Assembly (NCBI RefSeq): GCF_006517175.1
Contig: NZ_CP041186.1
Span: 4,553,074-4,617,073 of the forward strand
Direction of reading: 5' to 3'
Length of the DNA: 64,000 nt
DNA from: Persicimonas caeni
GTDB taxonomy: Bacteria > Myxococcota_A > Bradymonadia > Bradymonadales > Bradymonadaceae
Below the pieces are notes generated by a model. That model was not told the DNA's origin, did not search any database, and saw nothing but the letters and a program-made list of their open reading frames with translations. Shown piece by piece: positions 1 to 64,000 of the stretch. How positions within the stretch are numbered: the first letter of the stretch is position 1; each line of letters opens with the position of its first letter. A program made the translations under genes and the position numbers.

Positions 1-1
1 A

Positions 2-172
2 GAGCTGAGGGCGCGCCAATGGCGAGACCGCCAACGCCCACCGGAGCCGACCCGCAACACCGGCAAAGCCCAAACGTCCCAATCGAAAACGTCGGACACA
101 AAAGACCAACCCCCACGCTCCGCCCTCGAAGCGCTCCGCCAAAAGCGCGAGGCGGAGAAACGCGCCGAATAG
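2..172 (+). CDS. C-terminal fragment of an unidentified protein (cut by window edge)
   Basis: An open frame enters from the left edge and stops with TAG at 170-172, giving 56 residues. The composition is protein-like: a Gln/Thr/Ser/Lys-rich linker, then a charged helical tail ending ALEALRQKREAEKRAE. Third codon positions are mostly G or C, as in the other genes here. No domain is recognisable, and a chance open frame cannot be excluded without the upstream sequence. Confidence 0.45.
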   Translation, partial: ELRARQWRDRQRPPEPTRNTGKAQTSQSKTSDTKDQPPRSALEALRQKREAEKRAE

Positions 173-857
173 GCCGGCGCGATCCGTCGGGAAGGCATTA
201 GAGAAATTCGCCTCGTGCGTGCCGCCAGAGGACGATTTTAGATTTTTTGCGCAACAAAATCTCATTTCTGCCGAAAACCGTAATGAGGGGTGGACGTATC
301 GTGCGCACGAATTTCCCCACAAATTTGAAACGGGCGGGTGAGTCGTCGTTAGATTTGGCTCGCCAGCTGGTGGCTGAGCCGGTGGGCACAGCCTGCGGCG
401 GAACGGTTCCCCGATCCGCAAAACAGAGCCTTCGTAGCGAGCGTATCTTCGAGGAGAAGTTAGACCGTACCTCTTCGACGCGCTCGGCGGAGGCCGAGCC
501 GGCAGTTTCGTCCTTGTGGCGAAACGCAGTTGTCGGATTTGCCCGGTGCGGGTTTGTTGATGCGTCGACGTCGGAGGTGGCGCGAAGATGGGCCTGTGCC
601 ATGAGGAGTGCCGCAGCGGCGTCGCTGTAGCTCGTAGGTCGTGGCGTCGGGGTGGGCATGCGCTCAGCGTGTGACCTATCCGAGGTGGCTTGAAAACGGG
701 GCGGGCTTTGCCCGTTGGCCGAGCACAATCACAAGCAAATCCGCAACGCCCATGCCGGGAAAAGCAGCCGGCAGGCGCACCGGTGTATCATCGGCCGCTC
801 CCTGCATAGCCGCTAACCAAGCCCCATGACTCACGACCGCGCCGCAGGCGTCAAGCC
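173..857. other. 685-bp stretch without a supported gene
   Basis: Open frames exist on both strands (for example 198-728 minus and 247-630 plus) but overlap head-on. None has a good ribosome binding site, a recognisable domain or consistent third-position GC. Part of the stretch (about 230-350) is AT-richer than its surroundings. I see no tRNA, terminator or clear repeat. It may be a decayed gene or a long intergenic region. Confidence 0.4.
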
Positions 858-2141
858 CTAGATCCCAAGCACGACGTCGACCAGCCGACGCCACTGCGTC
901 CGACGCGTCTCCGAGGCCGGATAGCCCGCATAGAGCAGTTGGGCGGCGCCCATCTTTGCCAGGACGGGCGTGAGTTGGAGAGCCAGACGCGGGGCGCGCG
1001 CGGCGGCTTTGAGTTTGCTGGCGATGAGGTCGAGGTCGGGGGAGGGCATCTGCTGGAGCAGCCCTTGGGCGGCCATCTCGGCGTCCATCAGGCCGGTGCG
1101 CATCAGGGTTTCGAGCACCTCGGGCGACAAGGTCTGCGAGAAGCGTCGAAAGACGGTGTAGCCGGCGAAGAGGCCGCCGAAATGGCGTTGCCAGTCGCGG
1201 GTGTAGCCGGCTAGCCCGCGGCCTTCGGCGAGCGCGTCGGCCAGAAAGCGCGCGGCGACGAGGCCGGGGCCGATGCCCGAGCCGTGCGCCGAGAAGACCT
1301 GACAGGCTGCGTCGCCGATGACCGCGCGATTGCCCTCGTGAAAGCGCGCGTAGGGCCGCCGAATCGGGATGGCGCGCGAGCCGCCGAATTGGCGCTCGCC
1401 GATCCAGGGCTGGGCGGCGGCGAATTCCTGCAGAATCGCGTGCCCGGAGCGGTGCCCCTCAGCCGGGATGCTGCCGGTGAGCAGGCTGACGTGGTCGTCG
1501 TCGACGCGCACGTTCAAGATCGAGTAGCCGCCCTCGATGCCCGTAAAGCAGAGCGTGTGGCCCGGCGAGACGTCGTGCTCCTCGCAAAACCGCCGGGCCG
1601 CGGCGGTGTCAGTGACCGTGTGCACCGCCTGGGCGGCCGCGCAGATGTCGCGCGGCGCAGGGGCCGGGTGGCCCAACAGCCGCGCCCCGGTCATGCCCGA
1701 CGCGTCGATGTACCAGCGCGCCTCGATCGGGCCGCGCGAGGTCTGCAGGTGCCCGTCGGCCATCCCCTCCACACGCGTGCTGCCGACGAGTTCGGCGCCG
1801 GCGTCGCGCGCGCCGCGCTGCAACCGCTCGACGAGCAGGCGCATGTCGACCTCCATCAACTCGTGGTCGCGCACGACCACCCGCTCGGGCCCCCAGCCGG
1901 CCACGAGGTGGAAGTCGACGCCCATCGCCATGCGCTCGGGCGCCTCGGGCCGGGCAATCCCGGCGCGGTCGAAGAAACTCGCCGGCACCCCGTTGACCCA
2001 GCGCGCGCCCGCCTCGGTGAGGTCGCGGCGCTCCACACAGACGGTCTCGAGGCCGCGGCGCGCACATAGCATGGCCGCGGCGGCGCCGGTCGTCCCGGCG
2101 CCGATGATGGCGACATCGGCGGTTCGAAAGGTTTGGCTCAT
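858..2141 (-). CDS. FAD-dependent oxidoreductase, geranylgeranyl reductase/halogenase-like fold
   Basis: A 427-aa soluble flavoprotein. The N-terminus has the dinucleotide-binding motif IIGAGTTG (G14, G16, G19), followed by an acidic/Arg segment (VERRD) expected to contact the FAD ribose. A second FAD motif appears near residue 275 as VIGDAACQVFSAHGSGIGPG, the GD motif of the p-hydroxybenzoate-hydroxylase/geranylgeranyl-reductase group. The remaining C-terminus is helical and not diagnostic. Length and motif order fit NAD(P)/FAD-dependent oxidoreductases acting on lipids or aromatics; the substrate cannot be read from sequence. The neighbours give no pathway. The next upstream gene on the same strand is about 150 bp away, so it is probably transcribed on its own. 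Confidence 0.85.
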   Translation of the reverse strand: MSQTFRTADVAIIGAGTTGAAAAMLCARRGLETVCVERRDLTEAGARWVNGVPASFFDRAGIARPEAPERMAMGVDFHLVAGWGPERVVVRDHELMEVDMRLLVERLQRGARDAGAELVGSTRVEGMADGHLQTSRGPIEARWYIDASGMTGARLLGHPAPAPRDICAAAQAVHTVTDTAAARRFCEEHDVSPGHTLCFTGIEGGYSILNVRVDDDHVSLLTGSIPAEGHRSGHAILQEFAAAQPWIGERQFGGSRAIPIRRPYARFHEGNRAVIGDAACQVFSAHGSGIGPGLVAARFLADALAEGRGLAGYTRDWQRHFGGLFAGYTVFRRFSQTLSPEVLETLMRTGLMDAEMAAQGLLQQMPSPDLDLIASKLKAAARAPRLALQLTPVLAKMGAAQLLYAGYPASETRRTQWRRLVDVVLGI

Positions 2142-2291
2142 GGCGTTCTCGGCAGCAGATCCACGTCAGGTGACCCAAGAGTCACTTTTGCCGACGCAGG
2201 ATGCAAGTGTCGCTTTTGAGGAACCGCCTCACCCGTTCGGCGTGATCGTCACGCGGATCAGGTTTTCGAGCGCCGCGGAGCCCTCACAGGC

Positions 2292-3047
2292 TCAGCTCTC
2301 GGGCACTTCCACCCAGAACCAGCCGCGAAGATCGCCGGGGTTGAAGCCGGTGGCCTGGTCCTGGGGGTAGAGCTCGGCGACCTTCTCGGGCACGCCCTCG
2401 GCGAGCTTGTCGGCCGGGCCGTGGCAGTTGACGCACAGCTCGCCCATCTTGATGGGGGCGAGGTAGGCGAGCTTGTCGCCGCCGGTGCTTCGCATCACGG
2501 TCGGCTCGGTGGCGCGCGCCTCGACGAACGGCTCGGCCCACGTGGGCGGCTTGTTGTCGGGGTTGCGCAGCTTGAAGGAGGTGCGCCCGATGGCCACGCC
2601 CTTGTCGGTGTGGACCTTCTCGGCGATTTGCGGGGCGACCGTGTTGCACACGGCGACCGCCTCGGGAAAGCCCTTCTGGGCGGTGGCGCTGGTCAGCTCG
2701 TTGAGCAGCGTCTTGCCGAGCTCCTTTTGGGCCGACTTGGCCTTCTCGAGCTTCGCCTTGTCGGCTTCGGTCATCTCGACCGGGGCGACGATCTCCCAGC
2801 CCTCGGGGGCGTCGACCTGGGCGGAGGTGTCCTGTTGTTTGGCTTCGTCTTGCTTGGCTTCCTGCTCGGCGCCTTCCTCGGCCTCTTGCTCGGCTTTCTG
2901 GCCGTCCGCAGGCTCCTCGGCGGCGGCCTCTTCGTCTTGCGTCGCGGAGGCTTGCTCCTCGCCGGTTGAATCGCCGGGCTTCTCACAGGCCGCCAGGGCG
3001 AGTAACGAAGCGGCGAGCACGATGGTCAGATACGCTGGGGTCTTCAT
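2292..3047 (-). CDS. DUF3365 (Tll0287-like) haem-binding lipoprotein
   Basis: 251 aa. Signal peptide with lipobox LAAC (Cys21), then about 70 residues of Glu/Ala/Gln-rich linker, then a DUF3365 domain. Family marks include the fold segment TSFKLRNPDNKPPTWAEP and a c-type haem motif CVNCHG at residues 205-210. The sequence ends shortly after at GWFWVEVPES. Members of this family are small periplasmic haem or redox-sensor modules. Here the domain appears free-standing and lipid-anchored, most likely in the periplasm, and may work as an electron carrier or redox sensor; no partner is visible. It is transcribed away from the HAD gene, with a 166-bp shared upstream region. Confidence 0.85.
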   Translation of the reverse strand: MKTPAYLTIVLAASLLALAACEKPGDSTGEEQASATQDEEAAAEEPADGQKAEQEAEEGAEQEAKQDEAKQQDTSAQVDAPEGWEIVAPVEMTEADKAKLEKAKSAQKELGKTLLNELTSATAQKGFPEAVAVCNTVAPQIAEKVHTDKGVAIGRTSFKLRNPDNKPPTWAEPFVEARATEPTVMRSTGGDKLAYLAPIKMGELCVNCHGPADKLAEGVPEKVAELYPQDQATGFNPGDLRGWFWVEVPES

Positions 3048-3213
3048 GATGGTCGTCGATCCTCATTGGGGGGGACAGCAAAGGCCCCTCTAAACTAGTA
3101 CCGCTGCGGGTCGGGAACAAGTCGGGCGCGGCCACGTTATAGGCGACGAGCTTGAGTCTGGCTGCCGACGGGGGTAGATCGGACGCGACGAATGGATCTG
3201 TAGAGGAACACCG
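3048..3213. promoter_or_regulatory. Divergent intergenic region between DUF3365 lipoprotein and HAD phosphatase
   Basis: 166 bp between two divergent starts, so promoters for both genes must lie here or just inside. I see no convincing -35/-10 pair or operator palindrome. Confidence 0.4.
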
Positions 3214-3870
3214 ATGTCCAAACCGGCTGCATTTTTCGATCTCGACCGCACCCTCATCGACGTCAACAGCGCGCTTTTGTGGGCCCACCACGAGCGCGCG
3301 CAGGGCAACGTCAGCTCCTGGCAGCTCGCCCAGGCGACCTTCTGGACGGCGATGTACCACCTGTCGCTCATCGACATGGAGCGCGCGTTCAATGAGGCGG
3401 TCGCCTACTACAAGGGCGAGCCGTTCGAGACGCTCCAAGAGCGCACGCGCGACTGGTTTCACGACGAGATTCGCGCGCGGCTGCGCACCGGCGCCGCCGA
3501 GGCGATGGACGCCCACCGCAACGAAGGCCACCCGCTGGTCATCCTGACCAACAGTTCGTGCTTCGAGGCCGAGGTCGCCGCCGAGAGCTGGGGCTTCGAC
3601 CACTGGCTGGCCAACCACTTTCCGGTCGACGCGCAGGGCTGCCTGCTGGGCACCTTCGCCACGCCGATGTGCTACGGGGCGGGCAAGGTCCACCACGCGC
3701 GCAACTGGGCCGAAGAGCACGGCGTCGACCTGGAGCGCTCGTATTTCTACACCGACTCGTACTCCGACCTGCCCATGCTCGAAGAGGTCGGCCAGCCGCG
3801 CATCGTCAGCCCCGACCCGAGGCTTCGACGCGTGGCCCGCCAACGTGGCTGGCCGATTCTCAACTGGTGA
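3214..3870 (+). CDS. HAD-IB family phosphatase (SerB-like)
   Basis: 218 aa, cytoplasmic. Motif I is FFDLDRTLID with nucleophile Asp9 and acid/base Asp11. Motif II is VILTNSS, and motif III/IV lies in YFYTDSYSDLPMLEEVG. A helical cap sits between motifs I and II (residues about 20-95). This is the IB subgroup, which includes phosphoserine phosphatase and glycerophosphate-type enzymes, so it probably dephosphorylates a small phosphorylated metabolite. The stop codon is followed after about 18 bp by a 20-bp tandem repeat array. It converges on the PP2C gene. Confidence 0.9.
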   Translation: MSKPAAFFDLDRTLIDVNSALLWAHHERAQGNVSSWQLAQATFWTAMYHLSLIDMERAFNEAVAYYKGEPFETLQERTRDWFHDEIRARLRTGAAEAMDAHRNEGHPLVILTNSSCFEAEVAAESWGFDHWLANHFPVDAQGCLLGTFATPMCYGAGKVHHARNWAEEHGVDLERSYFYTDSYSDLPMLEEVGQPRIVSPDPRLRRVARQRGWPILNW

Positions 3871-3888
3871 GACCCCCCTGAAAAAATT

Positions 3889-4040
3889 CGAGACGCATTC
3901 GGAGCGCTCGAGACGCATTCGGAGCGCTCGAGACGCATTCGGAGCGTTTGAGACGCATTCGGAGCGCTCGAGACGCATTCGGAGCGCTCGAGACGCATTC
4001 GGAGCGCTCGAGACGCATTCGGAGCGCTCACGACGCATTC
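3889..4040. repeat. 20-bp tandem repeat array, 7 full units
   Basis: Seven contiguous units of ggagcgctcgagacgcattc run from 3901 to 4040, preceded by a 12-bp partial unit and followed by a decayed one. Units are nearly identical; single changes occur in units 3 and 7. Each unit contains the palindrome GAGCGCTC. The array lies in the gap between two convergent genes. Confidence 0.95.
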
Positions 4041-4052
4041 GGCGCACCTTAT

Positions 4053-4136
4053 GAGGGGGGTGAAAAAATTTGAGAGGGGGCTGAAACAGTTTTAGAGGGG
4101 GCTGAAAAAGTTTTAGAGGAGGGTGGAAATGCTCGA
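4053..4136. repeat. 21-bp tandem repeat array, 4 degenerate units
   Basis: Four units at 4053-4073, 4074-4094, 4095-4115 and 4116-4136 follow the pattern GAGGGGGCTGAAAAAGTTTTA. They directly follow the 20-bp array. The G-run/A-run/T-run layout is purine-skewed. I see no gene in it. Confidence 0.85.
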
Positions 4137-4191
4137 GAAGCACTCTGAAGGGCCTACAAGACACGCGGCGCATTTGAGAGAGGCATGGGAG

Positions 4192-4270
4192 GCGCTACGA
4201 GCCTCGCAGCGCGCTCACGAACCACGCGGCGCGCTCACGAGACACGCGGCGCGTTAGCGAGACACGCGCA
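4192..4270 (-). repeat. 20-bp repeats duplicating the 3' end of the PP2C gene
   Basis: Units at 4251-4270, 4231-4250 and 4211-4230, plus a 19-bp decayed unit at 4192-4210. The first unit contains the final codons and the stop codon (complement TTA, 4254-4256) of the phosphatase gene; the others lie directly downstream. The unit on the plus strand is gcgctcacgagacacgcggc. Confidence 0.8.
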
Positions 4271-5012
4271 CGACCGCCGCGGTGATATTGTCGGTGCTCC
4301 CCGCCTCGTAGGCCATGTCGATGAGCGTCGCACACGCCTCGGCCGGAGCGCGCGTGCCCAACTCGTAGGCGATACGCGAGGCGCCGAGCACGTCGTGCAG
4401 CCCGTCGGTGCAGAGCAGGTACGTGTCACCTTCGCGCATCCGCTCGCGGCGAATGTCGGGGTTCTCCGGTCCCTCCTGCGAATAGCCCAGCGCGCGGCTG
4501 AGCACGTGCCTGTACCTGAACTTCTCGATGGGCGGCAGGTCGCAGGTGCCCGAGTCGTACAGCTCGTTATACATGGAGTGGTCGCGGGTGAGCTGCTCGA
4601 GCTCGCCGTCGCGCAGCCGGTAGATGCGGCTGTCGCCCACATGCCCCAACACTATGTCCTCGTCGGCGCAGGCGGCGACCACCACGGTGGTGCCCATGCG
4701 TGAGATCTCGCCGCGGCGCCGCGCGCAGATGGCCTGGTGGGCCAATTGCACCGACACGCTGACCATATTCTCCTCGAGGGTCAGCTCCCGGCGCAGCGGA
4801 TAGGGCCACATGGCGTCCGACTCGGAAAGTTTTGCCGCAAAAAAGTGCCGGATCACCTCCACGGCCGTCTTGCTGGCGACCTCGCCGCCGGTGTAGCCGC
4901 CCATCCCGTCACAGACCACGCACAGGCCCATGTCCGCGTCGATAAAGTAGGCGTCCTGGTTGGTCTCGCGGCGTCCGGTCGTGCTCATGCCGGCTAGTTG
5001 AATCGAATTCAT
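4254..5012 (-). CDS. PP2C-family Ser/Thr protein phosphatase
   Basis: 252 aa, cytoplasmic. The start chosen is the ATG at 5012, preceded by GGAG; the frame stays open further upstream but that part is low-complexity. Motifs of metal-dependent PP2C/Stp phosphatases appear in order: RRETNQDA (Asp20), CDGMGG (Asp35), LGHVGDSRIYRL, LLCTDGLHDVL and TDNITAAVVRV at the C-terminus. It should remove phosphate from Ser/Thr on proteins, opposing Hanks-type kinases; a kinase of that class lies 2 kb away. The stop codon is inside the first unit of a 20-bp repeat. Confidence 0.93.
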   Translation of the reverse strand: MNSIQLAGMSTTGRRETNQDAYFIDADMGLCVVCDGMGGYTGGEVASKTAVEVIRHFFAAKLSESDAMWPYPLRRELTLEENMVSVSVQLAHQAICARRRGEISRMGTTVVVAACADEDIVLGHVGDSRIYRLRDGELEQLTRDHSMYNELYDSGTCDLPPIEKFRYRHVLSRALGYSQEGPENPDIRRERMREGDTYLLCTDGLHDVLGASRIAYELGTRAPAEACATLIDMAYEAGSTDNITAAVVRVSR

Positions 5013-5196
5013 CGTCGTCTCCGTGCGCTCTCGTCGCTCGTCTTCACTCCCGGTCGGGCGGGGCGGCAGAGGTGCATAGCGAGAAGCATGCCAACGAGTT
5101 CGGGGTCGAGGTGCGAGGGGGCTGATGCTTGGCGGCGTTGTGATTAGTTTTATCAGCGCGCTGTTCTCCGAATCTCTCATCCCACCGAGGCCTCTC
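5013..5196. promoter_or_regulatory. Divergent intergenic region between PP2C and the conserved helical protein
   Basis: 184 bp between divergent starts. The region downstream of 5125 is AT-richer (around tgattagttttatcagcg), which suits a promoter for the plus-strand gene, but no clear consensus boxes are seen. Confidence 0.35.
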
Positions 5197-5694
5197 ATGA
5201 GCAACCCAGAGCTTCTGGCGATCTATCTCCGAGACCACCACTCCACGGCCGGCGGCGCGATCGAATTGTGTCGGCGCGTCTCCAAGAGCAACAGCGAGAA
5301 CGAGTTCGGCCGCAAGGCCGAGGTGTTGGCCGCCGAGCTCAGCCGCGACCGTACCGTTCTCGAGGAGGTGATGGCCGCCGTCGACGTCGACACCTCGCGC
5401 GTCAAGGACGCCGGCGCCTGGATCGCCGAGAAGCTCGGCCGGCTCAAGCTCAACGGGCGCGTGGTCAGCTACTCGCCTCTGAGCCGTGTGGTCGAGTTCG
5501 AGGCCTTGGCGATGGGCGTCGCCGGCAAGATTCGGCTGTGGCGCTCGCTGCAGATCGCGCGCCAGTCCGACGAGCGGCTGGCCGGCTTCGACTTCGACGC
5601 GCTCATCGAGCGGGCCCAGGACCAGCGCGCCACCGTCGAGACGCTGCACCAGAAGGCGGTGGAGGTGGCGTTTGTGGAGGGTGGCGGCGCTTGA
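5197..5694 (+). CDS. Conserved helical protein of unknown function
   Basis: 165 aa from the ATG at 5197; 24 upstream in-frame residues look non-coding. It is predicted all-helical and soluble, with no signal peptide. Conserved-looking stretches are LLAIYLRDHHSTAGGAIELCRR near the start (about residues 5-26), then RVKDAGAWIAEKLGRLKLNG, SPLSRVVEFEALAMGVAGK and LAGFDFDALIERAQDQ. I recall this layout in uncharacterised 160-180 aa proteins of Actinobacteria and Deltaproteobacteria, sometimes described as ferritin-like bundles. No metal-ligand pattern is certain here. Confidence 0.75.
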   Translation: MSNPELLAIYLRDHHSTAGGAIELCRRVSKSNSENEFGRKAEVLAAELSRDRTVLEEVMAAVDVDTSRVKDAGAWIAEKLGRLKLNGRVVSYSPLSRVVEFEALAMGVAGKIRLWRSLQIARQSDERLAGFDFDALIERAQDQRATVETLHQKAVEVAFVEGGGA

Positions 5695-5826
5695 GTCGGC
5701 AGCCGGCGGGGCACAAGGGGGAGCGTGAGGGTTATTGTGCGGGATTTGCGTCTTTTTTCTTGGATATCGCACAATTTGTGGCTTAACATGAACACGGAGT
5801 CACACGCCCGAGCGGAGCATTACGGA

Positions 5827-6747
5827 ATGGCTGGCGACGAAGAGAGCACAAACGATTTTGCAAATGCCGGGGCCTCTGCGGGCCTCGAAGAAGATACCGG
5901 CGCCTACGAAGACAATGCGACGCGACAGGTGAGCGCCGATGCGCTCAAGCAGATCCGTGAGTCGACGGAGAATGAGGCCGTGCCCGAATGGCTCGCCAAG
6001 GTTCGCGAGCGCAAGGAGAAGGGCGGAGACGCGCCGGCCTCCAACGAGCCGCAAATGGGAGGACAGGCCAGCCGTCCCAAGAATCTGCTCGGCGATCTGA
6101 ACGATTCGGACGATGACACTGCCGAACTCGAGAATGTGGCCACCAAGGCCATCAACCGGAACAGCTTGTCGGAAGCCCTCGCCGATTACGACGAGAGGAC
6201 CAAGAAGGTCGATGCAGGCCAAGCCGTGCCGAAGGCGGGCATTCTTCGGGGGCGAAAGCAGTCGAATTCCAACAAGGCCGTCGCCGCCGAAGACCTCGAA
6301 GAAGCAGAGGCTCCGGAGGCAAACGAAGTTGTCGAGGCCCCGAAAGCTCCCGAAGCGCCGCAGGCTCCTGAAGAGCCCGAGGCGTTCGAAGAGCCCGAGG
6401 CCGTAGAGCCGCCAGAGCCTGAGGAGCCCGAGGCCGTAGAGCCGCCAGAACCTGAAGAGCCCGAGGCTGTCGAAGAGTTCGACGTCTCCGAAGAGCTCGA
6501 AACGCCCGAGACGCTCGATACGCCCGCTGAAATCGCCCCTGTGAGCGCCGAAGAGTCCTCCACCGAGGAGGGCGCTTCGGGTGGACTGGCGCCGACGGCG
6601 TTGTTCGTCCTCGCTCCGTTACTCTTTGTCGGGGCCGGGATTGCTTGGACCCAGGCCGACGCCCCGTCGTTGACCGATCCAATCATCATTGGACCCGTGG
6701 CCGCCGGAGCCGTCGCGCTGGTAGTTGCTTTGATGCTGCGCCGTTGA
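5827..6747 (+). CDS. Acidic Pro/Glu-repeat protein with two C-terminal membrane segments
   Basis: 306 aa from the ATG at 5827, which has a GGAG 9 bases upstream; an earlier ATG at 5788 has no ribosome site. The first 180 residues are charged and probably unstructured. A Glu/Pro/Ala-rich block follows, built partly from 33-bp DNA repeats. The C-terminus has two hydrophobic segments (APTALFVLAPLLFVGAGIAW and IIIGPVAAGAVALVVALML) ending in two Arg. It is likely a tail-anchored inner-membrane protein with a long cytoplasmic or periplasmic stalk. Function is unknown. It lies upstream of the Ser/Thr kinase on the same strand, 236 bp away. Confidence 0.75.
   Translation: MAGDEESTNDFANAGASAGLEEDTGAYEDNATRQVSADALKQIRESTENEAVPEWLAKVRERKEKGGDAPASNEPQMGGQASRPKNLLGDLNDSDDDTAELENVATKAINRNSLSEALADYDERTKKVDAGQAVPKAGILRGRKQSNSNKAVAAEDLEEAEAPEANEVVEAPKAPEAPQAPEEPEAFEEPEAVEPPEPEEPEAVEPPEPEEPEAVEEFDVSEELETPETLDTPAEIAPVSAEESSTEEGASGGLAPTALFVLAPLLFVGAGIAWTQADAPSLTDPIIIGPVAAGAVALVVALMLRR
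6391..6477 (+). repeat. 33-bp in-frame coding repeat
   Basis: Two units, 6391-6423 and 6424-6456, nearly identical, plus a partial third. Each encodes 11 residues of the form EPEAVEPPEPE. As the unit is a multiple of three, copy-number change would alter stalk length without breaking the frame. Confidence 0.85.
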
Positions 6748-6761
6748 GCGCAGTTCTCCTC

Positions 6762-6805
6762 TCGATACGCCCGACTGTACCCGTCGATACGCCCGATTGT
6801 ACCCG
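6762..6805. repeat. 22-bp tandem duplication upstream of the kinase gene
   Basis: 6762-6783 and 6784-6805 differ at one base. It starts 14 bases after the stop codon of the acidic membrane protein and is followed by a run of seven A. A regulatory role is possible but unproven. Confidence 0.85.
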
Positions 6806-6983
6806 TAAAAAAAGCCACAATTTCCTCGAGTTGTTGCTGTTTTCGCGCCGAGGTGATACCTTGGTCGCCGATAAGTGACACGAATGGAAATCACTGCGCC
6901 TGCACACCTTGTGCGCTTGGCGTCAGTGTTGGGTGCTGGGGTGCCTTGCTGAGGCATGACTACCGACGGTGGCGAGTAGGTCC

Positions 6984-8999
6984 ATGGGTGAGAAGACATC
7001 CTCGAAAGAGAAGAAGTCCGCTGGCGGAAAGGCACGCGGTGATGCGCACTTCGATCCGCAGAGCTTGATTGGCGAGGTTCTCGACGACCGTTACGAGATC
7101 GAAGAGTGCATCGGGCGCGGTGGCATGGGTGTGGTGTATCTGGCCAGCCAGAGCGCGCTCGACCGCAAGGTCGTCATCAAGGTGCTGCCGCCCACGTTTG
7201 CCGAGGACGAAGAAGCCTCGGCACGCTTCGAGCGCGAAGCGCGTGGCATGAGTAAGCTGCAGCACCCGCATATCGTCTCCATCTACGACTTCGGCTACCA
7301 CGGCGATCAGGCCTATATCGTCATGGAGTACGTCGAGGGGATCACCCTTCGGCGGTTCATCAAGTCGACCAGTTCGGTCGACTTTTCGGTCTTCGGCGCC
7401 ATCGCCCTGCAGATCTTGGAGGGCATCAGCGAGGCGCATTCGCTGGGGCTTGTCCACCGGGACATCAAGCCGTCGAATATCATGCTCACCGAGCGGCGAG
7501 GCGAGAAGAACTACGTCAAGATCCTCGATTTCGGCCTCGCCAAGCTGGTCAAGGGCTCGACGGACGTGACCAAGGAGCAAAACCTGGTCGGCTCGGTGGC
7601 CTTTTTGGCCCCCGAGCAGATCATGGGCAACGACACCGACGAGCGCGTCGACGTGTACGCGCTGGGCGTGTTGTTCTACTTCATGCTCACCGGCGAGAAG
7701 CCGTTTGTGGGCGACGACGACGTCGCAGTGCTCTACCAGCACGTCCACAACGAGCCCGAGCGCCTCGAAGAGCGGCTCGTCGCGGGCCACGATATCCCCA
7801 AGTCGGTCCTCGACCTCATCCACCGCGCCCTCGCCAAAGATCCGGCCGAGCGTTTCCACAACGCCGGCCAATTTTTGTTCGAGTTCGGCGCGTGCATCGA
7901 CGGCACCGACATCTCTTCGCCGCACGTCAGCGGAGAATTCAACACCGCCTCGCGCGTCGCCAAGTTGAGCAGCCTGTCGCCCGACGACCCGAGCGCGCAG
8001 ATCTCGCGGCAACGTCGGGAGACGCCGATTCACCAGGTGCCCGCCGACGCCACCCCGTCGCATCATTCGGGCCTGGTCGCCCTCGGCGCCGACCCGAGCA
8101 CCGGGCAGGTGACTTGGGTGAGCGGCGAGCACTTGCTCAAAGTCGAGAAGCAAAACCGGCTGCGCAATATTCTGTTGGGCGTCTTCGGCGTGTTGTTGGT
8201 GGGCGGTGCGGCCTTCTTCTTCTATTCACAGCAAGCCGACATCCCCAGCCAAGAGAAGGTCCAGGGAGATATCGAGCAGGCGGTGGCGCTCATCGACAGC
8301 GGCAAGCTCGGCCAGGCCGAGGGCGCGCTGGAGATGGTCGAAGAAGACCTGAAGCACTACCCCGACCTCAAGAGCAAATACGTCGCCGCCGAGGACCGCC
8401 TCGAGATCGCGCAGTTGATGGCCAACGCCGCGCTCAACGCCGAAGATGGCGAGTTCGAAAAGGCGCTCGAGACCTACAAAAAGGTGTTGAGCCGCAACCC
8501 CAATCACGAGGGCGCCCGCGAGCAGTTGAGCGCAGTGCGCGAGAAGATGGACGCGGCCGCGGCGGAGAAGGCGGACGACGAGGCGAGCGCTGACATGGAG
8601 TTCGAGGCCGACGACACCGCCTCGAAGCCGGCGCCGACGCCCGAGCGAACGGGCGCGAAGGCTCCGCAGCGCACCCAGCGCTCGACCGGCTCCTCCAAGT
8701 CGACGGGAGCGTCGGGCGCGAAGGCCAAGCGGGCGAAGACGCAACCGTCGAAGAGTGCGAAACCCTCGACCCGTACGACGAAGAAGGCGACCGAGAAGGC
8801 CGCCAAGTCGGACAAGCCTTCCGAGACGGCTCCCAAGAAGACTACTTCCAACAAGTCGGCCTCCAAAAAGGAGAAGGCTTCGGACGACACGCTGCTGCTT
8901 CCCTCCGACAAGGAGTCGGGCTCGGACGACGACCCGAGCGGCGGCGACCTGTTGCCGGCCGACGACGGCAGCGGCGGCGGCGACCTGTTGCTCGACTGA
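6984..8999 (+). CDS. Hanks-type Ser/Thr protein kinase with membrane span and TPR tail
   Basis: 671 aa from ATG 6984 (a GTG at 6969 is also possible). Kinase domain about residues 37-310: Gly-loop GRGGMG 44-49, ATP-binding Lys66, alpha-C Glu85, catalytic HRD 158-160 with Lys162 and Asn165, DFG 182-184, APE 209-211. All catalytic residues are present. A membrane span follows at about 392-412, then a TPR-like helical region (GELEKALETYKKVLSRNP type), then a Lys/Ala/Ser/Thr-rich tail ending with acidic GGDLL repeats. The C-terminal part is expected to be periplasmic. This layout is typical of myxobacterial signalling kinases. It ends at a strong bidirectional terminator. Confidence 0.95.
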   Translation: MGEKTSSKEKKSAGGKARGDAHFDPQSLIGEVLDDRYEIEECIGRGGMGVVYLASQSALDRKVVIKVLPPTFAEDEEASARFEREARGMSKLQHPHIVSIYDFGYHGDQAYIVMEYVEGITLRRFIKSTSSVDFSVFGAIALQILEGISEAHSLGLVHRDIKPSNIMLTERRGEKNYVKILDFGLAKLVKGSTDVTKEQNLVGSVAFLAPEQIMGNDTDERVDVYALGVLFYFMLTGEKPFVGDDDVAVLYQHVHNEPERLEERLVAGHDIPKSVLDLIHRALAKDPAERFHNAGQFLFEFGACIDGTDISSPHVSGEFNTASRVAKLSSLSPDDPSAQISRQRRETPIHQVPADATPSHHSGLVALGADPSTGQVTWVSGEHLLKVEKQNRLRNILLGVFGVLLVGGAAFFFYSQQADIPSQEKVQGDIEQAVALIDSGKLGQAEGALEMVEEDLKHYPDLKSKYVAAEDRLEIAQLMANAALNAEDGEFEKALETYKKVLSRNPNHEGAREQLSAVREKMDAAAAEKADDEASADMEFEADDTASKPAPTPERTGAKAPQRTQRSTGSSKSTGASGAKAKRAKTQPSKSAKPSTRTTKKATEKAAKSDKPSETAPKKTTSNKSASKKEKASDDTLLLPSDKESGSDDDPSGGDLLPADDGSGGGDLLLD

Positions 9000-9030
9000 G
9001 TCCATCGACAAAACGACTCGTGAAACGAGA

Positions 9031-9066
9031 AAAGCCCCGCCGGCAATCGAGCCGGCGGGGCTTTTT
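9031..9066. terminator. Bidirectional intrinsic terminator
   Basis: A perfect 14-bp stem (AAAGCCCCGCCGGC at 9031-9044), a 6-nt loop AATCGA, and the complementary arm, followed by a T run. It lies between the kinase and the binding-protein gene, which converge. The A tract on the left gives a T run on the other strand, so it should end transcription from both sides. Confidence 0.95.
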
Positions 9067-9097
9067 AGCGTGTCAGGATGCCGCGTGGCCTGTGGCC

Positions 9098-11083
9098 TTA
9101 CGGCGTCGGAATCGGCTGCCACACGCCGTGATTCTCGCCGGGGATGAGCCCGTAGACCTGGGTGGGGACACCCTCGTAGACGGTGCTTCCGCCGCCGGTC
9201 TGGCGAGAGGTGACGCTTAGCAGCAGGTAGTTCGAGCGCACCGTACCGACGTTGACGTCGTTGTCGAAGGTGAAGTCGAGCGCACCGGAGACGCCGACCA
9301 TGTCGATATCTCCGCCGTTTTTGAGGGCTTCGCGCGCGTCCCCCGGGAAGCTCGTGTTCTCCTCGAGCACGATCTCGGTGCCGGTATCGGCGTTCTGCAG
9401 GCGACCCTCTTCGATGACCTGGGTGACGTTGGCGCCGCTCAAATCGCTGCCCGAGGGCACGCCGGCCATCGCGAAGATGGCCATGTACGCGCCGTCGTAG
9501 GCGACTCCACCGACCGAGGTCTGCGCGGGCGCCGAGAAGGTGATCGAGTAGCGCTGTTGCCACTTCGTATAATACGGCTGGTTGAAGATATTGGGCGCAA
9601 TCGCCTCGACGTTGCCCATCAGCGCTTCGCTCAAACCCTGGTCGCCGGCGAACATATTCGGGGAGTCGGCGGCGCCGCCGTGGCTGAAGACGTAGCGCTT
9701 CGACAGGGCGGCTTGTTGGCTGGGAAGCGCCGAGATGTAGCCCTTGGCCAGCGAGGCGGTCTCGCCGGTGCCCACGAAGAGCACGATGTCGGCGGTCGGC
9801 AGCGCGTCGTTGCCGCTGAGCGCGGCGCCGATGACGTTGCCGAACTCTTGGGCGATGCGCGTCTCGTCGAAGTCGAGTGAGGCCGGGTCGGCGTACTTGT
9901 AGAACTTGACCGTCGCGTCGGCGTAGCGGTCGGTGAAGCGGCTGATCAGCAGGCTCTGCAGGTCGCGGCCGTACTGGTCGTCTTTGTAGAAGACGGCGAC
10001 CTGCGGGGTGCTGTCTTTGCAGGGCGTGTCCGGCTTGGTGCTGTCGAAGACGTAGCCGGGGCCGAAGGTCTGCTCGCAGGTGGTGTCGTCGGTGCACTCG
10101 CTGCCGGCGCGCGCCACGCAGCTTTGCCAGCGAAGATTCTGGGTGCGGTCGACGATGGCCGAGGACTGGTAGCGGTCGTTGGCGATAATCTGGAACGAGT
10201 GCTTGCCAGTCGACTCGAGGTTGCCGATGGCCGGGGACGTCGCGCCGATGGCGATGGCGCCCATCGGGTCGTCGAAGGTGCCGTCGTTGTCGGCGTCGAC
10301 GGCGGCGACTTCGCGCACGGTGTCGAGGTAGGTGCTACTGGTCAGCGGGCCGACCACGATGGGCACGCCGATATCCTTCATGTGCTGGGCGACCTCTTGG
10401 CCGGTCTGCGAGCTTCCGCCTTCGCAGTGCAAGTGGGCGACGGTGTGGCCGCTGGGGAGGGTGAAAGCGTTGCTGGCGTACTCGATGACCGCCATGCGTA
10501 CGCCGTTTTTGATGGTGGTGCCCAGTCCCTGATAGGCCGCGCCCTGAGTCGGGATGATCGAGCCGAGCAGGATGATGTTGTCGCGGTCGCTGTTCGGGTA
10601 GTAGATGTCGTCGCACGAGGCGTGCGCGGTGTCCACGCAGGTGCCCGACGGGGCGCAGTAGTAGCTGTCGCCGAACCGGTCGATGCATTCTTGCGTGATG
10701 GCGCAGACGAGCGACGGTGCGTCCGGCTCGTCCTCGACGTCGTTGGTGTCGCTCGGATCGACGTCGCCCACGTCACCGGCGTCGGCGTCGCCCCCGGCGT
10801 CTCCGGGCGGCTCGATGGTCTGGCACACGCCGCTCTGGCAATTGGCGTCGGCGCCGCAATCGCTGTCGGTGCGACACTGTCGATTGTCGTCGACCACGCA
10901 CTGGTTTTGATCACATACGTAAAACTCGCCCTCTGCGGGCTGTTCGATCTGGAGACAATCACTGTCGACTTCACACTCGGTGAAATCGTAGCGCAGTGAG
11001 CAGCCGCCTAGTGCCGTGAGCGCTCCGGCAAAGAGCACCAGGCTGGCTAGCCTCATCCCTATCTTCTTGTGTCGTGACTTCAT
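9098..11083 (-). CDS. Periplasmic binding protein type 1 lipoprotein (branched-chain amino acid receptor-like)
   Basis: 661 aa. Lipobox LGGC with Cys28. Next comes a Cys-rich segment with the pattern CxxDSDC...CxxNQC...CRTDSDCG...CQSGVC, seen in myxobacterial surface proteins, then an Asp/Gly/Ala linker (about residues 90-125). The rest is a type-1 periplasmic-binding fold (DNIILLGSIIPTQGAAYQGLG, VPIVVGPLTSSTYLDTVREV, VAVFYKDDQYGRDLQSLL). No ABC permease or ATPase is nearby, so it may be a sensor or scavenging receptor rather than a transporter component. It is convergent with the kinase; their 3' ends share a terminator. Confidence 0.88.
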   Translation of the reverse strand: MKSRHKKIGMRLASLVLFAGALTALGGCSLRYDFTECEVDSDCLQIEQPAEGEFYVCDQNQCVVDDNRQCRTDSDCGADANCQSGVCQTIEPPGDAGGDADAGDVGDVDPSDTNDVEDEPDAPSLVCAITQECIDRFGDSYYCAPSGTCVDTAHASCDDIYYPNSDRDNIILLGSIIPTQGAAYQGLGTTIKNGVRMAVIEYASNAFTLPSGHTVAHLHCEGGSSQTGQEVAQHMKDIGVPIVVGPLTSSTYLDTVREVAAVDADNDGTFDDPMGAIAIGATSPAIGNLESTGKHSFQIIANDRYQSSAIVDRTQNLRWQSCVARAGSECTDDTTCEQTFGPGYVFDSTKPDTPCKDSTPQVAVFYKDDQYGRDLQSLLISRFTDRYADATVKFYKYADPASLDFDETRIAQEFGNVIGAALSGNDALPTADIVLFVGTGETASLAKGYISALPSQQAALSKRYVFSHGGAADSPNMFAGDQGLSEALMGNVEAIAPNIFNQPYYTKWQQRYSITFSAPAQTSVGGVAYDGAYMAIFAMAGVPSGSDLSGANVTQVIEEGRLQNADTGTEIVLEENTSFPGDAREALKNGGDIDMVGVSGALDFTFDNDVNVGTVRSNYLLLSVTSRQTGGGSTVYEGVPTQVYGLIPGENHGVWQPIPTP

Positions 11084-11137
11084 GAAAAACTGCCCGCTAT
11101 TCGTTGGGGTTGCGTATGCCCGGATTTCTTTCGCGCG

Positions 11138-12025
11138 TTAAAACTCGACCGAAAAGGTCATGCCTGCCCCCTCGGGGCCGACCTGGGGAGTCAGTTGCAT
11201 CGCCGTTTGGTCGGCCGGCACTTCGGTCTCCGACGGGGAGAGGAAGAAGTAGACGCCCAGGCCGGTCATCACGACGCCGAGGCCGAGCATCGAGTCGGCC
11301 ACGATCGACGAGGTTTCGCCGGTGGAGGCCGCGTCGCGTCGTGCCGTGCGCGTGTCGGCGTTGGCGAACTCGTCGTTGGCGTCACGCGCCTGCAGCGCGA
11401 AGTAGCCGGCGCCGCCGTACGCAGCCAGCGCCACCCCCATGGTGATCCACGCCGCCGTGTAATCTCGCTCGACGCGCATCGGGGCCGGCTCGTCGACCTC
11501 TTTGGCCTCGGCGAGCTTGCGGTCGTCGTGCTTCTCTTGAATCTTGTCTTCGTCGACCTCTTTGCCTTTCTCCCGAAGCGCCACCACCTCACGAAGGGTG
11601 CTGAGCCGCTCGAGGGCATCCTTGCGCGCTTTGATATCGACGCCGGGCTCGGTGACGAATTTTTCGTAATGACCGATGGCGGCCTTGAAGTGGCCCCGCT
11701 TCTCCTCGATGCGCCCCATATTATAGAGCAGGTTGGGCACCTGCTTGAGCGCATAGGCTTTGGCGAACAGCTCGAGCGACTGATCGAATTGCTCGGCGCC
11801 GTAGGCCTTGGCGGCCTGGCGGGTCAGCGCTTTGTAGCGTTTGTCGACGTCGGCCTTCTGGGCGTCGGTCTTCTGGGCGTCGGCCTCCGGTTGGTTCGCC
11901 TTCTTTTCAGAAGACTTCTCCGAGGCGTCCGGTTTCTCTTGAGCCACTGCCGGGGCGAGCATGCCGAAACAGAGAGCAGCCGATACGACGGCTGACAGAT
12001 ACGTCTTTCCAGACATGGTTCTCAT
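11138..12025 (-). CDS. Exported TPR protein with two C-terminal membrane segments
   Basis: 295 aa. Signal peptide ending APAVAQ, then a Glu/Lys/Ala linker. A TPR-like region runs over about residues 60-150 (YGAEQFDQSLELFAKAYAL, LLYNMGRIEEKRGHFKAAIGHYE). Two membrane segments follow, around AAWITMGVALAAYGGAGYFAL and SMLGLGVVMTGLGVYFFL. The start could be 12025 or the Met three codons in. Proteins of this layout commonly sit beside Ser/Thr kinases in Myxococcota and are of unknown function. It is on the same strand as the binding protein 54 bp downstream, so the two are probably co-transcribed. Confidence 0.8.
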   Translation of the reverse strand: MRTMSGKTYLSAVVSAALCFGMLAPAVAQEKPDASEKSSEKKANQPEADAQKTDAQKADVDKRYKALTRQAAKAYGAEQFDQSLELFAKAYALKQVPNLLYNMGRIEEKRGHFKAAIGHYEKFVTEPGVDIKARKDALERLSTLREVVALREKGKEVDEDKIQEKHDDRKLAEAKEVDEPAPMRVERDYTAAWITMGVALAAYGGAGYFALQARDANDEFANADTRTARRDAASTGETSSIVADSMLGLGVVMTGLGVYFFLSPSETEVPADQTAMQLTPQVGPEGAGMTFSVEF

Positions 12026-12178
12026 CCGTAAAAGGATAGCGAAGTTATTGGCTTCTTTGTCCTTAGTGTAGCGCGGATTGGGGGAGAAAATCCAGCGAGC
12101 CGTGCACTGTTTTTCTACACGGAAGACATTTGTGTTTGAGAACCAGTCGACGTGAGCTTTAAATACCCTCTTTGGTTA

Positions 12179-12595
12179 TCAGTTCAGCCCGCATTGCTTC
12201 ATGAACAGGTCGAGCTTCTGGGTCTCGCCGGGCAGGTCGACGTGGGTGATGTGGGTGATGACGCCGCGCTCGGGGTCGACCTCCAGGAGCTGCTCGCTCT
12301 GGTAGTGAAGCCGGTGGTCGTCGCAGCTGACGTCGTCGACATAGCGCACCCGCACCAGAGTTTCGGAGACCGGCCGGATGGAGTTGTCGTGGTAGACCTC
12401 GTCGAAGGTGCGCTTGGTCCACTCTTCGCTCTGCTCGAAGCTGTCGATAATCTTGTCGCGCCCGACCATGCGCCGGCCGCGAAACGAATAGATGGCCGCA
12501 CCGGCCAAGAGCTTGCCGGCGGCCTTATAGTCCTCGACGTCGATGGCGCGGGCGAACTGACGGGCGACTTCCTGCACGGTGTTCGGAGTGGTCAT
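12179..12595 (-). CDS. SnoaL/NTF2-like protein
   Basis: 138 aa, cytoplasmic. An N-terminal helix (TVQEVARQFARAIDVEDYKAAGKLLA) is followed by the curved sheet of the NTF2/SnoaL fold. Conserved Arg/Gly positions (IYSFRGRRMVGRDKIIDSF) are typical of a lid helix. Such proteins can be cyclases, isomerases or ligand binders; nothing fixes the activity. It is divergent from the hemolysin III gene, with a short palindrome in between. Confidence 0.75.
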   Translation of the reverse strand: MTTPNTVQEVARQFARAIDVEDYKAAGKLLAGAAIYSFRGRRMVGRDKIIDSFEQSEEWTKRTFDEVYHDNSIRPVSETLVRVRYVDDVSCDDHRLHYQSEQLLEVDPERGVITHITHVDLPGETQKLDLFMKQCGLN

Positions 12596-12634
12596 GGGTG
12601 TCCTCGCTGATCTCGATCATGTGCTTTGCTACGA

Positions 12635-12648
12635 AGTGTCGCTACACT
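12635..12648. promoter_or_regulatory. Possible operator palindrome between divergent genes
   Basis: AGTGT-CGCT-ACACT, a perfect 5-bp inverted repeat 40 bp upstream of the SnoaL start. A related half (AGTGTATG) recurs about 17 bp further. The size suits a dimeric repressor, but no regulator gene adjoins. Confidence 0.35.
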
Positions 12649-12789
12649 AGGCGTCGTGATGAAGTGTATGTAGCTGAACGACGTATCGGCAAACGCATCG
12701 GGCTCGAGCGGGTGTTCCTTTGAAACCCGCGCCCCCGAGCGAACATCGAAAGCGTAACCGACACGTCGAACCTTGGCGCGGAGTGACAG

Positions 12790-13500
12790 ATGCCAACCGA
12801 TATTGCCTCGACTGCCAATTCGAACCCTGCAGAAGCGACGAATTCGAAAGAGAAGCGCCTCCAGACGCTTGGCGAGGAGATCGCCAACGCCATCACCCAC
12901 GGGCTGGGCCTCGTGCTCGCCATCATCGGATTGGTCGTGCTCGTCATCAAGGCGGCGACCACCGGCGAGATGCTGCATATCGTCAGCTCGAGCATCTACG
13001 GGGCGACCCTGGTCACGCTCTACTTGGCGTCCACGCTCTATCACAGCGTGCAGACCCCGCGGGTCAAGCGCTGGCTGCGCGTGTTCGACCACACCGCCAT
13101 CTACCTGCTCATCGCAGGCACCTACACGCCGTTTATGCTCGTCTCCCTGCGCGGTGGCTGGGGCTTTACGCTCTTTGGCATCGTTTGGGGCTTGGCGCTG
13201 GTGGGCATCCTCTACAAGCTCTTCGCCTTCGGTCGCTTCAAGAAGCTGTCGCTGGCGCTGTACCTGGGCATGGGATGGCTCGCCATACTCGCCATCGAGC
13301 CGCTGTGGGAGAGCCTGCCCACTGGCGGCCTGGCGCTGATGGGCGCCGGCGGACTCGCTTATACCCTGGGCGTCATCTTCTACGTGCTGCAGCAAAAACG
13401 CTTCTTTCACACCGTCTGGCACCTGTTCGTCATGGGTGGAAGCGCGCTGCACTACGCCGCGGTGCTTCTCTTCGTGCTGCCCTCCTCGCCGATAGGATAA
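12790..13500 (+). CDS. trhA: Hemolysin III family (PAQR) membrane protein
   Basis: 236 aa with seven predicted membrane segments. Family marks: EEIANAITHGLG at the start of the first span, SSTLYHS-type motif (ASTLYHSVQTPRVKRWLRVFDHTAIY) with conserved Ser/His/Asp, and HTVWHLFVMGGSALHYAA near the C-terminus carrying the metal-ligand histidines. Bacterial members (TrhA/YqfA) are inner-membrane proteins implicated in membrane energetics and unsaturated fatty-acid homeostasis; the haemolysin name is historical. A GGAG precedes the start. Confidence 0.93.
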   Translation: MPTDIASTANSNPAEATNSKEKRLQTLGEEIANAITHGLGLVLAIIGLVVLVIKAATTGEMLHIVSSSIYGATLVTLYLASTLYHSVQTPRVKRWLRVFDHTAIYLLIAGTYTPFMLVSLRGGWGFTLFGIVWGLALVGILYKLFAFGRFKKLSLALYLGMGWLAILAIEPLWESLPTGGLALMGAGGLAYTLGVIFYVLQQKRFFHTVWHLFVMGGSALHYAAVLLFVLPSSPIG

Positions 13501-13584
13501 CCCCTCGCAAACAGTTGAAGCGAGCCGGGCGGGCGGTAGATTGCAGAGGAGCCAACACTGCATCTACATCCGCCCACGGCACTC

Positions 13585-14130
13585 ATGAACATGAACACAA
13601 GGCTTGCTGGTGCGCTCGTCTTCGCTGCGTTGATGGTCCCTCAATCGGCATTCGCCGATGACGGGCCCTGGATCGACGGCAACCTGGGGGCGTTCGGCGG
13701 GATGACGTTGTTTCCCGACACCGCCTACGTCGGCAGCTTCGGCCCGCAGGCCGACTTGGTCTTCGGCAAGCCGGGCTGGGCGTTACGTCCGCACGTGGGC
13801 GCGGGCTTCTCGTTCAACGTCGGCCCGGCGCCCTACGACTCCCATCTGTTGGCCGAAGCGGGCGCCGCGCTCGGTTTTCTGGGCGGCGCGCAGCTCGGCG
13901 TCGGCTCGGTCTTCGTGCCCCAGGACGGCGCTCTCCAGTGGGAGACGATGTACGTCGGCCTCAAAAAGGCGCTCTTCGCCGTGCCCATCCCCGACCCCTC
14001 CAACAGCACCCGCGAGACGGGCATGCAATTCGAGCTCGGCCCCTACTTTCGCTACCACTGGGGCATCGGCGACGACACCTCGCCGTCGTTTCCCTCCGCG
14101 GGCATCACGTTTGGCATCTCGCGTGAATAA
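13585..14130 (+). CDS. Small exported beta-barrel-like protein
   Basis: 181 aa. A signal peptide (to about residue 23, ...QSAFADDG) is followed by Gly/aromatic alternating strands (WIDGNLGAFGGMTLFPDTAY, ALRPHVGAGFSFNVGP, GMQFELGPYFRYHWGIG). This pattern suggests an eight-stranded outer-membrane barrel. No named family is recognised. It lies 38 bp before the FadL-like gene on the same strand, so they are likely co-transcribed. Confidence 0.7.
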   Translation: MNMNTRLAGALVFAALMVPQSAFADDGPWIDGNLGAFGGMTLFPDTAYVGSFGPQADLVFGKPGWALRPHVGAGFSFNVGPAPYDSHLLAEAGAALGFLGGAQLGVGSVFVPQDGALQWETMYVGLKKALFAVPIPDPSNSTRETGMQFELGPYFRYHWGIGDDTSPSFPSAGITFGISRE

Positions 14131-14168
14131 TTCGCACGCGCTGTACTCGCGTCGCTCCGTGCGGCACA

Positions 14169-15650
14169 ATGCCGCCGGTGACCACCATTTTGGATGTTTC
14201 GAGGTGGATTTTGCGACGTTTATTATGTGTGACTTTTGGCCTCGCCGCCCTGCTGGCGGCGGGCGCCGAGGCGGCGGCGAGCCCCTTTGAAATGTATGGC
14301 GCCGGCGGAAGGGCGGCGGCGACCGCCGGGGCGCAGACCGCCTCGGCCGAGGGCTCGGCGGCGATCTTCTACAATCTGGGCGCGCTCGCCCACAGCGAGT
14401 CGAGCATCAGCGTGGGCATCATCGGCGGGATCAACCGCTCGCGCATTCTGCTGATGGACCGACCGTCGGGCTACGACGTGCCCGACCTGGGCCCCCAGTC
14501 GCCGGCGGTGCCGTCGGGCTCGGAGCCCAACCCTCGCCAAGATACCACCGACATCGACTCGCTGTATGCGTTCAACCTCGGGGCGGTGACCTCGTTCGGT
14601 ATCGAGAATTTCCGCGCCGGCGTGCTCCTCAGCGTGCCGTCGTCGGGCTACGTCGACGTGAACACCCACTTTCCCGACGAGCGCGAGCGCATCTTCAGCA
14701 ACCAGCTCCACTTTACGCTCATCGACCGGCGCGTGCGCCGCATGGACCTCGAGCTTGGCGTTGCCTACAAAGTCGCCGACTGGCTGTCGGCGGGGCTGGG
14801 CGCGGCGTTCGTGCCCGGCTCGGGGATGAACACGAGCGTCTTTATCCCGGATGTGAGCGACCAGGGCGACGTCGACGTCAACTCCGACATCGACACCGAG
14901 AGCAACTGGGGCTTGATGGCCGGCGTGCTCGTCGACGCGACCGACGACTTGAGCTTCGGGCTGCAGCTTCGAAACGAGGTCTACTTCCGCATTCAGGGCA
15001 CCAACAATATCCGCCTGGGCACCGAGGGGGGCGAGGACGAGCGCATCATCGAGCAGGAGCTCGACTGGACGCCCAGCTACTCTCCGGCGAGTGCGGCGGT
15101 GGGCGTGGCGTGGACGGTGGGGCGCGCGCAGATCTTGGCCGACGCGCGCTACGAGCGCTGGTCCGATTTCAGAGACACCCACAGCCAGCCCACGAACTTC
15201 GAGGACACCCTGTCGCCACGGCTCGGCTTGGAGTACGAGCTCGAGTCGGGCAGCGACCTGCGAGCCGGGCTGGGCTGGGTGCCGAGCCCGGTGCCCGACC
15301 AGACCGGGCGCACCAATTACGTCGACAACGACCGGCTGATCACGAGCGCCGGCGCCTCCTACACCTTCGACGCTTTCGGCGCACCGCTGCAGCTCGACTG
15401 GGCCCTGCAGATGCAGCTTCTGTTCACCCGCGACACCGAAAAGGCCGTGCGCGGCGACTATCCCGACTGCGGCCCCGGCGTCGAGGCGCTGTGCGACGAG
15501 GTGCCCGACGACACCTCCGACCCGCGCACCGGCCAGCCCTACGACGCCGCACAGGGCCTGCAGACGGGCAACCCGGGCTTCCCCGGCTTTACCTCCGGCG
15601 GCTGGCTCGGCGCGGTGGTGCTCGAACTCTCCTGGCTTCCCGAGGATTGA
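14169..15650 (+). CDS. FadL/OmpP1-type outer-membrane transport protein
   Basis: 493 aa. Signal peptide (LLAAGAEA|AASP), then the FadL N-terminal region (PFEMYGAGGRAAATAGAQTA, GSAAIFYNLGALA), which corresponds to the plug and first strands. The barrel strands continue to the end (VVLELSWLPED). FadL-family channels take hydrophobic compounds such as long-chain fatty acids across the outer membrane by lateral diffusion. The specific substrate is unknown. Only 3 bp separate it from the following lipoprotein gene, so the two form an operon. Confidence 0.85.
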   Translation: MPPVTTILDVSRWILRRLLCVTFGLAALLAAGAEAAASPFEMYGAGGRAAATAGAQTASAEGSAAIFYNLGALAHSESSISVGIIGGINRSRILLMDRPSGYDVPDLGPQSPAVPSGSEPNPRQDTTDIDSLYAFNLGAVTSFGIENFRAGVLLSVPSSGYVDVNTHFPDERERIFSNQLHFTLIDRRVRRMDLELGVAYKVADWLSAGLGAAFVPGSGMNTSVFIPDVSDQGDVDVNSDIDTESNWGLMAGVLVDATDDLSFGLQLRNEVYFRIQGTNNIRLGTEGGEDERIIEQELDWTPSYSPASAAVGVAWTVGRAQILADARYERWSDFRDTHSQPTNFEDTLSPRLGLEYELESGSDLRAGLGWVPSPVPDQTGRTNYVDNDRLITSAGASYTFDAFGAPLQLDWALQMQLLFTRDTEKAVRGDYPDCGPGVEALCDEVPDDTSDPRTGQPYDAAQGLQTGNPGFPGFTSGGWLGAVVLELSWLPED

Positions 15651-15653
15651 GCT

Positions 15654-16568
15654 ATGCGACGAACACGGACGCAAATCGTATCGGCCACCTTGTTTGTAAG
15701 CATGTTTGTGAGCGCGGGTTTGCTGGCGAGCGCCTGCGAGATCGACCGCGGTGAGTCGAGCTTTCCCGACCAGGAACTCGTCGACGCCGGCGTGGCCGAT
15801 ACGGGCACCTCGATCGATGGCGGCATCGGCCAGGGGCCGGGCGCCGGCACGATGACGGGCACCTGGCTGCTGTACCACGAGCGAAGCACCTGTGTGTTGC
15901 GCCAGGAGCAGCTCACCCACGCCACCTACGTCGTCGAGCTGGAGCAAGACGGGGCGACCGTCACCGAGACGCGTCGGCTGTGCGATACGCAGCTGTCCGA
16001 GATTCTGGGCATGCAGCTCGAGATCCCCGACGTCGTCCTCGAGAATATCGAGTTCGTCTCAGTCGATCGGGGCGTCGTCTCCACGCTACGCGTCGGAGGC
16101 ACCTATGTGTCGGCGACCGAGGTGGCCCTGTGGGGCCTCGACCTCGACGAACCGACGACCGAGGCCATCCCCAGCGAACCGGAAGACCCGCGCGTGGTCG
16201 ACAGCGACGGTGACGGCAATCCCGGGGTGACCTTCGAGGTGGGCTCCGATTGCCGGCGCTATCAGGGCCAGCGCCAGATCATCAAATATCGGGGGAGCTT
16301 CACCGCGCCCAACCAGATCGACGGGCAGTCGACCGGCGTGACCGACGTGGTCGCGTTGGGCGGCTCGAAAGATTTTTGTGCCATCGCCCCGCCGGTCGAG
16401 TCGAACGACCCGCACAGCCGCTTCCGAATGGTGCGCGTCGACGGGCGCGGGGGCTCGTTCGACGCCGACACGGATGGGGACGGCCAGGTGAGCTGCGAAG
16501 AGGCGATGGCGGTGGCTCCGCTGGTGATGGACGATCGCGAGTCCGAAAACGCCAACTGCCAGGAGTGA
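15654..16568 (+). CDS. Lipoprotein with Asp-rich calcium-type loops
   Basis: 304 aa. Lipobox ASAC with Cys28, then a short Asp/Gly linker. Two Asp-rich loops, VVDSDGDGNPG around residue 185 and DADTDGDGQVSCEEA near residue 275, resemble dockerin/EF-hand calcium loops. The remaining sequence has no recognisable domain. Being 3 bp downstream of the FadL-like channel, it may be an accessory subunit at the outer membrane; this is inference from position. Its 3' end is 1 bp from the stop of the convergent GbsR-type gene. Confidence 0.75.
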   Translation: MRRTRTQIVSATLFVSMFVSAGLLASACEIDRGESSFPDQELVDAGVADTGTSIDGGIGQGPGAGTMTGTWLLYHERSTCVLRQEQLTHATYVVELEQDGATVTETRRLCDTQLSEILGMQLEIPDVVLENIEFVSVDRGVVSTLRVGGTYVSATEVALWGLDLDEPTTEAIPSEPEDPRVVDSDGDGNPGVTFEVGSDCRRYQGQRQIIKYRGSFTAPNQIDGQSTGVTDVVALGGSKDFCAIAPPVESNDPHSRFRMVRVDGRGGSFDADTDGDGQVSCEEAMAVAPLVMDDRESENANCQE

Positions 16569-16569
16569 G

Positions 16570-17115
16570 TCAGTCGAGCACTTCGTCGGCCTCGGTGAAG
16601 TCGAGGCGCAGAGTCTTGAGGAAAAAATTCACCGCGTCGGCGATCATGTCCGCCAGGCGCACCATGCCGCGCAGGCGCTTGAGCGTATTCTCGTCGGCGT
16701 CGCCCTCGCGGGCGTACTGCAGCGCGTCCTTGAGGTCGTCGCGCACTCGCTCGACCATCTCGAGTTCGCGCTCGCGGATGACCCGGCGCAGCATCTTCAG
16801 GAAGTCGACCTCGGCCACGAAATGCCAGGCGTTACTCCCCTGCACGCGCACCCGGTGGGTCACGCCCCACTGCTCGAGGTCGCGCGTGATCATCGACACG
16901 GCCCCCTTGGACAGGTCGAGCTGCTCTTGCAGGTCGGACGACGACATCGGCTCGTCACGCAAGTACAGCAGACACCAGGTGCGCCCGTGGTTGCGCTTGA
17001 ACCCCCAGAACTCGATGACGTGGCCGACGGCGTTGACCGCCAACTCTTCCCAGCGCTCCAGAGCGGGGAACTCTTTGTCGTCTTCGGGCGAGATTCGGTA
17101 GGTATATCCTGTCAT
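16570..17115 (-). CDS. GbsR/MarR-type transcriptional regulator
   Basis: 181 aa. A winged-helix domain spans about residues 25-100: AVGHVIEFWGFKRNHGRTWCLLYL, then the recognition region SSSDLQEQLDLSKGAVSMITRDLEQWGV, characteristic of the GbsR branch. A C-terminal helical dimerisation part follows. GbsR proteins in Bacillus control choline/glycine-betaine genes, but no such genes are nearby. Its divergent neighbour is the frameshifted gene at 17328. Two direct TGATCG boxes lie just upstream (17118-17123 and 17128-17133). Confidence 0.88.
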   Translation of the reverse strand: MTGYTYRISPEDDKEFPALERWEELAVNAVGHVIEFWGFKRNHGRTWCLLYLRDEPMSSSDLQEQLDLSKGAVSMITRDLEQWGVTHRVRVQGSNAWHFVAEVDFLKMLRRVIRERELEMVERVRDDLKDALQYAREGDADENTLKRLRGMVRLADMIADAVNFFLKTLRLDFTEADEVLD

Positions 17116-17327
17116 ATGATCGCTCGTGATCGAGAGGCTTGCTCGGTGCGATACGCCGCACTTTAAACGATCGCCGTATTCTTTAGTAGGGGATTGCCGG
17201 GGCGACGAGACAGGCGCGACAACGCGTCCGCTCGCGTGCTACAAGAGTGTTCCAAGATACAAAAGTGTTACAAGAAGAGCGCGACGAGATAACACCACGC
17301 AGTGCCCGCTCGTTGGAGGTCGATCGC

Positions 17328-17949
17328 ATGTCGCTGAATCAATCAGCCGTCTCCTGGGATGAGTGGGGGCAAGAACTCTCCGACGAGCAGAAAACAAAAG
17401 CCATTCGCAAGCTCGCCGAGAAATACTACGGCAGCCTGTCGGTCACTCAAGATGGCAACAAACTCGAGACTCGGATGAAGGTCGATCCGAGCACCGATTT
17501 TTATCCGCTGGTCTACCTATGGAAGGCGACGTATCCCGCCGGCAAAACGGTGCACGACGTCGTGACCTATCCGACGAGCTACGAGCGCGACGCCGCACCC
17601 GTCGGCGACAGCTCGACGGACACCTTCACCTACATCACCGCAACCGGGGCGAATTGGGCGAAACCGATCGGTGAAGCGCGCTTCGAGTACTGCGATGAGC
17701 CGGCCACCGGCTACGCTGCGCACGGTGAGTCGTGGACCTCGTACGACGAGTCCGACCCCCATGTTGTGCACCCGCCACCGCGTGTCGATCGCGCCCGATG
17801 GATTCGAGGTCGACAAAGAGAAGGGCGCTTCGACGCTGGCGCGCAAGAATATCCGGTTCATCCTCGCCCAGGAGAAGAAATTGAAGAAGGTGCTTGCGAA
17901 GGAGCGAAAGAGGCTGCTCGAAGAGAGTCCGGATTGGTCGGCCAGGTAG
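17328..17949 (+). pseudogene. Unidentified gene with an apparent frameshift at a C5 run
   Basis: The start ATG at 17328 has a strong GGAGG 8 bases upstream. The first frame is protein-like to ESDP, then continues as low-complexity Arg/Gly into the neighbouring gene. The +1 frame, from the C run at 17756-17760, gives a sensible continuation (MLCTRHRVSIAPDGFEVDKE ... EESPDWSAR) with a stop at 17947-17949, before the next gene. Removing one C would give a 206-aa cytoplasmic protein with a Lys-rich helical C-terminus. No family is recognised. The cause may be a real mutation, phase variation or an assembly error in the homopolymer. Confidence 0.7.
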
Positions 17950-17967
17950 CCTCGTACACGCAGCGCC

Positions 17968-19356
17968 TCACAGATCCTCGCCCAAGCGATGCCAGTCGAG
18001 GCCGTCGTCGCTCGCCGGCCAAATGATGGCTTCGGCGCGGCCGCGAATATGGTCGCGGGGTACGGTGCCCCAACAGCGGCTGTCCGAGCTGCTGCCGCGG
18101 TTGTCGCCGAGCACGAAGACGTGGCCCAGCGGGACTTCGAGTGGCCCGAAGCTGTCATTTCGACCGTTGTGTTGCACACGATAGGTAGATTCGCCGAGGG
18201 TTTCCTCGACGATGGCTCGGTGTGGAAACAAATAGCGTCCAGTCTGTTCTTTTCGGATGAACTTGGTCGGTACTTCCTCTCCGTCGACGATCAGTCGGTT
18301 CTCTCGCATTTTAACTGTCTGACCCGCCACGGCCACGACCCTCTTGATGAATTGAGGCGGCGTCGTGCTCGTCAGCGTGGATTGCTGGACGCAGTGTTTC
18401 TGATTGTCTGGCTGTCGGGCGAGGTAGGCTTTGGCGCTCTTCTGCGGGAAGTCGAACAGAATGATATCGCCGGGGGCGGCCGGCTCGAGCATCAGCGGCT
18501 CTCTAACCACGGCCAAGTGCTCTCCCACGCGGATGGTCGGCAGCATCGAGCCGGACGGGTGATTGAGAAACTGGACCAACCCGCGGCGGACGAACCAAGC
18601 CAGACTCGGCTCGTCGACGGTGACGTGGACAGCGTTGGTTTCATCGACGAGTTCGTAGGTGGGGCTGACTCCCTGCGGGGCCTTGTCGAAAAAGCGTTGC
18701 AGGTTGGCGACAAACTTCGGGCGTTGGCTCTCATCGCTAAAGTGAAAGCGAAACAAGGTGTCGAGACCGACGCGTTTGACGTCGAGGATCGCCGGGGCCC
18801 CGGCGGGTGTCCAGCGAATGGCCGCGGTCGCCTCAGCCCCCTTGGATGCAGCGACGAAGCTGGCGACCAGTTCTCTGTTCGCCTCTCCTTTGGCCACCGA
18901 ATAATCCGGCGTCATCAGGGCCACTCCAGTCGGCTCGGCGTTGGCGAGGCGAAGCTGACCGTCGGCGGTCAACCCACTGTCGTCGGTGTGCATGCCGAGT
19001 AGGCAGCCAGCTTGCTTGGGCGCGAGGCTTCCCCGGATATCGAGGCGCCATACTGAGGGCCCGGCCCAAACGAAGCTCACCGATTGAATCGCCGTCTTGG
19101 GGTCGAGTTCGCCGCAGTTCTGTCCGCGGGCGAGCAACTCCGACATGATCGTTTGGCCCACCCCGCTCGTTTGTGTGTCTAGCGTCGCGAGCAGCTGGGT
19201 CTTCGCGGGGGCATGGCGAACAATCGGCGGCAGGTTCGCCGGCGCTTGTTTTGCCGGCTGGTCGGGCTTGGTTTGCTTCGCCTTGTCGCACGCCGGCAGA
19301 GTCGTGGCAGCGAGGGTCAGGATGAGGAGGGTGTGGGGGAGTTGGTGGTTGCGCAT
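17968..19356 (-). CDS. lepB: Signal peptidase I fused to a lipoprotein-type N-terminus
   Basis: 462 aa. The C-terminal 200 residues are a complete S26 signal peptidase: SGSMLPTI with nucleophile Ser270, FIKRVVAVAG with general base Lys338, and box E GDNRGSSSDSRCWG at 417-430. It should cleave signal peptides on the outer face of the inner membrane. The N-terminus is unusual: instead of the usual one or two membrane spans it has a lipobox LPAC (Cys23), followed by about 230 residues of an unrecognised domain. Anchoring would be through lipid. Only 18 bp separate it from the frameshifted gene, with which it converges. Confidence 0.88.
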   Translation of the reverse strand: MRNHQLPHTLLILTLAATTLPACDKAKQTKPDQPAKQAPANLPPIVRHAPAKTQLLATLDTQTSGVGQTIMSELLARGQNCGELDPKTAIQSVSFVWAGPSVWRLDIRGSLAPKQAGCLLGMHTDDSGLTADGQLRLANAEPTGVALMTPDYSVAKGEANRELVASFVAASKGAEATAAIRWTPAGAPAILDVKRVGLDTLFRFHFSDESQRPKFVANLQRFFDKAPQGVSPTYELVDETNAVHVTVDEPSLAWFVRRGLVQFLNHPSGSMLPTIRVGEHLAVVREPLMLEPAAPGDIILFDFPQKSAKAYLARQPDNQKHCVQQSTLTSTTPPQFIKRVVAVAGQTVKMRENRLIVDGEEVPTKFIRKEQTGRYLFPHRAIVEETLGESTYRVQHNGRNDSFGPLEVPLGHVFVLGDNRGSSSDSRCWGTVPRDHIRGRAEAIIWPASDDGLDWHRLGEDL

Positions 19357-19516
19357 GGTTTGTTCGTGATTGGGTGAGGCTGATGACGCCTGCTAACAAC
19401 AGGGAAGGTAACAGGCGAAGAGAAGCGCGTCGATTCGAAGGGGGCTCTTGTCTTGTCATGCGCATGCTCTAATCTGGCGGCAACCGCACGACGAGCTCTT
19501 CGACACGGACGACACG

Positions 19517-20497
19517 ATGACCGAATCCTCCAACGAACGCATTCTTATGGTCGGCGCCGGCGCGGTGGGCCAGGCGTACGGCTATCATCTGCACCAGGGC
19601 GGGGCGGACGTCGCCTTTTTGGTCAAAGAGAAGTACCGCGAGGAGACCGAGGCGGGCTTCGTGCTGCACCGCCACCGCATGTTTCGCCGCCCCGACACCT
19701 TCGGCTTTGCCGACTTCGACGTCTACACCGACTACGACGAGGTCGAGAAGGTCGAGTGGGACCAGGTCTGGCTGTGCATGTCGTCGACGGCGCTGCGCGG
19801 CGAGTGGCTCGAGGACCTTTGCGGCCGCCTGGGCGACGCCACGCTCGTGTCGTTGCAGCCGGGCATCGCCGACGTCCATCGCGTCGAGGAGGTCTACGAC
19901 CCGACGAAGGTCGTCTTCGGCCTGATCACGCTCATCGCCTACGGGGCGCCGCTGCCCGGCGAGGCACTGCCCGAGGGCGTGGCCTACTTTTTGCCGCCGC
20001 TCACGCCCATCCCGTTCTCGGGCCGCCCCGAGCGCGCCGCCCGGGTCGCCCACGCGCTCGCTCGCGGCGGCTGCCGGGCCACCGTCGACCCCAAGACCCC
20101 GCAACTGGCCGCCTTCGGCGCGGCGACGATGAACCCGGCCATCGCCGGCCTGGAGGTCGCCGGCTGGTCGCTCGAGCGCTTTCGCAAGACCCCGGCGCTC
20201 GAAATCGCCACGGCCGCGGCCAAAGAGGCGCTGCAGGTCGTCGGGATGTACCACTTCGCCAAGGTGCCCCTGTCGGCGCGCACCCTGCGCCGCCCCGAGA
20301 TCCTCGGCCCCGGCCTGGCGCTCGCCCCGCCGCTGATGCCCTTCGACCTCGAGGTCTACCTCGAATACCACTTCACCAAAGTGGGCGATCAGACCCGCCA
20401 GATCTTGGCCGACTATATCGCGCTGGGCGAAGCTCAGGGCAATCCGACGCGTGCTCTTCGGGTGTTGCGGCGTCTGCTCGAGCCGTCGGAGGAGTGA
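19517..20497 (+). CDS. Ketopantoate reductase-like oxidoreductase (ApbA/PanE N-domain)
   Basis: 326 aa from the ATG at 19517; the frame opens further upstream, but the extra residues lack family similarity. NAD(P) motif MVGAGAVGQAYGYHL at residues 11-25. The general PanE layout continues with VWLCMSSTALRGEWL and LVSLQPGIADVHRVEE. The C-terminal domain is more divergent than true PanE, and the canonical catalytic Lys is not obvious, so the substrate may not be ketopantoate. A family-A palindromic repeat begins one base after the stop codon. Confidence 0.78.
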   Translation: MTESSNERILMVGAGAVGQAYGYHLHQGGADVAFLVKEKYREETEAGFVLHRHRMFRRPDTFGFADFDVYTDYDEVEKVEWDQVWLCMSSTALRGEWLEDLCGRLGDATLVSLQPGIADVHRVEEVYDPTKVVFGLITLIAYGAPLPGEALPEGVAYFLPPLTPIPFSGRPERAARVAHALARGGCRATVDPKTPQLAAFGAATMNPAIAGLEVAGWSLERFRKTPALEIATAAAKEALQVVGMYHFAKVPLSARTLRRPEILGPGLALAPPLMPFDLEVYLEYHFTKVGDQTRQILADYIALGEAQGNPTRALRVLRRLLEPSEE

Positions 20498-20498
20498 C

Positions 20499-20703
20499 GG
20501 CCTTGCTGAAGAGTCACGCCATCTAAATGGGGCGCGCTGAAAAACGCGCGTTAAAGATTTAGGGGCTGCGAGTTGTAACGATGTAGAGGTTGCGAGTTGT
20601 GTCGGTTGCGAGTTGTGTCGACGTCACTACACGCAACCCCTATGTCCTTATCGCCCGCAGTTCAGGGCGCCCTATGTAGCAGGCGCTGCTCCCCGGCAAG
20701 GCT
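20499..20703. repeat. Family-A palindromic repeat element, copy 1
   Basis: An inverted pair. The left half begins GGCCTTGC at 20499; the right half ends with its complement GCAAGGC at 20697-20703. Each half carries a hairpin with an 8-nt loop beginning TGA: stem CGCGC/GCGCG on the left and CGCCC/GGGCG on the right. It fills most of the gap between the PanE-like gene and the histidine kinase. The middle has short direct copies of TTGCGAGTTGT. Confidence 0.85.
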
Positions 20704-20837
20704 TTCGACGGGAGAGACGACCCCCCTTGCAGCACCCGCCCCCAGGCTGTCGACACCCTCCAATCTCGTGAGTACGTTCCAAGTCGGTGCGTCAGCACTA
20801 GTTTCACCTTTGAGCGTTGCCTTCCGGAGGCACCGAC

Positions 20838-22463
<1,626 letters not shown>

Positions 22464-22465
22464 GT

Positions 22466-22509
22466 GGCCCCTCCGGCGACTATGGCTCCGCCACGCCGTC
22501 GGAGGGGCC
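22466..22509. terminator. Long hairpin between convergent genes
   Basis: Arms GGCCCCTCCG (22466-22475) and CGGAGGGGCC (22500-22509) flank a 24-nt interior that can pair partly. It lies between the stops of the histidine kinase and the SnoaL-like gene. No T tract follows, so it is at best an atypical terminator or mRNA 3' stabiliser. Confidence 0.45.
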
Positions 22510-22527
22510 TCTACAACGACCCAAACC

Positions 22528-22965
22528 CTACTTCATCTGCAGCTTATTCAGGTCCTCGGGACCCAACCCAACGGCTTGCAACTGGTCGATGCGGTCCCAA
22601 TAGAAGTTCTGCTCGACGACCTTGTCGTTCTCGTAGCGCGTCGAGGTCATCCCGCTGACGCGCACCGACTTGCCGGTGGGCTCGATGCCCAGAAACGGCC
22701 CGTTGTGGGTGCCCGTAAAGGTCCACTCCAGCGCGGTGCTGTTGCCGTTGGAGTAGTATTTGTGCTGCTCGACCTTCAGGTCGGGAAACGCCTCGCGGTG
22801 CATCCCCAGGAATTGCTTCAGGCCTTCCTTTCCGTCGAACGTCGCCATGGGGGTGTGGATCTTGGCGTTGTCGGCGTAGTAGCGGTCGATGGCGTCGATA
22901 TCCCCCTTGTTCCAGATTTCGTCGGTGAGCTTGCGGCCGATCTCCTTGTAGTTCTCGTTGGCCAT
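22528..22965 (-). CDS. SnoaL-like ester cyclase family protein
   Basis: 145 aa, cytoplasmic. Typical layout of the SnoaL-like polyketide/ester cyclase group: ENYKEIGRKLTDEIWNKGD, YYADNAKIHTPMA, GKEGLKQFLGMHREAFPDL, EWTFTGTHNGPFLGIEPTGK and the terminal VVEQNFYWDRIDQLQAVG. Family members outside antibiotic clusters mostly lack an assigned reaction. A strong GAGGAG precedes the start; a 24-bp palindrome lies immediately upstream. Confidence 0.85.
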   Translation of the reverse strand: MANENYKEIGRKLTDEIWNKGDIDAIDRYYADNAKIHTPMATFDGKEGLKQFLGMHREAFPDLKVEQHKYYSNGNSTALEWTFTGTHNGPFLGIEPTGKSVRVSGMTSTRYENDKVVEQNFYWDRIDQLQAVGLGPEDLNKLQMK

Positions 22966-22978
22966 GGTTGTATCTCCT

Positions 22979-23002
22979 CACCCGAGGCGGTCGACTCGGG
23001 TG
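22979..23002. promoter_or_regulatory. 24-bp palindrome upstream of the SnoaL gene
   Basis: CACCCGAG-N8-CTCGGGTG, perfect 8-bp arms, 13 bases upstream of the start and just before the ribosome site. It could be an operator or, if transcribed, a 5' leader hairpin. A second inverted repeat (AATGAGC at 23028-23034, GCTCATT at 23044-23050) lies further upstream. Confidence 0.5.
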
Positions 23003-23096
23003 TTGAAGTAGCTGATTCGATTGAGGAAATGAGCGCTGCTCTTGCTCATTGCATCGATCTTAGGAACGAGATGGGCGGTCGCAATGGAGGGGCCGA

Positions 23097-23633
23097 TCAG
23101 TCGTTCGGCTCGCCGAACGTCGCCTCTGCGCACTCTTGGAAGTCGCCGGTGCCGTCGGGGGTGCGACACCAGGAGATCTCGGCGGCCAGGTCGGGCCAGG
23201 CGGTCTCGTCGAGGAGTTGGTCGTCGGCGTCGAATAGGCGCACGCCGTCCTCTTTGCCCAAGCCGAACTGGTGGTCGTCGGCCTCGACGAGCACCAGGTA
23301 CTCGCCCGGGGCCAGGGCGGTGCCGTCGGCGAAGTCGTAGCGATGGTCGGCCGGCTCGCCGGTGGCCGTGTCGTACGCGTCGTCGACGACGTACCAGCCG
23401 GAGATGTCGACCTCGGTCTCGCCGGTGTTGACGAGCTCGATGTTGTCGTCGCCGTCGGAGGTGATTTCGTTGAGGACGACCGGGCTCGCCGGCATTGCGG
23501 TCGTGTCTTCGGCGGTGGCGTCGGCGTCAGCGTCCTTGCCGGAGGCGTCGGCCTCCTCTTCGACTTTGGCGCCGCTGCAGGCGGTCAGGGTGATGATGAG
23601 CGAGACGAACAGAAATGTGTGTCGGGTGTTCAT
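23097..23633 (-). CDS. Lamin-tail-domain lipoprotein
   Basis: 178 aa. Lipobox LTAC with Cys19, then an Ala/Asp/Glu linker. A lamin-tail domain spans about residues 50-150 (VVLNEITSDGDDNIELVNTG, VDISGWYVVDD, ALAPGEYLVLVEADDHQFGL, VRLFDADDQLLDETAWP). Such domains bind extracellular or nucleic-acid partners and are common on bacterial surfaces. Its ATG overlaps the stop of the porin-like gene by 4 bp (ATGA), so it is translated from the same message. Confidence 0.88.
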   Translation of the reverse strand: MNTRHTFLFVSLIITLTACSGAKVEEEADASGKDADADATAEDTTAMPASPVVLNEITSDGDDNIELVNTGETEVDISGWYVVDDAYDTATGEPADHRYDFADGTALAPGEYLVLVEADDHQFGLGKEDGVRLFDADDQLLDETAWPDLAAEISWCRTPDGTGDFQECAEATFGEPND

Positions 23634-24763
23634 GGGGTCGTGTCGGTCGAAGAAGTAGCGATGATTCCGCGGGCTTCGACGGTCGCAAAGACCGTGTGGA
23701 TGTCGGCGGCGTCGGGCACGCCGGGCACCGGGCCCGCGCCCTCGCCGAACGAGTCGAGACGGTAGCCCACGTACAGGCGCAGGCGGCGCGCCTCGACGAA
23801 ATCGAGCGGGGGCAGAAGGTCGCCGAAGAGTCCGGCGCGCAGCGTGTCGATGGTGGCGTCGTTGGCGTCCAAGTCGGTGTCGAGATGGTCGTAGCGGCCG
23901 AAGGCGGCCAGCCAGGGGGGCAAGACGGCCACGTGGGCCCAGCCACCCAGAACTTGCGCCTCGCGCGAGCCGCGGTCCAGGTAGCCGAGGGCGCGCTCGT
24001 ACTCGACGCCGGCGCCCAACCGTGGGTGGCGGAAGGTTACCGCCCCCATGGCGCGGTGATTGCGAAGCTGGCCGGCCCCCGTCGAGCCGTCGCGGTAGCC
24101 TGCGTGGATGCCAAGCACGCCCTCACCCTCCCAGAAACGGACGTCGAGCGGGCGCAAGCCCACGGTGAACGTGGCGTTTTTGCCCTCGTTGAGCTCGACC
24201 TGGTTGCGGCCCTCGCCGTTGGTCATGCTCGCCCCGACGCGCAGCAGGCCGTCGAAGGCGGTGTAGTGGGCCGAGGCGCCCAGGTCGCTCGTGTCGAAGA
24301 AGAGGCTCGACTCGGCGGCCAGCGGCGCCAGGCCGCGAAGGTCGTAGCCGAACTCGACCGACTCGATCCAGATGTCGGGGATGAGGCCCGCGCGCAAGGT
24401 CGCAAAGCCGGGGCCGACCTCGGGCGTGGCGAAGCCGTAGCCGAACTTGAAGCGCGCCACGATCGAGTTCTGGTCGACGCCGAACAGGCTGTCGGGGCCG
24501 GCCGAGCGGATGCCCTCGAGGGCGACGTGGAACCCTGCAAGGTGCTGGAAATCGTACAGCACGTCGAGCTGGGCGCGGTCGAGCCGAAAGGCGTTGAACT
24601 CGGCGCTGTCGGTGGTGCTGTAGTCGTAGGTCGAGAAGAGCTGGCCGAAGGTGACCAGGCGGGTGGCCTCACGGGTCTCACTGGTCCCGCGGGTCTCGGA
24701 CGCCGCACACAGCGCGGACGTCAGCGTGGCGAGCAAGCAAATACAACTCAACAACAACTTCAC
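23630..24763 (-). CDS. Porin-like outer-membrane protein
   Basis: 377 aa. Signal peptide to about residue 22, then a beta-barrel pattern: RLVTFGQLFSTYDYSTTDS, FNAFRLDRAQLDVLYDFQHL, FGYGFATPEVGPGFATLRAG. The arrangement resembles phosphate-selective or general porins (OprO/OprP-like), but the C-terminus is not a classical aromatic ending. It overlaps both neighbours by 4 bp, in the order DUF2252, porin, lamin-tail. Confidence 0.78.
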   Translation of the reverse strand: MKLLLSCICLLATLTSALCAASETRGTSETREATRLVTFGQLFSTYDYSTTDSAEFNAFRLDRAQLDVLYDFQHLAGFHVALEGIRSAGPDSLFGVDQNSIVARFKFGYGFATPEVGPGFATLRAGLIPDIWIESVEFGYDLRGLAPLAAESSLFFDTSDLGASAHYTAFDGLLRVGASMTNGEGRNQVELNEGKNATFTVGLRPLDVRFWEGEGVLGIHAGYRDGSTGAGQLRNHRAMGAVTFRHPRLGAGVEYERALGYLDRGSREAQVLGGWAHVAVLPPWLAAFGRYDHLDTDLDANDATIDTLRAGLFGDLLPPLDFVEARRLRLYVGYRLDSFGEGAGPVPGVPDAADIHTVFATVEARGIIATSSTDTTP

Positions 24764-26205
24764 GGCGTTGCTCTCATTCGGCGCGCGCCGAGCAACGGCC
24801 CCTCGGCGTCGAGCAGGTCGACGAAGAGGGCGTAATCACTCATCACGCGGTCGGTATAGGATCGGGCGAACGTGGAGGTCTCGTCGACGAAGGCGTCTTC
24901 GCGCCCGTCGAGGGTGGCGGCGATGGCGGCGAGCGCGTCGCCGCCGTCGCGGCGCGGAGCGATGGCGTGGCTGCGGGCGAGCAGGCGCCCGGCGATCGTG
25001 GCGAAGCGGAGCACATGCTGGATGTCCCAGTCAGCCTCGGCCAGGCCCTCTTCGATGTCGGCGACGTCGAGGCCCTTTTGGTATTTGGTACGGTGGCGCA
25101 CCCGAAAGCTCAGGGTGTCGGAGGCCGCCCAGCCCAACAGCGGGTCATTCTTCGCGTCGATTTGCATGCGGCGTTGCGCGACGACGACGCGCTGGGCGTT
25201 GGTGTCGAATTGGCGCGGCGGCAGCTCCGCCAGGCGCGGAATGGCGGTGGGGTCGCGAATCTCTTTGAGCTCGAGCAGCCAGTCGTCGTCTCGCGAGTCG
25301 GTCGGCCCCTCGACGAGCGCATAGAACCGAAGCAGCGCATAACTCGCCACTCCGCCGCCCAAGCGGCGGCCGACGCCCTTGAGCTCGAACGCCCCGGCTG
25401 GCTGGGGCTCGACGAGCGTCTGCGGGTACTGGGCGACGAGGCGCTCGACGAGGCGCCGCTCGCGTGCGTCGACCTCGACGAGCTCGTCCTCGATGACGCC
25501 CTCGACGATGGGCGACTCGACCGCGCCGAAGAAGAGCCGGCGCCGACCGTCGCGCACACGGGTATACTCGAATAGGGCCTCCTTCTCGTCTCCGTCTTTG
25601 ATGGCGCCGTCGATGAGGTCGCCCAGAATGGGCCCCGGGAAGTTCGGGTCGACGCGATACGGCTCGGCGCCCCGGCTCATGCGCCCGATCTCGTCGACGT
25701 AGCCCCGCGCGGCCGCCTCGATGAGCGCGTCGCGGGTCGTGGTGTCGAGCTCCATCGTCTCGGCGGCCACCCCGAAGCCCACGCCGAGCCGGCGCACGTC
25801 GAAGTGAAACGGCCCGAAGCGCGCCCCGTCGAAGTCGTTGAACTCGACGTTCATCTCACCTTTGGCCGATCTGTAAGTGCCGATATTCTCCGGGTGCGGG
25901 TCGCCCATGAGCAACACGCCCGACGCGGCGCTCGAGCCGAACGCGGTCTGGCTGAAGGGGGCGTCGGCGTCGGTCAGGTCGCGGTAGAACTGGGCGTTGG
26001 TGCCGCGAAAATAGTAGTAGGGCAGTGACGCCATCTTGGCGAATTTGCCCGCGCTGAGCTCGGGCTCGCGCTCGATGACCAGAAGGTTGTCCTCGACGAG
26101 GGTCGTCTGCAGCCAGGCGGCGCGCTCGGAGTGTCGGGTCTCGCCGCTGCAGGCCCCGCAGAGTGCGGCGATGAGAAGGATGGGGGGAATGCGGTACAGC
26201 TTCAT
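24760..26205 (-). CDS. Exported DUF2252 lipoprotein
   Basis: 481 aa. Lipobox CGAC with Cys19. The DUF2252 marks follow: LPYYYFRGTNAQFYRDL, LLMGDPHPENIGTYRSA, VEFNDFDGARFGPFHFDVRRL. The GDPH/NDFD pattern recalls the kinase-like phosphotransferase fold of this family. Most DUF2252 proteins I know of lack a signal peptide; this one is predicted to be exported and lipid-anchored. It is the first gene of a three-gene overlapping operon with the porin and lamin-tail lipoprotein. Confidence 0.88.
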   Translation of the reverse strand: MKLYRIPPILLIAALCGACSGETRHSERAAWLQTTLVEDNLLVIEREPELSAGKFAKMASLPYYYFRGTNAQFYRDLTDADAPFSQTAFGSSAASGVLLMGDPHPENIGTYRSAKGEMNVEFNDFDGARFGPFHFDVRRLGVGFGVAAETMELDTTTRDALIEAAARGYVDEIGRMSRGAEPYRVDPNFPGPILGDLIDGAIKDGDEKEALFEYTRVRDGRRRLFFGAVESPIVEGVIEDELVEVDARERRLVERLVAQYPQTLVEPQPAGAFELKGVGRRLGGGVASYALLRFYALVEGPTDSRDDDWLLELKEIRDPTAIPRLAELPPRQFDTNAQRVVVAQRRMQIDAKNDPLLGWAASDTLSFRVRHRTKYQKGLDVADIEEGLAEADWDIQHVLRFATIAGRLLARSHAIAPRRDGGDALAAIAATLDGREDAFVDETSTFARSYTDRVMSDYALFVDLLDAEGPLLGARRMRATP

Positions 26206-26460
26206 GTGGGGCAGAGTAGAGGGGTGGGGCGAAGGTGCAAGGCGGTGGGGTGGGATGTTGCTGGATAGTTACATTGTCAGCAGCGGCTTCGGCAGCAGCA
26301 GCGGCTTTGAGCCCTGACCGAGACCGCGTCTATTGACGGCAGAACCCGATGCCGGAAACGGCTTGCGGTCTACGCGGGGTTGTCTAGCTTCGGCTTTGAG
26401 CGGTATCGCGGCGGCGCCGAGGGAAGCGCTGGAGCCGCGGGGGCTTTGCTTTCCTAGCGG

Positions 26461-26484
26461 CGTTTGCAGACAGATTTGCAAACG
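26461..26484. promoter_or_regulatory. 24-bp palindrome upstream of the 638-aa membrane protein
   Basis: CGTTTGCA-N8-TGCAAACG, perfect 8-bp arms, centred about 26 bases before the start codon. Its position suits an operator that blocks transcription or translation initiation. No adjacent repressor gene is seen. Confidence 0.55.
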
Positions 26485-26498
26485 AAACAGGGGGAGTG

Positions 26499-28412
26499 AT
26501 GTCACCATACATATTCGGGGTCCTTATCTCAGGGCTCTTTGTCCTTATCGGCGTCTCGGTCTTCTCCGTGGCCTATCTCTTCTCGGGCCGGAGCGTTTTC
26601 CGCGAATGGGAGTGGCGCAAGGCGGTGTTCGTCACCACTGCGGCCGCGCTGTTGCTCCTGATGATCTCGCCGCTGATGTTCATTTTGCTGTTTCACGACG
26701 TGAACTTGGCGCAGGAGGGTGAGCGTGGCGAACAGCAGCAGGCCGTCTTAGATGAGGCGGGGGAAGGAGAAGATGCTACCGAAACAATCGAAGCCACCGA
26801 GAAGAAGGAGTTGATCGAGCGCGTGGTCAACTACGCGTTGGTGCCGTTTCTTCTCGCGGCGTTTGCGCTCGGGCTTGTCGTCGGTACCTATCCTCAGTTG
26901 AACTTGCGTTGGATTCTCTGGCGTGAGGTGCGCCACAAGAGGGGCTTGAAGTTTCCCCTCTTCAGCTACGGTAATTCGTGGCGCATGTTCTTCAACAAGC
27001 TCAAGCTGAATGGGCTCATCGAGGTTGGCCTTCGAGAGGAACACGGCGACGACGAGGGGCAGCGTGTGCGTCGAGTGATCGGCCAGTTGGCGGCTACCTC
27101 CGTGTCCGGCACCGACGCCGACTTCGTTCTCCGTAACCCAAGAACTCTCGAAGACAGCTCGCGCTTGGACGTCGACAAAGCGCTCGACGAGAATTGGATG
27201 CCTGACGAAACGCTCGAGATCTTCACGAAGGAGTCGAAGGTTCTCTATCTACGCTGTCCTCCAGAGTCCCTTCAGGTCCACGCTGAGCCGATCAACCATC
27301 TCGCCCAGGCCTACTTTTTGGCGCAGACTTCAATTGGTTTTGGACTCTTCGGTTGGGCTACCTTCCTGACCTACAAATTTCTGGAAGGAGTCGGCTTGGG
27401 GGATGTCGCTGTTGTCTACGGCCTCATGACAGTGCTTTTTCTGGTGACTTGCGGGGCTTTTTGTGTACTCGCCTTCTCCGTAAGGCGTTACGACTTCGGC
27501 GAATCGCTCAGCATGCAGAGCTTTCTAAGCAGTTTCAGCGGCTGGACGATCACTCCGACGACATGGACAACGGTCTTTCTCGCCGCCTACTTCTTCGTCG
27601 CCTCCTTGCTCTTCGGGGCCACCTGGCTTCTCTGGGGAGAGGTCGACCGCGGTTTGATGGTGGATTTCCTGTTGGTGCTGCTCGTAGGATTATTCTCCGT
27701 GGGCTTAATCAACACCGGGGTCTACTTCTGCTGTTTCAGCAAAGACAGAAGCTCCGGAGGGCGTCGTTTATCAAAGGGGAGGGTGATGCTGGGGGTCATC
27801 GTAGGGCTGTTGTGGCTCGGGTTTCTTGGGGTAGCAGTGTACTACTTGGCGAACGTGCCGCTGGGTGGAGCAGAACAGACCGATGTCTACCAAGCCGGGC
27901 TCGTCATAGCCGCAGGGGCTGCCATCATTTGGCTGTTCATTCGCGTCTGTACGCGCATCAAGCGGGTGCGAGTCAAAAGGCATTTTTGCCAGATCGTTCG
28001 AGATGTAGAGGAGGTCTTCCTCGAATCTGGTGATCTCGACGGTACGGCGTCCGAGTCGAATCTGGCCAGGGCGAGAAACAAACGCAGTGCGCGCAGCAAA
28101 GCCCGGCTTGCGCTCAAGCGGGCTGCTCTTCGGCTCTACTTACGCCAAGATCTCAACGACGACCACTTCATCTACGACCGTGAGTTCGAGAAAGGCTGGT
28201 GCGTTGAAAAACCGTCTCCTCCGAAGATCCGTACTAGGGAAAACGAGCGGGAGGTCAAAGAACTCGAGGGCTATCTCCTCGAGCGGCTGTTATGTGTGGT
28301 CTATCAAAGTGGGCTGGAAGGGGCGACGACTCAGGTGATCGAATGGTTCTGTGACTACCTGCGCATCACGTATTTTGTGAGTGGGGACTTTGCCCGAGAG
28401 TGTGATCGATGA
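26499..28412 (+). CDS. Multi-span membrane protein of unknown function
   Basis: 637 aa from the ATG at 26499 (a GTG one codon earlier is possible). Two N-terminal spans (residues about 5-30 and 45-67) flank a Glu-rich loop, and a further span lies near 110-130. A soluble stretch of about 110 residues follows. Five more spans lie between about 275 and 490. The C-terminal 145 residues are soluble, basic then mixed-charge, and rich in Arg/Lys (KSARSKARLALKRAALRLYL). No family is recognised. GC content and codon choice are lower than the neighbours, which suggests a different origin. It is flanked by a palindromic operator-like site and a repeat-rich region. Confidence 0.75.
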   Translation: MSPYIFGVLISGLFVLIGVSVFSVAYLFSGRSVFREWEWRKAVFVTTAAALLLLMISPLMFILLFHDVNLAQEGERGEQQQAVLDEAGEGEDATETIEATEKKELIERVVNYALVPFLLAAFALGLVVGTYPQLNLRWILWREVRHKRGLKFPLFSYGNSWRMFFNKLKLNGLIEVGLREEHGDDEGQRVRRVIGQLAATSVSGTDADFVLRNPRTLEDSSRLDVDKALDENWMPDETLEIFTKESKVLYLRCPPESLQVHAEPINHLAQAYFLAQTSIGFGLFGWATFLTYKFLEGVGLGDVAVVYGLMTVLFLVTCGAFCVLAFSVRRYDFGESLSMQSFLSSFSGWTITPTTWTTVFLAAYFFVASLLFGATWLLWGEVDRGLMVDFLLVLLVGLFSVGLINTGVYFCCFSKDRSSGGRRLSKGRVMLGVIVGLLWLGFLGVAVYYLANVPLGGAEQTDVYQAGLVIAAGAAIIWLFIRVCTRIKRVRVKRHFCQIVRDVEEVFLESGDLDGTASESNLARARNKRSARSKARLALKRAALRLYLRQDLNDDHFIYDREFEKGWCVEKPSPPKIRTRENEREVKELEGYLLERLLCVVYQSGLEGATTQVIEWFCDYLRITYFVSGDFARECDR

Positions 28413-28500
28413 CGGTGACAGAACAGTCGCGACGATGGCTGGGCGTGTCGTCGTTTGCTGCCAGAGCAAGGGGATGTTGCTCGATAGTCGTATTGGATAC

Positions 28501-28735
28501 GGCCTCTCCCTCGGTCCCTCTCCACTTCGCTACGCTGCGTGGAAAGGGAGGCCTCTCCTCGGTCCTCTCCATCCCTTCACTTCGTTACGGGCGGAGAGGA
28601 AGACGTTGCTTCAGCGCACCCTTTACCGAGATCGATTGTGCGACATCTTCCTCTCCGCCCGAGCGAAGCGAGGAGTGGAGAGGACCGAGGAGAGGTACCC
28701 TCCTCCGCAAGCGAAGCGAAGTGGAGGAGGATCTA
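28501..28735. repeat. Nested palindromic repeats of a CCTCTCC...CTTCGCT type
   Basis: Two inverted copies of a roughly 50-bp unit: 28552-28603 and the complement at 28646-28695, with outer arms cctctcctcggtcctctcc and ggagaggaccgaggagagg and inner arms GGGCGGAGAGGAAGA/TCTTCCTCTCCGCCC. A degenerate copy precedes (28501-28553) and another follows (28698-28735). No coding frame is convincing. This accounts for most of the 423-bp gap. Confidence 0.85.
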
Positions 28736-28835
28736 GGAGGAGGCCCCCGCCCAACAACCACATGACGCCGATCCTGATTTACGCTAGACTCACGCCGCAA
28801 TTTACCTGATTTCTCCCCCACCGTGAGGCAGTAAA

Positions 28836-29786
28836 ATGACGGTCGAGCAGACGATTCCGGTAGTCAATCTGGCAGATTACGACAGCGACGACCCCGAGGT
28901 GCGCGAGGCGTTCGTCAAGAAGTTCGGGGAGGGCTTGAACGACCTCGGTTTCGTGGCCGTCGAGGGCCACGGCGTGCCCCAGGAGCTCATCGACCGCAAC
29001 TACGAGCTGTTCGAAGAGTTCTTCGCGCTCGACGAGGAGACCAAGGGTAAGTACGAGCAGCCCGACAGCGGCCGCCAGCGCGGCTATACGCCGTTCGGCA
29101 TGGAGCACGCCAAGGACAACGAAAAACCCGACCTCAAGGAGTTCTGGCACGTCGGCCGCGAGTTTGACGCCGACAGCCCCCTGGCCAAGCGCATGCCGCA
29201 GAACGTGTGGCCCGACGAGCTCCCCGCATTCCGCGACAACACCCTCGCCCTGTACGACGCGCTCGAGGCGAGCGCCCACAAGATGCTCGCCGCCATCAGC
29301 GAGTACCTGGGCCAGCCCAAAGACTTCATCCCGAGCAAGGCCCAAGACGGCAACAGCATCATCCGCATCATCCACTACCCGGTGTGCGACGGCTTCGACG
29401 AGCCGGGCCAGATGCGCGCGGCCGAGCACGAGGACATCAACCTGATCACGCTCTTGCCGGCGGCGACCGACTCGGGGCTCGAGATCTTGACCCGCGACGG
29501 CGAATGGCTGCCGGTGCCGTCGCTCGAAGGTCAGCTCATCGTCGACACCGGCGACATGATGAAGCGCCTGACGAACGACGTCATCCCCGCCACCACCCAC
29601 CGCGTGGTCAACCCCGAAGGCGAGCCCGAGCCGCGCTACTCGATGCCGTTCTTCGTGCACCCGCACCCCGACGCCAGCCTCGAGGTCATCGCCGACTGCG
29701 TCCCCGAGGGCGAAGAGCCCAAGTACGAGCCGACGACGGCCGACGAGTACTTGCAGGAGCGTTTGCGCGCGATTGGCGTGGCGTGA
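28836..29786 (+). CDS. Fe(II)/2-oxoglutarate oxygenase, isopenicillin N synthase-like
   Basis: 316 aa, cytoplasmic. N-terminal DIOX_N region (IPVVNLADYDSDD, GFVAVEGHGVPQELID), then the double-stranded beta-helix core. Metal ligands are His198 and Asp200 (HEDINLITLL) and His255 (THRVVNP); the co-substrate carboxylate is met by Arg267/Ser269 (RYSMPFF). All are present, so it should be active. The family ranges from secondary-metabolite oxidases to nutrient catabolism; substrate is unknown and no cluster surrounds it. Family-C repeats begin one base after the stop. Confidence 0.92.
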   Translation: MTVEQTIPVVNLADYDSDDPEVREAFVKKFGEGLNDLGFVAVEGHGVPQELIDRNYELFEEFFALDEETKGKYEQPDSGRQRGYTPFGMEHAKDNEKPDLKEFWHVGREFDADSPLAKRMPQNVWPDELPAFRDNTLALYDALEASAHKMLAAISEYLGQPKDFIPSKAQDGNSIIRIIHYPVCDGFDEPGQMRAAEHEDINLITLLPAATDSGLEILTRDGEWLPVPSLEGQLIVDTGDMMKRLTNDVIPATTHRVVNPEGEPEPRYSMPFFVHPHPDASLEVIADCVPEGEEPKYEPTTADEYLQERLRAIGVA

Positions 29787-29787
29787 G

Positions 29788-29853
29788 GCGTTCGGTGCGG
29801 GGGCATCTTGCCCTCGTGAGGCCTTCGGTGCGGGGGCATCTTGCCCTCGTGTA
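29788..29853. repeat. Family-C hairpin repeat, two 33-bp units
   Basis: Units 29788-29820 and 29821-29853 each contain the hairpin GGGCA-TCT-TGCCC in the context TTCGGTGCGG...CTCGTG. The array begins one base after the TGA of the oxygenase gene and is followed by a family-A element. Confidence 0.9.
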
Positions 29854-29866
29854 TGAGCGATGCGAT

Positions 29867-30198
29867 GGCCTTGCAGGGGCGTGGCTCCTGCTATTTAGGG
29901 CGCCCTGAAAAGCGGGCGATAAGGATTTGGGGGTTGCGTGTTGCGACGAGGTTCCGATTCGAAGCGCCTGCTATTTAGGGCGCCCTGAAAAGCGGGCGAT
30001 AAGGATTTGGGGGTTGCGTGTTGCGACGAGGTTCCGATTCGCAGCGCCCGCTATTAGGGGCGAGGGCTGGAAAGCGCCCTCGAAGGCCATTAGTGAGTCG
30101 TTTCGTTGCGGCGTATGTGGTGCATTGAAACGACTCCATAATGGCCTGCGCCGCAGTTCAGGCGCCCCTAATAGATGGCGTGACTCTTCTGCAAGGCC
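29867..30198. repeat. Family-A palindromic repeat element, copy 2 (composite)
   Basis: Ends GGCCTTGCAGG (29867-29877) and TCTGCAAGGCC (30188-30198) are inverted. The left half is duplicated as an exact-length 80-bp tandem (29887-29966 and 29967-30046). A third hairpin, stem CGAGGGC/GCCCTCG, and a right-half hairpin, stem GCGCC/GGCGC, follow. All hairpins keep an 8-nt loop beginning TGA or TGG. A further inverted pair, GAGTCGTTTC (30095-30104) and GAAACGACTC (30127-30136), lies inside. Confidence 0.88.
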
Positions 30199-30210
30199 AC
30201 CACCCGAGCA

Positions 30211-30278
30211 ACCAGCGCTGGAAGCGCTGCCTCCGAAGGGACGGCGAAGCAACCAGCGCTGGAAGCGCTGCCTCCAAA
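30211..30278. repeat. Family-B hairpin repeat, two copies
   Basis: Two 27-bp copies at 30211-30237 and 30252-30278 starting accagcgctggaagcgctg. On the complementary strand each folds as CAGCGC-TTCCA-GCGCTG. They end 7 bases from the stop codon (30286-30288) of the minus-strand propeller/TPR gene, so they lie just downstream of it in its direction of transcription. Confidence 0.88.
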
Positions 30279-30285
30279 GGCGAAT

Positions 30286-33200
30286 TCACCAACACGGGCC
30301 GTAATTGCGACCGCAGGTCGCCATACGCAGCGCGCGGAGCGCGTGCTGCGTGCGGTCGTTCAGGTCCTCGGCCGGCAGTTGCTCGAGGAGCTGGCGCACC
30401 GCGCCGTATTCGCCGGCTTGGGCGCAGGCGTCGAGCAGCGTGTCCATTTCGTAGCGGCGGTTGGTGGGTGTCTGCTCGCGCAGGGTTTCGTAGGCGGCGG
30501 CGAGGTCGCCGACGGAGATCTGGGCGTCTTGGAGGTCGCTCAGGGCAAAGCGTTTGTCGCGGGTGCCGTCGGTGGCCAGTGCGGTGGCGCGTCCGAAGAG
30601 GCGCTCGTGGCGAGCGGCGTCGCCGGCGCGGTGGGCGGCCTTGGCGAGGCGCAGCACGTGGGCGAGTTCGTCGCCGCCGAGGATGTCGAGCAGGAGCTCG
30701 GCGCGCTCGAAGAGTTTCTCGCGCTCGAGGCCCTCTTCGTGGGTCGAGCCCAGGCCGCATAGGGCTGCGAATTGGTTCGTCTCGTCGTCGAATTCGTCGA
30801 CGATGGCGAGTGCTTCGACCGTGCGGCCGGTGGCGGAGGCTAGGGCGCCCCATTTCTGCAGGGCGTCGGCGGGCTTCCAGGCGGCCAAGATTTCGTCGAC
30901 GCGCTCTTCCAGCTCCACGGCCAACGCGTCTGCGCCGCGCTCGTCGAGGCGCACGAGAAGCTCCGCCCAGTCGAGCAACATCCCTACGTATTCGCGGTTC
31001 TCGTCGAGGTATCGGGCGCTCAGTTCAATGGAGTCTTCGCGGTGGCCGTTTTCGAGCATCGCCGTGACGATCTGCTCGCGATAGTGGGTCACCGACAAGC
31101 CGTCGAAGCGCGCGAGGAGCTGCCAGGCGCGCTCGTACTGCTCGGCGTCGATGAGGGCGTCGACGATGCCGTCGGCGAGGCGGAACTCCGAGATGTTCAT
31201 GCCGGCGGCCTCGCATCGGTCGAGCATCGAGTCGAGGCGGTCGAACTCGCCGTGGCGGGCCAGGTCGACGAGGTAGGCGCTCAGGAAATGGTTGAGCCAG
31301 CCGGAGTCCCACGGGCCTTCGAGGATGGCTGCGTCGGCTGCGTCGTAGTCGCCCATGGCCAAGTAGCCGCGGGCCAGCGCCAGGTAGCGCTGGAAGGCGT
31401 TGGCCTCCTGCTCGATATTCTCGCGCGCCATCTCGAAGAGTTCGTCGGCGCGCGCTTCGTTGCCCAGCACATGGTTGGCCGCGGCGAGCGGGGCGTAGGC
31501 GAAGGTGGTCGCCCAACCTTCGATGCCGTGCTCGGCGAACATCTCGGCGGTGGCGAGGGCTGTCTGGGCGGCTTCGGTGTGGCCGTTGCGCGCGAAGATG
31601 ACCGCGATGTCGGCGTTGGCCGCCACAAAGCCGTGGTCGGTGGCCGCGCTCTCGGCGGCCTGGCGAGCGGCCTCGACCTCGCCGCGCTCGGCGAGCATGA
31701 CGGCGACTTCGCGGTGGTGGTCGGCGGTGTGGCTCCTCCAGCCGGCGCCGAGCCCTCCGAGCGACTCGCGGTGGACGCTGAAGATATCGTCGAGGGTGGC
31801 CTCGGAGCCGAGGTCGAGCTCGGCCGGCTCGTCGGGCTCGGCCGGCTGGTGGCCGTCGAAGGGCACGGCCTCGCCCGCCGGCGCCTCGTCCCATTGAGTC
31901 GGCCAGGCGAATCGGCGGTCGACGACCCACCACGTCTCGTCGTCCGAGCGCTGCGTTGCACGGGCCAAGTCCCAGAACGCAAGGTGTTCCTTGCCCACGC
32001 AGACGATCGTGTCGTTCGCCCCCCACAAAATGCCGGCGGTGGGCTCGTCGACCTCGAGGGTTGCCAGGTGCTCGGGCTCGGCGCCTACGGCAAAGACCTC
32101 GACGGTCGCCTGGGCGGTCAGGCATGCTGCGCGCTTGCCGCCGGGCGCCCACGCCCAGAGCTTGGCGTCTTCGAAGTCCCAGATGTCGCCGGGCGCGCCC
32201 GGCGCGAGGTCGACGCTGCCCAGGTACTCGCCGTCGTCGTAAAGGTGCACGCCGGGGTCGGCGCCAAATTGGTTGTCGGGCTCGACGACCATCGCCAGGA
32301 GGCGCGAGTCGGCGCCCGGCGCCCACGACAGCTCCGAGCCTCCCATATGCATCGGCATCTGCGAGGTCGGCAGGCCGCTGTCGGCGTCGTAGAAGACGAG
32401 CCCCGTCAGGTCGTGGGCGAAGACGGCGCCGTCGGGCCGCCAGGCGACGTGGCGGCCGACCGTCGAGAGCCACTCGATGTCGCCCGAGGCGACGTCGATG
32501 GCGTAGGCCTGCAGGTGGCCGTTGTGCCCGAAGAGGTGCGTCCCCTCGGGCGAAAATTGCAAGAACTCCTGCGGCTGAATCTCCTCGACGTCGCCGTCCT
32601 CGAGCGTCAGCGCCTCGACGATGGGCTCGCCGAGCTCGTCGGCGAACCAACCGGCGTCGTCCTCGTAGACGTGGTCGGTCTGAAACTCCGCGATGCACCC
32701 CGGCACGGCCGACGGGCCCCAGCAGCCCACTGCGACGGCCTGGCCGTCGGGACGCCAGCACCACGCCGGCGGCCGGCTCCAGCCGTGGGTCACCGCCACC
32801 CAAGTGCCCGGCTCGTTGCGGGCGCCGAAGGGGGCGAAGTCGCCGACCGCGTTAGTCGAAAACGCCGCGCCCACGCGGCTTCCGTCGGGGCTCCACTGGA
32901 TGCAATTGGCGTAGCCGGGCCAGCCGACGCCGCCGTCGACGCCGTCGAGGACGTTGACGAGCCGGCCGGTGGCGACCTCCCAGATCTGCAGCGTGCCGCC
33001 TGCGTTGTAGTCCGCGCCGACCCAGGTGCCCACGGCCAGATGCTCGCCGTCGGGACTCAGCGCGTAGGCGACGAAGGGTTCGGTGTGGCGAAAACGGGGA
33101 CGGAGTTGGGCGCCGCGTGCGCGAATCGCGGCCGTGCAGGCGTGGTGGAGTTCACCGACGCCGTCGGTCTCGGCGAGGCGCTCGAGGCGCGCGCGGAGCT

Positions 33201-33339
33201 CGGGCAGGTCGCGCGCGGCGACGAAATGCTCCCAGTCGGCCGCGTCGATGGCTGCTTGCAGCTCGGCGGGCGAGAGGTCGGTGGAAAGCTCGTGCCAATC
33301 AACAAAGGCAGGAGTGGCTGAGGCGTCGGACATGCTCAT
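30286..33339 (-). CDS. WD40-like propeller plus TPR-like protein, 1017 aa
   Basis: Cytoplasmic; no signal peptide or membrane span. After about 70 helical residues, an N-terminal half (about 75-460) contains WD40-like blades (YALSPDGEHLAVGTWVGAD, CIQWSPDGSRVGAAFSTNA, VAWRPDGAVFAHDLTG, HLAFWDLARA). The C-terminal half (about 510-1010) is a run of TPR-like helical pairs (MLAERGEVEAARQAAESAA, RARGYLAMGDYDAADAAIL-type). Such combinations act as protein-interaction scaffolds. A Met at 33333 is an alternative start. It is flanked on both sides by the composite repeat C-A-B in the same orientation. Confidence 0.82.
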   Translation of the reverse strand: MSMSDASATPAFVDWHELSTDLSPAELQAAIDAADWEHFVAARDLPELRARLERLAETDGVGELHHACTAAIRARGAQLRPRFRHTEPFVAYALSPDGEHLAVGTWVGADYNAGGTLQIWEVATGRLVNVLDGVDGGVGWPGYANCIQWSPDGSRVGAAFSTNAVGDFAPFGARNEPGTWVAVTHGWSRPPAWCWRPDGQAVAVGCWGPSAVPGCIAEFQTDHVYEDDAGWFADELGEPIVEALTLEDGDVEEIQPQEFLQFSPEGTHLFGHNGHLQAYAIDVASGDIEWLSTVGRHVAWRPDGAVFAHDLTGLVFYDADSGLPTSQMPMHMGGSELSWAPGADSRLLAMVVEPDNQFGADPGVHLYDDGEYLGSVDLAPGAPGDIWDFEDAKLWAWAPGGKRAACLTAQATVEVFAVGAEPEHLATLEVDEPTAGILWGANDTIVCVGKEHLAFWDLARATQRSDDETWWVVDRRFAWPTQWDEAPAGEAVPFDGHQPAEPDEPAELDLGSEATLDDIFSVHRESLGGLGAGWRSHTADHHREVAVMLAERGEVEAARQAAESAATDHGFVAANADIAVIFARNGHTEAAQTALATAEMFAEHGIEGWATTFAYAPLAAANHVLGNEARADELFEMARENIEQEANAFQRYLALARGYLAMGDYDAADAAILEGPWDSGWLNHFLSAYLVDLARHGEFDRLDSMLDRCEAAGMNISEFRLADGIVDALIDAEQYERAWQLLARFDGLSVTHYREQIVTAMLENGHREDSIELSARYLDENREYVGMLLDWAELLVRLDERGADALAVELEERVDEILAAWKPADALQKWGALASATGRTVEALAIVDEFDDETNQFAALCGLGSTHEEGLEREKLFERAELLLDILGGDELAHVLRLAKAAHRAGDAARHERLFGRATALATDGTRDKRFALSDLQDAQISVGDLAAAYETLREQTPTNRRYEMDTLLDACAQAGEYGAVRQLLEQLPAEDLNDRTQHALRALRMATCGRNYGPCW

Positions 33340-33461
33340 GGCAAACCTGTCTGCTGGGTTGTCGTTTTCGCGTGACAGGCAAGATGACAGGCGGGGCGGT
33401 GGGAATCAACGCGAAGTCGCGTTTACCACAGAAATGTTGCAAACAGGGCGATCGGGGGCTG

Positions 33462-33584
33462 AACTCGGTGCGTGGGCATCTTGCCCTCGTGAGGCCTTCG
33501 GTGCGGGGGCATCTTGCCCTCGTTCGGTGCGTGGGCATCTTGCCCTCGTGAGGCCTTCGGTGCGGGGGCATCTTGCCCTCGTAT
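33462..33584. repeat. Family-C hairpin repeat, four units
   Basis: Four units of 29-32 bp, alternating GTGCGTGGGCATC and GTGCGGGGGCATC, each with GGGCA-TCT-TGCCC. They lie about 120 bp upstream of the propeller/TPR gene start. The alternation suggests duplication of a two-unit block. Confidence 0.9.
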
Positions 33585-33598
33585 TTGTGCGACGCGGC

Positions 33599-33767
33599 GG
33601 CCTTGCAGGAGCGCGGCGCCATCTAAATGGGGCGCGCTGGAAAACGCGCGATAAGGACATGAGGGCTGCGAATTGGGACGTGGTCTTGGTTCGAAGCGCC
33701 GGCTCCTTAATGGCCCGCGCCGCAGTTCAGGCGCCCCTAATAGATGGCGCCACTAACCTGCAAGGCC
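33599..33767. repeat. Family-A palindromic repeat element, copy 3
   Basis: A 169-bp element with inverted ends GGCCTTGCAGG (33599-33609) and CCTGCAAGGCC (33757-33767). The similarity between arms continues inward through GCGCCATCTA. Left hairpin stem CGCGC/GCGCG with loop TGGAAAAC; right hairpin (read on the minus strand) stem GCGCC/GGCGC with loop TGAACTGC. Confidence 0.9.
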
Positions 33768-33778
33768 ACCGTCAAAGA

Positions 33779-33805
33779 ACCAGCGCTAAAAGCGCTGCCT
33801 CCAAA
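33779..33805. repeat. Family-B hairpin repeat abutting a stop codon
   Basis: A 27-bp copy starting accagcgctaaaagcgctg. It ends at 33805, directly next to the stop codon (33806-33808) of the minus-strand paraoxonase-like gene. Confidence 0.88.
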
Positions 33806-34870
33806 CTACTCCCCACCCATCTCACACACCACGAGATGCGGGTCGAAGACCGGCCCGATGACCAGCGTGTCGTCGCGTGCGGTGCCCACGGCCGCGCCGG
33901 AGATAGGGTCGCCGTCGTCGAGGTAGATCTCCTCGACGTTCCAGTTCTCGGGGCCGGCGCGCTCGAGGCGGATGACCTCCGACGGGGAGCGCGACTCGGG
34001 GTCACCGGCGTGGCTCAGGAAGGCGAGGAGGTTGGGGTGGCCGGCGACCCACAGCGTGTTGGCGGGGGTGACGCCGATATTGTCGACGCCCATGTTGGTC
34101 TCGACGGTGTGCTTGCGCTCGAGATCGTTCGTGGCGGGGTCGCGCTTGAAGATCTTGATCGTCTTGGCGATCGTCTCGGCCAGGTAGAGTTCCGTGCCGT
34201 CGGGGCTCACGTTGATGCCGTTGGCGTATTGGGTGCCGCCGTAGACCTCGCGGAAGTCCTCGCCGTCGTAGAAGACGACGTTGCCGCGGGCGAGCTGCAG
34301 GAAGTCCTCGATGGTGTGCATCCACAGCTCGGAGCTGCCGTGGTCGTTGGTCACGTAGAACTGGTCGGGGCCGACCGCGACCACGTCGTTCGGCGAGACG
34401 AGCGCCTCTGAGGTGATCGACTCGACGTGCTCGAGGGAGCCGTCGTCGGTGACGTCGAACACCTCGATGGAGTGCGGGGCAGTCATGCCGTTGTGGTGGT
34501 TGACCACAAAGAGACGTTCGAGCCCGTCTTCGCCCACGTAAAGGTGCAGCCCGTGCGGGTGGAACGGGATGTCGAGCTCGGGCGTGATGTCGACGGGCAC
34601 CGCCTTCGGGTCGGCGGGGCGAAGCCGGTAGATGTGGCCGGGGCTGCCCAGGGCGCGCCGGTCCTGCGCGGCCACGTAGACGTGCTCGCCGTCGGGATGC
34701 CACTGCAGATCCTCGCCGCCGACGATGTCCTCGACCTTGCGGCATTCGCCGGGGAGGTGAGGGTCAATATCGCGAAAGGCGCCGGCTTTGCTCATCGTGT
34801 AGATGGCGAAGGCGCCGATGGCGAAGGCGACGGCGGTGGTGCCGATGATTACTTTTCGTTTCTCGATCAT
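33806..34870 (-). CDS. Paraoxonase/arylesterase-like six-bladed propeller protein
   Basis: 354 aa from the ATG at 34870; the longer frame to 34990 reads into a repeat. One N-terminal membrane span (about residues 7-26, IIGTTAVAFAIGAFAIYTMS) is probably an uncleaved anchor. The body has the SMP-30/paraoxonase propeller pattern: GEDLQWHPDGEHVYVAAQDR, IPFHPHGLHLYVGEDG, LFVVNHHNGMTAPHSIEVF, SPNDVVAVGPDQFYVTNDHG, YANGINVSPDGTELYLAETI, VDNIGVTPANTLWVAGHPN. The His/Asn/Asp calcium ligands of PON1 have counterparts in these segments. It may be a lactonase or arylesterase at the cell envelope. Confidence 0.8.
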   Translation of the reverse strand: MIEKRKVIIGTTAVAFAIGAFAIYTMSKAGAFRDIDPHLPGECRKVEDIVGGEDLQWHPDGEHVYVAAQDRRALGSPGHIYRLRPADPKAVPVDITPELDIPFHPHGLHLYVGEDGLERLFVVNHHNGMTAPHSIEVFDVTDDGSLEHVESITSEALVSPNDVVAVGPDQFYVTNDHGSSELWMHTIEDFLQLARGNVVFYDGEDFREVYGGTQYANGINVSPDGTELYLAETIAKTIKIFKRDPATNDLERKHTVETNMGVDNIGVTPANTLWVAGHPNLLAFLSHAGDPESRSPSEVIRLERAGPENWNVEEIYLDDGDPISGAAVGTARDDTLVIGPVFDPHLVVCEMGGE

Positions 34871-34942
34871 GGCGGGGAGTTTGGCAGGTGATTGGTGATC
34901 GTGCAATTGGCGCGGGGGCAGAGGAGTTTGCCTTTCAGGGTC

Positions 34943-35040
34943 GCTGCGCCTGCTACATGGGGCGCGCTGAACGACGCGCTCGGAGGACATAGGAGTTGCG
35001 TATCGCGACTTGGTTCCAACTCGCAGCCCTGATGTCCTTC
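34943..35040. repeat. Degenerate family-A repeat, copy 4
   Basis: A left half starting GCTGCGCCTGCTACATGGGG, with a shortened hairpin (GCGC stem, loop TGAACGAC) and the trailing GGACATAGGAGTTGCG. A right remnant TCGCAGCCCTGATGTCCTT follows. The full inverted ends are missing. It lies in the divergent gap between the paraoxonase-like gene and the 318-aa lipoprotein. Confidence 0.75.
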
Positions 35041-35124
35041 TTCTTGTGTCGTCGAGCGCCGCCGTGCATCTTTACTGCATGGGCGTGCAACGTGGTCGTG
35101 CGGCGGATAGGCGATGAGGTGCAA

Positions 35125-36081
35125 ATGAAAGTGAAACGTAGACTGAAAGCAGGGTTGATTGCGAGCACTATGCGTCGTTCACGCTTGTGCCTTCGTTCGA
35201 GGCAACTGGGGCTCCTCCTCTGCTGTGCATACCTGCTGGCGGGATGCAGCGAGGACCCATCTGGTTCAGGCTCCTCGTGGTCTCTCGATGAGGATGGCGG
35301 TGTCAGCGATGCAGCCGCGGAGTCGGATACGACGCCTTCGCCACCCATACCATTAAATAGCTGCGGACAGTCCACACCACCGGACGAAGGGTTTCGCGAG
35401 GTGGCGCCCGGGCAGTGGCAACGCCATTTCGCGCCGTTCTCTCACGGCTGCGGCGAGTATCAGTTCTCGATGACGATTGACCTTAACCCGGATGTACCGG
35501 CGGCGAGTTGGCGGGAGTCCGTCTGCAATCGCTGTGACGAGCCGATGATGGTCGATTTGAAGGCCGCGAGCTCATCTACGCCGGAGCTCGAGACACATCA
35601 GGTCGACTCCGCAGAGACGCTTCCGCTTGTGGTCGCTCGTGTGTCCGATGGCGCGAGCCGAGAATATGTTCCAGGCTGCTATGAAGCTCTTCGACGACCG
35701 CACGACACTGCACATCGATACACAGGGGACTTCTATCGTCTCTTACTTCGCCCGAAGCGCAGCGTCACCCGTGAGGCGGCAACGAACATCCACGACTTTT
35801 TCATGACCTCGGACCTGCGACAAACGGGCATGGGTGTGACCTACGAGCCGATTGACGTCGGCGATGCCGGGCTCGAACTCGAACTTCTGTGGCCGCTGTT
35901 GCGAGAGACGTCGGCCGAGTTCGATGTGTTGGCCGCGCTGCACTTGCCCTCATTTTGTGAACATATTGGGTTTCCCGTCGGTGATTCGCTCGCGCTCGAG
36001 GAGGATGCGTTTGCGGTCGACCAAGTCGGCATACTCGGCTTGCCGCAGCCCGTGATTGAGGTCTTCGAGTCGCGAGAGTAG
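35125..36081 (+). CDS. Lipoprotein of unknown function (accessory pair, gene 1)
   Basis: 318 aa from the ATG at 35125, with GAGG 5 bases upstream; an ATG at 35170 would give a more standard signal peptide. Lipobox LAGC (Cys41 or Cys26). A short acidic linker follows, then about 250 residues with at least seven Cys (SCGQS, HGCGEY, VCNRCDE, GCYEA, FCEH), suggesting disulfides. No family is recognised. GC content is clearly lower than in core genes here. It lies just after a family-A remnant and before another atypical lipoprotein, suggesting an accessory island. Confidence 0.75.
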   Translation: MKVKRRLKAGLIASTMRRSRLCLRSRQLGLLLCCAYLLAGCSEDPSGSGSSWSLDEDGGVSDAAAESDTTPSPPIPLNSCGQSTPPDEGFREVAPGQWQRHFAPFSHGCGEYQFSMTIDLNPDVPAASWRESVCNRCDEPMMVDLKAASSSTPELETHQVDSAETLPLVVARVSDGASREYVPGCYEALRRPHDTAHRYTGDFYRLLLRPKRSVTREAATNIHDFFMTSDLRQTGMGVTYEPIDVGDAGLELELLWPLLRETSAEFDVLAALHLPSFCEHIGFPVGDSLALEEDAFAVDQVGILGLPQPVIEVFESRE

Positions 36082-36265
36082 GTGACCAGGAAGCGCTCGG
36101 CAGTCAACAGGGACACAGCGTCGGTCCGGGCTCGTTTGCGCGTTTCGAAACTTCGCATTAGGCATCAAGATTTTTCATTGGGCAATTCCCGAAACCCCCG
36201 GGTCAGCTCAGGGTGTCGGGCGTCGCCCTCAGGTAAAACACTGCTTACTCGAACCCGAGTGCAAG

Positions 36266-37522
36266 ATGGATAAGCGTGCAAGTTTCATGGGTTGTCTGCT
36301 TCCACTTCTTTTCGCAGTAGGCTGCTCTCTAGACGGAAGTCAGGTGAAGCCTCACGAGGTAGGATGTAGTGGAACAAGCGTGGAATGTGCCGACACCTCG
36401 CCGGATGCTTCCGACGCTTCCGATTCTGAGGCCGACACAGTCGCCTCTACCGATGACGGTGATTGGCCGGCCAGTGGGGAGTGTGTGGACATCTCCACGA
36501 TCCCAACGTTTTCGGTGCCCGATGAGTTTTCCAAGCCGCCCAATTACTTTCCGCAGACGTTCACCAAAGAGTCGATGCGCGAGACGCTGCAAGACGCGGG
36601 GCAGTTCTCGGCGATGGCGAAGTTTCATCCAGCTGAACCTGTTCACGCTGGGCCTCATAGCTACAATCTCTTCGCCAACTCTGGTGAAGAGGTCGTTTTT
36701 GAACTTGGGTTTGCGTCTAAGGAAGCGCCCGAATCCGGGGATATGTTGCACGTGTCCGTGCTCGTCGACTACGAGCCGGTATCTTCCGAGTACGTTCACT
36801 GGTTAGATAAGCGAGGTGGTGAGTCGGAGGTTTTCGAGTCCACCGGTGTTCGGCTTGCGGTGCGTGACGACGCCGAACTCTTTGACGTCAAGCTACCTGC
36901 GTCATCGCTGACTCCCGGACGGGCACATCAAATCTCGGTGATGATATCGCGACGGTCATTCGAGAGCCCCGTTCGTAATCGAGCGGCATACTTTCGTGAT
37001 TTCATGTTGTATTACGGCGGGTATGGCCTCCCGCAAGTTCCCGCCTGCTTCGAGTCGTCGATTAGGAAGGTCGAGAATGAGATAGAGCGTTCGGTGTTGA
37101 ATGAAACACAAAACCGGCATGGGATGGTGTTTTTGGCAACAGTGGCGGACCCAACACCGGTACGCGACTCGATCACCATACAGCCCGGAGAGGAGGCGCT
37201 TTTAAACCTTTCACTTATGAGTAGTACACTTCCGACAAGGCCCCGTGTGGCGATTCCTTTTGTCAACGGCCAGCCGATGGCGAGAAAGTGGTTTCACGTC
37301 CATGAATCATCTCAGGGACATGGGCGCAAGTTTGAGATCGGGCTGCGAAAACAATTCAAATTCAAGGCACCAGAGGCGCCTGGAACTTATGACGTCTTTG
37401 TAGGGATTTGGGAGGACCCACTACTTCCGGTCTATGATCTCGAAGGTAATCGGCTTGAGGGTAGAAGCTCCGAAGCCTACGGACATACAAATACTCTGCG
37501 TTTCGTCGTCGAAGGAGAATGA
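36266..37522 (+). CDS. Lipoprotein with an internally duplicated domain (accessory pair, gene 2)
   Basis: 418 aa. Lipobox AVGC with Cys20, then an Asp/Ser/Ala linker. Two similar beta-rich halves (about residues 120-260 and 285-415) share the order: Gly-Glu-Glu strand (NSGEEVVFELGF / QPGEEALLNLSL), a valine/isoleucine strand plus a trailing aromatic-His-Trp region (VSVLVDYEPV..YVHW / VAIPFVNGQPMARKWFHV), then a Pro-Gly turn before a strand (LTPGRAHQISVMI / EAPGTYDVFVGI). The fold is likely an immunoglobulin-like sandwich. No known family. GC content is low. It is 184 bp downstream of the first lipoprotein and may share its job. Confidence 0.75.
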   Translation: MDKRASFMGCLLPLLFAVGCSLDGSQVKPHEVGCSGTSVECADTSPDASDASDSEADTVASTDDGDWPASGECVDISTIPTFSVPDEFSKPPNYFPQTFTKESMRETLQDAGQFSAMAKFHPAEPVHAGPHSYNLFANSGEEVVFELGFASKEAPESGDMLHVSVLVDYEPVSSEYVHWLDKRGGESEVFESTGVRLAVRDDAELFDVKLPASSLTPGRAHQISVMISRRSFESPVRNRAAYFRDFMLYYGGYGLPQVPACFESSIRKVENEIERSVLNETQNRHGMVFLATVADPTPVRDSITIQPGEEALLNLSLMSSTLPTRPRVAIPFVNGQPMARKWFHVHESSQGHGRKFEIGLRKQFKFKAPEAPGTYDVFVGIWEDPLLPVYDLEGNRLEGRSSEAYGHTNTLRFVVEGE

Positions 37523-37594
37523 GGACGGCGGTGCGCTTGCCTTCGGGGTTCGCATCCGAATCTGGCGGCGCTATCCTCGCCGAAAGGTTGAATC

Positions 37595-39376
37595 TCACTT
37601 CGGTGTCACACCACTAGCGCTGGAAGCCCTGCCTCCCAAGACTGGGGCCACATAACTCACCGCCAACAAAGCCAGGCCGAACCCCAAGAACAACAACACG
37701 CGCCAGATCGTCTCGGTGCCGGCCATGTCGATGACGAGGAGCTTGCCGACTGCCAGTACGACGGTGGCTAGGCCGGTGTACTTGAGGTGCTTCGAGTCGA
37801 CGCGCAAGCCGGCGATCAGCAACCCGATGGCGTAGATGCCCCAACACGCCGTGCCGAGCACGTCGCCGTTGGCGGCGAGCATCGACTGGTCGAGCAGGTA
37901 GATGAGCAGGAGGAAGTGGACGGCGTAGCGGTACGCCAGCTTGGCGGTGCGGCCGCGTAGAAGGAGCGACATCGTCAAGACGGAGCCGAGGACGCCGACG
38001 GCCTTGGCGCTCGAGGCGTTCAAGAAGGCGAGGCCGGCGGCGTCTGAGCCGTCGAAGAGCATGAAGCCGAGCCAGAAGATCGCGGTGATGGCCAAGATAT
38101 GCGCGCCCCATCGCAGCGGGGTTTCGTCGAGCTCGCGCGCGGCCAGCGTCAGCGCGACGGCCTCCATGGCGAAGGCGACCGGCCAGACGTCGAACGTGAA
38201 GTAGTCGGCGATGGCGAGGGTGAGCAGGAGTCCGGCGACCGCGCGCACGTTCGAGGCGAGCGAGCGGGAGCGGCGCGACTCCAGCGGGAAGGAGCCGGCG
38301 AAGTAGGCCGCGGCGACGATGAGGTAGCCGGTGCTCCAGGCCCAGTCGGGCAGGTCCCATAGGGCGCGCGCGAGGCCGAGGGAGAAGAACGGCGAGACGA
38401 GGGTCAACCCGTGCACGATCAGCGTGCGCAGCGGGTCTTGTTTGGCCTCTATTTCTTTGGCTTCTCTTTCGCTGTCGGCAGGGCGAAGGAGCGGGACGAC
38501 GCCGATGGCCCCCCAGACGACGAGCAGGTGGAGGCCGAGTACGGCGGTGTCGACGGTGCCCACGAGGGCGTCGTCGAGGCTCATCACCACGGCGATGGCG
38601 GCGATGAGCCAGCCGCCGAAGGCGGTGACCGACAGGAGGCTCTTCCAGCCGCGCATCGCATAGATGGCGACCATGCCGGCGACCAAGATGGCGTTGTAGA
38701 TGCTCAGGCCCACGTAGTTTCCGGACCCGGAGCTGAGCATGAACGGGGTGGCGAAGCCGCCCAGGGCGCCGACGACGGCGAGCGCGGGGTCTTCTTGGCG
38801 TATGGCGATGAAGAAGGTCGCCAGCGTCACCGCGATCATGCCGGCGAAGGCGATCGGATGGGGCAACAAATCGTAGAATTGGTAGGCCGCAAAGAGCGTG
38901 ATGTAGAAGGCGGCGCTGCTGCCGCCCATCAAGATCTGCGACAGGCGTCGGCGCGACTCACGCACCCGCCAGCCGGCCACGCCGAGCCCGGCGCCGGTGA
39001 GCAGACCGAGGCCGACTTTGATGGGTGGTGTGAGCAGACCCAACTCCACCGACAACTTGAACAAAAAGCCGAGGCCGAGCAGCAACAGCCCGATGCCAAT
39101 CTTGTCGAGCCAGTTCTCGACGGCGATGCCGTTGCCGGTGGCCGGCTCCGGCTCCGTGACCGTGACCGGCTCCGTGACCGGCTCCGGTTCCGGCTGCCGA
39201 GTTCCGGTTTCCGGTTGCCGGGCGCCGGTTTCCGGCTCCGGTTCCGTGACCGTCTCCGTCTCCGTAACCGTGACCGTCTCCGTCACCCCGAGCCGCGCCT
39301 CGATCCTTCGCAGGCTCGCCTCGATCCCTTCCAGTCGCTTCTCGAGTGCGTCGTTGTGCTCGTCAGCCTCACTCAT
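37595..39376 (-). CDS. DUF2339 multi-span membrane protein
   Basis: 593 aa from the ATG at 39376, preceded by GAGGGAG. An N-terminal coiled coil (residues 5-30) is followed by a Thr/Val/Glu/Pro low-complexity stretch, then DUF2339 with well over ten hydrophobic segments, beginning WLDKIGIGLLLLGLGFLFKL. Members are large inner-membrane proteins of unknown role, sometimes linked to cell-surface glycan or stress. The normal family end falls near LLAVSYVAPVLG; the last 13 residues are encoded by a family-B repeat. Confidence 0.88.
   Translation of the reverse strand: MSEADEHNDALEKRLEGIEASLRRIEARLGVTETVTVTETETVTEPEPETGARQPETGTRQPEPEPVTEPVTVTEPEPATGNGIAVENWLDKIGIGLLLLGLGFLFKLSVELGLLTPPIKVGLGLLTGAGLGVAGWRVRESRRRLSQILMGGSSAAFYITLFAAYQFYDLLPHPIAFAGMIAVTLATFFIAIRQEDPALAVVGALGGFATPFMLSSGSGNYVGLSIYNAILVAGMVAIYAMRGWKSLLSVTAFGGWLIAAIAVVMSLDDALVGTVDTAVLGLHLLVVWGAIGVVPLLRPADSEREAKEIEAKQDPLRTLIVHGLTLVSPFFSLGLARALWDLPDWAWSTGYLIVAAAYFAGSFPLESRRSRSLASNVRAVAGLLLTLAIADYFTFDVWPVAFAMEAVALTLAARELDETPLRWGAHILAITAIFWLGFMLFDGSDAAGLAFLNASSAKAVGVLGSVLTMSLLLRGRTAKLAYRYAVHFLLLIYLLDQSMLAANGDVLGTACWGIYAIGLLIAGLRVDSKHLKYTGLATVVLAVGKLLVIDMAGTETIWRVLLFLGFGLALLAVSYVAPVLGGRASSASGVTPK
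37610..37640. repeat. Family-B repeat forming the 3' end of the DUF2339 gene
   Basis: A diverged copy (accactagcgctggaagccc...). Unlike the other copies it lies upstream of the stop codon, inside the coding frame, and supplies residues such as GGRASSASG. Confidence 0.7.
39133..39290 (-). repeat. Low-complexity coding repeats in the DUF2339 linker
   Basis: Short direct repeats built from gtgaccg/ccggttcc modules encode TVTET, TEPEPE and RQPETG runs. Slippage here could vary linker length in frame. Confidence 0.75.
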
Positions 39377-39519
39377 GCTTCTCCCTCGAAGAACGGAGAA
39401 CAAACACTCCAAAAACGGATGAAGTCTCTGCTACTCCAGCCGACCCAAACGTAGTCAGCCGTAGCCGGGAGTCATGAACTGCAAGGGTGAGGCCAGTCTA
39501 TCGGTGCAAACGGCATATG

Positions 39520-39617
39520 AACCGCAAAGGTCGCGTAGGACGCAAAGGAAGCAAAGAAAAACAACTCGCTACGTTGAACCCTTTGCTTCCTTTGCGCACT
39601 TGGCGACCTTTGCGGTT
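39520..39617. repeat. Long near-perfect inverted repeat with CGCAAAGG motif
   Basis: A 37-nt left arm (39520-39556, beginning AACCGCAAAGGTCGC) and its complement (39581-39617) with a few mismatches, around a 24-nt loop. It lies between two minus-strand genes, upstream of the DUF2339 stop-distal side and downstream of the 246-aa membrane protein, 28 bases after that gene's stop. It could act as a terminator-like or mobile palindrome. Confidence 0.9.
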
Positions 39618-39645
39618 AAACTTCGCTGGTACAAACGAGAAAGGC

Positions 39646-40386
39646 TCAAGCGAGCTCTTCGTTGCTCCCCGTCGCGCAGATGCGAAACGCCGTGTAGAGC
39701 GCCAGGCCGAACCACAGCAAATCCCAGCCCGAAAAGCCCATCCTCTCGGTCAGCGGGAGCTCGCCGATGACGGCGCCGGCGTAGGCTTTGGCCGCGGCTT
39801 CCTTTTCGGCCTGCGACATATTCGCCACGCGTGAGGTGATGTCGGCCTCGGTCTTCATCAGCTTGCCGGTGAGTTCGGGGCCCGGCTCGCTGTCGGCGGT
39901 GGCCGTCTCGTAGAAGTCGACGACGTCTGGGTCGACGCGGCCGTCTTCGGCCAACTCGTGATAGACGGCGGTGGCCATCATGTCGGGATCTTCGACGATC
40001 ATGTCGACCTGCATGTGGGCCAGCCCGAATTGGGCGATGAGGAGCTTGCCGACGACCAAGCCCACAAAGGCGATGCCCGCCGCGGCGGCGCCCAGGCGCA
40101 TGTCGCCGTGCTTGGCCACGGCGATGATCGTCACGCCCACGGCCAATCCGATGCCCCAGGCGAGCAACCCCAGCTCGATATTCAGGAAGGTGACCACCCC
40201 TGCCCAGATCGCGCCGCCCAAGAGCGCCACGGCGATCCCGGCCGCCAGAGCCATGGGCACGTTGACCGGCTCGGGCACCTCGAACTCGTCGACCGCCCAG
40301 TCGTTGTCCGCCGAGCTCTTCTGGCGCATGAAGTCGGGCACGTCGGAGTTGTCGTGTCGGTCGTGGTCGGGCGTCTGGTCGCTCAC
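39646..40386 (-). CDS. Membrane protein of unknown function
   Basis: 246 aa. An acidic N-terminus of about 40 residues precedes three close membrane spans (about 45-67, 72-90 and 97-115: ALAAGIAVALLGGAIWAGVV, LGLLAWGIGLAVGVTIIAVA, AAGIAFVGLVVGKLLI). A soluble helical stretch follows, and a fourth hydrophobic segment lies near the C-terminus (WDLLWFGLALYTAF). No family is recognised. It is separated from the DUF2339 gene by the long inverted repeat. Confidence 0.75.
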   Translation of the reverse strand: MSDQTPDHDRHDNSDVPDFMRQKSSADNDWAVDEFEVPEPVNVPMALAAGIAVALLGGAIWAGVVTFLNIELGLLAWGIGLAVGVTIIAVAKHGDMRLGAAAAGIAFVGLVVGKLLIAQFGLAHMQVDMIVEDPDMMATAVYHELAEDGRVDPDVVDFYETATADSEPGPELTGKLMKTEADITSRVANMSQAEKEAAAKAYAGAVIGELPLTERMGFSGWDLLWFGLALYTAFRICATGSNEELA

Positions 40387-40626
40387 TGGCGTCTCCTGGT
40401 TGTTGATTGGAACTGACCACCTTAATGGGCGAGCCGAGGCGTGGCAACCGATCGGTCAATCTCGAAACTTTGGCGACACGGATGTTACAAAAATATGAAG
40501 CGTCTGATTGATTTGATTCATGATGCAAGGTGAGCTAAAAGGCCATCGAACACCCATCTTTGAGGACTCGTCATGCCGATGGTGAGGGTTGTCGGCGCTT
40601 TTTCAACACTGCAGTAGGAGTGTGCT

Positions 40627-43600
40627 GTGTTACGTAGTGCGCATTTGAGATCGCTCGTATTATTAATGCTTTCTACCTTCGTCTTCGCCGCGTGCGGCGA
40701 CGACGAAGCAAAGAAGCCGGATCCGCTGGAGGTGACGGCGCTGACCGCCGAGCCGGCGAGTGGCCAAGCCCCGCTGGAGGTGACGTTTACGGTCGAGCCG
40801 ACCGGCGGCACCGAGCCGTACGAGGCGATGTGGGACCTGGGCGTGGAGACCGACGAAGAGGTCACCGGCCTCGAGGCCACCCACACCTATTATCGTGAGG
40901 GGACCTACGACGTGACCGTGGTGGTCACCGACGCCGAAGGCTTCAAGCAAGAGGAGACGGTCGAGCTGGTCGTCGACCCGGCCGACCCTCCCACGGTCAA
41001 CGCCTCGGCGAGCCCGGAGATGGGCATCGCGCCGCTCGACACCACTTTCGAGGTGACCGCCGAGGGTGGCTCGGGTGAGTTCGAGTACGAATGGCAGTTC
41101 GGCGACGGCAGCTTCTCGAACGAGAAGAACCCGGCGCACCGCTACATCATCGGGGGTACCTACACCGCCAAGGTCACCGTGACCGACGTGCTCACCGAAA
41201 AAGAGACGACCCAAGAGGTCACCGTCGAGGTGGCCGACGACGAGACGCCCTTCGTGTCGGCGACCGCCGACCCGGCCCGCGGCATCGCCCCGCTGAACGT
41301 CGCGCTCGACGCGCAGGTCTTCGGCGGCAACGAACCGCTGACCTACACCTGGGACTTCGGCGACGGTTCGGCAGAAGCCGACGGCCAGAGCCAGTCGCAC
41401 GAGTACACCGACCCGGGCAGCTACAAAGCCGTGGTGACCGTCGAGGACGCCGACGGCGACACCGCCCGCTCGGAAGTCACGATCAACGTGCTCGACAACG
41501 CGGTTCCCTCGGTCGACATCTTCGCCGAGCCGACCAGCGGCATCGCGCCGCTGACCGTGCAGTTCGACCCGCAGGCCCAGGGCGGCGAAGCGCCGCTGAC
41601 GTTTGCCTGGGACTTCGGCAACGGCGACACCGCCGACACCCGCAAGCCGAGCTACACCTTCCAGGACGCCGGCACCCACACGGTGACCGTGACGGCCACC
41701 GACGCCAACGGCGACACCGCCACTGACACGATCGACATCGAGGTGACCAGCGACGAGATCCCGACGGTCACCGCCTCGGCGACGCCGACCGACGGGCTGG
41801 CGCCGATTCAGGTGCAGTTCGACGCGACCGCCTCGGGCGGCAACGGCACGCTCACTTACCAGTGGAGCTTCGGCGAGGGCACGACCTCGGACCTCGAAGA
41901 TCCGGTGCACACCTACTCGGCCGCCGGCCAGTACACCGCCACGGTGACCGTGCGCGACGAAAACGGCGACACGGCCACCGACACCATCAGCATCGACGTG
42001 GGCGACAACCTGATCCCGTCGGCCAACGCCTCGGCGACCCCGGCCACCGGCCGCGCGCCGCTGCCGGTCGACTTCTTCGCCAACGCCACCGGCGGCAACG
42101 GCACATTGACTTACGCATGGGACTTCGGTGACGGTAACACCAGCACCGACCAGAATCCCTCGCACACCTTCAACACTCCGGGCACCTACAACGTGTCGTT
42201 GATCGTGACCGACGGCGACGGCAGCACCGACGGCTCGACGGTCACCGTCGAGGTGCTCGACGACGCGCAGCCGACCGTGTCGGCCAGCGCCACCCCGGAC
42301 ACCGGCATCGCGCCGATCAACATCCAGTTCGACGCCACCGTGACCGCCGGCGACGCGCCGTTCACCTACTCGTGGGACTTCGGCGACAGCTCGGCCACCC
42401 AGACCGGCCCGCGCCCGAATCACTCGTACACCTCGGGCGGCACCTACACCGCCACCGTGACGGTGACCGACGCCGACGGCGACACCACCAGCGACACCGT
42501 CGACGTGACCATCGCCGACGATGAAGTGCCTGCGGTGAGCGTGACCGCCGACCAAGACACCGGCACCGCGCCGCACACGGTCAACTTCACGACGAGCGCC
42601 ACCGGCGGAAACGCCCCGTTGAGCTACACCTGGTACTTCGGCGACGGCTCGGCCCCGGGCAGCGGTGACACCATCGCGCATACCTATCAGAACGCCGGCG
42701 TCTACGAGGCCACCGTCGTGGTGACCGACGCCAACGGCGACACCGCGCGCGACACGGTCACCATCAACGCGCGCGCCAACGCGCCGGATCTGACCATCGA
42801 GTCGTTCACGGCTGCGCGCACCGGCAACGACGTCGACTTCACCATCGTGCTCCGCAATGACGGCACCGCCGAACTCGTCCATCCCTTCGACGTGCGCCTG
42901 TACTATGACGAAGCTCAGGCGCCGACGGCGAGCACCCAGTCGAACCGCTCCGAGCGCGTCTATGACGTGATTCCGCCGGGCGGGACCTACACGGTGACCT
43001 TCACCGCCTTCGATCGCAATATCGGCAGCTACGACGCCTACGTCTTCGCCGATCCGCGACAAGAGTCGGCCGACCTCGATCGTAGCAACAATATCAGCGG
43101 ACCGGAGACCTTCATCATCGACGGGCTGCTCATCAGCGAGGTGTTGTACGACACCGTCAGCACCGACGATCCCGACCAGACGTTCATCGAGCTGTTCGGA
43201 CCGGCCGGCAAAGACCTGTCGGGCTACGAGCTTAGCGCGATCAACGGAACCGACGGCACGTCCTACGACACGATTACCCTGGCGCAAGGAACGACCATTC
43301 CGGCCAACGGCTACCTGGTCATCTCCTCGGCGAACCACCCCGAGGTCGACGTCGTCGCCAACGCCAACCTGCAGAACGGCCCCGACAGCCTCGAGGTCCG
43401 CGACCCGCAGGGCGGTCTGGTCGACGCGCTCGGCTATGGTGACTTCGCCGGCGCCGGTCTGCTCGCCAACTTCTTCGGCGAAGGTTCGGCGGCCCGCAAT
43501 CCGGGCCCGGGCGTCTCGCTGGGGCGCAGCACCGACCAGTCGGATACCGACGACAACAGCGTCGACTTCTACTCGTGGGCCCAGCCGACGCCGGGCGCCG

Positions 43601-44058
43601 AGAACAACGTCACGCTGAGCAACAACGCCGACACCTGCGCCGACGCCTACGACCTGACCGGCGGAGGGGAGGGGCGCTTCTACGTCGAGGGCAACCTCGG
43701 CACGGCGACCAACACCTACACCACCCGCAGCACGAGCGGCACGCAAGGCTATTGCTCGGCGACCAGCAACACGTTCTCGGGCCCCGACCAGATCTTCGCG
43801 ATTACGGTGCCCACCGGCGAGACGGCCGACGTGACCTTCTCGCTGGCCGACAACGCCAACGTGGACGTCGACGCGGTCATCACCGCCGACCCGTGCACCT
43901 CGCTCGACACCGGCATGATCGGGTGCAACCCGGTCGGCACCGAGTACTTCACGCTCACCGAGGGCACCTATTACCTGGTGGTCATGGAAGATGGCGGCAA
44001 CAACCTGTCGTCGTCGAACGAGCCGTACTCCATCTCCCTCGACGTGACGTTCCAGTAA
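40627..44058 (+). CDS. Giant surface lipoprotein: 8 PKD, CARDB, lamin-tail and pre-peptidase domains
   Basis: 1143 aa. Lipobox FAAC with Cys23. Eight PKD repeats of about 85 residues follow (to about residue 718), each with an SGxAPLxVxF-type entry and a YTWDFGDG-type core and separated by VTDADGDT linkers. Then come a CARDB-like domain (LTIESFTAARTGNDVDFTIV), a lamin-tail domain (LLISEVLYDTVSTDDPDQTF, IELFGPAGKDLSGYELSAIN) and a C-terminal pre-peptidase-type domain (FAITVPTGETADVTFSLADN, TYYLVVMEDGG). No enzyme domain is present, so it is probably an adhesive or scaffold surface fibre. A strong terminator follows. Confidence 0.92.
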   Translation: MLRSAHLRSLVLLMLSTFVFAACGDDEAKKPDPLEVTALTAEPASGQAPLEVTFTVEPTGGTEPYEAMWDLGVETDEEVTGLEATHTYYREGTYDVTVVVTDAEGFKQEETVELVVDPADPPTVNASASPEMGIAPLDTTFEVTAEGGSGEFEYEWQFGDGSFSNEKNPAHRYIIGGTYTAKVTVTDVLTEKETTQEVTVEVADDETPFVSATADPARGIAPLNVALDAQVFGGNEPLTYTWDFGDGSAEADGQSQSHEYTDPGSYKAVVTVEDADGDTARSEVTINVLDNAVPSVDIFAEPTSGIAPLTVQFDPQAQGGEAPLTFAWDFGNGDTADTRKPSYTFQDAGTHTVTVTATDANGDTATDTIDIEVTSDEIPTVTASATPTDGLAPIQVQFDATASGGNGTLTYQWSFGEGTTSDLEDPVHTYSAAGQYTATVTVRDENGDTATDTISIDVGDNLIPSANASATPATGRAPLPVDFFANATGGNGTLTYAWDFGDGNTSTDQNPSHTFNTPGTYNVSLIVTDGDGSTDGSTVTVEVLDDAQPTVSASATPDTGIAPINIQFDATVTAGDAPFTYSWDFGDSSATQTGPRPNHSYTSGGTYTATVTVTDADGDTTSDTVDVTIADDEVPAVSVTADQDTGTAPHTVNFTTSATGGNAPLSYTWYFGDGSAPGSGDTIAHTYQNAGVYEATVVVTDANGDTARDTVTINARANAPDLTIESFTAARTGNDVDFTIVLRNDGTAELVHPFDVRLYYDEAQAPTASTQSNRSERVYDVIPPGGTYTVTFTAFDRNIGSYDAYVFADPRQESADLDRSNNISGPETFIIDGLLISEVLYDTVSTDDPDQTFIELFGPAGKDLSGYELSAINGTDGTSYDTITLAQGTTIPANGYLVISSANHPEVDVVANANLQNGPDSLEVRDPQGGLVDALGYGDFAGAGLLANFFGEGSAARNPGPGVSLGRSTDQSDTDDNSVDFYSWAQPTPGAENNVTLSNNADTCADAYDLTGGGEGRFYVEGNLGTATNTYTTRSTSGTQGYCSATSNTFSGPDQIFAITVPTGETADVTFSLADNANVDVDAVITADPCTSLDTGMIGCNPVGTEYFTLTEGTYYLVVMEDGGNNLSSSNEPYSISLDVTFQ

Positions 44059-44081
44059 GGAATCCACTTCGAGCGTAGATG

Positions 44082-44117
44082 AGCCCGGGCCGCCGTGAGG
44101 CGGTCCGGGCTTTTTTT
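44082..44117 (+). terminator. Intrinsic terminator after the PKD lipoprotein gene
   Basis: Stem AGCCCGGGCCGCC / GGCGGTCCGGGCT, 13 bp with one G-T pair, loop GTGA, followed by seven T. It lies 24 bases after the stop codon. Confidence 0.93.
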
Positions 44118-44207
44118 GTGCCTTGTTGTTCCTTTGTCGCCGCGTGATTTTCAGCGCGCTATGGTTTGCGATATGGTGCTCGGGTCCAACACAACACCGA
44201 GGGACTC

Positions 44208-45752
44208 ATGAGCGACTTGCTCGACGAACACGATGACGAATTGGCCGCGCTCGAGCGCGCCGGCAAGCGCCGCAACGCGGTGACCGTAGCGATGATCATT
44301 GCCACGGTGATCGCCTTGTTGGGCGTGGGCGGCGTGCTCATCGGCAAGGTGATGTATCCGGGCATCGGGGAGTACGTCGAGGCGGTCTTGGCCGGCGAGC
44401 AAGACGTCTTCGGCGACCCGGTCTACACGCCCGAGCACGAGGTGTCGGCCGACGAGTTGGCCGAGAACGTCGACCTGCAAGAGGTCCACGCCGAGCTGTT
44501 GACCCACTGGCTGTCGTCGTTGTCGTACGACGAGGCGGGCCAGCCCTCCAAGCGCACCCTCGAGCGCTTCGAGGCGTTGCAGAAGGCCGTCGAGCCCGAC
44601 CCGAATCTGCACGCCATCGTTACCGAGCTCGGCGAGCTGATGCACTCGGAGAAAGCCGCCGACAAGAGCGATCGCGTGCTGTACTTGACCTGGGCGTGGA
44701 ACGACTACATGCGCCAGAAGGATCAGCCGTATCACTTCGAGGCGAATATGATGCTGCGCCAGCGCGGGCCCATGCTCTACACCAAGAACTACCACCTGGC
44801 CGGCGAGGTGAAGTTCGGCCTCGACGACGAGCGGTACACCGCGCTCTTGGCCCAGCGTATCGACAACACCAACGTCGTCGAAAACTACCTGTGCCGGGCC
44901 ACCGAGGCCGACGAGCGACCCCTGTGGGTCGTCGACACCAGCGCGCGCGAGGCGGCGAACCACGTCTGGCCGATGTTGTCGGCGGACAGCGACGCTACCC
45001 TCGAACCCGTCAAGCAGGCGTTCGCGCCGGCGATTCGCAAAGAAGCCAAGGAGATGCTCTCGCCGGAGGCGCTCGCGACCCTCGAGAGCTCCGCGTTCGC
45101 GCGCCACCAACTCATGGCCACGGTCGACGCCATCAACGAGCGCGACTGCAACAAGTTTCGCTTCTCGTTCAAGCCGCTCGTCGCCTACGACTCGGGTCGC
45201 CTGCTGCGACTGGAGTCGAAGGCGGCGATGGCGCAGCACTCGGCATGCCCCGACATCACCCCGGTCGAACTCAGAACGCTCATCGACAACTCCGACAAGC
45301 TCGAGATGCGCCGCGAGGAGATCCGGGTTGCTCTGCAAGAACTCACGGCCTGGATTGCGCGGCCGCGCCTGGTCCACGAGGTACGCCATCGCGCCGACGA
45401 AGAGCGCCACTACGCCCGCACGATCCCGCTGGGCTGCCCCGGCTGCGACTCGCTCATGGCCCCGCGCGAGCAGGCCGAGCTCTCCGGCTACCTCGCCGGG
45501 GTCGCCTACAGCGGCGCGCCCGCCGCCGGGCTCTTTCGCGCCTGCTGGGTCAACGCGACGAGCAGCACGTACCACAAACGCGCCATCGAGCCTCTTGTCA
45601 CCGAGCTCGCCAAGGGTCAAAATTGCGAGCAAGGACCGGTGGACAACCTGCAGCAGAGAGCGAAGAAGGCCGACGTGGAGCTTTTCGATCGCGACGAGCC
45701 GCTCGAAAAGATTGGTGAGTGGCCGGCGAACGTTGAAATCGGCGAATGGTAG
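44208..45752 (+). CDS. Single-span membrane protein of unknown function
   Basis: 514 aa from the ATG at 44208. A short charged cytoplasmic N-terminus is followed by one membrane span (about residues 24-47), then a large extracytoplasmic helical domain of about 465 residues. The domain contains four Cys in its last third (ACPDIT, GCPGCDS, RACWVN) and no recognised family. The GCPGC pair may bind metal or form a disulfide. Its TAG stop overlaps the first base of a five-unit 30-bp hairpin array. Confidence 0.78.
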   Translation: MSDLLDEHDDELAALERAGKRRNAVTVAMIIATVIALLGVGGVLIGKVMYPGIGEYVEAVLAGEQDVFGDPVYTPEHEVSADELAENVDLQEVHAELLTHWLSSLSYDEAGQPSKRTLERFEALQKAVEPDPNLHAIVTELGELMHSEKAADKSDRVLYLTWAWNDYMRQKDQPYHFEANMMLRQRGPMLYTKNYHLAGEVKFGLDDERYTALLAQRIDNTNVVENYLCRATEADERPLWVVDTSAREAANHVWPMLSADSDATLEPVKQAFAPAIRKEAKEMLSPEALATLESSAFARHQLMATVDAINERDCNKFRFSFKPLVAYDSGRLLRLESKAAMAQHSACPDITPVELRTLIDNSDKLEMRREEIRVALQELTAWIARPRLVHEVRHRADEERHYARTIPLGCPGCDSLMAPREQAELSGYLAGVAYSGAPAAGLFRACWVNATSSTYHKRAIEPLVTELAKGQNCEQGPVDNLQQRAKKADVELFDRDEPLEKIGEWPANVEIGEW

Positions 45753-45901
45753 AATTCGATGGCAGGGCATCTTGCCCTGGTGAGTTCGGTGGCAGGGCAT
45801 CTTGCCCTGGTGAGTTCGGTGGCAGGGCATCTTGCCCTGGTGAGTTCGGTGGCAGGGCATCTTGCCCTGGTGAGTTCGGTGGCAGGGCATCTTGCCCTGG
45901 T
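45752..45901. repeat. Family-C-like hairpin array, five exact 30-bp units
   Basis: Units of 30 bp at 45752, 45782, 45812, 45842 and 45872, each with the hairpin AGGGCA-TCT-TGCCCT. Units 2-5 are identical. The array starts on the last base of the preceding stop codon and ends 19 bases before the next start. It is open in the frame of the following gene. Confidence 0.95.
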
Positions 45902-45920
45902 GAGTATGTGTGAGGGTGTT

Positions 45921-46304
45921 ATGTGGCGAGTTCGTTTGGTGATGTTGGTCGCAATGGTCGGGCTTGTGGGGGCGTGTGCTGCTGATGCGCCGGTAGCGAA
46001 GAAGTCGCGCAATTCGGCGGCCGTTCAGAAGTCGGCCGTGGAGGTGCCCGAGTCGGACGACGCGGCTGCAGAGACGCCCGAGCAGAACCCAAAAGGGCCC
46101 ATCGATCTGGGCATGGGCGACGGCGAGGAGGGCGAGATCGTCATCGATCGCCCGGAGGCGCCTCAGCAGGACGATACCGACCTCGGTGAGTCTGGCGACG
46201 GCGAAGAAGACGAACTCGACGAAGAGGAGCTCGACGAGGGCGAGTCAGTCGACGAAGAGGAGCTCGACGAAGAAGGCGAATCCGCCGAAGAAAATGATCT
46301 CTAG
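45921..46304 (+). CDS. Small acidic lipoprotein
   Basis: 127 aa from the ATG at 45921, with GAGGG upstream; an ATG at 45906 and an open frame through the repeat array are alternatives. Lipobox VGAC with Cys19. After a Lys/Ser stretch, the rest is strongly acidic, ending in repeated DEEELDE-type blocks. It is probably a disordered, lipid-anchored envelope protein. No family. The DNA polymerase IV gene follows after 34 bp and may be co-transcribed. Confidence 0.7.
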   Translation: MWRVRLVMLVAMVGLVGACAADAPVAKKSRNSAAVQKSAVEVPESDDAAAETPEQNPKGPIDLGMGDGEEGEIVIDRPEAPQQDDTDLGESGDGEEDELDEEELDEGESVDEEELDEEGESAEENDL

Positions 46305-46338
46305 ACGCGCCGTCGAACCGGTGTGTTAGACTGTCGCC

Positions 46339-47490
46339 ATGCGACTGATTTTCCACGTCGACATGGATGCCTTTTTTGCCTCGGTCGAGCAGCGCGACCA
46401 CCCGGAGCTGCGCGGCCGGCCGGTGATCGTGGGCGGGGGGAAAAAGCGCGGCGTGGTCGCCGCGGCGAGCTACGAGGTGCGAAAGTTCGGCGTGCACAGC
46501 GCCATGCCGATGGTCCGCGCGCTCCGAAAATGCCCCGACGCGGTCGTCATCAAGCCGCGCATGTCCCATTACGCGGCCGCGAGCAAACAGCTCATGGCCG
46601 TGCTCGACAACTACAGCCCGCTCGTCGAGCCCTTGAGCCTCGATGAGGCTTTCCTCGACATGACCGGCACCGAAAAGCTCTTCGGCACGCCGCTCGAGAC
46701 CGCCGCCGCCCTCAAGCGCGACATCTTCGAGGCGACCGACGGGCTGACTTGCTCGGTGGGCATCGCTCCGAACAAATTCTTGGCCAAGATCGCCAGCGAT
46801 CTCGACAAGCCCGACGGGGTGACGTTCATCCGCCACGGCACCGAGCGCCAGACGCTGGCGCCGATGTCGATCCGCAAGATCTGGGGCGTGGGCAAAAAGA
46901 CGGCCAAGAAGCTCGAGTCGCGCATGCTGCACACCATCGGCGACATCGCCGAGGCCGATTTCATCAAGCTCGCAGGCATCGTCGGCGAGCGCAGCGCGCG
47001 GCACCTCAAGCAACTCGCCCGCGGCGAGGACGACCGGCCGGTCGTCGCCGACCGCGAGCGCAAGTCGGTGGGCGCCGAGACCACCCTCAGCGAGGATATT
47101 CGGGGGCGCCAACAGATCGAGAAGCACCTGCGCGCCCAGTGCGAGCGCGTGGCCCGGGAGCTTCGAAAGAAGAACCTTCGCGCCGAATCGGCGCGCGTAA
47201 AACTTCGCTACTCGAGGACCTTCCGGCTCAAGACTCGCCAGGGCCCGATGCCCACGGCGGCGGACGATTCACGCACGCTCTTCGAGACGACCCGCCGCCT
47301 GCTCGACACCCTCGAGCTCGACGAGCCGATCCGGCTCGTAGGCGCCGCCGCCTTCGACCTCATCGCCGAAGACGACACCGTCCAGCTCGCCCTGTTCGAC
47401 GGCGAGCGCAAGCAGAACGCCAAGCTCGAAAAGACGCTCGACGCCATCCGCGACAAGTTTGGGGATAAGATTGGGCGTGGTTCGCAGTAG
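46339..47490 (+). CDS. dinB: DNA polymerase IV (Y-family)
   Basis: 383 aa. Catalytic metal ligands Asp8 (FHVDMDAFFASVEQ), Asp102 and Glu103 (PLSLDEAFLDMTG) are present. The thumb region HhH-like segment (WGVGKKTAKKLESRMLHTIG) and little-finger domain follow. A beta-clamp binding motif QLALF lies at residues 349-353. The enzyme copies past damaged template bases with low fidelity, in the cytoplasm. The usual SOS LexA box cannot be identified because upstream sequence is short. Full length for the family. Confidence 0.96.
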   Translation: MRLIFHVDMDAFFASVEQRDHPELRGRPVIVGGGKKRGVVAAASYEVRKFGVHSAMPMVRALRKCPDAVVIKPRMSHYAAASKQLMAVLDNYSPLVEPLSLDEAFLDMTGTEKLFGTPLETAAALKRDIFEATDGLTCSVGIAPNKFLAKIASDLDKPDGVTFIRHGTERQTLAPMSIRKIWGVGKKTAKKLESRMLHTIGDIAEADFIKLAGIVGERSARHLKQLARGEDDRPVVADRERKSVGAETTLSEDIRGRQQIEKHLRAQCERVARELRKKNLRAESARVKLRYSRTFRLKTRQGPMPTAADDSRTLFETTRRLLDTLELDEPIRLVGAAAFDLIAEDDTVQLALFDGERKQNAKLEKTLDAIRDKFGDKIGRGSQ

Positions 47491-47570
47491 GGTTTAGATG
47501 TGACAATAGGCCGGCTCCCACGCCGGTGGTCGACGTCTCGAGCCTCGAACAACCGCCGCAGATTCGAGCC

Positions 47571-49625
47571 CTACTGAGTCTTGACGAAGGTATACGAGAC
47601 GACGCCCTGGCCGAGCTCGATGATCTTCTTACCGTCCTTCTCTTCGAACTTCATCTCGGCGCCGATCACGGGCGGATCGACGGTGGTATAGACGAGCTCG
47701 CCGGTCTGCTCGGATTTCATGGGGCGCACGGCGCTGGCGAACTCGCCGGCGTCGACGACCAGCTTGCCGTCCTTCAGACTCACGGTGACCTCACCCAACT
47801 CGTCGCTCTGGTAGCTGCCCACGAAGCTCTTGACCGCCTTGGGGTCGATGTCTTGGAGGCGCTTCTTCATCTTGGCGGTCTCCTCGACGGTGGTCTTGTG
47901 GGCGAATTGAGCGTTCTTCGACGCTTGAGGCTCGAGGTCGAAGGCGAGTTCGAATAGGCCGTTGCGAATCGCTTGGGAGAAATTGTTGGCGGCTCCGCCG
48001 TTGCTCAGGATCGTGATGCCCAGGCCTGCGTCGGGCAGAAACGCCAGCTCGGAGGTGAACCCGGTGGTGTTGCCGCCGTGTGAGATCATCGTCTGGCCTT
48101 TGTAGTCAGCCACGATCCAGCCCAGGCCGTAGCTCGCCAGAGCGTTGATTTCGACCTGCGGCTTCCAGGTGTGGGTGAGGTTTTCGGCCGAGACCACGCG
48201 TTTGCCGTCAGGGGCGACGCCCTTGTTGAGCTGGGTGATGATGTACTTGGTCATGTCGTCGGTATTCGACCAGACTGCGCCGGCCGGTGCCAGCGGCACG
48301 ACGAAGCGCTCGACGTCGAGCGGGGTGGGCTCGTAGGTGGCGTCGAGGCCGAGCACGTAGGGTGTCGCCGCTTTGCCCGAGCCGATCGCGTCGTCGAACG
48401 ACAGCGTCGTCGCTTTCATGCCGATGGGGCCGAAGATGCGCTCGTCCATCGCCGCGATATAGCCGTCCTGCAGCTTTCCGTACTCGCTGCCCAGGGCGGC
48501 GGCGGTGACGTAGCCGCCGGTGGCGACCATCTGGTTGCTGTACTGGAAGGCTTCGCCGAAGTCGGTGAAGAACTCGAAGGTCTCGAGCGACTCGATGGTG
48601 TCTTCGGCGCTCATGTCGTTGAAGTTGAAAAAGATCTCGAAGTCGCGCCGCGGCACGCCCGTGCAGGCGCAGACCAGGTTCTCGACGGTGATCTTTTTGG
48701 AGATCTCGGGGTCTTTGACCGAAAACTCGGGCAGGATGAGCTGGGCGGCCTTGTCCCACTCGAGCTTGCCCTCGTCGACCGCGTCTGCCATGAGCATCGT
48801 GGTCATCGTCTTGCTGGTCGACCCGACCATCATGAGCGTGTCGGTGGTCATGGGCTCGCCGCCCATCTTACGCTCGCCGAAGGCCTTGGCATAGACGACT
48901 TCGCCATCCTGGACCACGCCGATGGAGGCGCCGGGCACGCCGAACAGCTCGACCATCTGGGCGACGTGCGCGTCGAATTTGGCCAGCTTCTCTTTGTCGA
49001 GCTTGGCCGGCTTTTTGCCGGCGATGCTCTCCTGCTGCATCGTGCTCTTCTGAAACCCGCTGGCGATCAGTTGCAGCTGGGAAGCGCGTTTCTGGACGGG
49101 AACGAGCTCGCCTTCGATAAGCGCCAGATACACCGTGTTGCCGACGCGCCAGCCGGAGGCCTGCTTGACGTAGCCTTCCTTGCCCATCTTGTAGTTGACG
49201 ACGGTAATCTCCTCGAGGCCCTGGGCTGCCGGCGGGTTGAGCGTCTGCGTCGCCTCGAGCTCGAGATCGGGGTTGACCTTGGGCCACATCTGCTCGATCG
49301 CCTCGGCGACCTTGCCGCCGTCGAGGGCCATCATGTGTAGCTTGATCTTCTTGTCTGGCCCGACCGCCGTGGCGTAACCCTCGCGCTGCTCGACTGACCA
49401 GTTCTCGGGGATGGGGGCGGAGAAGCGCCCCTGCGGATCCTGATAGCCGGGCTGATCTTCCTGGGCGTTGCTCTCTTCGCCTTGTTCGGGTTGCTCCGAT
49501 TGCTCCGGCGTATCAGCCGGCTCTTCGGCTTGCGGCTCGTCGGGAGGAATCGGCGGGCTGGTGCGGCACGAGAAGGCAGAAGACACAAGAAACACATATA
49601 GTACGACTAAAGTGAGTCGCTTCAT
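47571..49625 (-). CDS. Exported beta-lactamase-fold serine hydrolase lipoprotein
   Basis: 684 aa from the ATG at 49625, preceded by AAGGAAG. Lipobox-like AFSC with Cys20, then a Glu/Pro/Gln linker and a small N-terminal domain to about residue 195. The hydrolase core follows with class C/esterase motifs: SxxK (Ser269-Lys272 in VGSTSKTMT), YSN (362-364) and HGGNTTGF. A C-terminal beta domain ends the protein. Family members are penicillin-binding-protein-like peptidases or esterases. Full motif set suggests activity; the substrate is unknown. Confidence 0.9.
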   Translation of the reverse strand: MKRLTLVVLYVFLVSSAFSCRTSPPIPPDEPQAEEPADTPEQSEQPEQGEESNAQEDQPGYQDPQGRFSAPIPENWSVEQREGYATAVGPDKKIKLHMMALDGGKVAEAIEQMWPKVNPDLELEATQTLNPPAAQGLEEITVVNYKMGKEGYVKQASGWRVGNTVYLALIEGELVPVQKRASQLQLIASGFQKSTMQQESIAGKKPAKLDKEKLAKFDAHVAQMVELFGVPGASIGVVQDGEVVYAKAFGERKMGGEPMTTDTLMMVGSTSKTMTTMLMADAVDEGKLEWDKAAQLILPEFSVKDPEISKKITVENLVCACTGVPRRDFEIFFNFNDMSAEDTIESLETFEFFTDFGEAFQYSNQMVATGGYVTAAALGSEYGKLQDGYIAAMDERIFGPIGMKATTLSFDDAIGSGKAATPYVLGLDATYEPTPLDVERFVVPLAPAGAVWSNTDDMTKYIITQLNKGVAPDGKRVVSAENLTHTWKPQVEINALASYGLGWIVADYKGQTMISHGGNTTGFTSELAFLPDAGLGITILSNGGAANNFSQAIRNGLFELAFDLEPQASKNAQFAHKTTVEETAKMKKRLQDIDPKAVKSFVGSYQSDELGEVTVSLKDGKLVVDAGEFASAVRPMKSEQTGELVYTTVDPPVIGAEMKFEEKDGKKIIELGQGVVSYTFVKTQ

Positions 49626-49760
49626 CGTCACTTCCTTTGTGTAAATATTAGGTTCAGCAATCAACAGATACAACAGTGCGCTGGCGCAGGTAGTACAACC
49701 CTGCGCCTAAAGAAACCGCACGCCTGTGAACGTCAATAAAAAAGAGGAGGGAAAGCTAGC

Positions 49761-50000
49761 TTAGCAGCGACTTTTGCACGCGTTCTTGCGATGCGCGCAC
49801 TTGCTCGCGCCACCTTTGCCTTTGCCGCGACTCGATTTGCAGGAGTGAAACTCCTCCATGCATCGATCTTTACAGCTCTTGCCCGACTCGAGGCGGCCGC
49901 TGCGGTTCTGATACGGGTCCTCATGAGCGTGGACGTGCACACAGGAGACAGCAAAGAAGAAGGGCAGAATAAGGACAAGGAGAGATTTCGAATTATTCAT
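49761..50000 (-). CDS. Small exported peptide with mirror-symmetric cysteines
   Basis: 79 aa from the ATG at 50000. A hydrophobic signal (LLVLILPFFFAVSC) may end in a lipobox Cys20. The mature part is basic and has six Cys spaced C-x3-C-x6-C-x13-C-x6-C-x3-C (residues 43, 47, 54, 68, 75, 79), a perfect mirror pattern. The central 13 residues are Gly/Lys/Ser-rich, as expected for a hairpin turn. The layout resembles disulfide-linked helical hairpin peptides (CX3C pairs). GC content is lower than neighbours. Function unknown; could be an antimicrobial, metal-binding or surface peptide. Confidence 0.7.
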   Translation of the reverse strand: MNNSKSLLVLILPFFFAVSCVHVHAHEDPYQNRSGRLESGKSCKDRCMEEFHSCKSSRGKGKGGASKCAHRKNACKSRC

Positions 50001-50077
50001 CTTAAGTGCCTGTATTTCTTCGGGAAACGCCATTTGTTTCGAGTATAGCAGACCCTTTTTTGCTTCAAAAATGGTAA

Positions 50078-51334
50078 TTACAACCCGAAGCGCCCGTGTA
50101 CTCGCACGCCCGTTTGCCAGTGATCGACGAACTCGCTGACACGGGCGAGCTCTGACGGGCGGTTGACGCCGAACCAGAAGTCGATCTGGGTCATCAGGAT
50201 GATCGCGTCGGGGCGGAAGGTGGCGCCGAAGGCCGTGCCCCAGACGTGGTCGCGGCCGGTCTCGTCTTCGAGGTGGCGTGAGTTGAAATACGAAACTTCG
50301 GCAAAGGCGCCCAAGTCGAGGGCCAGGCGCATGGCGTTTTCTTCGCCGGTCTCGGGGTTCTCGTCGCGAAGGATCATCTCCGGTCCGCCGTCCCAGTCGA
50401 CGCGGCCGCGCACCTTGCGGAGGCGCACCGGGTTGAACTCGGTGGCCGCGACGAGCGTCAGGAACCCGAAGGCGTCGGCGAGCCCCAGATCGAGGGCCAC
50501 CTGCGACTCGTCTTCGATATAGGCGGCGCCCACCACGCCCCTGGCATCGGCGCCGAGCAGCGTGTCGACGTCGGCCGGCAAGGGCACGGCGTCGGCGCGA
50601 AGCTCGATGATATCGGTGGCGACGTCGCCCGGTGCGAAGACAAGGTGCAGCGAGGTGTCGCCGTAGGGGCTCCCCAGTCCGACGTACATGCGCCCGTCGG
50701 TAGTGTGCGGCGTCTCCGGCAGTTGCAGCACCACCCCGTCGACGCCGGCGTTGTTGGTCAGCGGATGGGTCTCGATCCCTGCCATGACCAACGAGCCCCA
50801 GTCGTGCAGGGTGAGGCGGCCGCCGTAGATCGTCTCCTGGGTGTTGACGCTGGCGAGGCCGACGGGGTCGCGAAAGCCGCCGTCTTCGGTGCGCGTCTGC
50901 TCCTCGGTCGGCGAGACTTTCAGCGCGTCGCTGACCAGCAGCGCGAAGGCCTCGACGCCGAAGCCTGCGTTGTAGAAGTCGAGGCTGAAGATGCCGCCGG
51001 CGTAGATCGGGCTGACGCTGGCGCTCTTTGTCCCTTCGTTGGTGCACACCTCGAACCCGTAGGTCGACCGCGTGCCGACGATGCCGGCGAGGTCGAATCG
51101 CCACGGAAGTTCTTGGTCGGTCTCGCGGGCGAACGCCTCGTTTCGCGCCAGATCTGCGCGGTGGATGCGATGCATCTCGTTATAATCCGAGACGATCGTG
51201 CGCGCTCGACGCGCCGTGCTGAAGACGTCGGCGTCGGCGGCCGTGCAGTCTTGCGCTACCGCCGAGTCCGCGCCGAATATCGCCGCGGCCGCCGTCAGAA
51301 GCGCCAAGAGAACTCGCGCATCACTTCGCATCAT
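50078..51334 (-). CDS. Exported outer-membrane-type protein
   Basis: 418 aa. Signal peptide ending SAVAQD (about residue 28). A short helical start (TARRARTIVSDYNEMHRIHR) precedes a beta-strand-rich body (GGIFSLDFYNAGFGVEAFAL, ETIYGGRLTLHDWGSLVMAG, GAFAEVSYFNSRHLED, ILMTQIDFWFGVNRP) ending HGRFGL. It is probably a barrel of the outer membrane. No family assigned. The start overlaps the stop of the upstream TraB/GumN gene by 14 bp, so they are translationally coupled. Confidence 0.78.
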   Translation of the reverse strand: MMRSDARVLLALLTAAAAIFGADSAVAQDCTAADADVFSTARRARTIVSDYNEMHRIHRADLARNEAFARETDQELPWRFDLAGIVGTRSTYGFEVCTNEGTKSASVSPIYAGGIFSLDFYNAGFGVEAFALLVSDALKVSPTEEQTRTEDGGFRDPVGLASVNTQETIYGGRLTLHDWGSLVMAGIETHPLTNNAGVDGVVLQLPETPHTTDGRMYVGLGSPYGDTSLHLVFAPGDVATDIIELRADAVPLPADVDTLLGADARGVVGAAYIEDESQVALDLGLADAFGFLTLVAATEFNPVRLRKVRGRVDWDGGPEMILRDENPETGEENAMRLALDLGAFAEVSYFNSRHLEDETGRDHVWGTAFGATFRPDAIILMTQIDFWFGVNRPSELARVSEFVDHWQTGVRVHGRFGL

Positions 51335-52319
51335 CGCTCTCTGTGTTGTCTGCCGCCGAAACTCGCTCGACCTCGTGTCCCTTCTTCTCGAGCATCGCGA
51401 TCACGCTGTTGTCGCCGACCAGGTGGCCCGCGCCGACAGCCACGAAGACATCGCCGCGCTGCACGAGCTTTTCGAGCTCGCCGACCCACGCCTTGTTTCG
51501 CCGGTCGAACAGAACTTCGTACATCTTCGGGTGGCGCTCCATCTCCTGAGGGTCGAAGGCGACCTTGGCCAACTTGTCGGCGTCGCCGGCCTGATAGGCG
51601 GCGATAAGCTCGTCGAGCAGCTTCTTTTGATCCTCGCGGGTCTCCACCATGTAGCGCAGCAACTCGGCGTCGACCGCCTTCTGCAGCAAGCCGATCTGTT
51701 CTTTGACGCCCTCGAGGTAGACGAGCTCCTTGGACTGCGCGCGGGCGCTCTCCTCGACCATCTTGTCGACCGCCGCGCCGCCTCCAATCATTTTTCGGCT
51801 CAGCTCGGAGTAGGCCGCCCACGGCTGCAGGCGGTCGAGGATGACCGACATCTGGCCGGTGGCCTTCGAGAGGTCGTCGAACGCTTCTTCGCCGAGCATC
51901 TTCTCGAGCGACTTGCCGCTCGGAAGCATCATTGTGTTGGCGAGTTCCTGTTGATTCACGTCGGCCAAGTTCGCCTCGAGCACCACCACCTTCGATGCGT
52001 CGAGCGCCTGCCTGGCTGGAGGCGGAAAAGCCTCCCACGTCAGGCCTTCGACGCCCCCGTGAATCGTGCCAAACAGGTACAGCGGCCCGTTGGGCCCCTC
52101 GACCTTCCACAGGAGTGCGCGCTCGATGAGCTGCTCGGTCGCCTGCTCGGTCGGCTCTGTGTCGGGCTCGGCCTCGAGCGGTGCTTCCTCGGGCGCGCCC
52201 ACCATCTGGGTGTCGGCCACCTCCTCGGCGGGCGCGTCGGTCTTCTGAGCCTGCTGCTTGTCGCAGCCGGCAAAGGAGAGGGCGAAGGCGATCAGGAGTA
52301 TGAAGAGTCGTCGTTGCAC
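51321..52319 (-). CDS. TraB/GumN-family lipoprotein
   Basis: 332 aa. Lipobox FAGC with Cys19, then a Glu/Pro/Ala linker to about residue 65. TraB/GumN (TIKI-fold) marks: LYLFGTIHGGVEGLTW, VVVLEANLAD, LEGVKEQIGLL and VFVAVGAGHLVGDNSVIAML, carrying the two GX2H motifs thought to bind metal. Eukaryotic TIKI relatives are metalloproteases; bacterial function is unclear. It is coupled to the barrel-type gene downstream. Confidence 0.9.
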   Translation of the reverse strand: MQRRLFILLIAFALSFAGCDKQQAQKTDAPAEEVADTQMVGAPEEAPLEAEPDTEPTEQATEQLIERALLWKVEGPNGPLYLFGTIHGGVEGLTWEAFPPPARQALDASKVVVLEANLADVNQQELANTMMLPSGKSLEKMLGEEAFDDLSKATGQMSVILDRLQPWAAYSELSRKMIGGGAAVDKMVEESARAQSKELVYLEGVKEQIGLLQKAVDAELLRYMVETREDQKKLLDELIAAYQAGDADKLAKVAFDPQEMERHPKMYEVLFDRRNKAWVGELEKLVQRGDVFVAVGAGHLVGDNSVIAMLEKKGHEVERVSAADNTESDDAK

Positions 52320-52434
52320 GAAATCATCCGGGTCGAGAGTGTGCGGCGAGTGTACGACACGTCCTCTTGCACCACAAAGGGCGTGTCGTGCATCTTAATA
52401 TCACTTACAGAACTCTCTACGCGGACGCGCCGAA

Positions 52435-53658
52435 ATGAACAAGATGCCCCTCGTTTGTCTGCTTATCGGTTTCGCGCTGGTCGCCTGTGACGACGATGAC
52501 ATCTCCAATCCGCAGGATAGCGGAGTCAGCGACGCCGGTGATGTCACGGTCGACGCGGTCGGTGACGGTGGGGAGGGCGATGCACAGGCAGACGCCGACG
52601 CTTCGCAAGTGCCCGACCCGTCGACCTACGCCGAATGTGCGCCCTATGCGGTCGCCGGCCCCAATGCGGTGGGCGTGACGACCGTCGAGATCGACGGCGC
52701 GCCGGTCGAGATCTGGTATCCGGCCGCCGAGGCCCCGTCCGACGACCAGTCGCCCGTCACCTACGACCTTCGCGACTGGCTACCTGACGACGAACGCGAC
52801 AAGATCCCCGAAGACGCGCCGACGACCTACACCACCGACGCCTATCGCGACCTGGCCATCGCCGACGGGGAGCATCCGGTCGTCCTCTTCAGCCACGGGT
52901 TTGCCGGCTATCGGATGCAGTCGACCGAGTACACCACGCATCTGGCCTCGTGGGGCTTCGTCGTCGCTTCCCCCGAGCATCCCGAGCGTGGCCTGGAGGC
53001 GGTGCTCAATAACAACATCAACTTCACCGGCACCGAGGATATCGGCGCGCTCGTCGGCACGCTCGACTGGCTCGAGGGCGCCGACGCCGAGGCGGACGGC
53101 TTCTTCGAAGGCCACCTGAAGCTCGACGAGGTCGGCGCCACCGGCCACTCCGCAGGCGGCCGCGCCGCGCTCGCCACGGCCGCGCAGGACGAGCGCATCG
53201 TCTCGGTCGTCGGCCTGGCTCCGGCGCTCGGCGTCGGCGGCGAGGACCCCACCGGCGTCGACGCACGCCAAGTGCATATCGCAGGCGGCGACGACGGCCT
53301 CGTCTCGCCTGGCGGCATCCGCTCCTTCTGGGACGACCAGCCCGCGCCCAAGCTGTACCTGTCGATCGCCGGGGCCGGCCACCTGGCCTTCTCCGACATC
53401 TGCCTCATCGGCCAAGAGGCCGGCGGCATCCTGCAGATCGCCCAGGACAACGGCGTCAGCGTCAACCCGGTGGTCGTCGGCCTGGCCTCCGACGGCTGCC
53501 GCGACGACCAACTCGCCCCGCAGGCCTCGTGGCCCGTTTTCCATCACTTCGCCACCGCCGAGCTTCGCTTTGCGCTGGGCCTGGACGGCGAGCCTACCAG
53601 CCTCGACGAAGCAGCGTCGCAGTGTTTTGGCGATTTGGTCGAAGACTACGCCGATTGA
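52435..53658 (+). CDS. Alpha/beta hydrolase lipoprotein (PAF-acetylhydrolase-like)
   Basis: 407 aa. Lipobox LVAC with Cys18 and a 45-residue Asp/Gly/Ala linker. The hydrolase domain has oxyanion HGF at 154-156 (VVLFSHGFAGYRM) and nucleophile Ser239 in GHSAGG, with an acid in AGGDDG and a His in GAGHLAF. The order and size match the PAF-acetylhydrolase/dienelactone hydrolase group. It probably hydrolyses esters at the cell surface. The stop codon lies inside the first unit of a 20-bp repeat. Confidence 0.9.
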   Translation: MNKMPLVCLLIGFALVACDDDDISNPQDSGVSDAGDVTVDAVGDGGEGDAQADADASQVPDPSTYAECAPYAVAGPNAVGVTTVEIDGAPVEIWYPAAEAPSDDQSPVTYDLRDWLPDDERDKIPEDAPTTYTTDAYRDLAIADGEHPVVLFSHGFAGYRMQSTEYTTHLASWGFVVASPEHPERGLEAVLNNNINFTGTEDIGALVGTLDWLEGADAEADGFFEGHLKLDEVGATGHSAGGRAALATAAQDERIVSVVGLAPALGVGGEDPTGVDARQVHIAGGDDGLVSPGGIRSFWDDQPAPKLYLSIAGAGHLAFSDICLIGQEAGGILQIAQDNGVSVNPVVVGLASDGCRDDQLAPQASWPVFHHFATAELRFALGLDGEPTSLDEAASQCFGDLVEDYAD

Positions 53659-53709
53659 AACCAACGGCAGCTTGTTGAAACCAACGGCAGCTTGTTGAAA
53701 CCAACGGCA
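53655..53709. repeat. 20-bp tandem repeat overlapping a stop codon, 2.7 units
   Basis: Unit ttgaaaccaacggcagcttg at 53655-53674 and 53675-53694, with a partial at 53695-53709. The TGA stop of the hydrolase gene is inside the first unit. Confidence 0.95.
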
Positions 53710-53730
53710 TGATGGCTTAATTCAGGGGCC

Positions 53731-55065
53731 ATGAAGTTCTCCGCCTTACGCCACAAACACGACCCCGAAATCCTGCGCCTGGCCGTGCCCGCCCTGGGCA
53801 GCCTGGCGGTCGACCCGCTCGTCTCGCTGGTCGACACCGCCTTCGTCGGCCAGCTCGGCACCGCCCCGCTGGGCGCGCTGGGCATCAACGCGTCGCTCTT
53901 TGCGATGACGTTCGTCATCTTCAACTTCCTGGCCTACGGCACCACGCCCAGGGTGGGAAATGCGCTCGGGCGCGGCGACCGAAAGGCCGCCGGGCAGGTG
54001 GTCATCCAGGCGTTTACGCTGGCCCTGGCCGCCGGGGCGCTCGCGCTGGCCCTGCTCCAGATCTTCGCCGGCCCCATCCTCACCCTCATGGGGGCCACCG
54101 GTGAACTGCGCGAGCCGGCGATGACCTACCTGCGCATCCGCGCGTTCGCCGGACCCGCGGTCTTGTTGCTCAACGTCGGCCACGGGGCGTTTCGCGGCTA
54201 CCAGGACACGCGCACGGCGATGGTCGTGACCATCGCGCTCAATCTGGTCAACCTGGTTCTCGACCCCATCTTGATCTTCGGGCTCGGCTGGGGCATCGCC
54301 GGGGCGGCGACCGCCACGGTGATCGCGCAGTGGCTGGGGGCGCTGACGTTCGTGTGGCTGCTGCTGAAGTCGCGCCGCGAGGAGCTCGGCATCGAGCTGG
54401 TGCGCCCGACGCTCGAGCAGATGCTGCCCTTTTTGCGCATCGGCAGCAGCTTGTTGCTCCGCACGGGCGCGCTGGTGGGCACGATGACCTTGGCCACCGC
54501 GGTCGCCGCCCGCGTGGGCGTGGTCGCCGTGGCCGCCCACCAGGTCGCCAATCAGCTGTGGGGCTTCTTGGCGCTCGTGGTCGACGCGCTCGCCGTCGCC
54601 GCCCAGGCGCTGGTGGCCAAGCATCTGGGCTCGGGCGACGTCGACGAGGCCCGCGACGTCTCCGACAGGCTGTTGCAGTGGGGATTGGGCGTGGGGGCGG
54701 TGCTCGCGCTGGGGTTCGCCGCGCTCCGCCCGGTCTTGCCGGGCCTCTTTACCGACGAGGCCCAGACGGTCGCCCGTGTGATGGACATCTTCATCTTCGT
54801 GGCCGTCTTGCAGCCGATCAACGGCGTCGTCTTCGTGTGGGACGGCATCTACATGGGCGCCGAGAAGTTCGGCTTTCTGGCCAAGGCGATGGTCGTATCG
54901 GCGGCGGGAGCGGTCGCCGTGCTCCTGCTCACCCGGCCGATGGGCTGGGGGCTCGAAGGCGTGTGGTGGGGCATCACCGCGTTGATGTTGGTGCGGGTGG
55001 TCACGCTCGGCGTGCCCTACGCTCGACGGCGTGTTTTCGCCAAACCTGACGACGTCCCGAGGTAG
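53731..55065 (+). CDS. MATE-family efflux transporter
   Basis: 444 aa with twelve predicted membrane spans in two homologous halves. Family marks: LAVPALGSLAVDPLVSLVDTAFVG at the start, FLAYGTTPRVGNALGRGDRKA, GYQDTRTAM, and DGIYMGAEKFGFLAKAM in the second half. The DinF branch of MATE is closest. It should export drugs or metabolites using a Na+ or H+ gradient across the inner membrane. It lies 76 bp upstream of the hydroxylase gene on the same strand. Confidence 0.93.
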   Translation: MKFSALRHKHDPEILRLAVPALGSLAVDPLVSLVDTAFVGQLGTAPLGALGINASLFAMTFVIFNFLAYGTTPRVGNALGRGDRKAAGQVVIQAFTLALAAGALALALLQIFAGPILTLMGATGELREPAMTYLRIRAFAGPAVLLLNVGHGAFRGYQDTRTAMVVTIALNLVNLVLDPILIFGLGWGIAGAATATVIAQWLGALTFVWLLLKSRREELGIELVRPTLEQMLPFLRIGSSLLLRTGALVGTMTLATAVAARVGVVAVAAHQVANQLWGFLALVVDALAVAAQALVAKHLGSGDVDEARDVSDRLLQWGLGVGAVLALGFAALRPVLPGLFTDEAQTVARVMDIFIFVAVLQPINGVVFVWDGIYMGAEKFGFLAKAMVVSAAGAVAVLLLTRPMGWGLEGVWWGITALMLVRVVTLGVPYARRRVFAKPDDVPR

Positions 55066-55141
55066 ACAACACGCCCCGCGCGCGCTACAAGGAAGGCCGA
55101 TTAAACACTACAAACTTAACGAGTTGGCGAGGAGTCAGACC

Positions 55142-56002
55142 ATGAGCGAACGCCGAGACCGCACGTTTCTCGAGGACATCCCGTTTGCGCGTGAAGAGTA
55201 CGGCAGCATCGTGCAGACGAATTACCCGGGCGCCCACGACGAGGAGTATCGGGCTCGTCTCGACGAGCTGATCGGCGCCTCCGAAGAGGCGTGGCCGAAT
55301 ATCCCGCGATACGAATACACCGACGACGAGCACACCACCTGGCGCTTGGTCTCCGAGGTGCTCATTCGTCTCCAAGATCACTACTCGTGCAAGGCCTTCC
55401 TCGAGGGGCGCGACAAGCTCGACCTGCCGGTCAGCGAGGTTCCGCAGCTCGACCAGGTCTCGGCGAAGATGGAAGCCGAAACCGGCTTTATGCTCGCCCC
55501 CGTCGGCGGTCTGTTGGACAAGTCGGAGTTCTTGCCGATGCTCGGCCAGAAGGTGATGCGCTGCACGCCGTACGTGCGCCACCACTCCTACCCGTTCTTC
55601 ACCCCCGAGCCCGACATCGTCCACGAGCTTCGCGGCCACGCGCCGATGTTCATGCACCCCGAGTTCGTCGAGATGTCGGTCGCCATCGGCAAGGCCGCCG
55701 AGGCCGCCGTCGAGGCCGGCAACGACGACCTGCTCGACCTCATCGGGCTCTTCTACTGGTACACCGTCGAGTACGGGCTCATTCGCGAGGACGGCGAGCT
55801 CAAGATCTTCGGCGCCGGCAACAACGGCGGCATCCAAGATCTACTTCGCTCGGTCGACCCGACCGTCGAGAAGCACCCGTTCAGCATCGAGAAGATCCGC
55901 CAGCTCAGCATCGACTACGACGCGCCCCAGGAGGTCTTCTTCGTGGCCGAGTCGTACGAGCAGGTCGAAGAGATGGCCTATCAACTCGCCGACATGGCGT
56001 AA
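55142..56002 (+). CDS. phhA: Aromatic amino acid hydroxylase (phenylalanine 4-monooxygenase)
   Basis: 286 aa from the ATG at 55142; the upstream in-frame segment overlaps the MATE gene and lacks similarity. Iron ligands His161 and His166 (TPEPDIVHELRGHAP) and Glu210 (WYTVEYGL) match the biopterin-dependent family. It should convert phenylalanine to tyrosine with tetrahydropterin and O2, or hydroxylate a related aromatic amino acid. The length fits the single-domain bacterial enzyme. No pterin dehydratase gene is adjacent. Confidence 0.93.
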   Translation: MSERRDRTFLEDIPFAREEYGSIVQTNYPGAHDEEYRARLDELIGASEEAWPNIPRYEYTDDEHTTWRLVSEVLIRLQDHYSCKAFLEGRDKLDLPVSEVPQLDQVSAKMEAETGFMLAPVGGLLDKSEFLPMLGQKVMRCTPYVRHHSYPFFTPEPDIVHELRGHAPMFMHPEFVEMSVAIGKAAEAAVEAGNDDLLDLIGLFYWYTVEYGLIREDGELKIFGAGNNGGIQDLLRSVDPTVEKHPFSIEKIRQLSIDYDAPQEVFFVAESYEQVEEMAYQLADMA

Positions 56003-56034
56003 GCCCCTCGACCCCTGGCTCGTTGCGAACAGTT

Positions 56035-56074
56035 CCCCCAGCTCCGTCGCGCATAGCGCGACCGAAGCTGGGGG
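56035..56074. terminator. Long two-part hairpin between convergent genes
   Basis: Outer stem CCCCCAGCT / AGCTGGGGG, inner stem TCGCGC / GCGCGA with loop ATA. It lies midway between the stops of the hydroxylase gene and the Sel1 lipoprotein gene. No T run follows, so it may be an atypical terminator or a 3' mRNA stabiliser. Confidence 0.6.
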
Positions 56075-56083
56075 CTGCAAATC

Positions 56084-59000
56084 TCATTCGCCGACGGATT
56101 CCCCGTTGGCGGTCATCCACAGACACGCTCGCTCGACGCCCTCGCCGCAGGCGCGTCCGACCATCTCGACGCCGGCATCCCAGTCGTGGTTCGAGAGGCC
56201 GACTCCGCGTCCGTAGCAGTACTCGCCCGAACCCAGCGCGCACGCCTTCTTGGACAAGTCGTAGACCGCGTCGCCGGTCAGCGGCTTCTTGGAGTGGAGG
56301 TCCATCGCCACGCGAAGCTGGCAGCCCAGCTTCTCGTCGGCCTCACACGCCTGCTCGTAGCGTGTGGCGGCCGCGTCGAACGAGGCCTTCGCGCCGATGC
56401 CATACTCGTTGGCAAGCCCCAACACCACACAAGCCGTCGCGTCGTCTTTCTGCTCGCATTGCTCGATCAGCGCCTCCGCGTCGGCCTTCTCGAGGCGAGT
56501 TTGGTGGTCGCGAAGCGCCTCGGCGCGCGCGCAGCTGTTGAACTCGCCCATCTCGCAAGCTCGCTCGAACATCTCGATCGCCTTGGTCAGGTCGCGCCCG
56601 ACCGCCACGCCGTGGGAGAGTAGCTCGCCTTGCTGGATGCAGCCGGTGGCGTTGTTTCGCTCACACGCGCTCTTGCTGCGCTGGGCCAGCGGCTTGGCCT
56701 TGGCAGAGTCGCCTCTCATCATCAACGCGGCCAGGTAGCTCAGGCAGCCGGTGCTCTCGTCGGCGGTGCACGTGTCTGCCAACGTGTTGACCGCCCGCGT
56801 GTAGTCACGATCGACGCCCAGCCCGTGCAGATATGCCGTGCCCACGGCGCGGCAAGCCACCGGATTATCGTCGTCGCACAGGCTCTGGTACAGGTCGACC
56901 GAACGGGTCAAATCGAGCTCGTCGCTGTGGCCGAACCTCATGAAGTAGGCGGCTTCGTAGCACGCCGTTTCGAGATCGCTGTCCTTGCACAGGGCGACCA
57001 ACTTATCGACCCCCTTCTGGCGGTCGCGCGGGAAGAGCTCTCCTGTCGACTTCTGCTCACCGATCTCGATGCAGGCGCTGGCGATGTCCTCGTCGCACTT
57101 CTTGCGAAGGTACTCGCGTGCGGCTGAAAAGTCGGTCCTGTCGCCATCTCCATGGGCGATCAGGTGCGCCGCCCAATCGCAGTGGCCGTAGACGCCGTCT
57201 TCACAGTTGTTGCGCACGATGTCGAGGGAGCGTTTGGCCTTCGTCGACGCCTGCTTCGGATCGGCCGGGGCGCCCATGCCCAACCGGAGCCGGTCGGCGA
57301 GCTTCGAGCACGAGGTGGCTCCATCGGCTTCACAACCGGTCGACAGGAACCCGACGGCGTCCTCGAGCGACTGCTCGACGTGAACGCCGCGGGTGACCAG
57401 GTTGGCCACGTCGATGCACGCGGCGTCGCTGCCCAGGTTGCACGCCTTGGTCAGGTACTTCTTGGCCACCTCGGGCTGGTAGGCTGTTTGCGTCCCGTTG
57501 AGCTTCATGCGCGCGACCGAGCGGCACGAGTCGACATGCTCGTCTTTGCAGGCCGCCTCGTACAACTCGAGCGCCTTTTTGGCGTCGCGGTCTACGTCCT
57601 CACCGGCTTCGTAGATGCTGGCGAGGCGGTAGCAACCGGTCTCGAAGCCCTGCGTGCACGAGCGCCGATACAACTCGACGGCCTTCTCTCGGTCCTTCTC
57701 GACGCCGACGCCGAAGTAGTAGCGCGAGGCGAAGTTCGAGCACCCCCTCCCGAAGTCCATCAAGCACGCCTTCTCGAAGTAGTCGGCGGCTTCGATATGT
57801 GACTCCTCGTCGTCGAGCGAAGCGTGGATGCTTCCCAGATCGTCGCACGCTTCCGGCTCTTCGTTGGTGCACGCAAATTCATAGAGCTGGATGGCCTGGC
57901 GAAAGCTCTCCTCGGAGTTCGCCCGAAGGTAGAACTGGGCGAGGCGGGTGCACGAGCGGATATGGCCGTTGGCGCATCCGTTTCGGAACATCTGCTCGGC
58001 GCGAGCCTCGTCTTTGTCGGCCCCTTCGCCGTCGGCGTAAAAGTCGCCGAGTTCGCCACACGCGTCGCCAAGGCCACGCGTGCAGGCTTTCTCGAGATAG
58101 TCGACCGCGCGGGTGACGTCCTTTTCGACCCCGTCGCCCTTGGCGTACCGACTGCCGAGCACGTGGCAGGCCTTGTCCGCGCCGCCGTCACACCCCTTGC
58201 GGTACATCCCCAACGCGCGCTTCTCGTCCGACTCGACGAGCAGGTCGCCCGCAGCTTCGCACGAGTCGGCGTAGTCGAGCGCACAGCCCTTCTCGTGCAG
58301 CTCGAGCGCGCGCTCCTCGTCGGCGTCGAAGTTCACGCCGTACCCGTAGGCCTTGGCGGACAGATAGCAGGCGTATCCGCGCTCCTGCTTCTTGTCGTCT
58401 TCGCAGTGATCGGCGTACTTGGAGGCCTCCTTCGGCTCGAAGAGTCTGTATTTGAGGTCGCGGTACAGGTCGCACGCGTCGTTCGAACCCGCCTTGCAGC
58501 CCTTGTGGGCGAGCTTGGAGGCGGTGACGGTGTTCGCCTCGAGCCCTTCGCCTCGGAAGGTCTTCTGCGCCAGGTGATAGCAGCTCTCGGGAGAGCCCTG
58601 GGCACAACCGGCGCGGAACAATGCCACTGCATGCTCGTCACCGACGTACCTTCCGCGAATCTCGCCGCGCTCGATGAGTCGGCCGGCGAACGTGCAGCCG
58701 TGCTTGAAGCCGTTCTTGCAGCCGGCCAGCGCCATGTCGATGAACGACTGATTGGTGATCGCCGCCCACTCGGCGAGCAGCTCCTCGTCATCCTTGGGCG
58801 GCTCGCGGTCGACGCTGGCGCACGCTTTGGCGTGATTGAGGTCACAGGCCGCGTGGAGCTTCTCTTTGGACTTCGACAGGTTGGTCGAGGTGCCAAAGCC
58901 GGTCTCCCACATCTTGCCGAGGCGGAAACAGCCTTCGGCGTAATCCGCCGCGCAGCTTCGACGATAGTAGTCGAACGCATCTTGCTTCTCGCGCGGCGCG

Positions 59001-59512
59001 GTAGCGTACTCTTCGAAGATGGTGCCCAGGGTGTGGCAGATCGAGCCCATGCCCGCCTTGCAGCTGCGGTCCATCAACCGGAAGCCGCGAGCTTGCTCTT
59101 GCTGGGAGGAACTCTGCAGCATCATCTGCGCTTGCAGCAGACAGCTCGTCTCGTTGCCGAAGTCGCACCCCTGCTTGGCGAGCCTATAGGCATGGTCGTT
59201 GTTGCTGGCGAGCGCCTGTTGGCTGATCGCTTTGGACAGCCCCACTGAACTCAACGAGAGCACCGCGGCGGTGGTGCACCCGAGGCCATCTCCCGCTCTA
59301 CACGCGGCTTCGCCTGTCATGCGGGTCAGCTTGACGCCGCATTTGTCTTCCATCAAGAGCTCGCTCGAGGGTGTGGCGCCCGATGGGCAGACCTCGTCGA
59401 GCGGGCGCTCATTGGCGCGAAGGTAGGAGTAGGACGATCGGCAAGCCGACAGCGCCACCATGCAAATCATCAGGCATAAAAGAGCAAGACTTCGAAGGGC
59501 TTCGAAACGCAC
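56084..59512 (-). CDS. Sel1/TPR Cys-rich repeat lipoprotein, 1142 aa
   Basis: Lipobox LSAC with Cys24. From about residue 65 to the end the protein is a run of Sel1-like repeats of about 36 residues, each with a pair of Cys (ACRAGDGLGC, GCDFGNETSC, ACDLNHAKAC, GCAQGSPESC and so on). The same layout is found in the Helicobacter Hcp and other exported Sel1 proteins, where Cys pairs form disulfides within repeats. An exported solenoid of this size is likely a protein- or peptidoglycan-interacting scaffold. The number of repeats is high for the family. Confidence 0.92.
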   Translation of the reverse strand: MRFEALRSLALLCLMICMVALSACRSSYSYLRANERPLDEVCPSGATPSSELLMEDKCGVKLTRMTGEAACRAGDGLGCTTAAVLSLSSVGLSKAISQQALASNNDHAYRLAKQGCDFGNETSCLLQAQMMLQSSSQQEQARGFRLMDRSCKAGMGSICHTLGTIFEEYATAPREKQDAFDYYRRSCAADYAEGCFRLGKMWETGFGTSTNLSKSKEKLHAACDLNHAKACASVDREPPKDDEELLAEWAAITNQSFIDMALAGCKNGFKHGCTFAGRLIERGEIRGRYVGDEHAVALFRAGCAQGSPESCYHLAQKTFRGEGLEANTVTASKLAHKGCKAGSNDACDLYRDLKYRLFEPKEASKYADHCEDDKKQERGYACYLSAKAYGYGVNFDADEERALELHEKGCALDYADSCEAAGDLLVESDEKRALGMYRKGCDGGADKACHVLGSRYAKGDGVEKDVTRAVDYLEKACTRGLGDACGELGDFYADGEGADKDEARAEQMFRNGCANGHIRSCTRLAQFYLRANSEESFRQAIQLYEFACTNEEPEACDDLGSIHASLDDEESHIEAADYFEKACLMDFGRGCSNFASRYYFGVGVEKDREKAVELYRRSCTQGFETGCYRLASIYEAGEDVDRDAKKALELYEAACKDEHVDSCRSVARMKLNGTQTAYQPEVAKKYLTKACNLGSDAACIDVANLVTRGVHVEQSLEDAVGFLSTGCEADGATSCSKLADRLRLGMGAPADPKQASTKAKRSLDIVRNNCEDGVYGHCDWAAHLIAHGDGDRTDFSAAREYLRKKCDEDIASACIEIGEQKSTGELFPRDRQKGVDKLVALCKDSDLETACYEAAYFMRFGHSDELDLTRSVDLYQSLCDDDNPVACRAVGTAYLHGLGVDRDYTRAVNTLADTCTADESTGCLSYLAALMMRGDSAKAKPLAQRSKSACERNNATGCIQQGELLSHGVAVGRDLTKAIEMFERACEMGEFNSCARAEALRDHQTRLEKADAEALIEQCEQKDDATACVVLGLANEYGIGAKASFDAAATRYEQACEADEKLGCQLRVAMDLHSKKPLTGDAVYDLSKKACALGSGEYCYGRGVGLSNHDWDAGVEMVGRACGEGVERACLWMTANGESVGE

Positions 59513-59651
59513 GTAGATCCCCCATCAGGGTGGAAGTGAAGAGCTCGTTTGAGCAAGACCTGCCGGGGCGGTATCGCCCGGAGAGCTCGATCGAGGAGGT
59601 AAATATTTTGATGTAGCATACGACACGAATGCAAGGCTGACAAATGCAAGG

Positions 59652-61949
59652 TCAATGACTTTGCATCACCGCCTTGCCCACCCCATATTCGTTGATGAAC
59701 ACGTACGCCGCCCCGAAATCCCCGAACATGCAGTCGAAGACGTCGGCGCGTAGTTGCAGCACGAACTGCGGGTGGTCGTCGCCCTCGTAATATTCGAGCA
59801 CGTCGTCTTGGACGTAGCGCGGAAACCCGCCCAGCTTGGTGCCGTAGGCGCGGTCGAGCTGTGCGTCGGGCAGGGTGTTGTACTGGCTTTGCAGGGCAGG
59901 AGAGAGTTCGCGGAACGCGACGGTGTCGGCCGGCACCATCATGTTGTCGTCGTAGGGATCGGCGACCAACAGTGGCGGCTCTTCGGCGAGCAAGACGACC
60001 TCGATGCCACCGCCGCCGAGTCGCCACGGCTCGAAGTCCTGGTTCCACCATTGCGGATGCATCAGCACGGCGAGTCCGCCGAAGCCCTCCATGGCGGTGA
60101 CGACCGGGTGGTTGGGGATGGTGGCGACCAGGCGCCATTCCTTCGGGATCACCAGCTGGAGGCCCAACTCGCGGGCGTGGCGTGGCTCGCCGTCGGTCGT
60201 CACGAGCGCGACGGCGTCGACCATGTCGCCCTCCGGCGCCGGGGTTGTCGCCCGCGCCGGCTCACACTCACCGGTCGGAAGCGTCGCGTCGGAGAGCTCG
60301 CAGGCCGACAAGTCCAACGCCCAGAACATCGACTTGTCGAGAATCACCACGCGGTCGCCCTGCGGATCGACGCCCACCTCGGCGTCTCCTGAATAGGGCG
60401 TCGCGAGGCGTACGTCGTCGGGCAGCGCTGCGACGTTGCGCCAGGCGTCATCCACCCAGACTCCCAGCCTCCAGCCGTCTCCGTCTTCGCCGAACGAGAG
60501 CAGGGCGTTTCGCTTCGAGTCGTAGCAGAGATGGGCGCCACGCCAGTCGGGGTCGGAGGCGACGCACCGCCAACACGTTTCTTCCAGGAGCCACAGATCG
60601 GGGCCGGCGAGCAGGTAGACGCCCTCGGGCGTCGACACGGCGGAGGCGACGCCGTGGATAGGCCGAATTTCGTCGTCGAACTCCTGCCAGCCCTTCTGGC
60701 CGAAGACCCACGTCGTGTTCGACTCCACGCCGCCAAACAAAACCAGGCGCTCGCGGGCCGCGTCGAAGGCCATGGCGACGCGGCGGGCGTAGTGGCCGTT
60801 GGGTCCGCGCCCCGGGCCGCAGAGTTGGCGCCACTTCGACCCGGCCGAGCTCGTCCACAGGCCGCCGTCGCCGTCGAGCATGTAGAGCGTGTCGTCGCCG
60901 GCGGCGAAGTTCACCGACAGGTCGTACAGCCGGCTGTGGCGCAGCGGGCCGAGGTCGGCGTCGTGGCTATCGACCGGGTCTACCAGCACCTCCCAGCCGC
61001 CCACTCCGAGCGCGTCGGCGGCCAGCGTGCTGTGATTGATGGCGACGAGCTTGCCGTCGAGCTGCACCGGAGTGGTATGGCGGCCAAGCTCGAGCCGGTC
61101 GGCTTCGCTGGCCGTGTTGACCAGGTCGCCGCCGTCGCTCACCCACGTCTCGTCGCTCCAGTCGGCGCCCTTGCGAAAGTCTTGGCCGCCGTAGCTCACC
61201 AGCTCGCCGCGTCCTTTGTCGAACCCGACCACCGCGCTGGCCATCAGCGGGCGCATCTCGCGGTCGGTCGGCTGCCAGCCGCCCCCGGCGAGTTCGTGCA
61301 GACGCATACCTTCGTCCGAGTGGGCGACCAGCCGAAAGAGCCTATCGCGGCTTGTGTCGTAGCCGATATCCGAGCTCGTCGGCATATGCTCGGCGTGCAG
61401 CACCGTCCACGCCTCGCCGTCGAAGGCATATAGCGTGTCCTCGATGTCGATGCCCACGAGCCGTCCGTTGGCGGCGTCCCAGCACCCGCTCATCAGCGCG
61501 GGGCCGTCGACGAGCTTCTCGAGTCGCTCCCCATCGAAGCTAAAGGTCGTCCCGCCCTCGTAGTCGGTGACGTGCACCCAGAAGCATGTCGACTCGGCGT
61601 CGAAGCCGGCGGTGCCGTGGCTGTAGCCCCACCGCGCCAGCTCGGTCACGTCGATGAGCTGCACGTGATAGGGCGCGCCGAGCCGGACCACGCGCATATG
61701 GCCGTCGCCGGGCACGAAGATATACGTGTCGCATAGGCCGAACGCGGCGAGCGGGCGCGACGACGGCGCGTTCGGCACGAGGCCGTCGGTGATCGTCTCC
61801 CAGCCCGCGCCGTCCCATCCCCACACCTCGATGCCTTCGCCGGGAGTGACGAGCAAGAGCTGCTCGCGTGTCTCGTCGTAGACCATGCTCGAGTGGCCGT
61901 TGGCCGTCTTCGGCGGCCGTCGCCCGTTCATTGGCGTCCATGCATTCAT
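59652..61949 (-). CDS. Propeller-type protein with C-terminal DUF1963 (YwqG-like) domain
   Basis: 765 aa from the ATG at 61949. Cytoplasmic. Residues 15-580 form a kelch-like propeller (SSMVYDETREQLLLVTPGEG, VVGFDKGRGELVSYGGQDF, RVAMAFDAARERLVLFGGVE, NALLSFGEDGDGWRLGVWVD). The last 130 residues resemble DUF1963: TKLGGFPRYVQDD, HPQFVLQLRADVFDCMFGDF, GAAYVFINEYG. DUF1963 proteins are often encoded beside polymorphic toxin immunity genes. Its style parallels the 1017-aa propeller/TPR protein, also without a signal peptide. Confidence 0.82.
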   Translation of the reverse strand: MNAWTPMNGRRPPKTANGHSSMVYDETREQLLLVTPGEGIEVWGWDGAGWETITDGLVPNAPSSRPLAAFGLCDTYIFVPGDGHMRVVRLGAPYHVQLIDVTELARWGYSHGTAGFDAESTCFWVHVTDYEGGTTFSFDGERLEKLVDGPALMSGCWDAANGRLVGIDIEDTLYAFDGEAWTVLHAEHMPTSSDIGYDTSRDRLFRLVAHSDEGMRLHELAGGGWQPTDREMRPLMASAVVGFDKGRGELVSYGGQDFRKGADWSDETWVSDGGDLVNTASEADRLELGRHTTPVQLDGKLVAINHSTLAADALGVGGWEVLVDPVDSHDADLGPLRHSRLYDLSVNFAAGDDTLYMLDGDGGLWTSSAGSKWRQLCGPGRGPNGHYARRVAMAFDAARERLVLFGGVESNTTWVFGQKGWQEFDDEIRPIHGVASAVSTPEGVYLLAGPDLWLLEETCWRCVASDPDWRGAHLCYDSKRNALLSFGEDGDGWRLGVWVDDAWRNVAALPDDVRLATPYSGDAEVGVDPQGDRVVILDKSMFWALDLSACELSDATLPTGECEPARATTPAPEGDMVDAVALVTTDGEPRHARELGLQLVIPKEWRLVATIPNHPVVTAMEGFGGLAVLMHPQWWNQDFEPWRLGGGGIEVVLLAEEPPLLVADPYDDNMMVPADTVAFRELSPALQSQYNTLPDAQLDRAYGTKLGGFPRYVQDDVLEYYEGDDHPQFVLQLRADVFDCMFGDFGAAYVFINEYGVGKAVMQSH

Positions 61950-62249
61950 GGTTGACTCGCTCGATTTCCAAAGAGTTTGTAATACGCAAACCATAGCTGC
62001 CCGGTCTGCGAATTTCTACCCTCGCCGTCGCTTCACGCGCCGCAGACTTTCCAGCCTGGTGGCCACCCAGGCGTGCCGATCGCCCCGATAGCTGCGCGTT
62101 TTACAACCTCCTGCACGCGCGTAGTTTGTGTGCACTTCGATTTTAAACGTAATTGATCGCATTTTTGCGCATCCAGGTGATCCATGTCATATCCACCGGG
62201 CACTGAATGCTTATGCTAGGTGCGGTTTTGTCCGAACAGGAGGTAGTAA
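61950..62249. promoter_or_regulatory. Divergent intergenic region, 300 bp
   Basis: Between the DUF1963 protein and the alginate-export gene. The plus-strand side is AT-rich (tttaaacgtaattgatcgca, about 62141-62160). A TATGCT at 62212-62217 could be a -10 box for the porin gene. An ideal ribosome site AGGAGGT is at 62238-62244. No small gene is supported. Confidence 0.4.
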
Positions 62250-63641
62250 ATGCAGTACGGTTCGAGATTCTCGCCAGTCCCCCTCGCCCTCGCGCTCGTC
62301 TTCGCGGCGGGCACCTTTAGCACGCCCCTGCAAGCTCAGGAGAAGGTTCAGCCAGAAGAGATTCCACCCCAGGCCGTCCAGCCCGAGACGGCTCGAGAAC
62401 AAGCCGCCGAACAAGACGCCCCCGTCGAGTGGAGCTTCAACGCCCAGCTTCGCCCGCGCCTGGAGCTGCGCGACAATCACAGCTTCGGGTTGGCGGACGA
62501 CGAGCTTCGCTACCGGGGTATTTACGCGCCCCCGGGCGACACGATCAGCTCGGTCAGCCAACGCAGCCGGCTGGGCGTCGGTGCCAAAGCCGGCGACGTC
62601 AGCGCGCTGCTCCAGATCCAACACGCCGTCGAGTGGGGTCTCTTCGGCGGAAACGCGCTCACTGATCCGGTGCTCTTCGCCCACCAGGCCTGGCTGCAAT
62701 ACAAGCCCTCCGACACCTGGTGGGTGCGCGCCGGCCGCCAGCAACTCGCCTACGGTGAGCACCGCGTGCTCGGCACCGTCGGCTGGACCCAGGTCGGACG
62801 CGCCTGGGACGCGCTTCGCTTCGGGTTCTACCCCTCCGACGCGTTCGGCGTCGACGTCTTCGCCGGCCGCTACAACGTCGGCTTCGAGAATCCCGCCTTC
62901 GAGGACGTCTCGCTGTTCAACCAGGACGCCTGGCTGACCGGCGCCTACTTCAAGATCCGCGAGGTCGCCCAACCGGCGCTCGACGAGATCGACCTGTACG
63001 CGCTGTACGACGTCCAGATCGACGACCTCTCTGACGACCAGCCCAACACCCGCAATTTGCTGGGTCTGGGCGCCCGCCTCGCCGGCAAATGGGGCCTCGT
63101 CGACGGCCTGGCCGAAGGCGTCTACGAGCTCGGCTCGCGCTGCCTGCCCGGCCCCTCGGGCCAGTGCACCGACGACACCGTCGACCTGAGCGCCTGGATG
63201 ATCGACACCGAGTTGGGCTTTTCGGTCTACGAGCCGGCCGCCCTGCGCCTCTTCGTGGGCTATTCGCGCGCGACCGGCGACGACCCGGACACCGCCGACA
63301 CCAACGAAGCGTACTTTCAATTCTACCCCACCGCCCACAAGTGGATGGGCCTGATGGACATCATCGGCCCGCGCAGCAACGTCCAAGAGATCAAAGGCGG
63401 CTTTAGCTTCAAGACCGGCCAGTTCAAGCTGCGCGAGTCGGTCCACTACTTCAACCGCCTCGAGCCCGAATCGGAGACCGTCGGCCTCGAGTTCGACACC
63501 GTCGCCTCCGCCAAGCTCACCGAGATCCTCGATCTGGGCGTGGGCCACGGCCTCTTCGTCCCCTCCGACGGCATCTCCTCCGGCGAGGAGCCCGACGGCG
63601 TGGCGAACTGGGTGTACCTGCAGATGAACGCAGTGTTCTAA
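62250..63641 (+). CDS. Alginate-export-family outer-membrane porin
   Basis: 463 aa. Signal peptide ending LQAQE (about residue 29), then a Pro/Glu/Gln linker to residue 60. The barrel has the Alginate_exp layout: WSFNAQLRPRLELRDNHSFG, SQRSRLGVGAKAGDVSALLQ, HQAWLQYKPSDTWWVRAGRQ, LAYGEHRVLGTVGWTQVGRA and a C-terminal NWVYLQMNAVF with aromatic end. AlgE-type proteins let anionic polymers across; other members serve general uptake. No alginate genes are nearby, so the cargo is open. Confidence 0.88.
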   Translation: MQYGSRFSPVPLALALVFAAGTFSTPLQAQEKVQPEEIPPQAVQPETAREQAAEQDAPVEWSFNAQLRPRLELRDNHSFGLADDELRYRGIYAPPGDTISSVSQRSRLGVGAKAGDVSALLQIQHAVEWGLFGGNALTDPVLFAHQAWLQYKPSDTWWVRAGRQQLAYGEHRVLGTVGWTQVGRAWDALRFGFYPSDAFGVDVFAGRYNVGFENPAFEDVSLFNQDAWLTGAYFKIREVAQPALDEIDLYALYDVQIDDLSDDQPNTRNLLGLGARLAGKWGLVDGLAEGVYELGSRCLPGPSGQCTDDTVDLSAWMIDTELGFSVYEPAALRLFVGYSRATGDDPDTADTNEAYFQFYPTAHKWMGLMDIIGPRSNVQEIKGGFSFKTGQFKLRESVHYFNRLEPESETVGLEFDTVASAKLTEILDLGVGHGLFVPSDGISSGEEPDGVANWVYLQMNAVF

Positions 63642-63650
63642 AAGGCCCCG

Positions 63651-63719
63651 GTCTTGGGGTCTTGGCGTAGCACGTTCGATCTTGCTAGATTCCCGAACGT
63701 CGACCCACGACCCCAAGAC
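63651..63719. repeat. Two-level inverted repeat after the alginate-export gene
   Basis: Outer arms GTCTTGGGGTC (63651-63661) and GACCCCAAGAC (63709-63719) enclose inner arms ACGTTCG (63672-63678) and CGAACGT (63694-63700). It begins 9 bases after the stop codon. There is no T tract. Confidence 0.75.
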
Positions 63720-63762
63720 TCACGACTGCGCCGAAGGCGCTCCACGACACAAGACCGCGTCA

Positions 63763-64000
63763 ATGCTCCACCACATCGCCCTGGGCGCACGCGACGTCGA
63801 ACGCGTCGCCGCCTTCTACGCCGACCTCTTCGAACTCTCCGAAAAGACTCGCCATCATTACGACGATGGCTCGCTGCGCTCCGTCTGGCTCGAGATCGAC
63901 TCGACGATTCTGATGGTCGAGCATACCGAAGCGCCCGAGCGCCGGGTCGAGGGTGTGGGCGCGGGGCCCTTTTTGCTGGCGTTTGCGGTGGGCGACGAGG
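63763..64000 (+). CDS. VOC-family (glyoxalase/dioxygenase fold) protein, truncated by window end
   Basis: The first 79 residues from the ATG at 63763 start MLHHIALGARDVERVAAFYA, the first beta-alpha-beta module of the VOC superfamily, with His4 a likely metal ligand and a Glu in ILMVEHTEAPE. Such proteins include glyoxalase I, extradiol dioxygenases and fosfomycin-resistance enzymes; the rest lies outside the window. Confidence 0.85.
   Translation, partial: MLHHIALGARDVERVAAFYADLFELSEKTRHHYDDGSLRSVWLEIDSTILMVEHTEAPERRVEGVGAGPFLLAFAVGDE

Follow-up and report, generated by a model that had tools for sequence, protein, structure and literature searches.

The window analysed here, a stretch of 64,000 nucleotides from the Persicimonas caeni genome (a single contig of 8,047,206 bp), carries three consecutive genes on the minus strand, all of which were found at the coordinates given in the original prediction. 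These encode a DUF2252 (PF10009) lipoprotein of 481 aa (24760..26205), a porin of 377 aa (23630..24763) and a lamin-tail-domain (LTD) lipoprotein of 178 aa (23097..23633). The host is a predatory marine bacterium of the Bradymonadales. Neighbouring genes overlap by four bases, and both overlaps had been read as ATGA; this is correct for the porin stop and LTD start (23630..23633, minus strand) but the overlap of the DUF2252 stop with the porin start (24760..24763, minus strand) is GTGA, making GTG the start codon of the porin gene. A SnoaL-like gene at 22965-22528 was not included in the unit, being separated from it by a 131 bp gap and absent beside the trio in the relatives inspected, and a divergent open reading frame at 26496-28412 was also rejected as a member. 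Scanning the locus for promoters and terminators revealed nothing clearly exceeding shuffled sequence.

The DUF2252 protein matches PF10009 over residues 46-463, corresponding to positions 1-391 of the 392-position profile (E 8e-60, 203.4 bits against a cut-off of 22.3). To examine its active site, 49 of a set of 80 related loci were aligned with the window protein (alignment A4, 50 exported sequences, 26-49% identical to the window protein), leaving out 15 cytoplasmic loci (L128-L142) and 16 that were broken, truncated or divergent. Conservation in the aligned relatives identified a catalytic loop, GDPHPENIG (residues 101-109, 25879..25905, minus strand), with GDPH at residues 101-104, and a metal-binding NDFD at residues 123-126 (25828..25839, minus strand). 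Residues D102, H104, E106, N107 and G109 of the former and D124 and D126 of the latter are invariant in 50/50 sequences, answering in the affirmative the question of whether exported members keep the GDxHxEN and D-x-D residues; G283, G285, S288, R293, R339 and H413 are also invariant and Asp457 is fixed in all 50. Cytoplasmic DUF2252 proteins share with the window protein the full-length profile match and the GDxHxEN, NDxD, GxxS and lysine signatures, and the 24 compared here retain the catalytic and metal residues (E106 in 23, with one E106A) as well as G285 and S288. They differ from the exported proteins in lacking the extra glycine of the glycine loop (23 of the 24 have a gap at G283) and in retaining R293 and R339 in 22 and H413 in only 11.

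The glycine-rich loop itself, RRLGGGVAS (residues 280-288, 25342..25368, minus strand), lies 3' of the catalytic loop and hence in permuted order, and is followed by K314-E315 (25261..25266, minus strand), of which the lysine is the candidate beta-3 lysine. The marks of a protein-kinase-like site (catalytic Asp and Asn, metal Asp, glycine loop and beta-3 Lys position) are present, with residue roles assigned through alignment to aminoglycoside phosphotransferase (APH)-type proteins. Of the 50 exported sequences, 38 have Lys at position 314 and 12 have Arg; Lys occurs at position 368 in 9/12 of the Arg-314 group as against 3/38 of the Lys-314 group, and Arg at position 370 in 2/12 as against 31/38. 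Most of the Arg group forms one clade so the substitution may represent a single event. No ATP is expected beyond the cytoplasm, and DUF2252 could accordingly be a pseudoenzyme, its kinase fold serving only to scaffold or connect, within the periplasm, a barrel and an LTD lipoprotein, partners that are structural in kind. The Arg found at the candidate lysine in 12/50 would fit such a role, but we consider it unlikely given that the catalytic Asp and Asn and both metal Asp residues are invariant across such divergent sequences, unlike in typical pseudokinases, and that most of the Arg subgroup has Lys at 368. The site in this subgroup looks re-tuned rather than lost and, as far as its residues indicate, the active site of exported DUF2252 is intact.

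An AlphaFold2 model of DUF2252 built with 50 sequences (pLDDT 94.6) places the catalytic loop (about residues 97-131) before an N-lobe-like sheet (about 245-375); ordinary kinases have the two the other way round. Using VIA-align, a weak match was obtained between the YtaA N-lobe and residues 245-374 (Z 5.1 over 89 residues), most of the other rows (chaperonins, cystatins) being common arrangements. A Foldseek search with the whole model gave chance-level rows only, none significant, a failure of linear fold search that is expected for a permutation and equally for a distant fold. When compared by hhalign with a profile of 13 APH proteins (those extractable by a motif rule from 48 loci), modest scores were obtained: the catalytic stretch was matched in the native protein (P 8e-4) and the alpha-E 'LLARxH' helix was matched separately (P 0.015), in swapped order relative to APH. 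Swapping the halves of DUF2252 brought the catalytic match to P 1.8e-5, with a weakening of the helix match (P 0.25). Permuted single DUF2252 sequences matched no Pfam kinase family besides DUF2252 itself, and neither the protein nor its alignment A1 (24 rows, including L050 with a truncated start) found a match among the sequences of solved structures with the E limit set at 10. DUF2252 resembles APH/YtaA/NahK-type kinases in its HGDxxxxN-like catalytic loop, DxD, alpha-E 'LLARxHA' and N-lobe-like beta sheet, and differs from them in swapped lobe order, in the weakness of the similarity and in being exported. A published remark, in the accessible part of PMC9758233, names DUF2252 as a PKinase clan member whose lobes are flipped and, together with the profile comparison, leads us to infer a kinase fold with lobes swapped in sequence. 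The accessible text of PMC1079889 treats circular permutation in general terms only, and that of PMC13118837 merely lists DUF2252 among unknown domains.

The N-terminus of the DUF2252 protein, MKLYRIPPILLIAALCGAC followed by Ser, is predicted from the sequence and its relatives to be a signal peptide (26149..26205, minus strand) ending in lipid-anchor Cys19, with LCGA preceding the Cys-Ser pair; the C at -3 is slightly off the textbook lipobox. The lipobox-column Cys is aligned in 48/50 exported members, the remaining two having a Cys a few residues away, and inspection of N-termini showed a hydrophobic segment preceding the aligned Cys. Position 26205 is the most upstream start available in this frame and a later start would trim the conserved region. 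As the anchor Cys precedes the domain by a constant distance throughout the clade, the signal is not attributable to a start-site error, and the original prediction of an exported, lipid-anchored DUF2252 withstood this test. Export status was assigned with a custom rule rather than a dedicated signal-peptide predictor, and this rule overlooked short signals in L110, L121 and L124 and, by an anchor error, that of L115. An Asp directly follows the lipid Cys in 5/48 members; in E. coli this residue causes inner-membrane retention, and its presence counts against placement in the outer membrane.

An extracytoplasmic location leaves the scarcity of ATP as a standing puzzle for DUF2252. The reaction outside the cell might instead draw on another donor (pyrophosphate, polyphosphate, PEP or a lipid pyrophosphate) or be a nucleotidylation, which would reconcile an intact site with the expected lack of ATP and has a precedent in AMP-transferring kinase-fold enzymes such as SelO. 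This is an improbable solution in our estimation, as Pfam scans gave no sequence match to such families and no neighbouring gene hints at a donor. Kinase folds do act outside the cytosol: CotH is a secreted kinase-fold protein, and neither it nor Fam20C is known to be permuted. DUF2252 is similar to these two in this respect (for Fam20C, see the accessible part of PMC7948968) and, unlike them, is predicted to be lipid-anchored and is found with a porin. No match to a Fam20C or CotH profile was detected in DUF2252, the Pfam scan returning PF10009 only.

The porin has a Sec-type signal peptide and its AlphaFold model (pLDDT 87.0) is a barrel of 16 strands resembling general porins (best Foldseek E 1.4e-10). 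A Pfam scan of the window porin gave no match, 19 members of the family gave one to Porin_4 (E 0.00086) and one to BBP2 (E 0.0047), and porin alignment A2 found no match, again with an E limit of 10, in the sequence search of solved structures. Similarity to OmpF, Omp32 and PorB extends to the 16 strands and a long L3-like loop, with Foldseek E around 1e-9 to 1e-10, whereas the absence of a Pfam match, the conservation of exposed loops and the encoding alongside a lipoprotein enzyme set the window porin apart. Its most conserved segments are L2 (residues 87-100) and L4 (residues 182-195, NGEGRNQVELNEGK; 24179..24220, minus strand), with information of 2.83 and 3.07 (the mean is 1.83), L4 ranking highest in the barrel; only 5/20000 random segment pairs were as conserved. 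From the usual porin topology we take both to be exposed loops, the conservation of which is unusual among porins and suggests contact with a partner or a trimer neighbour.

Conserved exposed loops, and a lipoprotein-barrel-lipoprotein gene order with 4-base overlaps, are also what might be seen if the barrel were a display conduit, DUF2252 and the LTD protein being threaded to the surface through or with the porin and DUF2252 acting outside. Surface-exposed RcsF with OmpA (accessible part of PMC7553776), or with porins, offers a parallel. A folded domain of 450 residues is nevertheless too big for a 16-strand pore, and at the locus of one divergent DUF2252 paralogue (L125) a small DUF2490 protein takes the porin position with the LTD gene retained, so that display of this kind appears doubtful and a periplasmic DUF2252 beside the barrel is preferred.

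The LTD protein matches PF00932 (E 4e-15, 56.6 bits against a cut-off of 34.3), as do 12/12 aligned relatives at E 0.01 or better. Its lipobox, ACSGA, and the retention of the Cys and following Ser in all 12 aligned proteins agree with the earlier assignment as a lipoprotein, and DUF2252, porin and LTD protein are thus all predicted to be exported. Several relatives have two LTD matches and one lineage (L050, L053) encodes a giant multi-LTD protein.

Conservation of the trio, the absence of which had been named as grounds for abandoning the proposal, was evident in both sets of relatives. Among 95 genomes examined, PF10009 was present in 32 and an exported DUF2252 in 24; the porin family was also present in 24/24 of the latter and lay directly downstream in 23. 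In G076 DUF2252 is separate from a porin-LTD-LTD cluster. The 24-genome count was made by hand from six-frame profiles and N-terminal inspection, and omits G007 (neither signal nor porin), the divergent G043 and G049 and a divergent second copy in G004 (L062, with a signal peptide and the porin not nearby); six-frame profiles replaced gene calls for L040-L042, L063 and L064. Strong porin matches (E below 1e-40) were confined to 25/95 genomes, namely the 24 with exported DUF2252 and G045, where an 85-residue DUF2252 remnant lies 5' of the porin and an LTD gene 3' of it; weak porin matches were found in 6 further genomes. The 80 loci form a second set, and since several of their contigs are common to the 95 genomes the counts were not summed. 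Where the contig ran on for 400 bp or more past DUF2252, a porin was adjacent at 45/50 loci exported by the rule as against 6/24 rule-negative loci (Fisher p 3.6e-8). Two of these six (L093, L097) have lost the N-terminus at a contig end, and the other four (L110, L115, L121, L124) have lipoprotein-like starts that the rule overlooked. No porin was found beside clearly cytoplasmic DUF2252 (0/17 loci: L117, with only 100 bp downstream, L122 and L128-L142), and none was adjacent to exported DUF2252 at 5/50 loci (L096, L116, L119, L123, L127).

An LTD gene follows the porin at 30/36 porin-positive loci whose contig continues downstream for 3 kb or more, and is absent from L065, L068, L080, L086, L095 and L112. 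At L065 the LTD slot is occupied by an M14 carboxypeptidase and at L086 by an unrelated lipoprotein. The spacing between DUF2252 and porin genes is -4 in 33/50 relatives. Organisms given in the records of the related loci are Myxococcota, or MAGs labelled as delta- or other proteobacteria. These data support the trio as an old conserved unit, retained in the same order across families of the phylum. That these envelope genes share a transcript but no function, as other genes in the LTD slot and the separated arrangement in G076 might imply, is very unlikely in view of the order and coupling kept across families and of co-occurrence in 24/24 genomes even where the genes are separated.

A tree of 78 DUF2252 domains, with signal peptides excluded (the 80 loci minus 10 broken or truncated, plus 7 further cytoplasmic loci and the window), separated 53 exported proteins, including that of the window, from 25 others on a branch with 99% SH-aLRT. 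The latter comprise 24 cytoplasmic proteins and L119, an independently exported member. Exported DUF2252 proteins, L119 apart, form a supported clade consistent with one origin and, in contrast to cytoplasmic DUF2252, are predicted lipoproteins with a porin of their own. Distances between DUF2252 proteins correlate with those between porins (Spearman 0.69 for the 41 rows of alignment A5, being 40 of 50 porins and the window; 0/2000 permutations were as high). Such a correlation is expected from joint vertical inheritance, can be produced by species ancestry alone and is not by itself proof of interaction.

The reading that we favour, and to which we give about an even chance, is of a Myxococcota outer-membrane module, inherited as a unit, built round an active, lipid-anchored permuted phosphotransferase. 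DUF2252 would be an extracytoplasmic enzyme with a kinase fold, swapped lobes and an intact metal and nucleotide site, most likely held on the periplasm-facing side of the outer membrane, next to the co-translated 16-strand barrel. The barrel may admit a phosphate donor, the small molecule to be modified or both, with nucleotides of lysed prey as candidate cargo in predatory lineages; derivation of the donor from prey is a guess. The LTD lipoprotein, with its Ig-like domain and lipid anchor, could be a docking or surface partner, and the three proteins would act together, presumably as a physical complex. This module is favoured by the conserved trio and its recurring 4-base overlap, co-occurrence in every genome with exported DUF2252, the single exported clade, the intact residues, the confidence of the DUF2252 model, the YtaA and APH matches and the 16-strand porin. 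It is weakened by the null Foldseek and permuted Pfam searches, the modest hhalign scores, the Arg at position 314, the exported DUF2252 proteins with no adjacent porin and the loci with no LTD gene. A more specific version, which is possible although we would sooner doubt than accept it, is a circularly permuted kinase system, the first to work outside the cytoplasm, in which pore-coupled DUF2252 would phosphorylate incoming molecules or surface proteins using an external donor (e.g. ATP of lysed prey) with LTD as surface or docking subunit.

DUF2252, porins and LTD proteins are already known, whereas the exported porin-coupled DUF2252 module appears to be new. RcsF-OmpA pairs similarly unite a lipoprotein and an outer-membrane barrel, and we know of no enzyme among them nor of an operon of the DUF2252-porin-LTD kind. 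The trio was not described in the literature searched on DUF2252, bacterial LTD lipoproteins, permuted or extracytoplasmic kinases and surface lipoproteins, a search outside which most subscription journals lay; matches to 'PF10009' were, by title, mostly Plasmodium gene names. The uncharacterised kinase-fold family DUF2252 is thereby placed in a constant cellular setting with two evident partners, raising the question of how an intact kinase active site works outside the cytoplasm. The module may reveal envelope phosphorylation or a group-translocation-like chemistry in this predator-rich phylum.

The window itself carries an intergenic dispersed repeat family with units of approximately 54–94 nt and identities of 65–87%, copies of which lie at 20498-20591, 29866-29959, 29946-30039, 33598-33691 and 34947-35000, and the family also includes inverted copies. 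Divergent from the DUF2252 gene is an ORF of 638 aa with hydrophobic segments (26496-28412, plus strand), for which a Pfam scan returned no significant match.

Among the DUF2252 loci of relatives, in L065 and L068 the position downstream of the porin gene, usually occupied by the lamin-tail domain (LTD) gene, held a large ORF following a gap of approximately 100 bp, with that of L065 matching M14 carboxypeptidase. Frames downstream of the porin in L050 (1-8475, minus strand) and L053 (11316-16421, plus strand) contained three LTD matches spread over thousands of bases and correspond to very large multi-domain proteins. A divergent DUF2252 paralogue in L125 (6959-8245) was followed by a DUF2490 protein in the porin's position and then by an LTD protein. 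Locus L123 (6377-7615) contained a shortened DUF2252 and an LTD stretch within a single open frame with no porin between them, representing either a fusion, a deletion or an assembly fault.

The candidate active-site lysine, Lys314, was replaced by arginine in 12 loci (L081, L098, L099, L105, L107, L110, L113, L116, L121, L124, L126 and L127), nine of which had lysine at position 368. It is possible that the nucleotide-binding lysine has been relocated. The DUF2252 protein of L119 (3387-4853), a locus with no porin, has its own lipoprotein-like N-terminus and falls outside the exported clade; it represents a second, independent export of DUF2252.

Follow-up and report, generated by a model that had tools for sequence, protein, structure and literature searches.

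The gene for a 1017-aa protein in Persicimonas caeni lies between two composite intergenic repeats of the same build, which raises the question of whether it is a cassette moved by these repeats or a resident gene between two repeat-bearing spacers. The genome consists of 8,047,206 bases (8.05 Mb) in one contig, and the window analysed here is the whole stretch of 64,000 nucleotides at positions 4553074-4617073. Positions given as window positions and those in Table 1 are counted from the first letter of this stretch, all others along the genome.

Repeat mapping of both loci confirmed the description in the first-pass annotation, according to which three repeat families, C, A and B, occur at each side of the gene in the same order and orientation. 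A 2OG-Fe(II) oxygenase gene and the 1017-aa gene converge, and the left composite (window 29791-30278) takes up the spacer between their 3' ends. The right composite (window 33465-33805) is located upstream of the 1017-aa gene and has the 3' end of an arylesterase/SGL-like gene on its other side. A 19-mer of C, with a chance expectation of 0.01 in the window, is present in two copies on the left and four on the right, and B, with an expectation of 0.00, in two copies on the left and one on the right. A role of the repeats as terminators was rejected, since only two weak intrinsic terminator sites were predicted and shuffled sequences give more; no Rfam family of structured RNA was found in the window. 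Two other regions of the window contain long open frames. At 40627-44067 two antisense frames of more than 1100 aa overlap, of which the plus-strand frame encodes eight PKD domains and is probably the real gene, and the minus-strand frame has no family match; at 56084-59512 the minus strand carries an open frame of 1142 aa with Sel1 repeats.

Table 1. Genes and repeat elements at the two composite loci (window positions).
Feature	Position	Strand	Remarks
2OG-Fe(II) oxygenase gene	28836-29786		convergent with the 1017-aa gene
C left, two tandem 5' REP halves (TTCGGTGCG + hairpin GGGC-ATCTT-GCCC)	29791..29850	+	about 4 nt past the 2OG oxygenase stop codon
C-A linker left, 16 nt	29851..29866	+	
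A left, long imperfect palindrome, ends GGCCTTGC/GCAAGGCC	29867..30198	.	nested inner palindromes
Tandem duplication of 80 nt in left A	29887..30059	+	2.2 copies, 96% matches; right A without duplication
B left copy 1, 3' REP half (CCAGCGCTGGAAGCGCTGCCTCC)	30212..30237	+	
B left copy 2, tandem	30253..30278	+	7 nt from the 3' end (stop codon) of the 1017-aa gene
1017-aa gene	30286..33339	-	between the composites
C right, four 5' REP halves	33465..33582	+	59-nt unit twice, exact
C-A linker right, 16 nt	33583..33598	+	
A right, shorter palindrome, ends GGCCTTGC/GCAAGGCC	33599..33767	.	
B right, 3' REP half	33780..33805	+	abuts the arylesterase/SGL-like stop codon
Arylesterase/SGL-like gene	33806-34990	-	

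Statistics on repeat clusters were obtained from 2.05 Mb of the genome in 101 stretches; these were picked around known hits and are enriched in repeats, so that cluster densities come out too high and divergent copies in other parts of the genome may in some cases have been missed. Half-elements were called by fuzzy patterns that allow up to 5 mismatches, and a B palindrome may match these in either orientation. The published P. caeni genome was obtained from Illumina PE150 reads according to its methods (PMC7188933); if the strain is the same, copy numbers of the tandem arrays, being exact repeats, carry some assembly risk.

The three families had been taken to be unrelated, which does not hold for C and B, as these represent REP half-elements of two sister RAYT transposases. 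In the sampled genome the full C element has the form TTCGGTGCGTGGGCATCTTGCCCTCGT-CTGCGAGAGCTGGAAGCACTCGCACCGAA and the full B element the form TTTGGAGGCAGGGCATCTTGCCCTGG-linker-CCAGCGCTGGAAGCGCTGCCTCCAAA. Each is a pair of inverted hairpins with the loop ATCTT in the first and TGGAA in the second, and 61 C pairs and 35 B pairs display the inverted arrangement characteristic of REPINs. Full REPINs of C and B are predicted to fold into one long single-stranded DNA hairpin (z = -5.05 and -4.50). The C repeat of the window corresponds to the first half of a C-family element, and the B repeat to the second half of a B-family element. Both families are dispersed in high copy number, with 291 matches to a C 18-mer at no more than 1 mismatch (control 0) and 139 matches to B at no more than 3 mismatches (control 1). 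A C 21-mer has 327 exact copies in the genome, none in 38 relatives and none in the control, and its 24-mer version was found in a single contig of a public genome collection; among REP families, so narrow an occurrence is common. Several REP types and linker motifs occur as a mosaic within one intergenic cluster, as in BIMEs. The tags at the foot of the hairpins, GGAG in B and CGGTG in C, depart from the canonical GT[AG]G (GTAG/GTGG). GTAG is the commonest REP tag and is not universal (PMC8266576); related classes have variants, CnGA among them (PMC6006769).

The Y1_Tnp domain was found at 26 places in the genome. A RAYT-like protein of 248 aa is encoded at 5453046 by a gene that has five C halves to one side and, to the other, a C half in inverted orientation. 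The protein passes the Pfam cut-off for Y1_Tnp and matches REP_Tyr_transpos (NF047646, NCBIfam) with an E value of 3.9e-18 and 65.7 bits, below the curated cut-off of 80. The scan with the curated model covered this C-linked protein, and the B-linked RAYT, encoded at 3489459 between two direct blocks of B arrays, was placed by its 63% identity to the C-linked one over 213 aa. Both C and B are thus associated with a tyrosine transposase gene that has the cognate repeat on both sides. The score under the NCBIfam cut-off, together with the GGAG and CGGTG feet, points to a divergent RAYT/REP branch.

The order of the halves follows a rule. Neighbours on the same strand in the sample comprised 61 c5-c3, 35 b5-b3, 4 c5-b3 and 2 b5-c3 pairs (5 and 3 denoting 5' and 3' halves), and the reverse orders b3-c5 and c3-b5 were encountered 0 times in the sample. 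Among the hybrid C/B pairs that lack A, six out of six have the ATCTT half first and the TGGAA half second. Four of the loci without A, at 5657705, 7787129, 1618432 and 220306, carry C followed by B with a gap of 24-25 nt, so the position of C before B is a rule of this class of repeats and is not special to the surroundings of the 1017-aa gene.

Variants of C also occur in other contexts. A tandem array of five 30-nt copies at window 45747-45905 consists of a C variant with a compensated stem (CAGGGCATCTTGCCCTGG). Six exact copies exist of a C half with an identical 38-nt sequence behind it, at 1002161, 1741300, 1819577, 2674400, 2748689 and 4043876. The two of them that were read share a stretch of about 1.7 kb with a transposase-like frame of 514 aa, and an insertion sequence therefore seems to bear a C hairpin near its end.

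The third family, A, is of a different kind. Its copies are from about 170 to 335 nt long and consist of two arms bounded by the outer ends listed in Table 1. The hairpin stems of the arms vary in sequence yet stay complementary (CGCCC/GGGCG, GCGCG/CGCGC, GCGCC/GGCGC) and enclose a TGAAC-type loop, and folding as single-stranded DNA gave z = -8.6 for the left A (window 29867-30201) and z = -5.6 for the right A (window 33599-33771). Of 60 A-bearing clusters in the sample, 51 contain A alone. Two IS200-type genes, at 4646629 and 6666516, are flanked on either side by arms similar to those of A (E values from 1e-6 to 0.07 with the arm HMM), which suggests that A is a non-autonomous relative of IS200-type elements. 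The linkers of B REPINs offer a candidate site for A: of the 122 B halves examined, 22 are preceded at a distance of 22 nt by the motif GCAAGGC (or GCAAGCC), and the A palindromes of the window end 20 and 21 nt before the B half, at nearly the same place, a coincidence noticed post hoc. Either A may enter at this motif, or the motif may be a leftover of A.

Additional forms of A were observed. A solo element is located at window 20499-20703, and a degenerate A-like palindrome at window 34930-35039, on the start side of the arylesterase-like gene. At 6260688-6261676 and 6155140-6157207, A palindromes with alternating arms are repeated in tandem at intervals of about 240-260 nt, and the first of these arrays ends beside a C array. 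Five near-identical copies with the same flanks were found at 7562, 381514, 533016, 5326975 and 5559397; as the flanks are shared too, these copies lie within a longer repeated sequence. A tRNA-linked explanation of the five copies was rejected, since a scan of four of the five stretches showed no tRNA gene beside them.

In order to resolve whether the two composites are kin, they were compared with each other and with the repeat clusters of the sample. The search for C-A-B elsewhere, which had been proposed as a check, returned the left and right loci only: among the 234 clusters in 2.05 Mb, these two are the only ones with all three families, against 91 clusters with C, 51 with A and 73 with B as the single family. 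On random shuffling of labels, both three-family clusters were neighbours in 11 of 5000 trials. The families are thus mostly found on their own, one half of what would have spoken against a composite unit according to the first-pass annotation, but the other half, a random order, was not observed. In a global alignment, left and right are collinear from C via linker and A to B and are interrupted by a single large gap, the left being about 160 nt longer owing to its 80-nt tandem duplication and an inner segment missing from the right. The similarity of the joining sequence that had been reported earlier was also found, as both C-A linkers are 16 nt long with 10 of 16 positions identical; the one further C-A linker of 16 nt in the genome, at 6334352, has 6/16 identity to each of them. 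The inner junction TTCGAAGCGCC[T/G]GCT is common to left and right and was found nowhere else in the 2.05 Mb, and left, right and one other locus (1001922) are identical over 30 nt of the 3' arm.

The 5' arms of the two A palindromes tell a less simple story, belonging to different subfamilies. The left arm is 80-81% identical to several other copies and no nearer to the right one, and the right arm has its best match (89%) at 6155348, which leaves some doubt as to whether the composites share an ancestor in their entirety. The left and right A are about 24% divergent in the aligned 5' part; with this distance and the different subfamilies of the arms, a recent duplication of the whole composite was rejected. 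An independent assembly of C, A and B in two repeat-tolerant spacers at gene 3' ends, with the order set by the REPIN class and the linker preference of A, is a possible but less probable explanation. It would account for the unlike 5' arms, for C-A junctions at four other loci (3314063, 5544976, 6261669 and 6334352) and an A-B junction at 1001903, and for the tendency of one family to occupy neighbouring spacers (36 of 98 close pairs, 29 being expected by shuffling); it does not readily explain why the genome sample contains just two C-A-B composites and these as neighbours, or why they have linker length, linker identity and inner junction in common. With moderate confidence, these sequence comparisons argue for an old common origin of the two composites followed by swapping of arms, one of them probably having been copied locally from the other long ago. 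Hybrid REPINs are thought to move as a unit, and the earlier proposal that the composite does so gains partial support from the collinearity through shared junctions and from C and B being halves of a hybrid REPIN.

The 1017-aa gene itself looks like a native, ordinary chromosomal gene. Its product has an N-terminal beta-propeller-like region and a C-terminal helical-repeat-like region; of the propeller/TPR architecture assigned to it before, the propeller has weak matches, and TPR was not confirmed by Pfam. Partial and weak relatives of the protein (31-39% identity) are present in five genomes of the family, and a search of a collection of genome contigs returned none; the gene is single copy. 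A recent horizontal gain was rejected, since its codon distance (0.221) and GC3 (0.891) are within the range of its neighbours. The gene is not accompanied by an integrase or transposase, and together with its single copy and neighbour-like codons this leaves the earlier idea of a cassette unsupported. Orthologues of the flanking genes are located on separate contigs in related genera, and no empty site was seen there.

Direct repeats on both sides of a gene could mark the two termini of a mobile element, IS200/IS605-type or composite, by which the gene is moved in or out, and the genome contains like geometries: the B-linked RAYT between direct B-array blocks, and an IS200-type gene between direct A-type blocks. 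Such an origin of the bracket is nevertheless very unlikely, given the features of the gene described above, with no transposase inside, and the divergence of the left and right A. Recombination between the loci that excises the gene is possible in principle, because the C repeats are exactly identical over about 50 nt, but very many loci have C stretches of similar identity and the bracket is therefore not specific. It is extremely improbable that hybrid REP composites with an IS200-type palindrome inside serve as two ends between which a RAYT or TnpA carries a whole host gene, here the 1017-aa gene, as a single-stranded passenger. The collinear and direct composites could also have resulted from a tandem duplication of composite and gene with subsequent loss of one gene copy. 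This is unlikely: no remnant of a second gene copy was seen, and the loss would have to be exact, because the right composite runs straight into the stop codon of the arylesterase-like gene.

The explanation that we favour, with a probability of roughly 0.7, is that each flanking locus is a BIME-like hybrid REPIN with A in its linker, that the two arose by local copying, and that the 1017-aa gene is a resident between two repeat-bearing spacers. The 5' half is C, the REP of one RAYT, amplified in tandem, and the 3' half is B, the REP of the sister RAYT. Each RAYT is supposed to nick single-stranded REP hairpins of its own family and to copy or multiply them, hybrids arising where the sister families are joined. 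An A palindrome would have entered the linker between the hybrid halves, and this single ancestral composite would later have been copied into the adjacent spacer, in one direction or the other; afterwards the left one may have gained its 80-nt duplication, or the right one lost inner sequence. Two sister RAYTs in one genome, each with its own expanded repeat family, and hybrids of fixed order between these families offer a natural test of how REP specificity splits after duplication of a transposase, the bracketed gene itself being ordinary.

Among known systems, the closest likeness is to BIMEs and REPINs with their RAYT (TnpA-REP) transposases, which likewise comprise abundant intergenic hairpin repeats, inverted pairs and tandem amplification (PMC2817692, PMC3116915, PMC8266576) and a cognate Y1 transposase gene flanked by copies of the repeat (PMC2817692); BIMEs mixing the REPs of two RAYTs have been reported in Stenotrophomonas (PMC2817692). 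The P. caeni repeats differ in their tags, GGAG and CGGTG instead of GTAG, in the unlike loops of the halves of one REPIN, ATCTT and TGGAA, and in the palindrome of 170-335 nt within the linker. The REP-targeting insertion sequences ISPpu9 and ISPpu10 are similar in that a mobile element lies beside or within a REP (PMC1525189, PMC8450116), but A is non-coding and itself palindromic, and its putative insertion at REPs is deduced from recurrent junctions. In TIRtrons, too, longer palindromic repeats enclose Y1 transposase genes, and REPs have also been described as dimers tied to larger palindromes (PMC3733652); there the REP dimer lies inside the palindrome (PMC3733652), whereas in P. caeni the A palindrome lies inside the REP pair.
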